Under the pieces are notes generated by a model. The model searched no databases. It saw only the letters and a list, made by a program, of their open reading frames with translations, and was not told the DNA's origin. This document shows, piece after piece, positions 1 to 64,000 of a stretch of 64,000 nucleotides of DNA; position 1 is the stretch's first letter, and each line of letters starts with the position of its first letter. This DNA is from Clavelina lepadiformis (Eukaryota > Chordata > Ascidiacea > Aplousobranchia > Clavelinidae), in assembly GCF_947623445.1 (NCBI RefSeq), contig NC_135240.1:9734001-9798000 (forward strand). The letters are read 5' to 3'. Position numbers and translations under genes: made by a program.

Positions 1-1134
1 CAAAGGCTAGCTCAGTTGTCAAAGAAAACTGTCCGTGGCAGTGACATGCTGCCAACCACCTACCAACGGCAGGAGAGGACCATCTCCGCTTCAAGCTAAC
101 ATTCGGTACAAATGCTAAATCCACAATTAGAGAGAATCTCCTACTTGGCTTTCACCATGATGGTCCAACTTTGCGACACAATTTTTACTAAACCATTACC
201 CTCTGCTTGGTACACTTATACTATACAGACGACTCATCTTCGAGTTAAAATCGACTGTCTTTGCACTTGCTCTTCACTAAGCTTATACCGCAACTCCAGT
301 ACATAAAACCTGAGCACACGACATAAGTTGCATATTTGACATTTTCATGAGCGCTTGGCCCAAATAACGTAAAATATTGTGATTTCCATATTTTTGAACG
401 TAGGCTACCACGTAAAGTTTTAAAAAATAACCGTAAGGCCAATATTGCTTTTTACCTGGGAGTTACCCTAGCAGATACAGCGTTAAAGACTTTTAGGTTG
501 CATACACAAGTTAGGCTAAAATTTGCTTGAAAATTCATGAAATTGGACTTTTTGCCTAAAATTATATAGTTTAGCGATCTACAGCAAACGCAAAAGATAC
601 ATTAACTTAATGGGAATTCAAAAAATAATAACTTAAGACATACTAAACCTACATGCAAGATTTCAGCGAACCCGATGTGGGATTTTTCGAGCAATTGCTT
701 TTTGCAAAGATTATAGGGTCCTTAATATTTTTAACGACCCTAAATCAAAATCTACTTTCAGATATAAGTGAGTCAAGCTAGCTTCAAGCTTACAACACTG
801 GTGTGGAGAAGAAGTTCCAATAGGTGGACCTCAGCACTAACACCAGCAACCAAGTATTATGTACTTGTAAAGTGTAAACAAAATACAAACCAAATCCTTG
901 AAGATGGATCATTACACTTTCGTGAAGTTACGCGAAATACGTTTTTATTTTTTGCTAAAAGACTGTTTTTCAGGTGAACAAACAAGAAAGGGTTTAAAAA
1001 CAGTCTTCAAAATGGTAAATTAATAATTTAGATTATGGTTTGTTATTAAACCTACAGTACAATATAAGTAATGTAAAGAAGGATACTTTTTATAAGTAAA
1101 AATAGTGTTCAAATTTTAATAGCTTTTAAAATTT
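1..1134. other. Noncoding left edge, no gene seen
   Basis: No open frame here has splice sites, family similarity or a coding-like codon pattern. The opening bases contain an A-box-like string (GGCTAGCTCAGTTG), but no matching B box or cloverleaf follows at the right spacing, so no tRNA is called. The stretch is AT-rich and lies downstream of the MRPS35 3' end. Confidence 0.5.
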
Positions 1135-4100
1135 TTATTGCAACTTTTTAAGATTTAATAAAGCTAAAACCGATTCCTTGTAATTGTTTAATAGACTTAT
1201 TCGGTCTTCAGTTATTTGACCAGGTTTATCAGGTTGTGGTTCCTGTTTTATGTTCGTTACAGCTTTTCTGTAGGCTGCAACGTCTCCACGTTTCATCGCA
1301 TCTGCTTCATCCAAAGATCCACCTAAAGCACGTTTTAAATTTTGATGGGATACACTGTTTTCCCACCAGTAGTAGTAGTCGTAGTCATCCATTTTTTCTC
1401 GTGTCTCCCACTTTTCTTTTTTCTATTGAGCATAATTTGTAAATAAAGTTTAAAAACACCTTCAAAGATTTTGCACACCACCGACCAACAAAAGCAATAA
1501 CCCAGATTAAAGGTTTGCTTGAAGTTGAAAGTAACTTACAACTGACGGCAATGCGATTGGGCATTCTTGCCATACTGCCACATAACACAAAATATTTAGG
1601 AATGCTGTGTTGGTAATGTTTAATCAATTTTACAAAAAAATTAGTGCATGAAAACTTACCCATGATTCAAAATACAAAGCTGTTAAAACATAGTCACAAA
1701 AATCTTTGTTTTGTTGTTGTGTTGGACACCTTTCAACTTTGATTGTTGCAATGTCAGTATTCCTATCATATCGCTCATCACCCAGTATTTTAATCATTTT
1801 TATCCTTGCATGTTCATTTAAAACAAGATTGCACAAACGTATCTGCAAGAAATGATTACGCTCTAGTTGTGCTTTTTTCAGTTTTGTTTCATGAAAAGCA
1901 ATTAAGTAGAGTATTCCAGTGGCTTAAGCCTTGAACTTTTCAAACTTTTTCACTTTTGTTATATTTTTTTTTATAAACAGTATGTACTTGTTTTGTGATC
2001 ACGCGTGCCCTGGGTGTTCGAGGAGTACTGCTGGCAAATACATAATCCACACTGTGCGTTTCAACTGGATAAGCTTTTTCACAAGCTACATCTGATTTCA
2101 GTTCCTCAGGAAATGGTGTGCAAAATTCTAAAAACAAAACAGCACATAATTTATAACCAATAATAATCATAACTTCACAATTCATTTGAAAGTTAGAGAT
2201 ATTCCCAAAAATTGGTAATACTAATGTAAAAATAAAACCACGCAGGGTGAAAATTATTAATCCATTTCATGTCCTGTAAATACGTACATAGGTATTCAAA
2301 CGAAATACTCACGTTTTAGTTTGGCACAGTGCTTCTTAATCGCAGGTGGTGTGAGATGAAGAAAGTTTTGGACCTTCACTAGCTCAAGATTGGCAAACTT
2401 GTCGGGCATAACACAGTTATTTTGAGCCCATCCCATTCTGTGGAACATAAGCATAAACCAAATTAAAATTTTTTTTTTCCAACACCAATGCTAAATGCCT
2501 CATGGACATAAATAGGTGTTTACAAGTAAGTATGGTCTTCACACACACACCTTATTGGTAAAGGCACCAAGTAGGGGTTAAATGGAGCCTGTACCGGCCA
2601 CTGACTTGACCATTCTCTGTCATCAGGGCTCTTTGCAGCATCATATTTCTCGATTTGAACATCTTTCAAAACATCTTGGAGTCTTTCACGATTCATGAGC
2701 AATGGACTAATGTAATACCTGGGGACATGTGGAGTGGCTGAAAGAAAACGAAAACACATTAGAAAAATTCAATAAAAAATTTAGTACAGTACTAATGCTC
2801 TTACAGAACGGCTCAACTTATTGCTATTGGTATTTAATAATCGGCATATAAATTGTAAATTTTGCAATACAATTTGTGATCCTGCAGTACAGGCTCCAAA
2901 GAAAACAATCGTTGTAGTTGCTCAATAAGCATGCATTCATTAGAATATTATGTTGAAAACAGAAACAAAGCAAGATATCGGATACCGGGATTAATTTTGT
3001 TAAAATGCTGGTGTTTCAAGAATGTATCTATGAACGTCAAGGCAATGGGATTTCGCCCTGATTCCAGGGTTTTCTTTTCTTTTAGAGTGGTTTTTCAATA
3101 CGAACTATACAATATGCTAAGTACAAGGCAATGTGCTTTTCTGTTATAGGTAAAGAGCAAATGCAATTGGGCATGATCACTGATATACAACACTGAATTT
3201 TTGAAATCACTTGAAGTTGTTTACACACAATTAGACCAGGCAAAACTCGAATAGTTTCAAATAATATGTAACTTTTCATGTTGGGATTAAAGCGTAAGTA
3301 TAGCTGGGATCGATAATTATAATTAATGGCAGAGGTGTTGTTTTTATCTGAAGTAACCCTTAATTCATTGGCCTAATAAGAGGCCGTCAGACACTTAAAA
3401 CTCTGATCTCTATGACTTTGTTGGACTATGTAGGGCGTAATTTCAGATGGTTTGATAGGGATTGTGGCTTGAATCTTTGCAGACGTTTATAGAAGCTATA
3501 ATTTGTTAAATAAACAACAAATGGAATTTTTGTGGCCAGTTACTATTATTGTTTATCTTGTAGGAAGTGTGAAAATAGAACAGTAATTAATACAGATGGT
3601 TTTATAAATTGTTTGACATATACCTAAAGATCAGCGTCAATAAAATCAAGCATTGTGCACAGTAGTATTAAGAAACACCGAAAAAGTGTGTAAACCACTC
3701 GCTTGACTCCGACAAAGATTCACTTCACCTCTGCCAAAACCTTTAGAGTCATACTTGCAATAAAACTATTTTGCAATTGAAATTAGAAACGAACTCAGTC
3801 ACTCAGTGTTAACACTTTTGATGCACTCCTGATTTTGCGTCAATATTATAGGAAATAAACGAATGCCAATTATATTTGTACTTTTCCGATTTTGTAAAAC
3901 CCAAAAAATCCTGGCATTTTGGAGCTAAAACCCAAATCCTGAGATTTTTAATTTGGTCTAAAAATCCCAACCCTACCTATGGGATCAATTGCTGATTAAA
4001 ATTACAGTCTTCCCTCAGCCTGATGAATCAAAGGACAAAGACATTTTATACCGACATTTATCAAATACAGCAGTAAGCTTTGTTATAATTCAATAATAAT

Positions 4101-4695
4101 AATTTGAAATTGAATAGTATATACCATACATATGGTACATACACATACATAATATATGTCTCCATACTTTCTCATACCTTCTGTTTTTTTAGAATGACTC
4201 ACAGCATTAACATCTATTTCTTTAGGGGATATTGCTTCGGACTCTTCAACATTTTTAACAGCTTCTAAAACGAATATATATATATATATCTTAATAATCA
4301 CACAAAACATGGCATTTATGGTCACGTTTATATATAGATAACAAACAATACAACTTAATGCTTTATTTTTAAGCGATTAAACTTAGACACCATTAAATCA
4401 AATGCTTACTAAACGTTAGGCTATAACATAAACACATATAATCTGTAAAAATGTAAGATAGGACCACTGGCCTGGCAAGATACATTGCACAGTATTTTGC
4501 CCCTTGATGCTTATTTAAGGAACACATGTACTCAGATACTACATTAGAAGAAATATAAAATATACTTAGGACAAATTTCTAATTACACTAACTGACATGA
4601 TATTCAAAAAACATACCATTTGCATTAAGTCTTACAGCAATACACCGAGGGAAACAAGTTTGTATGGAAGATCTTGAAACAAATTTTGCCAACAT
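1135..4695 (-). CDS. MRPS35: Mitochondrial small ribosomal subunit protein mS35
   Basis: Seven exons (4695-4617, 4264-4178, 2737-2551, 2437-2313, 2127-1988, 1842-1660, 1422-1135) join with consistent phases into about 362 residues; human MRPS35 has 323. Exon 1 encodes a basic, hydroxylated, acid-poor leader starting MLAKFVSRSS, typical of a mitochondrial import signal. Family landmarks follow in order: APFNPYLVPLPIRMGW, the NFLHLTPPAIKKHC block, FCTPFPEEL, PRARV, the YDRNTDIATIK...RCP block, a TALYFESW motif, and a C-terminal YKESVLALLN segment, all matching remembered vertebrate MRPS35. The protein is a structural component of the mitoribosome small subunit in the matrix. Introns have GT-AG ends. 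The stop codon TAA lies inside an AATAAA hexamer at 1139-1134, so the 3' UTR would be very short. The neighbouring gene LYRM2 is divergent, about 5.8 kb away. The identity is secure; the exact 5' end of the mRNA is not visible. Confidence 0.93.
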
Positions 4696-6344
4696 TTTAA
4701 AACACTTCTTCTTAATACATTTTCAAGAATATTACAACATTTCCAGTACCACTACACAATACAAAATATACACAGTCAAAACTACATACAATAACGTAAA
4801 AAACTAAAAACAACCAAAGTTGCAAAACAAGTGAAAATAACTGTAAATAAAACTTATGGATCTTAATATTCATGTGAAACCAACAGCCAGCGCGCACAAT
4901 AAAACATGACATTCAAATCTAGCAAGAACACCCTACGTAATAGACTAAATTTACTAGATATCTACTCTCATTAACCTTACACAGAGGAGCAAGTCCAAAA
5001 ACAAGTTGGTTTTATGTCAATGAGTAATTGTCAGAAAATATACTAGAGAAAATATTTGTACTAATATGTAGTGGTTACACTGTTCGGTTCGGTCAATTTT
5101 GCCATATAAGCTCTCCGTTTACTATGAACAGTCTTTGGATACCATGACCACTTTTTCAGATTTTTCTATCAATCAATCCGTCAATTATGCAACTTGACAG
5201 TGATAATTGTGCCACTTGTACTCTCAATTCACCTACTGACGTTCATTTTAATTTTACTGCTGAAAGTTAATGTTCAATAAATGATGAATTTGACATATTT
5301 TATTCTTTTGTGTCAACTGTATTGATCCTGGTGTGGTCAAACAGTACTGTAACAGTGTCAGTTATTGTGACCATTTATTCGGATATTATAACCAAAATGG
5401 TCTGGTCCCAAGTTGGTCATAATAAGCGGAGTCTAGTGCTAGTGTATTATCATAAATAAGTGGTAAGTCTAACAAGTCTATAAATCTGTCAGTTAAAGAA
5501 ATCCTTATCTGATCTAGATACTGCAAGGAGATTAACCGATGTATTCATTGCACCTCTACCAGATGAATTACTAAATAAGGCCACATAAAACTGCTAAGCA
5601 TCTTAATTATTTCTTAATAACCGACTTGATGTGTTTAGTGCAGTGATACCCACCTAAAAGGCTTCAGTTATTGTAGCCTACTGAAATAGCAGAATAAAGC
5701 ATCAGTTTACAGATCAAATCACTTATTACAGCAGTTTGAATTAAGTTAAGTCATTGGATAAAATGTAATTTGAGTCATTAAAACTTGAACTTCAGAGTGT
5801 GGCCGATTTCAGCAAGATCTTGTGTGTGCCAACCACCCAAAATGACATATGCGAGTCCACAAAAGTGCCAAGACACACTAGAAGAGCACACTTACGTGTG
5901 CAATTGCACAAAAAGTGGACTGATTTGATCTTTTTGAAAACTAAAAATTGAGTGTGTGGCAGGTCTGGCTCAGTCACCAAGTGAAAAAAACATGCACCGA
6001 AAGTGAACCATTGATGCTACTGAAAAACAATATTGAGCTGTTAAGTGCGCTAATGCCAGAATCTGTAATCTGGATTACAATACTGCAAACTTTTCAAATG
6101 TTGGAAATTTGAGGTTCTTTTTTGCACTCCGACTTAAAGAACTAAATGGGAAGTTATACGGTAATAGAAAAAAAACTATGACATTCCTCAATACATATCT
6201 TTATTCATGAGCCAACACATTCTCATAACCAATCAATTAAGTTTTTCAAAATATTTCAAATAAATCTAATAGCCTATATAGTGGATAACAAAAAAGAACG
6301 TTAACCCTGAAACTAAAAATAAATAGAGGTACTGAATTGACTTA
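4696..6344. other. Intergenic, no gene seen
   Basis: AT-rich sequence between the MRPS35 5' end and a hAT MITE. Short open frames on the minus strand (for example 4912-4712 and 5980-5792) lack splice sites, similarity and coding-like codon use. The MRPS35 promoter must lie just right of 4695, but no TATA box or other core element stands out. Confidence 0.5.
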
Positions 6345-6352
6345 AATGTAAG

Positions 6353-6687
6353 CAGTGTTGTAATGACTCGAGTCATGTTTTTAAATCATTTGACTTGACT
6401 TCAGTCAATGTTTGAAATGACTTGACTTAACTCGTGTATCGGAAAGTAAGTTGACCAAGTCATTACATCTTGGCTGTTAATTTATTGACTAACTGAATTA
6501 CAAACATTTAATTTCATTGCGAACGATCGGTTGAAGGTATAGGCATAGCCAATGACATCACTTGATTTGACTTGCATTATATTTTTACTTGACTTGATCC
6601 AATCAGTAATTTGACTCGACTTGAATTAAGCCAACTTCCCAAATGACTTGACTTGAGTCCGAAAAAAATGACTTGGTTACAGCATTG
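6353..6687. mobile_element. hAT-type MITE rich in GACTTGA motifs
   Basis: A 335-bp element. The ends are imperfect inverted repeats: CAGTGTTGTAA on the left and the complement CAATGCTGTAA on the right (9 of 11 match). The flanks are near-identical 8-bp target duplications, AATGTAAG at 6345-6352 and ATTGTAAG at 6688-6695. An 8-bp duplication with CA-starting termini fits the hAT superfamily. The interior has no ORF and is built of repeated GACTTGA/TGACTTG strings and the palindrome GACTCGAGTC. The mismatch in the duplication and the uneven termini suggest an old insertion. No transposase is encoded, so it depended on an autonomous relative. Confidence 0.8.
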
Positions 6688-6695
6688 ATTGTAAG

Positions 6696-7570
6696 CTTTG
6701 GCTTTTCTATGCCATCATTCCAGATTAGAAAGCTTGCTGTTTTTGGATGAGAAATCCCCCGCGCAATCAAAACGATACAATAGTCATTACATGCGCAATT
6801 TTTTATCCCTTGCGCACTTTGAAGCAAACTTTCCAATCTCGTCATCATTTTTTATCAGACCGAAATTTCATCTGCTTTTAGTAAGTGCCTGCCACTGTCA
6901 CTGACTGTCAAGAGATAATAACTGAAGAGAATTTCACTGCACTAAAATCTTTATATGCGTATTTTTTGTAAGACGATTTTATGACGTCACGCTAGAAAGA
7001 CCGAAGCTGATATTTCCGCTGATCATGTATGCAAACTTTCCACAGGAGATCTAAGGACAAGTGCTTCTACAATAATTAATTATTCACGTTTGCTTGAAAG
7101 TTCTTGGTTGGCCCTCGTGTGGATACGATGACAGTATTAGGAAACATTACACTTTCTCATAATAAATTTTTAACACTCAATATATGAAGAAAATATAGGT
7201 ACACTTAAACTTTTTAAACGTTTTAGGAATATTTTGAACATATTAGCAAGACACTGATTAGATAAAATGAGGAAATTTTTTTACAGTCAATTCTTTTACT
7301 GCACTCCTTTTCGGAAATCTTTTAAAAGGGGATCTCCCATTTACGACACTTAATGCTGATTGAAAGTTGTGGAAAAACGTTGAGTAAAGAATAAAGATGC
7401 ATGGTCGCAGTGACTATCGTACTAAGCCTAGCTGTGGTCTGTGGAGCAAAAACTGTCACAAATGCCAGGAGTTTTCATTTTTCTCAACCTTGTATTGTCA
7501 TTTCTTACTGACCAGTGAGCAAGTGGATAAATGTATAGATATGTAATATGTGAAATATATGATAATAATA
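6696..7570. other. Intergenic, no gene seen
   Basis: Unique-looking AT-rich sequence between the MITE and the first copy of the unclassified repeat. The open frames at 6698-6904 (+) and 6848-6603 (-) overlap each other and the MITE and look random. Confidence 0.45.
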
Positions 7571-7830
7571 TATGAAAAAATCGTGCGTTCGAAGTTATTT
7601 TTTTCAGTTTCTTGTTAACCTAACTTAAATTAGATAACTTAGTAACCTAAACTTAAACTAAATGTAATCTTTAAGTTTAAATCTAACTCCAGTAAAACCA
7701 TAGCTAAAATCAATTTTGCATACCCATTCCCATAACATAACTGCTTATCTTTAACAGCAGGCTGCGTGACCTACATACGGTGAAGTAGTCACTTCATAAT
7801 TCTTGAAGGGGATGTTGAAATACTTGAACA
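7571..7830 (+). repeat. Unclassified dispersed repeat, copy A
   Basis: This stretch shares an ordered set of landmarks with 30149-31385 and 46880-47100, all in the same orientation: CGTGCGTTCGAAGTTA, GTTTCTTGTTAACCTAACTTA, TAGTAACCTAAAC, AATCTAACTCCAGTAAAACC, CTATAGCTAAAATCAA-like text, TATCTTTAACAGCAGG and GCGTGACCTAC. The unit is about 230-260 bp. No terminal inverted repeats, target duplication or ORF are evident, and the boundaries are approximate. It could be the 3' end of a longer element or a SINE without a clear head. Confidence 0.6.
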
Positions 7831-8545
7831 CCAAGGTTAGGTTCTCTGCTCCTGGCCACCCAGACTGCAGAGCACAGAGTATGGCAGGAGAACACCTAGG
7901 ATTTTTTGGCCAAAACGTTATTGTTCAACAGGAGAAAAGCGATCTCTCTAAAAAAGAAGACTAATTTTTTCTCTGTTTTTTGTTGTAAAAGACCGTACCT
8001 TGCCTACCACAAATGCTGGACAGGCTTGGGCCATGATTCGCAGTGCACACCCGCTGCTTCCTGGTAAATCTGTACGCCAGAATTTTGCTGCTGCACCCCC
8101 ACGATCTTGGCGAAAACTGCCATAATCTGCGGTCTGGCCAGCAATCATTGCCCCTGACACCCATAACCAAGTTGTATTTTAAAAGTTATTTACATTCAAA
8201 TTTAAAGCCATATGCACTAAGAAATGGGTTATTTAAGTGCATGTCCTGAAAATTGCAGCCTGGTGATGACTGCCATATGACTACTCTTAAAGAGGTCATT
8301 AAAAGTACTATCAAATCCTACCTTCAATTCCTCAAATAAATAATGGTAAAGGCAATGTCTGTTTTACTGGCTGACGATTACCGAATTTGGAAAAAGCTAC
8401 TTTGGTAAACAGCTAGCCGGTTACAAAATTGGTATTTTCTTACTTCATTAAACAGCGGCCGGTGAAGCACACACTTATTTTACAGGTCGCCATTTACCAA
8501 AGCAGAAAATTACGAATACAGTAGGCTAGTCAGTGAATTGAAATG
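7831..8545. other. Intergenic with a higher-GC patch, no gene called
   Basis: Around 7940-8170 the base composition rises and two overlapping minus-strand frames stay open for about 70 codons in different frames. Neither has a recognisable family or splice sites, and two open frames in one place argue for composition rather than coding. It may be a transposon fragment. The rest is AT-rich and featureless. Confidence 0.4.
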
Positions 8546-9378
8546 TGTGCTAATTTTCAACTTAAAACAGCGTACTAATTCATGCAAAGTGTAAATTAAC
8601 CTAAAACTAATCCCCTCTGACCCAATTCTTACTTCTCATGAGTAAATTACTAAGTTAGGTTGCAAATTCAAATAAATGCTGTTTTTCAACTTAAAATATC
8701 AGTTTTTTTCCAAAGTTTGAATTAATTAAAACTAATCCCCTACGACCCAAAATTTTACCTTTCATGACTAAATCAGATCAAAAGTAAATATAGACAAAAA
8801 AAGTCAAAAAATAGCAAGATTCGAACCCGAGACCTTCAGCATACGAGTCCCGTCGCTAACCACTACACGACAGGGCTACCATATGTCCTCCTTTAGGAGG
8901 ATTTGTCCTCTGTTCTAAAGAAAAACAAATTGTCCTCCAAGGACACTGAAAAATGCCCAAATGTCCTCCTTTTTAGCATTTTGCGTTTTCTTGCTTATAT
9001 TTTCGACAGAATTATATGTTTATGTGACTTTTCGGCATGAGGCCTAAGTCAAGTCGAGTGACTTTTCAGTGAGGGCATGAGGTATAGTCATTTTTCTTAT
9101 CATTGTTTTAATTTAGACAAACATAAAATCTAAATAAAGCTAAGCAATAATGCCAAAGAGGAACACTGTGTTTTCTGATGAACTGCGGCAGAAGTATCCT
9201 TGTTTTAGAAAAAGACGTAATGATTTTGAAGCTGAATGCATTACTTGTGCATTTTGTGTATAATTATCCAAAAACATCTGATAAATCCTTTAAACGTAAA
9301 ACTTTATTTGCATTGTACTTGCTGGAGAAATTGTCCTCTTTTTGGCGATGAAAATATGGTAGGCCTACTACACGACAG
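8546..9378 (-). repeat. tRNA-headed SINE-like repeat with duplicated body, interrupted
   Basis: Read on the minus strand, a tRNA-like head has an A-box-like stretch (TAGTGGTTAGCGACGG, about 8867-8852) and a B box (GGTTCGAATC, about 8827-8818) at tRNA-like spacing. The text between them resembles tRNA-Thr(CGU), but the anticodon stem pairs poorly, so it is not a functional tRNA. A body follows at 8780-8546 made of two diverged ~105-bp monomers, each with AGGGGATTAGTTTTA and TTTTAAGTTGAAAA. The head is cut by a hAT element (8871-9367), leaving a few head bases at 9368-9378. Outer boundaries are uncertain. The reading as an old Pol III-transcribed SINE is inference. Confidence 0.6.
8871..9367 (+). 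mobile_element. Internally deleted hAT transposon
   Basis: A 497-bp element flanked by a perfect 8-bp duplication, CTACACGA (8863-8870 and 9368-9375). The termini match at 12 of 14 positions: CAGGGCTACCATAT on the left and TAGGCCTACCATAT as the complement of the right end. TGTCCTC repeats lie near both ends. A short frame at 9150-9263 starts MPKRNTVFSDELRQKYPCF and continues to CITCAFC before a stop. Its start and CxxC pair resemble the N-terminal BED-like zinc finger of hAT transposases. The rest of the transposase is missing, so this is a non-autonomous deletion derivative. It inserted into the SINE head. Confidence 0.8.
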
Positions 9379-10517
9379 TATTGTCTTCTTCTTACCGTAT
9401 AAAACGAGAGTGATAAACCAATTAGTGAAAATCTGTCAGTCACCGTATTATGATTCAACAACTTCACTGGTTACAACGAACACCACTGAAATAGTCACTT
9501 TGAACGGTAAAATCTTTGAAACTGTTATATGGAAGTGAACAGTACCTGATAACCTGTTAAAACTGCTTCTGAGCTGTGTCCTCAAGACAACTTCATCATT
9601 TTTCAACAATGGCGGATTTGCAATGATTTGCAAAAATTTAGACGAAAATAATTCTGTCTGTTGATTTATAAGTTTTTTTACACCAATAGAGATGAAGAAT
9701 TTTTCTGCCCAACCATAATTTATTTACACTACATATTCAAAATTCATCGTTTTCTTTGATTAATTTTAGTTTAGCAGCCTATTGCTTAGCAACTTGTGAA
9801 ATAGTTCACAGAAATTTGGTTTTCTACAACTTCTGATTTTCACTACAGTTGCAATTCCGCCCAATTGAGGTGGAATTTTATACACTTAGCTTAGTGTTTT
9901 TCATACCTAGTTTCCAAAATAGGAAATCTGGAGAGAGAAAATTGGGTTTATTTTGGCTTTGCAGTGCCACCCTGGAAAGTTTGCAATGTGCAGCTTGTGT
10001 ATCAACTGTTCATTTAAAGACAACAAGATCTGCACATTTGTGGACAAAAGTAACATATCTGCACTTGCCTATATTTTGGAACATGACCGAACTTTAAGTA
10101 CTGTATGTTTCGTACAAAAGTAGGCTGCATTCACACATTTTATAGCCATTATACGTGCATTTTCATAGAAAAATCAACAATGACTGCACACTTGCAAACT
10201 TTTCATTCTGGTCTGATTGTATAAATGATGGTAGGATGACACAAAGGGTGCCAATATTAATTCCATCAATGGAATAGTATCACCACCGGAAAATAGCCTA
10301 TCTTAACTTTTGCAACAAGACCATCGTTGAATAAAATAATGCAAACATTATATTGAGTTACCAGTAACAATGATGTCATATATCACATATGATATGTGAC
10401 CATATCATTGTGTACTTTCTCATAGCTTTGTTACTTAGTTTGTGATGATGTGTCATCATAAATTTGTGGTAAAAACACAGAATTGAACTACATTTACTTT
10501 TTATCTTTTTGTAGCTT
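9379..10517. other. Intergenic upstream of LYRM2
   Basis: No gene recognised. The plus-strand frames at 9236-9538 and 9849-10097 lack family features or splice sites. A short near-palindrome, TCACATAT-G-ATATGTGA, lies near 10383-10399. The LYRM2 promoter, or the promoter of a polycistron, should be here, but no core element is obvious. A splice-acceptor-like pyrimidine tract ending in TAG is seen just before the LYRM2 ATG. Confidence 0.45.
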
Positions 10518-10778
10518 ATGGCGAGTAGGATACCAACAGCTGTGCCAAGTCTTAAACAATTTTTGAAACGCCAAGAAGTGTTGGGTCTTTATAGAGACAT
10601 CATCCGAGCAATAAATAATTTCGATAACAAGTCTGATAAGAATTATTTTCTGGCTTGGACTAGAGAAGAATTTAAAAAATACAAATATGAAACTGACGGA
10701 GATGTGATCAACTTTCAGATTGCCAGGGCTCGAAAAACGTTAAAAGACTTGTCAGTTTCAATGAATTTATCTAAATAG
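10518..10778 (+). CDS. LYRM2: LYR motif-containing protein 2
   Basis: A single uninterrupted frame of 86 residues; human LYRM2 has 88. The protein carries the defining LYR tripeptide in VLGLYRDIIRA at about residues 22-32, preceded by LKQFLKRQ and followed by the conserved WTREEFKKYK helix, in the same order as human LYRM2. LYR proteins are small mitochondrial helical-bundle proteins that bind acyl-carrier protein; LYRM2 is linked to complex I function. The ATG is preceded at once by TTTTTGTAG, a good splice acceptor, which suggests trans-splicing of a leader or a 5' UTR intron. Only about 90 bp separate its stop from the acceptor before CAMLG, and no AATAAA is present there, consistent with cotranscription. 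Confidence 0.93.
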   Translation: MASRIPTAVPSLKQFLKRQEVLGLYRDIIRAINNFDNKSDKNYFLAWTREEFKKYKYETDGDVINFQIARARKTLKDLSVSMNLSK

Positions 10779-10881
10779 TAGTATTTATAAAGTTATTAAC
10801 ATTTCATTCAAGTGGTGATTGTTGTTGACTTTGGGAAATTTGAAATTGTTTTGCTTCACTATTGTAGCAAGGCGCATCACA

Positions 10882-11550
10882 ATGTCACAAAGAGATGTTA
10901 TTGTGAAAAGAGCAGAAGCTCGAAGAAAAAAGCTTCTGATCAATTCGCAGTCTAGAATGCAAAGACTTCTTGGTGAAATTCCTGTGAAGGATGATGATAA
11001 TATTCCCAACCAACCCTTGCCTTCAGTAGAAGATGTCCAAATTAAGGAAGATCATTCTTATGTGGACACAAAATCAGAAGAGATTGTTGCTGAAAATATG
11101 TTCAACAAATCGGACATCTGTTCTGCAAAGATGATTCAAGATGGTGTTAGTTTTTTAAGTTCTACCCAAGACGAAGCCAAAGTTAATGATGATGGTTTAA
11201 GCTTCAAGCATGGTAACCAGTCGTCACTCTCTGCTATCACATTGTACAGTTGTGCTTTCTTTGCCATGCTACCATTTGTTTCTTCAAAATTTGGTTTTCA
11301 AGTTTCGTTTATAGCTGGATACTGCTTTGTGATATTAACTGCTACTGCTTATGATTGGTTTTACCGTAACGTAACAATGAAGAACACTTTCATTAATGCT
11401 GTAGTTAGACTTGTGTTACCTAGGCTAGGTATTGATGGAAATACCAGCAAATGGATAGGCCTGGCTTTTGCATTCATACAACAGATGGTACAGAGATTTC
11501 TTATTTATTCATTTTTCTTTTTTGCTATGCTTAAATTGATCGGTGAATGA
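10882..11550 (+). CDS. CAMLG: Calcium signal-modulating cyclophilin ligand (GET2-like)
   Basis: One open exon of 222 residues. The start chosen is MSQRDV rather than the upstream in-frame ATG at 10819, because a splice acceptor (CACTATTGTAG, ending 10867) lies between them. The N-terminal basic motif KRAEARRKKLLINSQSRM (about residues 9-26) matches CAMLG [20 protein letters not shown], the segment that contacts the GET3/TRC40 ATPase. A long acidic, variable linker follows, then three hydrophobic segments at about 116-138, 140-160 and 185-215, as in CAMLG. With WRB it forms the ER receptor for tail-anchored proteins. At 222 residues it is shorter than human (296), mainly in the linker. It sits between LYRM2 and GTF3C3 on the same strand, with 190 bp to the GTF3C3 ATG and no canonical AATAAA in the gap. 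Confidence 0.85.
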   Translation: MSQRDVIVKRAEARRKKLLINSQSRMQRLLGEIPVKDDDNIPNQPLPSVEDVQIKEDHSYVDTKSEEIVAENMFNKSDICSAKMIQDGVSFLSSTQDEAKVNDDGLSFKHGNQSSLSAITLYSCAFFAMLPFVSSKFGFQVSFIAGYCFVILTATAYDWFYRNVTMKNTFINAVVRLVLPRLGIDGNTSKWIGLAFAFIQQMVQRFLIYSFFFFAMLKLIGE

Positions 11551-11740
11551 TGTCACATTTTAAATTTCCGTTTCCTGTCTGAATGTTTTTAAAACAAATA
11601 TCGGTATTATGTTATGACTACTGTACCTGTTTCAAAACCTTAACATTTGGTTATCACAGTGCTTGGTTAATATCGCATTGCTCTTTCATTTAAGTGTTGT
11701 GTGTCTATAAAAGAAAATCAATAACTATTAGGATTTCATA

Positions 11741-14700
11741 ATGTGGAATTCAGATGAATTTTTACATGAAGATCCTTCGGTATCAAATATGTCCTCATCT
11801 TTGAATATCCCTCCAGATTATCTGCAACAGTTTATGCGAGGAGAATCATCTCTAGAAAGCCTTGCACAACTGAGACCTGCAAGCTATAATACTGGCCATG
11901 GTGGTAAGGAGTCGTCCAGTTATTACTACCGGTGCATAACAAGTCATTGTCATACGTTTAACACAACTTCTTTATTAGCCCTCAATTAACTAGACTGTTG
12001 GGATGTTGTGAGTTATTTAAAGCTATGTTGTTTTAAGATGACCAGGTCATGATTTCGACTACATCTTCATGGCTGCCATTACAAAGCCCAGATATATTTT
12101 CTTGCACAACTTCGTATGCTGGGTCTTCACTTGAAAGTGTGATTTCATCTCCATCAACTGCAACTCCTATCAATGATAGTGCAGCACATTCACACTCCAC
12201 TTTAATCAAACAAAAAGATGAAGAAACAATGTTTAGGTATTCCATATATTTCAACGAAGTTTCCATTTTTCTACCTGCTTGTGTCTCTATAAACGATTTA
12301 TATATAGGTCCAAATTCTGCTCGGAATAAGCATTGTATAAAAGCTTTAGTATTTGCTATTAGATCTCCACCACTGCCATCAAGCTCTCTTATGGAGCTAA
12401 GCACAGTAACACCAACACGAATAAGAAAGTCCCCAACACACATCATTAGTAAGTATTTTTAGATTAGAATTGTTATAATAGTCTGCCCAGGGGGCATAAT
12501 GGTAAAAAAACTGCCTCGCAGTTACAACGCTCATACGGACATGAGTTCCATTCCCCAGGTGTGCTCTTGAGCAAGGCATTTAAATGACAGATCTGCAGTT
12601 TTTGTCAGTCCCATTCGTTTTACTCAAGTGCCTCGTTGGAAAAAAACATCGCAATTATCACAAAAGAGTGATTGTCTTATGCAAGCATTTGTCCACAAAT
12701 CAATTGCATAAGCGTTGGGTACCTTCCATCACACCCATTGTTTACTGTACCTTTTCAGTATATATTTACTGCCATATGGCATGATGTGTGCTGATCGTCA
12801 AACACACCAACAGCTAGAGAGGCCATCGGTTATTATCAATGTCATCAGTATTTCAATTTTTACTCAAAATAAATTGGATATTGAAAGGAAACTTAAAACT
12901 GTTAACTACCATCCAATGTTTTTTTTCAGTATCTACTATCCACCTTTATCGAATAATTTATATATATATATATACCATATTTTCTTGAATAAAAAGTACC
13001 CGTGATCAGAAGGCACATAAAATAATACTAATAGATAACTGTGCAAAAGCTAGCAGCGTAAACAGGGTTGCCATACCGTCCTTATTTCTAAGATTTGTCC
13101 TTATTTTAAAGGTCCGTGTCTTAGAAAATATGTTTGTCCTTTTTTCTAAGAAATGTCCTTATTTTCACTTTCGTCCTTATTTTTAGGGCGGAGGTGGGCA
13201 CTTTTGTCCTTATTTTGGGCATTTTGTCACCTTTAGTATACCATTTTGTACCAAAGAGATACCAAAATTATGAACATGCAGATAGTGTCTTGTTTTTTTT
13301 TTTTTTTTTTTTTTAGGAACATTGGTTGCTTTCTCTTGTTGTGCACTGTTTAAGGTGGTATTCCTCGTTCATTTTCTAGTCGTCCTTATTTTTGAGTTGA
13401 GACTGATGGCAACCCTGAGCGTAAAACTTGAAAGAGTGAAAATGTTGTTTTATCAAAAAAGGGGACTCAAAGAAGTGGGTAACTGTTGATTAACAGGATT
13501 AGTAGCACAGTAATTTTAGTCCTTTCAATATTAGTAAATATGATCAATTAAATGTCTGGCAAAAAATATAGAACGTACCTTTGATAAGAAGGCGTCGTTG
13601 ATTAGAAGCCGAATAAAATGCTTTTAAAATTAATAGAAGCCATGTAAGTACGATGGAAGCACAGTAATGACTGAAAAAAGATGTTAAGCCCAGTGCCCAG
13701 TGCAACGAATTCCTGGGTCCAGCTCATTTCAGTTCTGAGCCCAAGAGAAGGTCATATTGCATTAGAAGGGCATGCCTTAAAATTTAAATGGGATGGGCGC
13801 AAAGAACTTCATGTTTTTTAAAACAATGCAATTTTGCTACTACTTTTTGACAAGCTTTGCCAAGTAGATTTAGCTTTTGCCTATCATTTCTTCTGCAATA
13901 AATTTACATCTCCAACACACTATTTCAATTATTTTTGGTTTATTGATCACTTGCTAACATTACAACTATTATTTGCCAGCAAAGCACATTCCACGAAGAC
14001 TATCATCTTTGGAGCAAGAAAACACTTTATCTGAAAATCCGCAAACATTTATTCGCGAAACCTCATTGCTAAGCTATGAAGATACAGCGATGGCTGAGGT
14101 ACCAGTATCATGGATCATGCTACCTGCCTTCACATTGTATGCTAACTCCTGTCTTATTCATGTCAATATCTAAGTTTCCAGCAATACTACATCATGACGA
14201 ACAGGCTAATGGATCAGGAGATTCAGCAAATCGGTATGGAATGGTGACAAGAGGATTTGACTCAGATTTCCCTTCCACGTCAGCTATATTTATGGCAGCC
14301 TCAACTCCTTCACAAGTATATTCCATTTAATCAATTAGTAATTTAGATTAAAATCAATATTTAAATTTTTGTTATTTCTCTTTTTGTAGGTGACTCATAC
14401 CAGTATCACAGAGACCAACATCTTAGACAACAATTTTGTTAATGTGGATCCAACTGAGGACGAAGGTGCTTTTGGAATAATACCCTTCCAACCCTTTTAA
14501 AATTAGCTAACAGTGATAAATATATCTTTGGTGTAGACCGTGCTCTTTTTTGTTATGCCATGCGGATACTCTACTGTAATGATGTGTCAAGTGACACATG
14601 ACCTTTTTAGACGACAATGATGAAGAAGACCAGATGATTGTCGACAAGATTCAACAAGATCTTGACATTGAACTTGTGAAAGAAACAAGAAAGCAAGCAA

Positions 14701-17700
14701 ACAAAGTATGAGAAAAATATTGATGTGACATGGCTGTACACAAAAAGATATATTTAAGTGACCAAAATAATTTACAGGGTTCAGCTACCAAATTACCAAA
14801 AGAAGTTCGTGGTCTGATGGGAGAAGCAAACTTATGTTACGCTCGTGGGGATCATGAAGACGCAATAAAAATGTGCATGGAAGTAATTAGACTTGGTGAG
14901 AATTCAACCACTTTTTTATGGGGCAGTTTCAATCTGTTTAAATGAGTTTCCTAGCGCTCCCTGGACAAGAACTTTCTGCTTGGTTATTAACACTGTTACC
15001 GATTTTTTGAAGCTCCTTATGCTGGTGAGCCATTTGAAACCCTTGCTATGATATATGATGAACAAGGACAAACAGAACGTTCCTTGCAGTACAGCTTGTT
15101 AGCTGCTCATTTATCAAAAACTGATGCTGCCCAGTGGATGCATTTGGCAGAGATGTGTAAGAATCAAGGAGACGATGCAAAAGCTTTGAACTGTTACTCC
15201 AAAGGTATGCACCACTTAAGATAAATTAAAGTTTGACAGTGTTATGTTTTTCATTAATCTCTTTTGCAAAGCTTCAAGTTTTTCATTGTTTTTTTTTTAA
15301 TTTCAAATTTAGCATCGAGACAACGTCCACAGGATCATAGCATTGTCATTGAATGCGCAAAGCTTCAGCAGAAAATTGGCGGTTTTAACAAAGCGATGGC
15401 CTTGTATAAAAGTGCCATCAGTCTTGCGCCATCAGACGATGGAGAAAGAGCAGTTCAACTTGCTCGTACTTTATCCAAGTTAGTGCCTAAGCTCATGTAA
15501 CTTTAGTTAAATCCAATAGCTGGTAATCTGTTTATTGTTCCATATTTAAACAAATTTCATGGTATGCTCTATTAATTAAGAGGTATGTTGTCTGCAGGGA
15601 ATGTCATCGTGGCAAGGCTAATAGACTGGGAATTAATCTGTTGGAAGAAGCATTCAAAACCCATAGAAAGTACTTTGCGGATGAAGATGCCAACATGCTT
15701 TGTGAACTGTACTTGCTACAGAACGAATTAGATGCAGTAATAAAGGTCATTTTTATTTATGTTTAGTTTTTGTTGTAAAGCTTTCACAGGTATATGGTTT
15801 CTTATTGAGTACCAGCACTATTTATCGAGTGTGACCCTGACTCTATTCAATTAACTTTGTTTACTTACAGCTGCTAATGGACCACTGCCAACTTGAAGTT
15901 AAATTGGAAGATCAATGTTCTAGCTTTGGTTTGTTAAATTCATTTTGTCATCAGCATACATCATCGTTGTAAATTAATTTTGTAAACCAGAAAATGAATG
16001 CAATTTTTGACTCGGACTTCTGTCAAATATGCTTTTTGTAGATTTTGAAAGAATAATGAAAATTTCAATCCCAGCAAGTATGCCGGTTGATCTCTCATGT
16101 AAGGTTGCCGTAGCAGGAATAGCATCGAAGAAGCAAGAGCTTGTGAAAGATATTGTTGCAAACATTTGCCAGCATGATCCTTCTAACGTTGGTAAGTCAA
16201 CTGCACAATTGATATGTTTTACTTTCCGCCCTTTTTGGTTTGAAAGATTTTTCTCAGTTAATTTTACAAACATTATACATGGTTTACAATTTTACATACT
16301 GATAGCTTTTGGTTGTCCCTCGTGTCTAGTTTTGTTCAAGTTCAGGTCCACGAAGAGTTCTGCCTTACTTTCACAAAACTATAAATGGCCACAACATTTA
16401 GTTTGTTTCTAGGCGACCTTCAATTTGAGATCGCAGAAACATACATGGCGATAGATGACTTTTCAAAAGCGCTTCTTATTTTGGACAAGTTGGTAAGATC
16501 TGAAGATCTATCCCTTGCTGCTGTTTGGTTGCGTCATGCAGAATGTCATTCGAAATTGGGAAATATCAAAAGTGCTCTTTCAAGTTATAAGCAATGTGTT
16601 GAGCTTGCGCCTGGGCATTTTGCTGCTCAACTTGCTTATTCAGAGATGTTAAGAAAGGAACAAAAGTTTGTCGAAGCAATCCACGTGAGCATTCCATAAT
16701 TTTTTGCTTTATTTTTTACAAAGCATAAAGCACATTTCGCTATGGTGAAAGTTATATCTTGAATAATGTTTTATTATAAATGTATTTATCTAATTCTAAT
16801 CGTTTGCAATATTGGCCATTTCATGTTTTTAAAAGTGGCGACTTATTTTGGTTTGCGAGCAATTTACAATTATAAAATATGTGTTAAAACGCTCTTCTCA
16901 GACTTTAGATGTTGCTGAAAACTATGAGATAGACCCCAAGGAACATATGAAATTGCACACGGAGCGTTACAGAGTGCTAAAGATGTGGGGGGACAAATCG
17001 GATGCTTTTAGGTGATGTATGAAGTTAATTATTCAATCATAAACCAATTGCACCACATGTATTGTTGGCATAAAAACTTTGACTTGGGTATACGGAAGAA
17101 GACGTTTGTAATCACATTGCACGAAGCAGTAAAGTTTTTATCTTTTTTAACTTTTTACTTCATGTTATTAATTATTATTAGAGAAAAACTTGCGCTCGCT
17201 GCTGACACTGCACTGATGATGTTTGCAAACAAATGCCAAAATGCTTTCAAAGAAGGAAAGGTATTTTGTTTCATTCAAAATTCTGCTAAACATTTTTTAA
17301 ATGCCGAAATTTATCCAATGTTCGAACCATGCTGTAACCCCTCAGTTTACCAAATGTTCACTTTCCATTGATTAAGTTCTTGTTTTTCTCAGTTCTACGT
17401 ATTGGCAAGGGAAGTTGTATCTTCTAATCCGATGGCAGGTACGGGCTTTGACATAAACTCAGCCATAAACAAGCATCAGATAGCTACTTTCAAATGTTTG
17501 CTTGATTTTAACTTTTGTAGGAAATTTAAAAATAATTAGGAAGTTAGACATATTTAATCAATCTGATGAAGTGGAAAGTTTGATTTTGAAAGGAGACACT
17601 TCCATCTATGAGAATGAACACTGGCTAGAATTCTTTAATGTGAGTTATCCTGCAGTTTTCGTGTTTTTTCTTGTTGCTTGAAAACTTTGCAATTCACTAT

Positions 17701-19135
17701 TCATGCAGACTACCTTTCAACTTTACAAACTTGTAAAATTAAGTTCTAACTACAAAAATCTCTTTAAGGTATTCAATATTGTGTTAACATCTCTGCGATG
17801 TAATTTATGTTTATCTGTGGTTCTAGGTTAGTGTTTGATGTTTACCATCACGATTTTCGATTCCTATTGTGCATATTAAGTCAGTCTTTTACATGTTTAT
17901 GAATAGTATCATTTTGTCAGGAAACTGTTGCTCTATTGGTGCGCTGTAGAAGATTTCGGGACGCAGTTAATTTAGGTGAAGTGGCATTGCTTGTATCTAA
18001 ATGGTATGATCACATTCCTACCAGAAGGCAATTGGAGTGCGTCGTCTTTTCAATTTGTATGATATCTGGCCACTACCAGAAAGCTTACATATATATCAGG
18101 TAGAACTTGAATAGAAACAGCAGCAGATTAACTATATGCCGCATACGGCTATGTCTTTAATTGATGGTTTTCCAACATATTATTGCAAAAAAATTTTGCG
18201 CTTATGTTTCAATGCTTTGTTTAGATCTTGGATACATAACAAATTACAACTAAATGAAGAATGCAACTATATATGGAACATATTCAGTCAGCTTATTGCG
18301 AAAACTGGAGATCATAGACACCAAAAGTTCTGTATGCGGTTGTTATTAAAGGTTGATGGCATAGCATGTGGTATTTTATCTATCTATTGGAATATAGTAA
18401 TATACTATTTTGTAATAAAAAAATTTTAACTTCTATTTTAGCATCCGGATAATCATCCCTTGATTGTTTTGAATGGACACAACTTTCTGGTCTCTGGTGT
18501 ATACAAAACAGCACTACGGGAATATCTGTGCGTGCATAGAAAGGTAGTACCATAAAACAAAAACTGGTCGACCATTAATCGCTAAATTCGCCGATTTTCT
18601 TTCACTTATATAGGCCTATGTGTTTAGTTTCCAAATGAACCGCTTTATTTGATGATGCTGGGTATTGCATTTATAAACATAGCATCGCAGAAGTACACCC
18701 AATATAAGCATTCCATTATTGCCCAATCACTCGCTTGCTTTCACAAGTATTTGAAGGTATTTTAGCTTATCCAGTACTTGCTGTAGTTTTCAACTTAACC
18801 CTGGTATTCATTTGACTTTATTTATTTACTATGTTTATACACATAGGCGGTTGATTATGATATTTTACATGTTGAAGGCTCGAAAGTTTCCGCAAGAGTG
18901 TTATTACAACATTGGGCGAGCCATGCACCAAATCGGTTTGGAACATTACGCCATCCATTATTATGAAAAGGCATTAGAAGCTCCAGTTGCTGAGTTTGAA
19001 TCCACAGCGAACCCAGACTGTTCTTTTGACTTAGATTTAAGAAGAGAAATAGGTTTTAACATGTCCCTTATCTATAGAAAAAGTGGGAATATTGCCTTGG
19101 CGAATGAAACGCTTGCAAGATATTGCGTTGTTTAG
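11741..19135 (+). CDS. GTF3C3: General transcription factor 3C polypeptide 3 (TFIIIC102)
   Basis: Twenty-one exons: 11741-11903, 13980-14098, 14205-14315, 14390-14465, 14611-14705, 14778-14895, 15013-15204, 15313-15478, 15598-15745, 15871-15928, 16042-16191, 16413-16684, 16902-17011, 17182-17260, 17393-17438, 17521-17639, 17921-18099, 18225-18351, 18442-18543, 18628-18756, 18878-19135. Together they give 2817 nt, about 938 residues (human 886), with every phase matching. The N-terminus IPPDYLQQFMRGESSLESL resembles human SPELIDYLEGKISFEEF. An acidic linker precedes the tetratricopeptide array, which has family landmarks GLMGEANLCYARG, EPFETLAMIYDEQG, VWLRHAECHSKLG, VLNGHNFLVSG and ALSLIYRKSGN-like text at the C-terminus. 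The protein bridges TFIIIC and TFIIIB for RNA polymerase III transcription in the nucleus. The acceptor of exon 3 is weak and was chosen by phase. An ACTATTAG acceptor lies just before the ATG. Confidence 0.93.
12033..12446 (-). CDS. Uncharacterised ORF antisense within GTF3C3 intron 1
   Basis: An ATG-to-stop frame of 137 residues lies on the minus strand inside GTF3C3 intron 1. It starts MMCVGDFLIRVGVTV and ends EDVVEIMTWSS. Codons follow a purine-first RNY-like pattern throughout (many GAN, GTN, GCN and GGN), and the product has a balanced, globular-looking composition; both favour real coding descent. No splice acceptor is seen upstream of the ATG, so it would be a single-exon nested gene or a retrocopy. 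I do not recognise the family. The opposite strand is also open (12049-12462) and could be an extra GTF3C3 exon at 12038-12448: acceptor TTTTAAG, donor GTAAGTAT, and phase 1 at both ends, which fits exons 1 and 2. Codon pattern favours the minus strand; splice signals favour the plus strand. Confidence 0.45.
   Translation of the reverse strand: MMCVGDFLIRVGVTVLSSIRELDGSGGDLIANTKAFIQCLFRAEFGPIYKSFIETQAGRKMETSLKYMEYLNIVSSSFCLIKVECECAALSLIGVAVDGDEITLSSEDPAYEVVQENISGLCNGSHEDVVEIMTWSS
12484..12670 (+). repeat. tRNA-derived SINE remnant
   Basis: A decayed tRNA-like head (about 12489-12557) has GGGGGCATAATGG at its start, CTGCCTCGCAGTTACAACGC in the anticodon region and GAGTTCCATTCCCC as a degraded B box. 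GTGCTCTTGAGCAAGGCA follows directly, a string that I recall from many animal tRNA-derived SINEs. The 3' boundary is uncertain. It lies in GTF3C3 intron 1. Confidence 0.55.
13063..13417 (+). mobile_element. Young hAT MITE, copy 1
   Basis: A 355-bp element with termini CAGGGTTGCCA and TGGCAACCCTG, perfectly flanked by AGCGTAAA at 13055-13062 and 13418-13425. An 8-bp duplication with a CAGGG terminus is hAT-like. Inside are repeated GTCCTTATTT strings and a poly-T run of about 20. No transposase is encoded. Copy 2 at 49332-49673 is nearly identical apart from the poly-T length, a small gap near the right end and a handful of substitutions. Both the perfect duplication and the identity mark a recent insertion. 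It lies in GTF3C3 intron 1. Confidence 0.9.
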
Positions 19136-19215
19136 TTAATCATCTGTTGTCTAGGAAGCAGACCTGGTGACCAAAAAGATATACATTTCTACACAAAACA
19201 CTTCGCATTATGTGC

Positions 19216-19221
19216 AATAAA
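19216..19221 (+). promoter_or_regulatory. GTF3C3 polyadenylation signal
   Basis: A canonical AATAAA lies 81 bp after the GTF3C3 stop codon, the first such hexamer downstream of the LYRM2-CAMLG-GTF3C3 series. The two upstream intercistronic gaps have none. No experimental cleavage site is visible. Confidence 0.6.
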
Positions 19222-19861
19222 TGCTATTTATAAAATTATGGATAAAGTGCTAATTTAAAGTGAACGAGGCTAGCATGAGTTCGAGGCGCGTAAAATCGAC
19301 AGACTTCCAGAAGCAATACATGTTGCATTTACAATTGACGTGTCAGTCGGTTCAAAGTGTGAGGTCAAAAATGTCTAAATCCCATGAAACAGAAGCAAGT
19401 ACTGTAGTGCGATACATTGTTCGATGATCCAATACACAGCATCCTGTTAATGCCGATTTCAATTGTGTTTGTCCGCTCAATGGCAGTTGCAACGCAAGGC
19501 TCGCAATGATAAGACTCTTATTCGGTTCCCAGCCACGCTGCCCTTATAACGCCTTGAGAAAGGGATTGGTCGATGACAATTAGCACAGGTCCAAAGGAAC
19601 AATTCCAAAAAGGATATAAAAAAATGTTTGTGTCAGTAGGAACTTGCACAAGGACAAGCTAGGCGAGAGGGCCCGATTGGTCAGTTGTCATTGCTGAAAG
19701 TTTTGAAAGAGTTTTGTTCGGTCCGACCATAAAGATTGTGATAACATAAGCCTACCATCATCTTACGCAAGGTAGTTGCCTGGTTTAATTTCGTTCGATG
19801 TCTAACGTTGTGTATTAAGTGTGTATGAAGAGTTCGTTTGAAAATCGCCACCTTTTTAAGC

Positions 19862-22800
19862 TCATCTCATTCTCTGCCAGACGGGTCTCAGCTTTCTCAG
19901 GGGAAGTTCAGGTGGTGGCAAAGACATTACCACTCCGCTATTGTGAACTTCCGCTGGCTGAGCAACAATATTCTTGGGTTTGATGTGGCCGCTAACGTCA
20001 TAAAATCCTTCTATTACGGTAGGCGATGTCATTGATCCGTCTTGGTGAGCTTCGCGTAATTTTTGCTTGATGAATTGTTTCACCGATCCATTTATGACGT
20101 TTCGGGAAGATGGTCTACGCCAAGTTTCTATACCATCCGTTGGTTGCAAGTCCTTCGGGTCAGGCCGCACTTTTCGCTCCTGCAAATTTAACTTTTTGAT
20201 TAAGTCATTTAACTTTGGTTGGCACTAGGTAGCATTTTGCAACAACAAAGCCTATCGATACTATGAATAAAGGTGGTCAATTTTTAAAACACACATGCTT
20301 GAGCTATCACTCGAGCCATTTTAGAAAGTTTAAAAATGACTCGACTATTACGATTACGATATTCCTTTTGGGAGGAAAAAAAGCTCTCATTAAAACGAAT
20401 TTAAATGAATCAAAACGAGAATTGAAAAAAACGAATTCACAAAATGGATTAATTTTATCCAAGCTGCTTTAACATAGGCTGCACCTCTTTGAAGAAGCGT
20501 TCCTTGCTTACTTTGGTGTAACAACTTTCTGGCAAATAGCCCATATTGACTACCATTTTAGTTTATATAGGAATTTGTTTTTAGCAGAAAATAACTTAGG
20601 ACAGTTACTCGTGGCCAGCCTTAACAAACACGAGGCCCAACACAAGAATTGATGTGCTAGACCTATAATTAATAATAACGTAAACCAAATATCAATTCTC
20701 AGCAAATCAGCTCCCATCAAAACTTTGTTGGTGATACATTTTCACCAAAACATTTTCTTTCAAGAAGAAATTGAAAAATAACACTGTGATTTGCATAAAA
20801 TAAAATTCAAACTTTTAGTTTTGTTTTTGTGCAGCTGAGCAGCGTGGGGACCCGAAAAAGGCTGCTGGGCCAACGCAGTCGCATCGCCCTGCTGTTACTT
20901 GTCAGGTTCTAACTTGAACAGAAGCTGGAAATGCTTTGATTTATACTATTTTTATAGATGATTCTCTGGTTAGCATTATTTATGCAGGTATGAAAGCATA
21001 TGAGTAAAATTAGGCCTACAAGTGTCAAGTTTCAGTCGCAACTGCTTTAAATGGTTATATTCAGGTGTAGGCCTACCCAATGGTTAGGTTAATGTTTGAC
21101 TGTTTGCTGTGTTGGTATAAAGATGGCTGGTTAAATTCATACAAGCTCTGTAACTGGTGATCAAGTGATGAAGAATCATTGCCCAGTAAGTCCTACAAAG
21201 AGTTTTCTGTCTAAAGTCAGTTTTCTCAAATTTCGGTGTATATTGTGATGAAATATGTGAGTAGCCTAGTTTTCAGCTAATTTCACAACACAACAGCTAG
21301 TTATGGTAAGATCGAAGACTCACCTGTCTCGTTGGCAGCCTGTCTGTTAGTTTTCGTCGCAGAGCTACTTCACCAAGTGTTGGAGATGTAATTCTTCTGT
21401 ACATAGCTGGTTTTCCACAATACCGCACCTTTGACCGCCATCGAACCACGTCTTCGAATACCGAGTCCGTGTCGTTTGCAGCTCGTGGAAAGCGATATTT
21501 CACGCGTGGCGCTTGCTGGTCCAGATACATTTCCCGTTTTGCCTTAGACGGGACAGCGTTATGTTTCCATTGGTACATATGAGCATCTCGTACTGGTGGA
21601 AGGTTGTTAGGATCTAGCGGTTTTGTTAATCCTTTGTTTTTATCTTCGGAATTTCGCACGTTTGCTTGATTTTTATCCAATGTTTTGTTTTCACGCTTCG
21701 GGCGTCTGCGTATCTTAGTTTTAGGTTTTTGGCGGAGTGGTGGGAGTATAGGTTTGACCATGATTGATTCGATTATATTTGGCGATGGCTCGTAGCCAAC
21801 TCCCAAATAATTCGCCATAAACAAAGTTGATAGACGTGACACAGTGCCTTCTTGTTTCCAATGTTCATTTCCCGGTGTTTCAACCAGCAAGCCATTCCTG
21901 TTTAATATATTTCCTTGTTGAAAAAACTTTAGTAATTGCCTGTGGATAAGATTTTGAAAGCGATCCTTGCATTTTCAGGTAAAAGAACTTTAAAACTTGA
22001 ACAACATACCTGGTGGCAAATCTGACAGCTTGCTCCATGGCGGGGCCACGAAAATCTACCGCAGTCACAATTGGTGGAGTAAATTCCTTACTTGATTTGT
22101 TTGAATTTCGAGATCTACGGAAAATAGAAAGGAAAACTCTTTGATTTCTTAATATAGTTTTCTTTTTGGACAGAACGCTTATGCCAGTTAAAAATTATAA
22201 CTTTTACACCTCGAATGTAAAGGGATTCATTTCGAACATCTCTGCTTGGATTTCAGTTTATTTTCTACCATACCGAACTTATATGTTTGCCCATTGTGAC
22301 TCAGTAGCGATTCACTCACTTAACACTCGCTAATTATCACATAAGAGATTTGCAACTCGTGGATTTGAGGAGCGGTGTATATATACGCGATTGTTTCATT
22401 TGTTAGACTTTGCGTTTATGGTACCAATCAAAGTTGTAACGGCGACCAAGTCACTGTATTAGAGCAGGTCTATTGCTTATGTTAGGTAATTTATCACGCT
22501 GTGATCTAGTATAGGCCTAGTGGCTACTTACACGTGGTCCGGTGCATTCTTTTTCTGTTCGTTCTTCAAGTCTGTTTGTTCTTGATGTGTTGCTGAGATT
22601 GCGGATAATTGTTCCACAGCTTTGTTGGATGTATTCCCATGTGTTTCTTTTATAGGAACCTTCTGCCCCTTTGCGACATTTTTGTCAATAGTTTCGACGA
22701 GTTCGTTGATGCTTTCTGCTTTGGTATGCTTTTTCGTCTTGTCTTCTTTGACATGCATTATAACTGGTGCCGATTCAGTTAAACTTTCTTCCCTACGCTC

Positions 22801-23525
22801 GTCACCTACTTTGTCAGGCTTCATTTTCGCTACATCATTATCAGACTTCATCACCGGTAGTTGATTACTATCCGTTGGTTTTGCTTCAGGTTTCGGTCTA
22901 GTTAGTTTTACCCTGGTCTTCTTTTGTCGCGGTGAGTTGTCATTGCTAGCAGATGAGTTCGTACTGTTTTCTTTTGATCGCGGTGTGCACTCTTTTTTAG
23001 CCGGGCTAGGGCCGTTTGTAAGCCGACGGCTGGGCCCTGTGGATCGGGCATATTGGTCGTAATCCCCCTAAAATCGTAGCACTTTATTTCGCTGTAAAGC
23101 TTTTACTACAAAATGTATACTTTTACTATTGTGATGCACTTAAGACACACAAATAGACGTTCGTTTGCAGAGTCAACAATGTCGAAAGCAGCCGATAATG
23201 TCCAAACCGTTCCGGGAAGGGAAGGTTTCTTTATGGAAAATGTACAACGATCGCTTGCTATAAAGGAATTCTTAAAAGATTGATAGATAAAAACCAATAT
23301 TGACTAAAAGCAGTTGTGAAAAATTATCGCCAAGTTCGCGCAATAATTGCTTTATTAACTTACTTGAATATTGACGTCGTTCCATATAGCTTTATACTCA
23401 GGCGAAAGAGATGTTTTCAATATTTGCGTCGTGTTTTCATCAATCTCTTTGCTCTGAACTCGCTTGCGGTTGCTATCTTCAATTTCTTGCAAAATTGCAT
23501 TAACAGTTTCAGCTTCGTTATTCAT
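19862..23525 (-). CDS. Unrecognised basic, low-complexity-rich protein
   Basis: Five exons (23525-23364, 23067-22532, 22114-22010, 21897-21324, 20179-19862) join with matching phases into about 564 residues. Exon 1 is a short acidic/helical segment starting MNNEAETVNAILQEIEDSN. Exon 2 is Lys/Ser/Glu-rich and probably disordered. Exons 3-5 are basic and more conserved-looking, with GPAMEQAVRFATRNGLLVE, GVGYEPSPNIIESIM, a KIRRRPKRENK patch, DAHMYQWKHNAVPSKAKRE, DTDSVFEDVVRWRSKVRY and a C-terminal PPPELPLRKLRPVWQRMR. There are no signal peptides, membrane spans or known catalytic motifs. I do not recognise the family. A possible extra exon inside intron 1 (about 23276-23150) is open but has weak splice sites. 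It converges with GTF3C3, with 726 bp between stop codons. Confidence 0.75.
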
Positions 23526-25919
23526 AGTTTTACCTTATGTATGAAAAGCTTCAAAAAATCAACTTGAACATCTGTGATCAGATTTTCGGTTCCTATATAT
23601 CGCTTTAGAAAGCCTCTAGATTTCTACATACATGTTTATGGAGGCGGTACGAAAAGGCGGGGAAGGTTTAGTACACTGGTCAGATAGTGTGTACAAAACA
23701 TATAACTACTGCTGAAGTAATTGCGCTTTCTTTTCTGGTGGCAGTGTAGGTCTGTTGAATGGAGGTTACGCAGACAATTGAAAAGGCGATATAAGCCGCA
23801 CAATAACCGATGTATTGTGTTCGATGTGCTGATATGACGAGGTTGATAAACAAAGACATTCGACTGACAATGAACGGCTTTACGGTAATATTTGTTTACT
23901 TTCATTCATTATGTCGCAGGGAACACGATAGCTTTATTTTCTTTACACCAAGATGCGATATAAATGTTCTGCTGCCAAGATGCCCTAGAAAGAGCACTTC
24001 TGCCACGAAAATTTATGGATATTTTGATCAAAAATGTAAGCTAACTTTTATCTCATTGTTCTTGTTGACTGTGCTTGAAAGAGTGTTTTCGGGGTTGTTG
24101 TCCACGGTTTATGATTTGAAAAACATTATCGCCATGTTTACATTGTACATACGTCAACGTATGTCAGTCGCAATACTTTTATATGGACCTTCATAGATAT
24201 ATTTAATATATGTACCTTATCTACATACATAAATGGTTTTGTCGGTTACTAAGATATTTGAAGACATTTTAATTGTGTTTCTTTGATCCAATCGCTTTGA
24301 TGTCGGATTATGGACTTATATACTAAAAACCTTACGACGACTTGAAATTACGTTTTAACTCTATTCAATGAAACTAAGTTTTTTTCTTATTGTTATGCCA
24401 GCTCAGATTTTCATTATAATAAAATAGTAATCCCTTCAAGTAGTATTTGATACCAGGTAACAAACGGATAATTGAATTAAAGGACAGAAAAGTCATCGTT
24501 TCTATGCCCTACAGCTGATAAAACTAATTCGTTTTCTACAGCGAAACGTAATCAAGATTGCCAGGATAGGGTCGAAATAAATTCCTGATACTCGGCTAAT
24601 TTAATTTCTGTCATCTGAATCAGTAACCTATTTAAAAGTACAGCGCCCGAGATATGGAAGTATGCTCATGTTTTAATCATTGGCCTGCAGCTCATATTAC
24701 ATGAATTTACCAAAACTATAACTCAAGTGCTTACTGCAACTTCCTTCGTGCCGTGTAGCAGAAAGTGTTTTACTGCTGTAATTCTTCAACTACTTGGTCT
24801 GTTCTTGTTTATATTGCTGGAACAGTCCATTCCTTATATTCACTTTATAGTTAGCTATATCCGAGTATTGGCGCCTTTTCAAACAAAATGTAATATAACG
24901 TATCAAAGCACCACCTCCAAGCTTTCCCTACTGGTTTTCAATGTATGTTTATATTTGATCACGTCTTAAGAAGTTTGTTTTATTCAACTCTTTGCCGGTG
25001 ATTGAGAAAATGTTTGCTTACTCCTATAGCGTTGAAACTGGCTGGTGTCATATTTCAAGCTCACTCCCTCAATAGTAAGTATTTGGAGAGTAAACTTGGA
25101 ATTGTTAACATAAGTCTGCTTCGATAAAAGTATTAAAATTTTTGTTTGAATTAAAAAAAAGATCTTCGCCATTTCCGAAATTGAGACAATGTTACCAACA
25201 TATAATTTTTAAGAATAATTTGTTTCCAATAACCATTCAAGTTACTCCTATTTTTTGTATATTCCTTTGGTAATAATTTCCTTTTCCAATATTGCCTGCC
25301 AGCGTATGGTGTTGAATCTAACTTGACTTTAAAAACAAAGTATATTACGACCTCGTGTGTTTATACAAGTCTTGTATTTTTGTCACGCGATGACGCTTGC
25401 GTACACTTAAATTCTATAACCCCCTTGGTTTCGTAAAAATATTATTACAGTATATCAACATCATGCGCTATCCATGGAATACGTAGATGTGAGTAAGTGG
25501 CGTATATCGTTTAAAGTATAGAACAGTTAGATTATAGCGATTGTAAATTGAGAGTAGCCTAATGCTGATGTCGATGATTCACTTTAATCAATATTATCGG
25601 GCTGTATTGCATAGGCAACTGTTGATCTGTTTGTAGACGCGGTTTTGTTTGATCTTGATCAAGTGCGTCATGAAAACAAAAATTCCACTATAAACTGAGA
25701 TAAAAACGTATAATGTCAAAGAAGATTCAAACAATTTTAATAACAAAGGCAAACAAAATAGTAAAAGAGCTTATGCTACAACTTGATAAATCACAACTGT
25801 TCAAAAAGCATACTCTAATTATGGAAGAAAAAAAACGAATTGAAAAGATTTGTTAACTTTTTATAATACGACAGGGATCCTTTTTCTCAGAGTGAATAAC
25901 AAACTTTTGCTCAACCATT
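23526..25919. other. Intergenic, no gene seen
   Basis: The open frames at 23810-24196 (+) and 24727-24969 (+) are cysteine- and phenylalanine-rich and lack splice sites or similarity. The sequence is AT-rich with no repeat shared with the rest of the window. Confidence 0.45.
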
Positions 25920-28284
25920 TTACGGACTTTTCGCAAGTGGTGTAACTGTAAGATCGTGGTCATTACTGTAAAAACTAGGAGTATTACACCCAATTGTATC
26001 TCCATATGAGTCCTTCTCGAAGTAATTTACACGACCTGTAACTTGAAATCCAGGGCGACGATCTTCATTTCTGGGTAGGCTACCAAGCTTCAATAAGTTA
26101 CCCGGGTAGATCACGTAGCAATGTTATTGCCTGTGGATAGAGACTGATATGAGCTGGATGCCGTTCTCGACGGGTAGGCGAATCTAGTCGGTCGGTGATA
26201 ATTCAAGGACATCCCTCTGCGAAAATTGTCTGGTGTTCTTCTGCTTCTCATGAGCTGGGCTCCGTCGGACGATGAAAAGTCCGGTAATATTGATCCACTG
26301 TTGGATCTCGGCCCTAAAAAGGAGGAAGGTTGGACTTGCCGTATGTACTGACAGCGCTGAAATTTGTTATGGTTATGCAATCATATCTGCGTACACTGTA
26401 CAGTGTACGCCATGACACAGTGGACTAGCATTGAATTTATAACACCAATACACTAATTCAGAGTCAGTTTCATGGCAATAACGGAAAACATGACTTACAC
26501 CACAGGGACGCGGCATCGTTGATATCATCGTAAGACCCATCCGAGTCGTGTTCTTGAAAATTCATTTCAGATCTCAGTTCCTTGATGGTTGTGTGCAGTT
26601 TTATAAGTTGAAGGAACAGGGACTTGTCTTGTTCTCTCATTTCATGCTGTGACATACATTGATGCTTTGGTTAAGGCGTTTCACCATAAGCTTAACTATA
26701 AGGTTAGCGCTGGGGTCACAGTGATTCACTAGTCAATTGTGTTTTCAAGTTTTCATCGTCACGTGATTATGGCAAGAGGGCAGCACTTGACAAACTTCAG
26801 GCGTGATCCTTTTGTATCCGCGTTTTGGGAAAATAACTTTTAAAGCAAGTTACGTATATTTCTATTTGGTATGTCTCACGTGAAGTACAAGGCGCGTCAT
26901 ACGAATACAAAAATGAAAAACGGTTAAAATTACAATTGCTTGTCTTACGTGAGAATTTTTGTACAGGTGTGAAGCGAAATACCACTTATGAGCCTTTCAT
27001 CGCTACAACACTCGACTCAAGAGTAAAAATAAGAATATTCGATTCGCCATGTTAAAGAACATTTAGCCATGTTTACGAATGTATTTATTCAGAGTATATG
27101 GGTATTGAGTAATAACCCATACGGTACCATAGGTGCGCTAACTGCCACTTCCTTTTCTCAAATAACTTATTTTTCAAAAACTTTGTTGTACAGGTTTGTG
27201 TATGATAGTTTTACGGTCCGTTTACTATAATTAAGTTCGTTATACCAGTTCCAGCCGTATCCACTGCAAACCGGTTGCGACGTCCACTTTTGTAGGGTCG
27301 ACTTTTCTTAATTCGCGGAGTCGCTTCCTGGCGATGTTGCTCATGACGTTTTCCTCTTCTTCAGATTTCTCATCATTTCTTTCTGTATTAAAATTCCTAT
27401 TAGACTTGATACAATTAATCATAGCAGGTGTTCAATATCCAAAAAATGTACGGAGGTTGGCGAAACCGACTAACAAGTTGAATCTTTCGGACAATGAAAT
27501 TTATTGAGAAGTTGAGTTGGCAACAATACGGTAGTACAAGTTTAACATAACTTATAGGCCTATTACGCACTACAAAATAGCTAACTATAACTTATTATTA
27601 ACTGAAATTTAATTATCATTTGACGAAGATTATTAAACAAAATAGAAATGCTACAAATTACCAACCCGACGTCGGGTTGAGGTCGTCATTTAAACGTGTA
27701 ACGCTGCCATCCAGGCTATCACCATTCCCGCTGTCTCTGCAGGAGTCGACCGCGAAAAGTCCATCTAAGGTTAAAGAAGGATATTGTCGTTTAATGGTGC
27801 GGAAGAAGCCCGTGCGAAGATGTTGAGTGGATGCTAACGATACTCCCTCGTCGGAAGCGGTTGAATCTTCCTGGATCGTCTTCAGCGGACATTCAAGTGA
27901 AGATTGCCTCGTTAATCTTTCCTTCTTCACCTCCTGCTGTTGGTTGTTGGATGAGTTGTGGCACAAATTGGCACTTGACAAAGAGACTTTGTTGTGATAA
28001 AGAAGCTGCGAATTTTCCTCCTCCCTGAAACTATGAATTCTTCCTGATTCGGATGTATGCTGTGAGAAAACATTATCCGATCCCGTGCTTCCACCACGTT
28101 TATTCTCCCTTGTGTCCACTCCATGCAAAGACACAGTATCGTCGACGGACTTTTGTAATTCTGCTGAACCTCCAGAATGGTTAAAACGTCCTGAAGAATT
28201 TAATGGCGTCTCGCTGGTCACGTCCAAAGCGGTCGCCATCAAACCACGTTGTCTTGTTGGCCGCACGAATCGTGATGTTGACAT
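25920..28284 (-). CDS. FAM167 (DIORA) family protein
   Basis: Exons 28284-27662, 27396-27246, 26646-26499 and 26313-26115 or 26111 join in phase. The family hallmark is split over exons 2 and 3: GLQWIRLELHEMREQDKS followed by LFLQLIKLHTTIKELRSEM, matching FAM167A AIAWLRKELTEMRLQDQQ and LARQLMRLRGDINKLKIE, a coiled coil. The 207-residue first exon is Ser/Asn-rich. Read straight on, the last exon stops at 26111 (374 residues). Removing a 44-nt GT-AG intron (26114-26071) instead continues in phase to a stop at 25920, giving 423 residues ending DLTVTPLAKSP, which resembles the FAM167 C-terminal FSLSTPLK motif. The longer form is therefore preferred. A CTAAACAG acceptor lies 2 bp before the ATG. 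The molecular function of the family is poorly known. Confidence 0.78.
26389..26410. repeat. Perfect 22-bp palindrome
   Basis: A self-complementary 22-mer with half-site GCGTACACTGT lies in the intron between the last two hallmark exons of the FAM167-family gene. There is no loop. It could be a dimeric factor site or chance. Confidence 0.6.
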
Positions 28285-30148
28285 GTCTGTTTAGGTATAT
28301 CGTCACGAAATATTTAATTTACAAGAAAGTGCTTTACTGCTACTATGTTATACAGCGGTAATGCTCAATACTAATGCTTAAAACCTTTTACTATCAAATG
28401 AAATGCTGCAATGTAAAGTTTACCAATGGTTACGTAACTTTAACCCACAGCTTTGAACGAATGAAGTTGAAATTTCTAAGTCGTAGAGAAAGTACTGCCT
28501 GCCACCATACATAAGCATAGTCCGCAACATCATTTATGTCAACTATTGATCCAAACCCTATCTAAGCACTTTAACGTGGTGAAAGTCTTTTTCACTCGTG
28601 CGAAACGGCTAATGTTACTCCCGCCATTCGGCTTCCATTATGATCTGCACGCTATAATCAACTCGTTTAGCCGCGTTGCGTTCGTGACGTCATAACAGAG
28701 TCGCACGACAACTTCAACTACGTCATTGGGCTCTAAAACCAATAGCTCTTCTTGATTTAGGTTTAGAGGGTCCTTGTAATTTGTTATTGTTTGTCTTGTA
28801 TGCCGATTTCTGGAGTCCAAAATTTGACTAATGATTCTAAACAATATGTGGAAGTTACTGTGTAGATTTAACATATCGGCGTATCGGAAACGTCCATCTC
28901 TTGCTTGATATTAACAATAATCTTGCGCAATCTTACTGCATTGCTAAACCGGTAGGCTACGGCAAATTGCAATAGGCAACTCGCCAACTCTGTATTTGAT
29001 ATAGAATGAAACCTTTTCCTGCAGGCACTTTCATCTTGATGTGACATTAAGTATTTTGTCTCATTCTGTGGGTAAGCTACGTGACTAACAGTAATAAGCT
29101 GTTAACAGCAACTACTATTGGTCAAAAGGTTATTGACGTTTTGAGCAGCGTTAAAATAATGCATGTCCAACTGTTCATCTTATGCCATCGTGATTTATCA
29201 ACAGAAACGTTATAGTTTGACATTTCACTTCAGGTAAAAATCCGTCTAATCTTTAGACTCAACGTTCTCCATATTCTGTATGAGCGCCACTGCATAGTAC
29301 GCCGTCGGGATGGGGCAGTTCTAAATTTATTCTACAAACATTAACATCGCCAAATCGTGATAACCGGTTGCACAATACCTTTTCACTACACGAAACATGT
29401 CGGTTGGGTTGCACATAGTTTACCAAACCATACCTCTAAAATATCCTGTTTTTCTGCCTAACTGGAAGCGAAAGCGCCCGCTGATTGACAAGATGCTACT
29501 GCACCAAGTCAAAACTTTCATTGGTTTCTCCCGGCCTGACGAAACCACACAAAGTTTTAACCAAAATATCACCAACACTTTTTCCGATAAAGAAAGTATT
29601 AATCATTCGTCGTAGTGATATTTCAAGCACGATTCATACCCTTTAAGATATTCGGTTACGCTAATCGCCTATTTATCGATATTGTTTCGCCGGTGAAACA
29701 AAACACTCCCAGGCAATCAAATACTTGTGGCGTGGGCCACAATAGTTTAGTCTGCATTTGCACCGTTTGCCTTTGTGATAAGCAACCGGTTACGCCGAAT
29801 AAAACTATAACCGAGGTAACTTCGCTAAGAAACGATCTTAATTTATTTGCTTTGTAAAGAACTTTTGCCAAATGCCACTTCCGTATTTGGTTGGCACGTA
29901 TCGACCCCACAGCAAAGGATTTACGTATGCTACATTTTCACAAAAATACCCTGGAGCAAAACCTGCTGACGTTGTCAGAATTGCATTCAGAAAAGATTTA
30001 AGATTGTATCTATACAATATCTGTTTTGTTGTTATATTCTACAATGCGTTGTACATTACCGAAAAATTTTTCATCCCCTTCTTTTCTCCGTTATTAAGAA
30101 TTTAGATCAGGCCGAATCACATACAAAAAATTTGGACTGCCACTATTT
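28285..30148. other. Intergenic with unassigned open frames
   Basis: No gene is called. Three open stretches are noted: a minus-strand frame at 28874-28638 whose second half (DPLNLNQEELLVLEPNDVVE) looks somewhat protein-like, and plus-strand frames at 29397-29615 and 29872-30105. None has convincing splice sites, domains or similarity. They could be exons of an unrecognised gene or chance. Confidence 0.35.
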
Positions 30149-31385
30149 CACCGAAAAAAATCGTGCATTCCAAGTTACTTTTCAGAGTTTCTTGTTAACC
30201 TAACTTATAAGTTATAACTAGGGCCCGCAAAAGTCAATAAAGTCAAAAATTTTTAAGGACCTCGTCTGACCACGAATCAAAGAATAAAGTTGTTTTCAGC
30301 ACCTAGGGGATTGTTTCTAAGAAGTTAATAGGTCAAAATAAAGTCAAAATTTACAATAAAGTCAAAATTTTCAATAAAGTCAAAATTTGTCAAAATATGG
30401 CTTTTTACAAAGTTTTTGTGTTTCTTGAGAGTAATTCTTGTAAAAAACCTCGTGGAAGCATTGTAAATCAGGAACTGCGACACAATTAAACCATATTAAC
30501 CCATAAAAGCAGGAAATAAGTCACAATGCCCACTTGGATCAGCAGTAACTTTTATCGCAAATTGTCCATTGTTTATTCATTGTTACGTATTTAAATAATT
30601 CTTATAAAACACTTCCTCTTCATAAACGTGGTATTTTCGAAGATCAACAGTTTGGATTTTAGGAATGGCCTACTGACATTCTGTAATACAAAAATGCCTA
30701 AGAAAGCTAAATCGTCTTCAGCAAAAGGTAGACAGATTTGTCGAGATTTTTCTGATGAATTTAATGCAACTCCCGGGGATGATTTAAGGTGCAATTTTTG
30801 CGAGGTTATAGTGAAGTACGATAAAAAGTATTTTGTTAAAGGCCTCAGGAAAAGTAAACGCCATCAAGCTGGATTGGAGCGACAACAAGCATTCCCTGTT
30901 TAATTTGCTGTTTATTAGAATTTACCATGCGGAGAAAATCGAGACAAAGTGCTCTTTTCACAAGATAACACAAGCTACCTAAATCTATCGCCAAAAAACA
31001 CGACGCACTTTTTATAATCCATAAAACACCTTGACTTTTCGACAAAATATTACGTTTGGGTCTGAATTCGACAAAATATTATGTTTGGGTAACTGGAGGA
31101 AGAACTGTGGCCTCTACAAATAAGCAATTTCGTTAGGTCAAAATAAAGTCAAAATTTGATAAAAATAAAGTCAAAAAAATTTTTTTTTAGGTCAAAATAA
31201 AAATGGCCCTAGTTATAACACAGTAACCTAAATATACATTGTAATCTAAATCTAACTCCAATAAAACCTTAAACAGCTAAAATCAACTTTTTGCTTACCC
31301 ATTTTCCTAACCTAACCGCCTATCTTTAACAACAGGTCGCGTGACCTACTTACGATGAAATAATCACTTCGAAAAATTTAAGGTA
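30149..31385 (+). repeat. Unclassified dispersed repeat, copy B (split)
   Basis: The left part (30149-30218) and right part (31220-31385) together match copy A in order: CGTGCATTCCAAGTTACTTT, GTTTCTTGTTAACCTAACTTA, then CAGTAACCTAAATA, TCTAACTCCAATAAAACC, TATCTTTAACAACAGG and GCGTGACCTACTTACG. The gap is exactly the hAT element at 30219-31211 plus its target duplication. Copy B is therefore older than the hAT insertion. Confidence 0.65.
30219..31211 (+). mobile_element. Non-autonomous hAT transposon with BED-like ORF
   Basis: A 993-bp element with termini TAGGGCCCG and ATGGCCCTA (seven terminal bases complementary) and a perfect 8-bp duplication, GTTATAAC, at 30211-30218 and 31212-31219. These are hAT features. 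Many AATAAAGTCAAAAT repeats crowd both ends, as is common for subterminal transposase sites. Inside, 30694-30903 is a complete small frame of 69 codons (MPKKAKSSSAKGRQI...), with FSDEFNATPGDDLRCNFC and a KSKRHQAGLE tail. This resembles the zinc-binding N-terminus of hAT transposases and of CGGBP1. The catalytic part is absent. Confidence 0.85.
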
Positions 31386-33829
31386 TAAGAGCGTCAAACT
31401 AGAACCTTGAAACAGAAGTCTGAACTTTCAGACTCTCGCTGCAGTAGGTTGCGTGCAGCTACAGCTGACTGCGTTTATTGTTGCTTGCAGTGAGCTTTCA
31501 GGGGTGAAAGTGATTAGTCATTACAAGCCATTAGGAATACAAGTACTATGGGGGCAACAAGGAAAACAGCTGCGCATATTTTTTATTTTAAAACTCAAGT
31601 TTTTTATCAGAAATGAATTTTCTGGGTGATAGAGAGATTTTATTTTTTTACCACTATTATTCTTGAAAACAATATCAAAGTTTGAAAATCGCACGGCGTT
31701 TTTCAAGATTGAACAGCTAAAAAGACATCTTTGTCATCTTTGTTTGCTGTCCCAGCTTATCAATTGATATACTGTATATATATATATGCTTCAAAATTAC
31801 GCATAGGAAACGCCTCAACGACATTGAACCGACATTTTTCAGTCTCACAGTTTCTTTTCCGTGTTCTGATCTCGCTTGAACACTTATCCAAAGAAATTTT
31901 CTTCAATTATCCTCGGGTCATGAATCAAGATGACTCTAACCTTAAAGTATCAAGCGTCTTTGTCTTAACTGTGATCATTTCCATATCATTCACAGCATAT
32001 GCTCTTAGTCATAAAACATTACTAAGCTTTATGCAATATCTACGAAGGGATCTGAAAATTGAACTACTGTACAGCATATGACTAATTCAGGTCGGTAAAG
32101 CACGTATTATGGCAACCTACAAACAAGAACCACGGACACCTAAAGAAGTCACAAGGCGCTCCAATAACAATAGGTCTTAACAGTTTCTTTTTGCCATAGC
32201 TACGCGATTACATACATGACATCGTCTTGTTATTTTAGCGTGTTTTGCTCTCTTGAATTCCTTTCTGATCATCCAACTAAATGTTTTAAAAATAACACGC
32301 TAAACCCTGTCATTGTACTAACCAAGTTTACATAAATCACCACTTGCGACTTTGAACTGGCGCGCACGCAGGGTTTAACCTAGGTACAATATGATCACAT
32401 CAAAGCCACAAGGAATGCTAATGTTTGTGCTCTGTAAACCACAATGCACTTAATATACACTTTAATCATAAAAGACTTTAATGCTTACAGCAATTGAAAC
32501 GTTTAGTTCGCTTTCTGGCATTGGCAAAGTCAGCATTAAGCATAAGAGATCGGTTGACTGCGGGTATAAAACTCCATTGAAAGCAATAAAAAGAAGATGC
32601 GGATCGTAAGCCGTTATCCTAACAACTTAATACATCGCTTGCTTGTAATGTTTATTGCATGGTACTTTAAGTTATTAATCGCAATGATGGTTTGCGTTTG
32701 CTCTAGCTAAGACCTCCACTTATTAAAATGTGTGGAAATTATACGAGCTCAAGAACATCGATTTAAAACAAAATAGTTTGTAATAAGCCTATTTTTGTAA
32801 CATAACTGTACAGAAAATAACCGTTACGACTCCCGCCAATTCAAAGTTTTTTCCCTGAAACTTTCTACTTATCTTGTCACCGGTATCGGAAAGTCGCGAC
32901 AAAACAATAGCAGAAGATTTTTGTGCTTTTTTACTTTTACAGTAAAACGATTTGACCTCAATCTTATTCGCATAACGTGCAATTTACGCCAAAAGCCAGG
33001 CAAAACACACAGCTTCTGCTATGACTGTATTAACTTTCAGTTATATTAGCGTTGCTTTACGGGTTAATTTCGTATCCCAAAAAACGTTTGCCGAGGGACA
33101 ATAGACGCGCGAAATGCTTGCTACTATAGTATTGTAATAATCGAGTAAAAGCAAATAAAGATGGAAGGCATTAAAGATTAAATTGAGAGCACTTCACATG
33201 GCGTATAGGAAGCGAAGCCCGAAGTTTTACCAAAGTATTTTTGTCAAATTTCTACTTTGCCATTTAACGCTGTGCATTTTTAGCTGCAAACAGAGCGTCA
33301 TGTAATTATTAGCTCACCTGATCGTTTGTTATGATTGTTTTGTTATTAGTATGCCAAAAACGTTGTGGTAACCTTTAAGACTGTGACAATTTCGTGAATG
33401 CCTTTTGGCAATACCTTACGTCACAGATGACGTCAACATAAAATACTGTAGTGCACAATTGGTAATGCGTCTACTGTATACACAGTTGGTGGACTATAAC
33501 ATGGTGTTTGCTGTAAACGCCCAGTAATAAATTATGTAAACATGTTGTTAATTTCATCAGCCCACGGCATTAATGACATGATTAACAAGTGACTGAAAAA
33601 GCTTTGGTAAAAACAAAACGTGATGCCACGATGAGTTAGTTCGTCAACAGATAACTTCAGTTATGTCCTCAACGCGATATCATTAATTGTTGACTATATT
33701 AATAACGTTGGTTGAAAGGGTCTGTTGTTCCTCAAGGCGCATATTTCTATACCATCTTTAAAAAGTTGTTGTTAAATAATTAATCCATAGCATACAAAAT
33801 AGATTTTCTATTTAGATGGTCGGCGCTGT

Positions 33830-33853
33830 AAAACGTCGCTGAGGCGACGTTTT
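33830..33853. repeat. Perfect 10-bp hairpin
   Basis: Arms AAAACGTCGC and GCGACGTTTT surround a TGAG loop. The position is intergenic. The meaning is unknown and it may be chance. Confidence 0.5.
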
Positions 33854-34824
33854 TCCAACTTTTTCTAGACTATCGGTACCAGCCTTGATGTTGTTATCCT
33901 CCTTTATACTGCTTTAAAACATTCGTCTTTATACAAACTGCTACAAGAAATCTTCTTTTACTTGTACCCGAAAAAACTTAAGCAAACAAAGTCGGTTGCG
34001 CTCTGTTGACATCCTTTTACAAAATATCGACGTGAACAGTCGATCGCAATAGATCCTCGACAGAATTGCTGCCTAGATTTTCCTGTGCGTGTCCCCAACA
34101 ACCTTTTCGATATGTTGGTGACAAGCTGTAGAGTCACTACTGAACGTCACAATGGGCCTCTCCAACGCTTGGCCTATGTCATTGAATGAAAATTGTTTGG
34201 TCAAAGTCTAGTCACAGCTTATTGCTTCCGTTTCCAAGTCGTGTGAATTTTGCAATTCGTGACGCTTAGCTTGCCATGGGCTTGACGCGGAAGTGGCATT
34301 GTCTATTCACTTACCTGAAGAAAACGTAGAGAGGAGAATGTAATCCGCTAAGGTCCGGCCGCTGAAAAGGACTATTACTACCGCTCTACCTACGCATTTG
34401 CCCTAAATGACAAGTTACGCGTGAGGCAACGAAGCTTCAACCGGCTAATAACGTCGTTAAGTCAAAGTGCAAATCACGGACAAAGCAGACACTTTCACTA
34501 CCACTTCACATTCTCAGCTGTCGCCTCAGTAAGGGACTTTCTCGATCAAAATGTCATGGTGCATTTATTTGGTAAAAGCGTTTTTTTAAGATCTATATCA
34601 CTTTAGTAACGCAAATAACTGCGTGCAAAATCACGCGTTTATGGACCTAAAGTCATGTTTTACAAAGCTTTTGCAAGCAGTATCGTAGTGCCTTTGACAA
34701 CCAAATTCAAAAAGCGTCCTTTTTCGCTGCTTGTAAGTGCACTTTTGAAGTATTATTATTAATGAGACGATGTTAATGCAATCATTCGTTGTCCAAGATG
34801 TCATACAAGTTTATTTCCTACAGA

Positions 34825-34850
34825 AAATACGTGCTTACAAGCACGTATTT
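34825..34850. repeat. Perfect 12-bp near-palindrome
   Basis: Arms AAATACGTGCTT and AAGCACGTATTT are separated by AC. Each arm contains an ACGTG E-box/bHLH-PAS-like core. The position is intergenic. Confidence 0.5.
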
Positions 34851-36203
34851 AAGAATATTTTCTCCACAGGGTTTTTTGTTATCTGGCCAATTATTGCTGG
34901 AAACAAAGGGGGATCTATTTAACTTCTCCCATAGGCTTATAATACGCTTGTGCTGAACAACTAACAATAAGTTACAATGGATTTTATGCGTCGGTGTATT
35001 TATGACTGACGTATCCTACTTAGAAAACGAACGAACGAATTCTTTCCCACAACGCCAACGTGGATTGTATATATTGCATTGTAGTATATAGGTAGAAAAG
35101 TAAATAAGTTTTAGAAGTCAATGACATCGCTCTGCAAGAAGTCGGTTTGAAGCAAGTCGGTTTGACGTATCTAAAATTTGAATCGCAAGTCACGCTGGCT
35201 GCTGTGCATTAAAGTTATTACACAACGGCACCGGCTAAAATTTGTTTACTTGTACAGCAGTTTTGGAACTTGTTGAGTGAGCGATTTTTGACGACGATAA
35301 GCATTGTTTATTGATAACATTTTTTATGTAATACAGATTTGTTCTAAACCTTTTGCAACAAAGCAATTGCTCACCGGTAACATGTGGTACCTTACTGCTG
35401 ATGGTTACCCGGGACTTGAGTGAGGTGTAACTTTGGCATGGTTTTAACCCGGACTTGACTTGGTTTTCTGCATATACTAACTTTGGAATTTTTAATGTCC
35501 CAAAAACGTGCCCAGAGTTTTGTTAATTTTACCTTTATTTGACCTAGTTATTTCAAAAACATTCGACATCCATTTGAACAAAGCTTTATAGTTCCGCCGA
35601 CCAATTGTTCCCATAACATAATAATCTCAAAGTATTTGCCAAACCTGTCAATTAGGTACGCCTTACGTATATACAGGACACGGAAACAATAGTTTTCTTA
35701 CCACACAAATCCAATCTGTGATGTGAGCAAGTAGTGCTGGTCCATGCTAATTACACGTCACTCTTAAGCAAATGACATTTTCCGACTTACAGGTGTTCGC
35801 GTCGTTATAACGCCAAGTATTGCGTAATTTAATGTTCTCGTAATCACCACTCAAGATTAATTGTTTTTCTTGTCAAAACCTTCTGTACTAATCCAAATGT
35901 CAATTCCAGCAATTATTATCAAAAACGTCCGATTTGCACAAAATTTGGAATTTTGTCTATCAGTTTTATTCCAACAAAAATTGAAAGTTGTGTTCGATAT
36001 AAAGAACCGCTCGAAAAAAGTGCAAAATGTTTAAAACGTTGGCAAAGCAATGCACGATAAACACGCAAAATTATGAAATAAATTTGCCGTTTTTGATAGC
36101 GGGAAATAGGTAAAAGTTTGGTAAAACGTGAATTTCGTATTAAATACATAACAATGTTGCCTTCTGAAAATAGTGTCACAATAGTATACGCATCGCGATC
36201 AGT

Positions 36204-36209
36204 TTTATT
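36204..36209 (-). promoter_or_regulatory. TASK channel gene polyadenylation signal
   Basis: AATAAA on the minus strand begins 24 bp after the channel stop codon, implying a very short 3' UTR. Confidence 0.6.
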
Positions 36210-36232
36210 TTAGCAAGACCAGTTACATAAAT

Positions 36233-44411
<8,179 letters not shown>

Positions 44412-46879
44412 TTTAGTGTTACGTAAACGTTGAAAACGAACAGTTTAAATTAAAAGCAAATACATCTTTAATTTGTAACAAAACAGGTAACCTGCGGCAT
44501 GTCTTAAATCACAAAAAAACACTCATTATAAGAACGTTGGAAACTTGTAATTTTCTAGAATTGGAGTCTGTTTTTAGTTTGTTTTTCCTCAAACTTTGTC
44601 ACCATTACAATTTTTCATCACATTTGATCAATGATACAAATATTTTTTACTTTCCTAAGCAAAGATATTCTTCAACTTAGTCTGCGCTTTCAATATGATG
44701 CACCATGAACCGGTTGCTCTGACTTATATTTAGTTGGAAAGCGTTGACCACCTTCGGCTTTATGACATTGCTAACATATCCATTTAGTAACACAGAAATC
44801 TTTTTTATATATCACCCTTTCAGACGAAATCAAAAGCAATAAAACAATTGCACTTATCTAAAATGTGTGTCCAGAAGAACTTTTACAATACTCGAAATCG
44901 CAATTTCTGCAAGATCTAAACGCGCATGAGAAGATCACCCAGACCTAGCAATGATGATTCTGCTCTCTGCTTTCATAGCTTTGAACAAAGGTGAGACATT
45001 AAATGTTATCCCCTTTTTCCTTTTTAATACCTTCTTCTCTGCAGTCTCATACCATACGTTTGTTTGACGTTCCGTCGTTCCACTATAACGACTATGTTTA
45101 TCGTGTTTATAATTGCTTTGCGGTGTAGGGCTGATGGGCAACACTTACGCTCCCAATCTGTTATTCAAAACGACTGGAAACAATCCGAAAAAGGGGGAAC
45201 GTTCAACTGAAATTTCCTAACATTCTTGAGCTTGGGTAAACTGAATTATTCAAACTTTCCATGCGATGTGATGCTTCGATAATGAAGAAAATCAGCAACG
45301 AACATCAGCACGGGAATGAAAAAGCAAGCACAATGCCGCTGAAATGATAAATCGATGAAGATTGTTTACTTTATACTGTTATGTTTGTTTCTCTGTAAAC
45401 AATTTCATTTTCAGCTTTAGGTTTAATTTAAGAAAACAAAAATTATATTTATTTTAGCTTCAATCGATTGGAACAAGACATGTGACCGGGCCATACCGGG
45501 CGATTACAGAACATCGAGGCTGTTTTTATGAACTTTGCGCTGGAGCTGCATTCAGATTTCTTGAGCCGTGACATCACTGACAGAAAAATAACTGGCGAGT
45601 CACACACCGCCTCAAAATAGGCGCAGCGAAAGCTTATTGTCATTCCATCATCCATATTGGATATAGACGCGATACTTAGTCACCTAAAAATTGCTTTATT
45701 TTGTATTATGGGGTTGGAAGTGTCACTCAGACAGAAGTTTCTTAAACACCAATTTCCTATAGTCTAGATATAATATAGCCTATATTCTCTCGTAACTGCT
45801 TATTTTTGGTATACGACCTGTCGGTTTGTTAAAGCAAACGTCTGTAGTTATTTGTTATAAATACTGTACGTTGCAACCATATGTATCTTCATGAATATAA
45901 AGGAGTATATACGCTTCATTTCGTTATAATTGACAGGGCATTGAATAATGTCGATATACTACGGGTTTCACAGAAATATAATAAAAATGGCATCAATATT
46001 TGATCGTGCAATCAATTTCTAATGAAGATAGCTCCTTTATCGAATAACAGCTATTTACTGTAGAATTACGAAATGGGCAAACACCGTCACATGTGCGCTG
46101 CATCAAGCACCTTATTATAATTGACCCTGGATTCGTTGAAGTGCTGGAAGAGTGGTATTTGGCCGGTCTTGGATTTATATGTATCACGACATCCTACATT
46201 GTTTTATGTAAGAGTAATTTTTGTGTGGTTTTATTTATGATGTTGTGATGATCCGGAGAAAAAGTTTTCCAATTTGACCCAAATTATACATTACATGACC
46301 ATTATATTCTTAAATGAAGACCAAGAAACCTAATTTTAAATATTCTCATCAACAGAAATTTTTCAAACATTTGACGCACGAATTTTAACAATTTCTCATC
46401 CCTTTTACGTTGTTTACGTTTACTTTCTGACTCATTCATAGCTATGCGTGCCGTGGCGCTTGAATCTCTCACGCCAATAAAATTAATTTGCGTGATTTTT
46501 CATGTTTTCAAATCGCCGTGATATTGTCAATGAATCCTTTTGTAAGCTACACTGGTGCACGTTTGCGTAGCCTATACGTTAAACTGCTTTCAAAGTTTTC
46601 TGAAGAAATTTCTTTAGCAAAAATTTCTATCACTTCCATCAGATACCTATTAAGTTTAAAACTTAAAATCTTACAAGATATTAACTTGTATAATATCAAG
46701 TCGTATAACACGTTTGAAAAGGATTAAGTATTGCCCATTGAAATTCGTCCGGTTCGCGCAATACCAAATGACATGACACACAAACAGAGTTCTCCGAACC
46801 CTATATCAGGTTATGTAATACTAGTTTAGCCTACATTTACAAACGGCTGTCACCACTTTACAGGGAAAATACTTGCTCA
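44412..46879. other. Region upstream of the TASK gene, no gene seen
   Basis: It presumably contains the channel promoter. Minus-strand frames at 45144-44935 and 45655-45449 lack splice sites or similarity. No repeat from elsewhere in the window is seen. Confidence 0.4.
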
Positions 46880-47100
46880 ACATACGTTCGAAGCTATTTA
46901 ACACAGTTTCTTTTTAACCTATGACTTGCATCTTATAACGTAGTAAGCTAAACCTATAAGCTAAAATACTTCCTAATCTAAGTCTAACTTTCATTAAACA
47001 CTAAAGAGCTGAAAACTATTTTCGCGTTCTCGTTTTTCTAACCTCACCAAATATCTTTAACAACGAGTTGGGTGACCTGCTTAAGGTTAAATGAACACGT
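46880..47100 (+). repeat. Unclassified dispersed repeat, copy C
   Basis: The most diverged of the three copies. It keeps ACGTTCGAAGCTATTT, CAGTTTCTTTTTAACC, AGTAAGCTAAACCTATA, AATCTAAGTCTAACTTTC, TATCTTTAACAACGAG and GGGTGACCTGCTTA in the same order and strand as copies A and B. Confidence 0.5.
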
Positions 47101-49331
47101 TCTTTTTTTAAACTACAGACCTAACGCTGATGTTTTAGCGTAAAACGTTGTATATATGGGCTTATGCAAAGTATGCGTAACGTGGCACACGGTAATTTTT
47201 GATGCGTGGTTGGCGTGCGTATGCGCGTATTCGCTCCGGTATCCACCTGGGACTGGTTTCAAAATAAGTCTGCCAAGTTGTGTGCGATTGCTAGTTAGCC
47301 TTATATTGGATTTTTTATCAAATTAATTTAGATGGACTCTCGCTGAACCAATTCCCAAAACCAGTGACGCAGTGACGCATCTGACTCAATGATTCCCTCG
47401 TGGCAAAGCCACAGTTTATATAATTTTACCAATAAACCTATAAACGAATTCGGACAAATATAAGTTCGAGCCTTTACGCAATGCGTGGTAAGAAACGCAT
47501 AGGGGAAACCAACTTAATAGTAAACAATTGCCATATGGTCAGTGATGTCTGATGTAAATTTAGTTTCAGCAGCAAACAATTAACTAAAATGGCTTTGAAA
47601 ATATGCCAAATGCGTTTCCTAAACATTTTTTTCTCTTTTCGTTTATTTTTAACTGAAAACATGAAAAAAGTCCAATTCGGAAAAGACCGCTTACTTCCTT
47701 TTACCTATCTTGTCGTTTTCTTTTAAACGCATCGGAACCGGGCGTGTATAATTGATAACCTAAAATTTATACCCTACAAATCGAATTGTATACATTGCTG
47801 GTGTGTAAAGATATTACTGTGAAGACTTCGCTATTGTTAAATTGTCAAATTAAGTCTAGAAACTTGATGTAAACTTTTATGTCACCAGATGAATATCGTT
47901 AAAGCGTGCTCGTATAGCAAAAATGATTATTACCACTTTATGTAGTAATGTTTTGAAACGCAATTTCAAAACTTACGAGCAAACTACGAGAAGTTGGCAG
48001 TTTAACCGCAAATTGAAAAAAGCGGTAAAAAAAGCTATTTGTTGGTAGGTTTAAACTGAACATTTATTACGTTGTATTACGTAATAAGCCTTACGCCGTA
48101 TTGAAAAATGCTCAACAGTCTATGTAGCCTATTGTTAGTGTAACGGTTAATTTTTGTTCTGAATGTTGAAACTAATACAGTACTTCTGAGAACCACGCAA
48201 AATCATCTCTTTTCGTGCAGTATTAGAAATATGAACGCCGGTAAATGTTTACGTTTGCAAGTAAACAACCTTCCGCCAAAAGCAAACATGTTCAAATATT
48301 AACGAAGAATTTTGCCTAAATCGACACAAACAACTACTATCAGATCCATAAGAATGTCACTCAAGTTCGTCTCAAATAATAAGGAAGACTGTTGAAGCGC
48401 AATATATTGTCTGCAATTGATTATTTAAAGAAGAAGAATAACCACTGAAACATTTATGTTTTACGTAAGACGATGGCGAAATGAGTTTGCTTGTATAAAA
48501 AGCTGTCAAAAGTCGCCTCAAAATGGCAATATCATAAACTCAATCTTCAAATGGTAGACCTGGGTGTGTCACGAGAATATCTTTACACACTTGTTTTATT
48601 AGGTAGCACCGCACATTGATACGTTTTAGTTGTATATTCCACGATGTGTTTTTAGATTTATATTAAGATGTATTTCACCCGTATTGTTGTGGCCATAATG
48701 TGTGACTGCGTTTTTATTTAGTATTAGTAACTCAACGATATTTCACTTGTGATTCCTTTTATTGTTTGTAAGTTTTCTACACACACATACGTTTTACGCC
48801 CCGCAACTCCCCCCGAGGTATGTTACGCTGCCCGTAGTTTCCATCCTCGCATGCTAATGATGATTAATTGATTGCGCTGTGGTTTGTAGGAGAAGTGTTA
48901 AATCAGTCTACTTTTGGTTTTAATACAAGAAAGACCTTTGTTTTTATTGAAAGAATGCTCGTAAAAATAGGTGAGCAGGAACTGGCTAAGTGACTAGCCG
49001 TTAGAGCGGGAAGATTCCTGATCAAGGAAAATCTTGGTTACAGGTGCACTTTCAGAAAAACACTGTGTCATCGTTACTCGTCTGAGTGCTGTGGGTCTTA
49101 GAAAAAGATACATCGATACTTTTATTATAACTTAATCATCTTGTTCAGGAGGCGTATGGGTTTCAAAAAAGGGTCAATATCTTTATTAATTTCTTTATGT
49201 AGTAAAATTACTAAAAATGCAATTACTTGAAAATAGCCCTGAAATTTTGCTTGTGAGTAAGGCTTGCCTGAAACTACTTCATACTGCAATATATCAAAGA
49301 TCTCTTATCTCTAGTTCCTGTTACATATAGG
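47101..49331. other. Intergenic with a possible tRNA-like relic
   Basis: No gene recognised. Around 48970-49040 a tRNA-Leu/Ser-like string appears (TAGCCGTTAGAGCGGGAAGA, then TGATCAAGGAAAATC), but its B box reads GGTTACAGGTG and the ends do not pair, so it is at most a decayed SINE head. Confidence 0.35.
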
Positions 49332-49673
49332 CAGGGTTGCCATACAGTCCTTATTTCTAAGATTTGTCCTTATTTTAAAGGTCCGTGTCTTAGAAAATAT
49401 GTTTGTCCTTTTTTCTAAGAAATGTTCTTATTTTCACTTTCGTCCTTATTTTTAGGGCGGAGGTGGGCACTTTTGTCCTTATTTTGGGCATTTTGTCACC
49501 TTTACGATACCATTTTGTACCAAAGAGATACCAAAATTATGAACATGCAGATAGTGTCTTGTTTTTTTTTTTTTTCAGGAACATTGGTTGCTTTCTCTTG
49601 TTGTACACTGTTTAAGGTGGTATTCCTCGTTCATTTTCTAGTCGTCTTTATTTTTAGACTGATGGCAACCCTG
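49332..49673 (+). mobile_element. Young hAT MITE, copy 2
   Basis: A 342-bp element with termini CAGGGTTGCCA and TGGCAACCCTG and a perfect 8-bp duplication, CATATAGG (49324-49331 and 49674-49681). It aligns end to end with 13063-13417 in the same orientation, with roughly 97% identity by eye outside the poly-T tract. It encodes nothing; the open frame in it is shared by both copies and is compositional. Confidence 0.9.
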
Positions 49674-49681
49674 CATATAGG

Positions 49682-50520
49682 CCTACGTCCAAAGTCAAAA
49701 ATGGATTTTTGGGCCTAAAAACACACATTTAGCTCTTTTTCAATGCCACTGTGCACGACCTGGAACTATGACCTGTGTCAACTGCTAGGGTAATTCCCAG
49801 GCTAAAAAACACCAACCATGCAGCTCTGTGATTGGTCTAATAAGGGTTTCTAAAGCCCTATACGCAAGAGTCTAACCTAACATAATCAGAGAAATTTTAT
49901 TTTCTCACGCATACACCTGCTTCATAACATTTGCGTCTTGCGAGTTTGCGGGGTATGTTATACTGATTTGGTTTGGAACCTGATCTGGATGATCTTCAGA
50001 CAGACTGTGCGCAGCCTGGATTGCGCCATTGCTTGGGGCACCAAGCTCTTAGGCCTTTGCCACGCACTTGCAAAGCAATATCGTCGCCTGCAAGAATGTT
50101 GACGTTGGCACACATCGAACCGTATTTATATTATTTATCTTATCGTCAAACAGTGAAAAAACCTTTACTACAATCCCTTTATTTTGATTGACGTTTAGGC
50201 AAACTGAGGCAAGTCAATTTAAAAGGGAAAGTCCACACACGATTACCAAGCACTTGTCGCAAACTTGTCTTGTCATTAGCGTTTAAATGAAAAGCATTTC
50301 TTTGAAATACTGCATTTCTATATGTTGTCGTCAAAAGACAGCAAATAGCAATTGAAGTCGACACTCGACACGCAAAAACGCTAAAATATGAGCATTGAGA
50401 AGAGACAAGTTATTGTGGCAACAGTCAAATGTTAGCATTGCTCTGACCGATTTCTACATCAGGTCTAATGTAAGCTGTCGGAATCGCGAGGCAGTATAAA
50501 ATCCACACCGGGTAACTCCG
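49682..50520. other. Downstream of the PHF20-like gene, no gene seen
   Basis: The plus-strand frame 49973-50191 is somewhat GC-richer (DLDDLQTDCAQPG) but shows no family or splice support. The 3' UTR of the minus-strand gene should occupy the right end. No clear AATAAA is seen close to its stop. Confidence 0.4.
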
Positions 50521-53500
50521 TCAAACCGAACTTGTTGGGCTCGCAAGAAGTCTGTAAACACTGTCGATATCCGTATGTATAACGCCCAAGCCGTCCTGTA
50601 GCTCCCCTAACCGGCCATCTGAGAGCGGTGAAATTGAACCACTAGAAGGCGATGAGCGCACATGCTTCTGAAAAGCGTTTTCCACATTATTAACATAACT
50701 TTCGAGTTGGGTTAATCTTTCCGAGATGGAATCTTCTAATTTGTGGATGTGATGTAGAAGGTTGCCACGACAACGTAGAGTTATTTCTTCTTGGTAATCT
50801 TCCGGTTTGCGAACTCGACGACTTGGTCCTTGCAGCACCGGGCGCAGGGAGCGATTTATCTGCGTGAACAACAGATTAAGCGAGTCGATGCCAGACCATC
50901 ACTAAAATTGATTTGTTGTAACTTCTAATTGGCGTTAATTTTAATCAAGGAAAAACATGGCGTGCAACGATGGTATAAATTATGTGAAATTTCTTCTGAA
51001 ATTAATTCACAAATACCTCGATTGGTTTCCACAGATCCGTTTCTTCGGCGTCATGTCCGTTACTGAGAACAGTTTGCTCGTCATCGCAGATTCGCTTCTT
51101 TTCAATCGACTGTGTCGTTAAATCTATAAAATATTTAAGTAAAAAATTAGCGCTTTTCTTGAAAGTGCCAAGATAATCTTTGAAGTTTCGTTGTGGCTTT
51201 ACTTTGACATTTAAATGCGTAATCTGACGCGATGGCAGAAAGATGAGCAAAGACTTCGGGATTAAGGCAAGGTGCGGTTAGTCGATCGCTATTGCACCGA
51301 AAATAACACAAAGGTGTTTAAGTGCTTATGCAACGTACTCAACACCAATTCAGCCGAAGGTTTATGAATAATATATACTTTGAAAGCTTGGCCACAGTTT
51401 AACAACTGCTGTACAGTTTTTCGGAAATATGCGTGCTTTGTTAAAAAAAATACAACATAATTTACGCAGTATGGCGCCCAGTGTAAAACAATCTTCATGT
51501 ATTTCATGATTTTCTACTGAGAAATTTGGCTACGATCTATGATCGCATTTAAATACAAAACAAAATGTTATAATATAATAATGATACAATAAATAAACAA
51601 CACAATTCTCAGCAGAATATAACTACTTCACCGCTGAAAATTTACACTAAATAACAAAAATAAAACGTTCCCTTCAAGTTATGACCTGTTACCTCACCAA
51701 GTCACCCTTGCAACCATCCTGTTATTGTCATCTTACCAGTTTTTACGTCAACATCCATTTTTTCGCAGGACTTGTCACTGGCACTGTCACTCTTTTCATC
51801 GTCGCTTTTCTCAACATGTCTCCCTGAACGAAGGTAGGATGGAGATACCGCTTTGGCCGTGTCGGTGACTAGCGCATCAACTGTCTGGCGTACTACTGAC
51901 GAAACTGGACTGTCGGGCGATTTCGAAGCTTCTAATGGTGTGGAAATGAAATTACAAAGTACATGCAAGAACATTACGTTTGCCGGAGTGGCGGACAGTC
52001 AAGCTCGTTTTTACTTGCTATCTTGACAAAATAGTAACATGAGGGAAACGACGCACCTTGTTTCGAATCTGCTTGGATTATCCGGTCGCCATTGTTGGTC
52101 ATCGTCTCAGTTGTCACCTTGTCGTTTTCTTCCTGTTTTCCATCGAACACTGTCGCGCCATCCGCCAGGTTGGTCTCCTTCCACATGTGAAGCATCGGAT
52201 GATTCTTATCTGGGTTCGAGATGTCGATTTTGAGCTTGATGCTGTGAAGAGCTTCCTGCATCTTCATCAGTTCCTCCATCACTTGATGAGATGCCTGAAG
52301 GAGCGGAGTATTCAGACATAAGAGCGTGGACGTTATGTGCAAAACACGAACGAAAGGAGCCGGCACACGGCACGTACGCCGCTGCAAGCACGTGTCTGTA
52401 CACTTAATGTCACAAACGCATGGCTACCATGACGTCAAATTTGTCATACGTGGAGCATAGCCTGTATAATTGTAATAATACAATCGAAATATTGAGTCCT
52501 GTCCGTACACTACATGTTTATTCTATAAGCATATCGCGATTCGTAATTTCAGTTCAAGTTTCCATGTATACAGACAAAATCACATGGCGTCGCAGCGCAA
52601 GCTACCGTAAATTGTCAGAAGTGACGTTTTTCGTCCGAATCCCATCGAGTATACGGGCACTTCGACGGCTAAAATTTGGATTTCATTTCAACATTTCGAC
52701 TCACCATCATGATTTTTTCGAAATTCGTTTCTCTCTCTTGGTCTTTCTTACTTTTTTCTCCGTCACTCGAGTCGCTGTCCAACAGTGAAGGTAATTTCCC
52801 TTTCGTGAGAAAGTCGTTGTTGTAAAGGTATTTCTGTGACCTGAAAATGGATAATTGCTCGGTGTTATCACTGACCGGACATATTTCAAAACCAGTGCTT
52901 AGTATTAGAGATCTCGAAATTGGACGTTTTCATAACAAAACGCACTCTCTGCCACCAGGTGGATCGCGACAGATCTTGCAGATATAGTCAGGCTGTGTTG
53001 CATTCTCTGGGATTTTATCCTCCTCTGACGATCTCTGTGGAGAAAGGACTCCTTCGCATGCTCCATGTTGCCATGTGAGGCAAGCATCACATTGCATCAT
53101 GAAACCCTGTTCCTCTTCATCTCCACAAATGCAGCGTATCACGTCCTCATTGACAACTTCCACTTTCTTCTCTTCCGCATCCTCTCTTTCAACTTCTCTG
53201 CTCTGCTGCTCCTGATGCAGAAAAGAAGTTAGCTTCTTAAAGAGGAGAGTTTTTCTTTTTATCGATGTCATGCATGGGCGGTGGAAAAGAAGAAATCTCT
53301 TCTTTAGTGATTTTTACCAGAAAAATTTAAAACGTTTACCTTAACTATATTTCCTGCCTTGGATTCCGAAGCCGAATCGTAACTCTGCCTGCTTGCTCCA
53401 CTGTTGCTTCTTAACCGTCGCTTCCTGTGAAGTAGAACGATAAATGTTAAGATCAAAAAGAAAAGTTACAAATCGAGATGTATTTTGGATGAAACTTACT

Positions 53501-56500
53501 TTGTGGGAACCGACGTTCTATCCAGTGCAACGTAGGGTTCACCTGAAATAAACAAAGCAAATATTAACATGAAAGCAAAATCGCAGTTAAATCCTTTTCC
53601 AGAGTTTAAGCACTGACAAGTTAATACTCAAGAACAAAAGTTAACACTGCTTCGCAAGCCTGTTTATCTATTCACCAACTGCTAAACTGCGAGAAACAGA
53701 ATGATAAGAACGCAGTGTGTTATAAGAGTTCAATTACGCTAACCATATTTTCAAAAAGCTATGCTTATGTGTTATATATATTTCAGGTACGTCGGGATAG
53801 CACTTCCTGCGTTGGAAAAGTAAAATGCTTTTTCATAAAGATAATGCGGTGCGGTTGCTACCTCTCTTGAACTCATCCGGTGACAATAATGACTTGTCTT
53901 CAGCACTGCTGGTCTCATCCTGATTCGAAGAATGAAAAGAAGCATCAGCGCACTGCTGCTTCCGGTATACGTCAATCGGGGGTTTCCCTCCTCTGCTGCG
54001 CAGTGACCTTTCACTAGGGGGCGGGGTTGGGGTTTTTCTTTCGGTAGACTTCGGCGACGAGTAATAGTCGGACGAAACGCGGCGTTTTGCCGCACCTGTT
54101 GAGCAGAACGGCCACCGATTAGTGATTTCATTTATTTGATCTTTTGCATTTCAGCGCAACGTAATGGCATAGTCCGTACGCTGTCATCGCACCTATGTTT
54201 CAAACGCTTTAAGTGTTGCAACTATGTAATGATTACTTTACGATGTGTTCTTCACTGCACTTCAGACACTGCAAGTTGAAAAAAATAAAAAGCGAAACAT
54301 GTCTGTCACGAACATCTTTACCTCCTCCAATGACATCCTTTGATGTCCTTCTCTTTTGCGGAGGTTGCGTCTCCTGATCCCTCAGCTTATATCGCTGGAG
54401 GTGATAATGTTTGTGATGCTGCTTCAATGTTGCCTCCGTGCGGAACACTTTGTTGCATCCTGGAACGCGACACTGAAAACAAACGTCATAATCACATATG
54501 AAAAGCGTCATCAATAGGCTTCATTACGTGAGCAATGAAAACATATCGAACAAAATAGCAAAACATCCAATTTATGACAATTAAGGAACAAATTTAGCAA
54601 ACAAAGAAAAATGAACGCCATGTGCTTGGACGCTGTGTCTTATTTATAGTTTTGTTCACCTTGAATTTATGAAGTTCTGACTCTTGAATGAGTTTTGAAT
54701 AGTATGCCTCGTAGCTTTGATATGCTTTAGGCTGACCAAAAGCAGTTAGGGAGGGCTTGCCACCGATCGACTTGGAAGCACAAAGCTTAAAATCAAAAGA
54801 TACTTGGTTGTTGAACTCTCTGAATACTGAATGCATTGCAGTTGATTGACACTCGAAATATTCTCTATGTTAAAACTTACGGGTTCGTTTTTCACGATTT
54901 CTTCATTGCGCTTGTCAGCTTTGTTCGTTGCTTTATTACCATTCGTGGTTCTGTAAAAACGCGCACAAAACAGGTCACTTCTAAACGGTTTTCAGATTCT
55001 GAAATTGTCATGTGCTTTTAATTAAAAGGTAAACTGGAGCATTTTATACTGGGATTGCACCGGACATTTTGGCAGTGGCCCGATAAAGAAACTCGTCTGG
55101 TGATGATACGGAATGTTTGAAAGAGCAACTTTATTTTATGGCAATGCAATCCCACCTCCTTCTACTTTGGGTCATCCTCGGTTTGTCTTTCGGCGCAGCA
55201 TTAGGATCCCATTTTTTGAGCATTTCTTTTTTTAATGTTCTGGTCATACCATCGTAGTACTGAACGACAAATTGGCCTGTACAAAAAAGTCGGTTCAAGC
55301 CAGTTAAAACAACAATGTAGGCGGGCTGAGTGTATGTGAGTAAATTATCATGAGAAAATTTGTGTGGGAACAACTGTATAACCACCACGCACTGGAATAA
55401 AACTTACCATCGTCAACTTGATTTAATACAGTGGCCGGATAACTTCTGCAATCTGTCCAACGAGCCAACACAGTATCACCCTCGCTGAAGTCTTCTCCTT
55501 GCACCAAACTATTTGTGCCGCTTTCATCGGATTTAATTTTATCTGTTTCCCTGCTGCTCTGTGGTTTATCTGGGGCCTGGAAATACAAAACCCACTGACA
55601 AAACCCTGGATTGTGAACTTAGAATACTGATCTTTTTATCTCAAAGAGTCCCTACTTCCGTGTCATCACTAGCTGGTATCTCTTTGTTGTCCGCTGTTTT
55701 GATCTCGGTTTTGTCTTTATCGGTTGCAAGTTGATCATTCACTGGGGATTCTTCCGATGATATTGTTGAGCTTGTAGTTTGAGCAGTCTCTGATACTTTC
55801 TGGACTTTCTTTACGATCGGCTCTTTCGTTGTAACCTGGGTCACATGCGGAGGTGGTTTCCATGATGACAGCCAAGTGTGGTGAACGTTCTTCTTGCGAA
55901 GATCGTAATATTCGACGAGGTAATGATCTTTAAACAAGTAAACGTCATACAATGCCTTGAACTGTGAGAACCAATGCATGACAAGTACCTGTGTCTGTTT
56001 GCTTGAGTATTCTGGCCGGGTATAGCCGCCTGTCGGTCCATCTACAGAGAACTTGTTCTCCTTTCTTGTACTCAACCCGTTTTATTACGTACGTGCTTAG
56101 GACGGCATCTAGAGAAGAAGTTTTTTGTAAGAGACGTTATATCACAGGACCAAGGAAAATGATTTTAAAACTAGTCAAATGCATGTGGTAGACACATCGG
56201 CAACTCACCGCTGATAGAGGTGGTTCTGCTTCGTGTACTAAACTTTGTTCCTGCAAGAGTAATGTTGTATTTAACCTTTACAACAAAGTATGGTAGCTTC
56301 GATTAAACCAGGTGCATTGCAATACAAGCCAACGTAAGAAATAAAATATCTGGTCATTATACCACATCCAGAACGGTCAAAAAGAAAAACGGAAATGTCG
56401 GACCTTCACTTTGCGCAACGGTGTCCGATGTATAGCGTCTTCTATTTTCACTGGGGCTCTGCAAAGTGTGCCGACGTTTTGCCGCCATTATGCTTCCCAA

Positions 56501-59500
56501 TCCTTTAGTAGATTCAGTTTTCACGTCACAAGATTTGATCCTTGGTTTTATTTTGCCTGATGCAATATCAATAGCTTTAACTTCGAGAGATTCAGTGATT
56601 TTTGCCGAGGGCGTGACAGCTGCAAGCGGAACAGGAGCTACGTTTTTCCATGGTCGAAGAAAATCGTCGTTTACAACTTTTACGAGGCCGTCGTAATAAC
56701 GAATCTTGTAGGTTACTAAAACATGAATTGAAGCTGTGTGTTAAAAATAATATTGCTTATAAAGGTTGTGCAGATTTTCCACAAATTTTGTGTATTGACG
56801 ATGGTTAAGCACAATGGAAATGACAGCCAACCAACGAAAAAGTATGTGTAAAATAACGTTCAATGTAAATATTCGGTTTATTCATCTTGCCAGGATTGCT
56901 AGGAAACGGGTCATAATGAAAGTAATATTGGTGAATGAACTTACCTGCGTCTATGCGTTTCAAAACAGTAGCGGAATAGAGCTTGCAGTCAGACCATTTC
57001 GCCAGCACCAAGTCTCCTTTTTTGTAGTGATACTTCGGACCAGCTTGTGACGCAACACGTTGCTCTTAAACAAAAAATGCGATTAGTTAAGCTTTTCAGT
57101 AGAAAGGTATCGTGACAACTGACAAGCATTAATACAATGCCCCACTTAAAGTGCTTGGATCTGTTATCCATACCTTTATCCATAGGAAAACAGCGTTGCA
57201 CTTCAAATTTTAATAAATAAACAACAACATACCCGGCACTGATGGTTCACTTTGACTTAAACTAATTCGAGTCCTGGTTCCACTTCGTGACTTCTTCATC
57301 TCAGCTAGTTGTTTCGCTGTTTCAGCATCTGACTTGGGTTCGTTTTGAAGATCCTCCGTTTTGTCTTCGGATTCGAGACCTGTTGAATACAAGCACAGAG
57401 TGTTTAGAGTAATATGTGTTTAGTAAATAGTCAAAAACTACGGACACCTTCAGCTACTTTTCTAAAGAAAAGCCTTGCCCAAAGTACAGAACACATTTCA
57501 TTGAGAGTGTTTGAAAACTTAAGTGCTAAGGTTGCACCGACTTTTATCGCTTTCTGATTCCATATAGCTGGAGTTCATCGATGCTTCATCAACATCTTGT
57601 GCCATTCTTTCGTTCTCTTCAACATGCAGGAGTGGTTTGCTGCTCTTACTCTTGTTTCGCTTCTCTGTAAATACACACAAGGTTATTAATAGTGTTACAT
57701 GCAGGATTAGAATTTGAAATTTTTTTTAAGTACCTCTGCTTGCTTTTGTCGATTCTGGCATTGGACTGTACAGCTTTGTCAGTTCAAAGCACATCTGTTT
57801 AATTCAATGATATTCTTTATATTTTTAGAACATTTAGTTTGTAAAATTCAATTATTTTGCGTGGCTACAAAGTGTTTGTAACCATGTGAGTGACAACTAA
57901 CAAACAACCCGTCTATGGATTTATCAACATTACCTTGATTGTTGATGGTGTAGCAACTTTTAGAAATTCTTGTTTGAAGCAGTTGGCAAAAGCGTGTGTA
58001 GAGACTTGTTTTCCACTATTTTCAACCATGAATTTTGTAAACTGCAAGAGGTTTAAAGCAGTACTTAAATTTTACTAAAACGGACACAATATTATCGCCA
58101 ACCAAAGTTAACAAACAAATAAGGGGGAGGGGATATACTGTTACTAACCACAGATTTCTTCCACTGAATTCTTAATCGGCCAAACAGCTTTTGATCTGGA
58201 TGCTGCACAAAATGAGCAGCGGATGGCAAGAACCTACAATACAAAAAGCATTACTTTAACCATGGAAAATCATGTAAACTTTAAAATCTTGCGTATCCAT
58301 GTGTCTTACCTAAAAAGAATAATTTTGTTGTGTTCTGCAAAGTTTAGAGTTGCAAAATCAAGCATTTCTAATGGAGAATCAACAAGCAGGGCCAGCGGCC
58401 GTTTTTTGGTTGAAATCTTCTTCAAAAAACAGTTTTTCAGCCAGTACAAAAACATACCAGAGTTGCTAAGGCCTTGGCTTGTGAATCCAATTGAGTTCGT
58501 GAAAAGCTTATCTTGTGATATTTTAGTGCCAATGTTGTCTGAAAATAACGTGAAAATAGTAGCGCGCAAATTATAGGGTCAATAATAGATTTGCCTTGTC
58601 ACGAAAAAAGTTTCCCAACAAAAGATGTAAACAAAATGAATAATATTTTTTCTTATTGCAGGGAACTAACCTGGGAAGATGTGAACCGGAGAAGTGACTG
58701 AGCCATCAGCACCAACGCATGTCAAAGTGGTGATTTTTGAACTGGATGAAATGTTGTTGAGTGCAATAGACTTGTGTGAAAACTGAACATTGTGCAAAGG
58801 ACCTTGGGTTGTATCCCATACTGTTTCATCACAATAATATACAGCGTTGGGTACTACATTAGCCGATTGCACAGTAGATAGCCATCTGCTGAGCCAATCT
58901 TGAAATCCATTTCGATCAAGCTGAAACCGAGACAACGGTTGTTCTCGTCCAGGAAATATTTCAGGATGCCTTTCAAGAAATTCTAAGTTTGAAATATAAA
59001 AGGCTTTAGTAAGATACATGTATGACTTTATGGAGTTAAAAATGACTGCAACTGTGTTGTTTCAATTTCAAAATTATAAGTAAGTTGTACGTGACAAATT
59101 GCTCAAAATCAAGCAGCTGCTTACCTTCTATCCACTTTTCTGAAGGCTGGTTTATGGGTAAGTCATCATCAAACATAACCGAATATGCTTCGTGAGATAG
59201 AAATGATTTTATTTTAAGAGAGATTTGCAAACAGTCAATACCCCAACCATAATCAGTCATGTCATGAATCCAATTGACAATGTTGTCTTCATTCATGGTG
59301 CTCATAAACAATGTCTCACTTGATGCAACGATCATGTTTGCCTTACTACTCACATGTTCCCTCAGTTTACTTATGTTCACGTCAAGCTTTTCCACCACCT
59401 AATGGATAAGAAAGTGACCATAACTTAACATCGGTTTGATGAGAAAATTTATTTAAATTTTAAGCTTACAGTTTTGAGGCTGATATCCTCTTTCAAATAT

Positions 59501-62500
59501 TGTTGAAATCCAGCATCTAGTCGCTCAGGGAGTACCATAGTTTTGGGATCAATTGCTTAAAAAGTAAGTTTTTTATTATTATTCCTACATGGAAAATAAC
59601 TTATGATGAAATATTAATTGGTAGAAATGTAGATAAAAATATTGAAAGCCATTATTTCACCCCGAGTAGATCATGTAGCCCGTTGTTAAAGATAGTTTAG
59701 GAGAATTGGTATGTAAAAAATGCTTTTTGTTGTTTGGAGTTTAATAGAAGTTAGATTTATATTAAAAGATAGATTTAGGTTGAGTTTATTGAACTGCTGT
59801 ATGTTGTCACTTTTAAGTTTAGTTACCAACTAACTGCCAAAAATAGCATCGAATGTACAAATTTCTTCCAGGAAAATAGCGACAGGCTAAAATATTACCT
59901 TTCAGAGTAGTTTCTTTTAAATTATCCAAGGCAACTGCAAATAACGTAGATTCTGCTTCATATGCTGAAGATGTGATTGGTGCAGTATTTCCAGAGGCAA
60001 CAGTGGATGTTGACTGTGACAATTGTAGCAGGGCTTCTCCGGCTTCTTGTCTTGTTGAGCTGCAAGTAAAATAACAGAGTTTAAATACGGGCAACTAAAC
60101 TGAATTCCATACCAAATAAATCTTTTGTTTTACTTTGCAAAGCTATAAATTTATACCATGGGGTGTTAGATGTTGCTTTTTCGCTCATTTCTGCTTTTTT
60201 TATATTCTCAAGCATGTCCTCTTGGACGGCTACACTGTTATAAATAAACAATAGATTAATCCAGAATCTGATAAAACTGAAAAAAGCTTATTAGTAGATA
60301 CTTCACCTTGAAACGTTAGCATCCTCATTTGAAATCTGAGAACCTGCAAGTGATAAAATATCATATTATATTTTGAAGAACAGTACAAAAGTTTTGCAAT
60401 TTCTGTGCTATTTATATTACGATTACCTGTTGTTTTAGTAATGTTGGTTGTTTTCTTTTTTTTTCTAGATGATGGCACTGCGAGCAAAACACAAGCAATA
60501 TCAGTTTAAGTACATATATTCACAGTCAAACAGAACACTGAGAAACATAACTAGTGCAAATGGATACAAAAATTGATGTGTTAGTCCAACTACAAAATAT
60601 GATAGATTTGTTAACAACCACGTAGTTGACAGAAATCTTGAGCAAAATTAATACTAGTTCAACAACAGTAGCTTTGTTACGACTTGTGCTACTTCAACAT
60701 ATTTAAAGGTGGAAGCAGCATTTTGTAATCTCACCTGATGTTCCGTGCTTTTTCATGACAGGCTTGCTATCACCATCCTCTGTAGCATATAAAAAGTATT
60801 ACTTTTTTCGAGTAATAAAGGTTGTTAAAAAGAGTAACACATTAACCTTTTACAGAATTTTATTTAGATTTTCCACAGTATTGAGCTTATCTCACCACAA
60901 ACATTATAGTGTCAAGTGGTATTTTGTAAAATGAAATATAAAATTATATCTTACCGTCAATAATAAGTGGACTATCAGAGTCATCACTTGAGCTCATGTT
61001 CACAATATCTTTTTCTTCACCAACTTCATCAGTTGTAATGCTATGCATTGGTGCACTGCAATAGGAAAATATTTATTTTAACATGACTATATAACGTAAC
61101 AATTTAATAATGAAAACAGCGTAAAAAGACCAGTGGTGGGTTTCAACTGGTTTGCAGCAGTTTATGCGGACCATGCATTAAAACGTTGTTAAAAAGAAAA
61201 CTTTTATTGTTTGATGGTGGCTGTTGCTAATGAGAAAACATTAGAGAGTCAGTTGCTTGAAGCTTTAAATATTCCTACTAAGTGTTATCTCCGTACCAAG
61301 CACATTTAACTACCTGGTAAAACTCAAGTTTGTTGTTGCTGGAGAAAAGCTAGAAGTTGACTGTGTTGAAACAGTTGTAGTTGTTGATGCAATTGTGGTG
61401 ACAGCTTTATCAAGAAGAGTGCCGGTGATCTTATCAAGTCTAGCCTGCTTCGCCTGGAAGTTCCCTGTCTGTGTGGGAGATGTTGTACGAACAGGGGATG
61501 TTGTGGTGCTAGTAGGAGTAGCTGTTTCTTCTATTTTACGTTTTCTGGCTTTTCGAGTAGAAGCTGGTGAGGCATAGTTTGCAGAGCCGTCTGGAGCAGG
61601 AAACAATAAAAAAACTGGAGTTAAACATTCTAACGCTAGGAAACAGAAATAACAAAAGTATGTTTTAAATCTAAAAGACGCAGATATTACAATACAAAAG
61701 TAATGGCTTTAAAACAATAATTTCTAACCTTTCCGTGCAGCAATACGTTTTTCTCTGTCATTTGCTGAAGTTTTGTAACGCCTGTAACTGGAGTTTTTAG
61801 CAATTGTGGTTGCTTGCTGCGGCGAGTCAACGGGGCGGGTGGATAACGACATGAGATAGGTAGTTTGAGCAGTTTTCATCGCAGCATCCTGCAAAATTAA
61901 ATAAATTACGAAGTAATGTACGGTAATGTCTTAAGTAGGTACGATAAAACAGATCACTTTCTTTCTCCTAAACTAAGACTAAGTGTTATTGTTTTTGCTT
62001 TTAGGGGATGAATACAATCACATGAACTTCTTCTGCAAGTTTAAACAAATTCAGGGTCCGGGACATGGCTGTTCCTACATAAGATGTTTATTTAAGCTAA
62101 TCAGCGAAACATCGAACAAAATTTCAGAACTGAAAATGGGTCAAAAAAGCACCAGAATTTCCGGAATTTATTTATTGTAAACCAATATTTTTAGACGGAT
62201 AGCTTAACTTTAAAAAAGCAATTCCAGTATTGAGACACCTAATAGTGATAATATTCATACGATTTTAGCTACAGGTCATATTTTATGGAAGCGCATTAAG
62301 ACTTCTGCATGTATTGACAGGCTTACCTTTTCCTTTTCTGTCATTTTTTTCAGTAGATTCGGGCGAACCACCTTTTTCAATCCATCGTAATACATGACAA
62401 CGTAAGAGCCAGTCTCTTTGATACTTAAAACTGTGCCTGGATAAAAGTTTCCATCTGACCATTGGGACAGAACATCATCACCAACATTGAACTTCTACAT

Positions 62501-64000
62501 AGTTCAAAAAAAATTAATATGGAGTTTTTATGCCAAAAATAACAACTCATAAATTTTTGTGGTTTAAATACAAAACAATGTCAAACGATCAAGATAAGTT
62601 TGTTAGCTTTTTGATGAAATGTTTGTCATGATTTAAGCAATTATAACTTTGGTAGGGTTGAGCTAGACTTTGCATACCAAGTGGTTGCGATAAAAGCCAC
62701 AAAAGAAGGTATAAACATTTTACTAAAAAAGCGCTAACATATTTCGAACAACATTTGTTCTTTATCAAAGCTGCAATGAGTTACAGTAGTTGATTATCGG
62801 TTTAAGTACTCTACAACGTTATATTAAAAGAAGAAGGGAACAAAATAAATAAGAAAAATGAGCTATCAGCATGCAGAAGACAAAGATAATAGCAGGAAAA
62901 CAATGAGCCTATAACGATTCATGGGACATGGTAGTCAAACAAAAACTACATGTAAAACAATAAACCGCATGGTGCAGACATGACAGGATGTTGTACACTT
63001 AACCAATTAATTTTACCTGCACATCAACTTTCTTTTCGACAGTAGTTGAGCCGCGAATAAGATTGCTCGACATAGGAAAAAGAGTATCAAATCGCTTTCC
63101 CCAACCATTAAAATGAACCAAAACTTCCTGCTTGTCTTCATAAACCTGTGATATAAATATTGGCTGTTGCAATAGTTATCATGCAAGTCTGGTCATAGTA
63201 ATGAATTAGGATATACCTCAACAATTTTTGCTTTATACCACTTAGAACAGTCCATAGCTTCAATATTTGCTCCTTCCTCAAATTTGATCTCTTCCAAAGG
63301 TACAGCATCAGCAGGCACCATCGATTTTCTATTTGCACCTGGAGTGGTTACCTTAAGACAAAACAGTAATAAAATTTATTATCTTTGAAACATACCGACC
63401 GTGTACTCACTTGGGTTGAAACAAAATATCAGCAGTGTTTGTATTGCTATACTTACAGCTAATGGTTTCTTTTTTACTAGACTCTTTGGCTTTGTACTGT
63501 CTGTCGCAACAGTAGGAGTAACTGGTTTGCTCTTCTTTGTAATTGCAGGTGTAGTGCTAGAAGATATTGTGCCGTCGGTTATGTGGCCAGTTTCTGATTG
63601 GTCAGTTTGTTTAGTGTTTTCGGACATGTTTGATAAATCAACTTCAGATGTAGATGACGAAACTTTTGACTTTGCAGCTTTAAACAGAGTACTCGAAAGC
63701 TTCAAACTTCCAAGTGATTTCCTTCCCCTTGATTTTCGAGCTGCTGATTTAACAGACTTAGGCGAGAGGCTTGGGGATCTTGTCTTCAATGTTTGAGCTG
63801 CTGCTTTTCTCCTGCCATCCTCTGTTCGAGAGCGATAGTGTTTGGCACTTCTTCCACCACTATCAGAAGATCTATCCTTGACTGATGATGACTGAGTGCT
63901 ATCCAAAGTAGGAAGAGTTTTTTTATTATCTTTCTTCTGGGGTGATTTTGGAAGTGAAACATCACTTTGAGTCGAGTCTTTGTCTCTTGCGTTGCTTTTG
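50521..64000 (-). CDS. PHF20-like Tudor/C2H2/PHD protein with embedded pogo DDE domain (5' partial)
   Basis: Forty exons: 64000-63457, 63351-63217, 63145-63017, 62494-62327, 61888-61729, 61590-61314, 61055-60955, 60779-60735, 60477-60427, 60343-60307, 60234-60157, 60059-59899, 59555-59470, 59398-59125, 58982-58671, 58538-58310, 58233-58149, 58041-57934, 57794-57734, 57664-57542, 57379-57233, 57064-56945, 56715-56404, 56250-56209, 56108-55989, 55927-55656, 55576-55408, 55276-55156, 54950-54881, 54785-54660, 54472-54322, 54095-53862, 53542-53500, 53424-53340, 53211-52946, 52840-52705, 52294-52057, 51931-51737, 51123-51017, 50859-50521. All phases match, giving 2151 residues from the edge; only the 57542 donor (GTCGGT) is weak. 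Order: basic start; Tudor 1 (about 193-265, [20 protein letters not shown]); Tudor 2 (270-325, [16 protein letters not shown]); Ser/Thr-rich linker; CENP-B HTH and DDE region (658-1013); Tudors 3-5 (about 1115, 1272, 1415 on); C2H2 [11 protein letters not shown] (1555); [23 protein letters not shown] (1742-1806); a PHF20 segment with [20 protein letters not shown] and a helical C-terminus. PHF20 is a methyl-lysine reader of NSL/MOF acetyltransferase complexes; the same role here is inference. The 5' end lies beyond the window. Confidence 0.85.
57934..59398 (-). other. Exonised pogo/CENP-B-type transposase region
   Basis: Five exons within the PHF20-like gene. Exon 59398-59125 ends in a CENP-B-type helix-turn-helix ([16 protein letters not shown]), completed in the next exon by EKWIE and [20 protein letters not shown], which fits the W...FLKRHPE signature. 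Then comes a DDE_1 fold: [11 protein letters not shown] (first Asp, usual form IYNxDETG), [31 protein letters not shown] (second Asp, usual LLLDNHxSH), and [16 protein letters not shown] (third Asp, usual LQPLDVGVFGPLK). The C-terminal helix continues into exon 57794-57734. Three Asp positions are kept while the neighbouring Asn and His are replaced. Pogo elements usually lack introns, so the split structure and loss of inverted repeats point to an old domesticated domain. Confidence 0.8.
62327..63351 (-). other. N-terminal tandem Tudor pair of the PHF20-like gene
   Basis: Three exons encode the two Tudor domains that open PHF20/PHF20L1. Tudor 1 is split at [21 protein letters not shown], matching human NWYPAHIEDIDYEEGKVLIHF. 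Tudor 2 is a single exon with [19 protein letters not shown] and [16 protein letters not shown], matching NEQVLACWSDCRFYPAKV and TYTVKFYDGVVQTV. Tudor 2 keeps the aromatic WSD..FYP and YYDG positions of a methyl-lysine pocket. Confidence 0.85.

What the first reader, a model, noticed from the sequence alone, without database searches (positions are those of the whole stretch)
50521..64000. PHF20-like chromatin reader that has captured a pogo transposase in mid-protein
Seen: one minus-strand chain of 40 exons whose phases match, with PHF20-type Tudor domains at one end, C2H2 and PHD fingers at the other, and a CENP-B HTH plus DDE_1 fold between them. Known: PHF20 and PHF20L1 have Tudor, C2H2 and PHD domains but no transposase part; pogo-derived genes (CENPB, JRK, POGZ, TIGD) are known domestications. 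Inference: a host-transposase fusion that could join sequence-specific DNA binding or a DDE scaffold to methyl-lysine reading. I know of no such architecture.
Basis: partly seen in the sequence, partly recalled or inferred. Interest (0 to 1): 0.92.

Follow-up and report, generated by a model that had tools for sequence, protein, structure and literature searches.

The report
Transposase gene lodged inside sea-squirt PHF20
In what is very likely a sea squirt, an old transposase gene that now has introns sits, intact and in the same direction, inside the gene for a chromatin-reading protein; it may give that protein an alternative end, but only RNA can show whether the two are truly joined.

Summary
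The sequence observation largely holds. The genome is very likely Clavelina lepadiformis (contig lengths). The host is a single-copy PHF20 relative; its full chain is 43 exons, 66634-50521 minus strand. Between host exons 12 and 21 lies a complete pogo-type transposase over eight exons (59555-57519): psq-like HTH, CENP-B-type HTH, DDE with an intact DD35D triad. No close copy (at most 30% identity) and no terminal repeats were found; it looks domesticated.

The 'mid-protein fusion' is not established. The 42 codons it drops look coding: 0 of 1,668 open non-coding windows score as high. So the transposase frame most likely ends at its own stop. Four paths stay in frame: plain PHF20, Tudor1-2-pogo ending at TAA, and two through-fusions. 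The best-supported reading is an alternative 3' end like CSB-PGBD3; a nested separate gene (own ATG, 59538) and a mid-protein fusion remain open. The DNA-binding part is acidic (net -10; +3 to +10 in 7 relatives), which speaks against kept DNA binding.

The parts
63457..64000 (-). host exon 1 of the window (runs on to 64047 in L009); Lys/Ser-rich linker
   Evidence: its 5' part and three more upstream exons (66634-64582) lie outside the window
63017..63351 (-). host exons 2-3: PHF20-type Tudor 1 (MBT-like)
   Evidence: PHF20L1 and PHF20 Tudor 1 structures, E 2.1e-7 to 1.4e-6
62327..62494 (-). host exon 4: PHF20-type Tudor 2; of the three cage positions W and Y are unchanged, F is Y
59899..60059 (-). 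host exon 12, last exon before the transposase block, donor phase 1
57519..59555 (-). pogo-type transposase block, reader exons 13-20, 433 codons from acceptor 59555 to TAA 57519
59536..59538 (-). candidate own start codon ATG (A at -3, G at +4), 17 nt inside exon 13
59125..59398 (-). exon 14: rest of psq-like HTH and most of the CENP-B-type HTH
   Evidence: net charge
58671..58982 (-). exon 15: end of HTH, first catalytic Asp (D172 of block)
58310..58538 (-). exon 16: second catalytic Asp (D278 of block)
58149..58233 (-). exon 17: third catalytic Asp (D314 of block), 35 residues after the second
57734..58041 (-). exons 18-19 (58041-57934, 57794-57734): end of transposase homology; exon 19 donor phase 1
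57233..57379 (-). host exon 21, acceptor phase 1 (fits exon 12, exon 19 and the 15-nt exon 20)
55156..57064 (-). host exons 22-28: three further Tudor domains (Tudors 3-5)
52946..54770 (-). host exons 30-35: C2H2 finger and PHD finger
50521..52294 (-). host exons 37-40: C-terminal region, ending in TGA
   Evidence: the last exon has no Pfam family above cut-off

Best explanation
A pogo transposase gene inserted long ago, in the same direction, into an intron of the PHF20 gene and was domesticated. Its exons act as an alternative 3' end: host exons up to exon 12 splice to exon 13, giving a protein of 1,183 residues with Tudor 1, Tudor 2 and a transposase (HTH-HTH-DDE) end that stops at TAA 57519, while skipping the block (exon 12 to 21) gives plain PHF20 of 1,842 residues. 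In human PHF20, Tudor 2 is needed for chromatin binding and the C-terminus for joining the NSL acetyltransferase complex, so the short form should bind chromatin but not NSL; it would act as a competitor, or bring a DDE scaffold and its partners to PHF20 sites. Shown: host identity by sequence, transposase homology, open frame and intact triad, frame-compatible splice sites, coding-like tail with stop, acidic DNA-binding region. Inferred: use of the junctions, both isoforms, domestication, and the function.
For: Exon 12 donor and exon 13 acceptor share phase 1 and path D reads to TAA without a stop. The tail 57649-57519 scores 0.58 bits per codon in its frame, 0.05 and 0.09 in the other two; of 30,228 overlapping non-coding windows 1,668 are open and 0 reach it, and of 5,000 dinucleotide shuffles 364 are open and 4 reach it. 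Host exons 12 and 21 join in frame without the block, and the host C-terminal half is single copy, so plain PHF20 must come from here if it exists. The block has no close copy and keeps DD35D. CSB-PGBD3 is the precedent: acceptor 7 nt upstream of the transposase Met, in frame with host exon 5 (passages of PMC2268245); here 17 nt. NSL and chromatin roles: PMC8867114 sections 6-7.
Against: No transcript was seen. No AATAAA or ATTAAA lies in the 139 nt between TAA and the next host exon, only the weak variants AATGAA and ACTAAA; the next ATTAAA is at 57214, behind exon 21; PGBD3 by contrast has a poly(A) site about 130 nt after its stop. The host's own end has its first AATAAA 338 nt after the stop, so this is weak. 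Intron 12 holds two AATAAA and one ATTAAA, which could end transcripts before the block (introns hold 18 AATAAA in 9,415 nt). The exon 13 acceptor is poor (2.9 bits, 22% of host acceptors lower), and a better one at 59584 (6.8) runs into a stop when joined to exon 12. The block has its own ATG in a good context. The highest control window for the tail (introns, other strand) reached 0.53, and the score favours the host's own Lys/Ser/Glu-rich make-up.
Confidence: 0.44

Rival explanations
1. The transposase is a separate nested gene of 427 codons with its own start (ATG 59538) and stop (TAA 57519), lying in an intron of PHF20 and expressed from its own promoter or released by spliced-leader trans-splicing; no fusion protein is made.
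For: The ATG stands just before the first HTH with A at -3 and G at +4; the frame ends at its own TAA with a coding-like tail; the better acceptor 59584 fits only a 5' UTR or trans-splice site, since joined to exon 12 it meets a stop; intron 12 holds poly(A)-like hexamers.
Against: Exon 13 begins with an acceptor in the host's phase and exon 19 ends in the phase of exon 21, which a separate gene does not need; but 15 of 34 host donors are phase 1, so two such matches would come by chance about 1 time in 5. Intron 12 has only 343 nt at 28% GC; no canonical poly(A) signal close behind the stop.
Confidence: 0.28
2. True mid-protein fusion: host exons run through the block into exon 21, either skipping exon 20 (exon 19 to 21, 2,227 aa) or using only its first 15 nt (2,232 aa), giving Tudors-pogo-Tudors-C2H2-PHD in one protein.
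For: Both paths are in frame with no stop; exons 13-19 make up exactly 385 codons, ending about where transposase homology ends; the 15-nt exon's donor is usable (5.5 bits, in the best 6.1% of GT sites on that strand).
Against: It discards a tail that looks coding and has its own stop; the donor is weaker than 71% of host donors; a 15-nt exon is rare (recalled).
Confidence: 0.22
3. A decayed transposon copy in an intron, with the exons an artefact of choosing open pieces.
For: Single-exon Pfam scans found nothing; transposase exons 14-18 score low for coding (-0.12 to 0.09 bits per codon, against 0.24-0.77 for host exons), and in exons 17 and 19 another frame scores as well or better; the exon 15 acceptor is very weak (-0.3 bits).
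Against: 427 codons with no stop and AG/GT borders; the large exons rarely stay open in shuffles (1, 9 and 20 of 1,000 for exons 14, 15, 16; but 115 to 296 of 1,000 for the four small ones); triad intact; no close copies and no terminal repeats.
Confidence: 0.06

Closest known systems
CSB-PGBD3 (piggyBac transposase in intron 5 of human CSB)
   Same: Transposase in the host's intron in the same direction, acceptor just before its Met and in frame with the upstream host exon, own stop codon; host is a chromatin protein; host exons on both sides still join (passages of PMC2268245).
   Different: piggyBac, one transposase exon, proven transcripts and protein, repeat ends and poly(A) site still present; here pogo, eight exons, no RNA evidence, no terminal repeats found, no canonical poly(A) signal close by.
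POGZ and POGK (pogo/Passer-derived vertebrate genes)
   Same: Pogo transposase joined to host domains; POGZ is also DD35D (PMC7386202 Table 1).
   Different: Host parts are zinc fingers or KRAB; Tudor or PHD are not listed as partners in that table; descent from Passer was not tested here.
PHF20 / PHF20L1
   Same: Tudor 1, Tudor 2, C2H2, PHD in this order; sequence matches to solved domains of these proteins.
   Different: Three more Tudor domains, a longer N-terminus, and the transposase block.
CENPB, JRK, TIGD family
   Same: CENP-B-type HTH plus DDE_1 domesticated from pogo (PMC7386202).
   Different: Stand-alone genes; in that table TIGD2, TIGD6, TIGD7 and CENPBD1 have changed the third Asp and four genes carry a question mark; here the triad is whole but the HTH region is acidic.

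Membership tests
PHF20 family | tandem N-terminal Tudor 1 (MBT-like) and Tudor 2 | tested here: met
   11 of 18 matched PDB sequences are named PHF20 or PHF20L1; 2 more (2ldm, 3p8d) bear other names but nearly the same letters as PHF20 Tudor 2 (from recall); 5 are other proteins, with weaker E
PHF20 family | C2H2 finger followed by PHD finger | tested here: met
   PHD: PHF20 5tab E 4.9e-9, though ASH1L ranks first at 1.6e-10; C2H2 only E 0.032 in Pfam, below cut-off, its Cys and His seen directly
PHF20 family | orthology shown by a tree with other animals | not testable with these tools
   the genome search holds only prokaryotes and this genome
pogo transposase / DDE_1 | DDE_1 domain above Pfam gathering score | tested here: not met
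   21.3 bits against 22, E 2.1e-4; 8 of 8 members of alignment A1, block included, match DDE_1 at E up to 0.05
pogo transposase / DDE_1 | alignment over HTH and DDE to pogo-type transposases | tested here: met
   block 23-360 aligns to L019 and 25-360 to L015 at 24-25% identity, E 2e-18 to 4e-18 in a set of 18 frames of which 6 were then on the wrong strand; whole-genome E 1.7e-16; profile E 2.4e-41
pogo transposase / DDE_1 | D-D-D triad with pogo spacing | tested here: met
   D172, D278, D314; 35 residues between the last two, as in 10 of 10 relatives, of which 7 keep all three Asp
pogo transposase / DDE_1 | basic DNA-binding region | tested here: not met
   net -10 against +3 to +10 in 7 of 7 relatives that cover it; 3 of 10 left out as too short
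live pogo transposon | terminal inverted repeats and several copies | tested here: not met
   one 14-nt pair, 86% complementary, its arms at 57889 and 59811, between the two ends of the block rather than at them both (shorter or worn ends would be missed); no match above 30% identity outside the block
host-transposase fusion (CSB-PGBD3 kind) | in-frame splice from host exon into transposase | tested here: inconclusive
   frame and sites fit; no transcript data

The most novel reading that the evidence does not exclude
A single-copy animal PHF20 in which a whole, catalytically intact-looking pogo transposase is spliced in as a 385-codon cassette (exons 13-19, exon 20 skipped) between Tudor 2 and three extra Tudors, making one 2,227-residue reader-transposase protein of the NSL complex, with inclusion of exon 20 switching to a truncated Tudor-pogo form.
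Probability: 0.2. Interest if true: 0.8.

Novelty: new variant of a known kind. Interest (0 to 1): 0.52.

Why it matters
If the junctions are used, this would be a pogo version of the CSB-PGBD3 arrangement, in a tunicate and in the gene for a subunit of the NSL histone acetyltransferase complex. It would give a natural test of what a transposase scaffold adds to a methyl-lysine reader, and of how a terminal exon trap can gain introns. Even if the transposase is only a nested gene, it is an intron-rich pogo domestication without close copies, with a whole triad and an acidified DNA-binding region.

Tried and rejected
Single-exon Pfam scans of three transposase frames found nothing; the spliced block was needed. 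A PDB sequence search with the block alone found only chance matches to sperm channel subunits (E 0.69 and 0.78); with the profile of block plus 7 relatives the only match at E up to 0.01 was the LCoR HTH (E 2.8e-5), not CENP-B. NCBIfam, a prokaryote library, gave nothing. Terminal repeats: none convincing. Alternative in-frame donors in exon 20: two phase-1 GT sites, 57649 (5.5 bits) and 57541 (3.7). Poly(A) signals did not settle the matter. No other animal genome could be searched, so orthology, dating and Ka/Ks were out of reach.

In print: six searches of the open library (PHF20+pogo, 6 of 6 listed, domesticated/pogo/tunicate/transposase, 20 of 122, host-transposase fusion/pogo/alternative splicing, 15 of 866, PHF20/ascidian/Tudor/PHD finger, 12 of 53, transposase capture/transcription factors/fusion, 10 of 87,814, Tudor domain/transposase domain/fusion gene/pogo, 10 of 10) listed no PHF20-pogo or Tudor-pogo gene by title or abstract start; the rest of the lists was not seen and most subscription papers are missing. 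One search looked for Clavelina transcriptome papers. Papers, what I saw: PMC10884593, PMC2268245, PMC5899321 passages; PMC7386202 passages and section 9; PMC8867114 abstract and sections 6-7; PMC13285377 abstract. From recall, from no call: tunicate spliced-leader trans-splicing; the rarity of 15-nt exons; that pogo transposases start just before the first HTH (visible also).

Full report
Where it is. The window is C1:9734001-9798000 of a 209 Mb genome. The lengths of the six contigs seen (C1 28.784, C2 26.530, C3 25.735, C4 25.071, C6 20.772, C7 20.449 Mb) agree within 0.01 Mb with chromosomes 1, 2, 3, 4, 6 and 7 of Clavelina lepadiformis kaClaLepa1.1 in Table 2 of PMC10884593 (that assembly has 210.1 Mb in 102 scaffolds, against 209.06 Mb in 95 contigs here). 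The identification is an inference from these lengths.

The host gene. I rebuilt the exon chain by hand and checked it by script. Tudor 1 and Tudor 2 match PHF20 and PHF20L1 structures, the fifth Tudor matches PHF20L1 best (2.8e-12), and the PHD matches ASH1L (1.6e-10) and PHF20 (4.9e-9). Three further Tudors follow the transposase (three stretches for Tudor_2 and for Tudor_3). In all four Tudor-2-type domains the W and Y of the cage named in PMC8867114 are kept and the F is Y (the matching of positions is mine). The C-terminal half is single copy: of 53 matches in the genome 6 are this gene and the other 47 have E of 0.01 or more.

The transposase block. Exons 13-20 encode 433 codons to TAA. 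Pfam alone is marginal: DDE_1 E 2.1e-4 just under its cut-off, HTH_Tnp_Tc5 E 0.047. Against this genome 61 matches were listed; 8 are the block itself, the best of the other 53 has E 1.7e-16 at 25% identity, and none exceeds 30%. A profile from 8 relatives, block left out, gives E 2.4e-41; the best of 999 shuffles gives 0.076. The alignment covers psq-like HTH, CENP-B-type HTH and DDE. The triad is D172-D278-D314 with 35 residues between the last two; the spacing is 35 in 10 of 10 relatives and 7 of 10 keep all three residues. POGZ is also DD35D (PMC7386202 Table 1), so an intact triad is not unusual. No convincing terminal repeats were found. Several relatives (such as L015, L021, L023, L028) hold HTH to DDE in one open frame of 620 to 750 codons, whereas the block has seven introns.

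The DNA-binding part. Over block residues 10-140 the net charge is -10; in the 7 relatives that cover this stretch it is +3 to +10 (3 of 10 were left out because they cover less than 70%). This is crude, but it speaks against kept DNA binding of the old kind.

Does the block join the host? Exon 12 ends in phase 1, exon 13 starts in phase 1, exon 19 ends in phase 1, exon 21 starts in phase 1. Four paths stay in frame: A, with the 15-nt exon, 2,232 aa; B, exon 19 to 21, 2,227 aa; C, exon 12 to 21, 1,842 aa; D, exon 20 read to its TAA, 1,183 aa. Of 30,228 overlapping windows in host introns and upstream DNA (L009 2700-10000, taken as non-coding without annotation), both strands, 1,668 are open and none reaches this score; the highest is 0.53 (introns, other strand). 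The introns also served as the background of the score; L009 did not. Of 5,000 dinucleotide shuffles 364 are open and 4 reach it. The donor needed for A is usable but below 71% of host donors (weights from 28 host donors and 27 host acceptors). So exon 20 is most likely a real last exon of the transposase frame. B remains open, since exon 20 may be skipped.

Results against an active coding block: transposase exons 14-18 score only -0.12 to 0.09 bits per codon, in exons 17 and 19 another frame scores as well or better, and the exon 15 acceptor scores -0.3. The low scores may reflect the different make-up of a folded domain, but this was not tested.

Fusion or nested gene? For fusion: two phase matches that a nested gene does not need (about 1 in 5 by chance, as 15 of 34 host donors are phase 1), and a short AT-rich upstream intron (343 nt, 28% GC). 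For a nested gene: an ATG in good context 17 nt inside exon 13, a better acceptor at 59584 that meets a stop if joined to exon 12, and two AATAAA and one ATTAAA in intron 12. Poly(A) signals behind the block do not decide: none canonical for 139 nt after TAA, ATTAAA at 57214; the host's end has AATAAA only after 338 nt.

Mechanism. In human cells Tudor 2 of PHF20 is needed for chromatin binding and the C-terminus for NSL binding (PMC8867114 sections 6 and 7); the tandem Tudors of PHF20L1 bind DNA of nucleosomes strongly (abstract of PMC13285377). Path D keeps the Tudors and replaces the NSL-binding end by a transposase. The likeliest effect is a chromatin-bound competitor or an adaptor with new partners, as CSB-PGBD3 keeps the N-terminus of CSB (passages of PMC2268245). 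This is inference.

Verdict. Real, domesticated-looking, and interesting, but the headline claim of a mid-protein capture is one of several in-frame outcomes and not the most likely. RNA reads already in public archives can decide it.

Noticed in passing
57064-55156: Three extra PHF20-type Tudor domains (Tudors 3-5) follow the block, five Tudors in all; whether this expansion is shared by other tunicates was not testable.
   Followed up: partly
L009:1-2634 (window coordinates 64001-66634): Three further 5' exons encode a short N-terminal region (106 codons) with no Pfam family above cut-off (best E 0.089).
   Followed up: partly
L015:1318-3177, L021:1141-3054: Pogo-type frames of this genome end in a weak PHD-finger-like stretch (3 of 8 members of A1 at E up to 0.05, best 0.0092; these two at E 0.04, below cut-off).
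   Followed up: no
38377-38790 minus: A frame with a weak Ion_trans_2 match (E 0.0016, 18.7 bits against 22.5), possibly a two-pore potassium channel (recalled), followed by an open frame of 487 codons without Pfam match (36947-38410 minus).
   Followed up: partly
10819-11550 plus: A 243-codon frame with a Get2_like match at its cut-off (E 2.1e-5, 25.2 bits).
   Followed up: no
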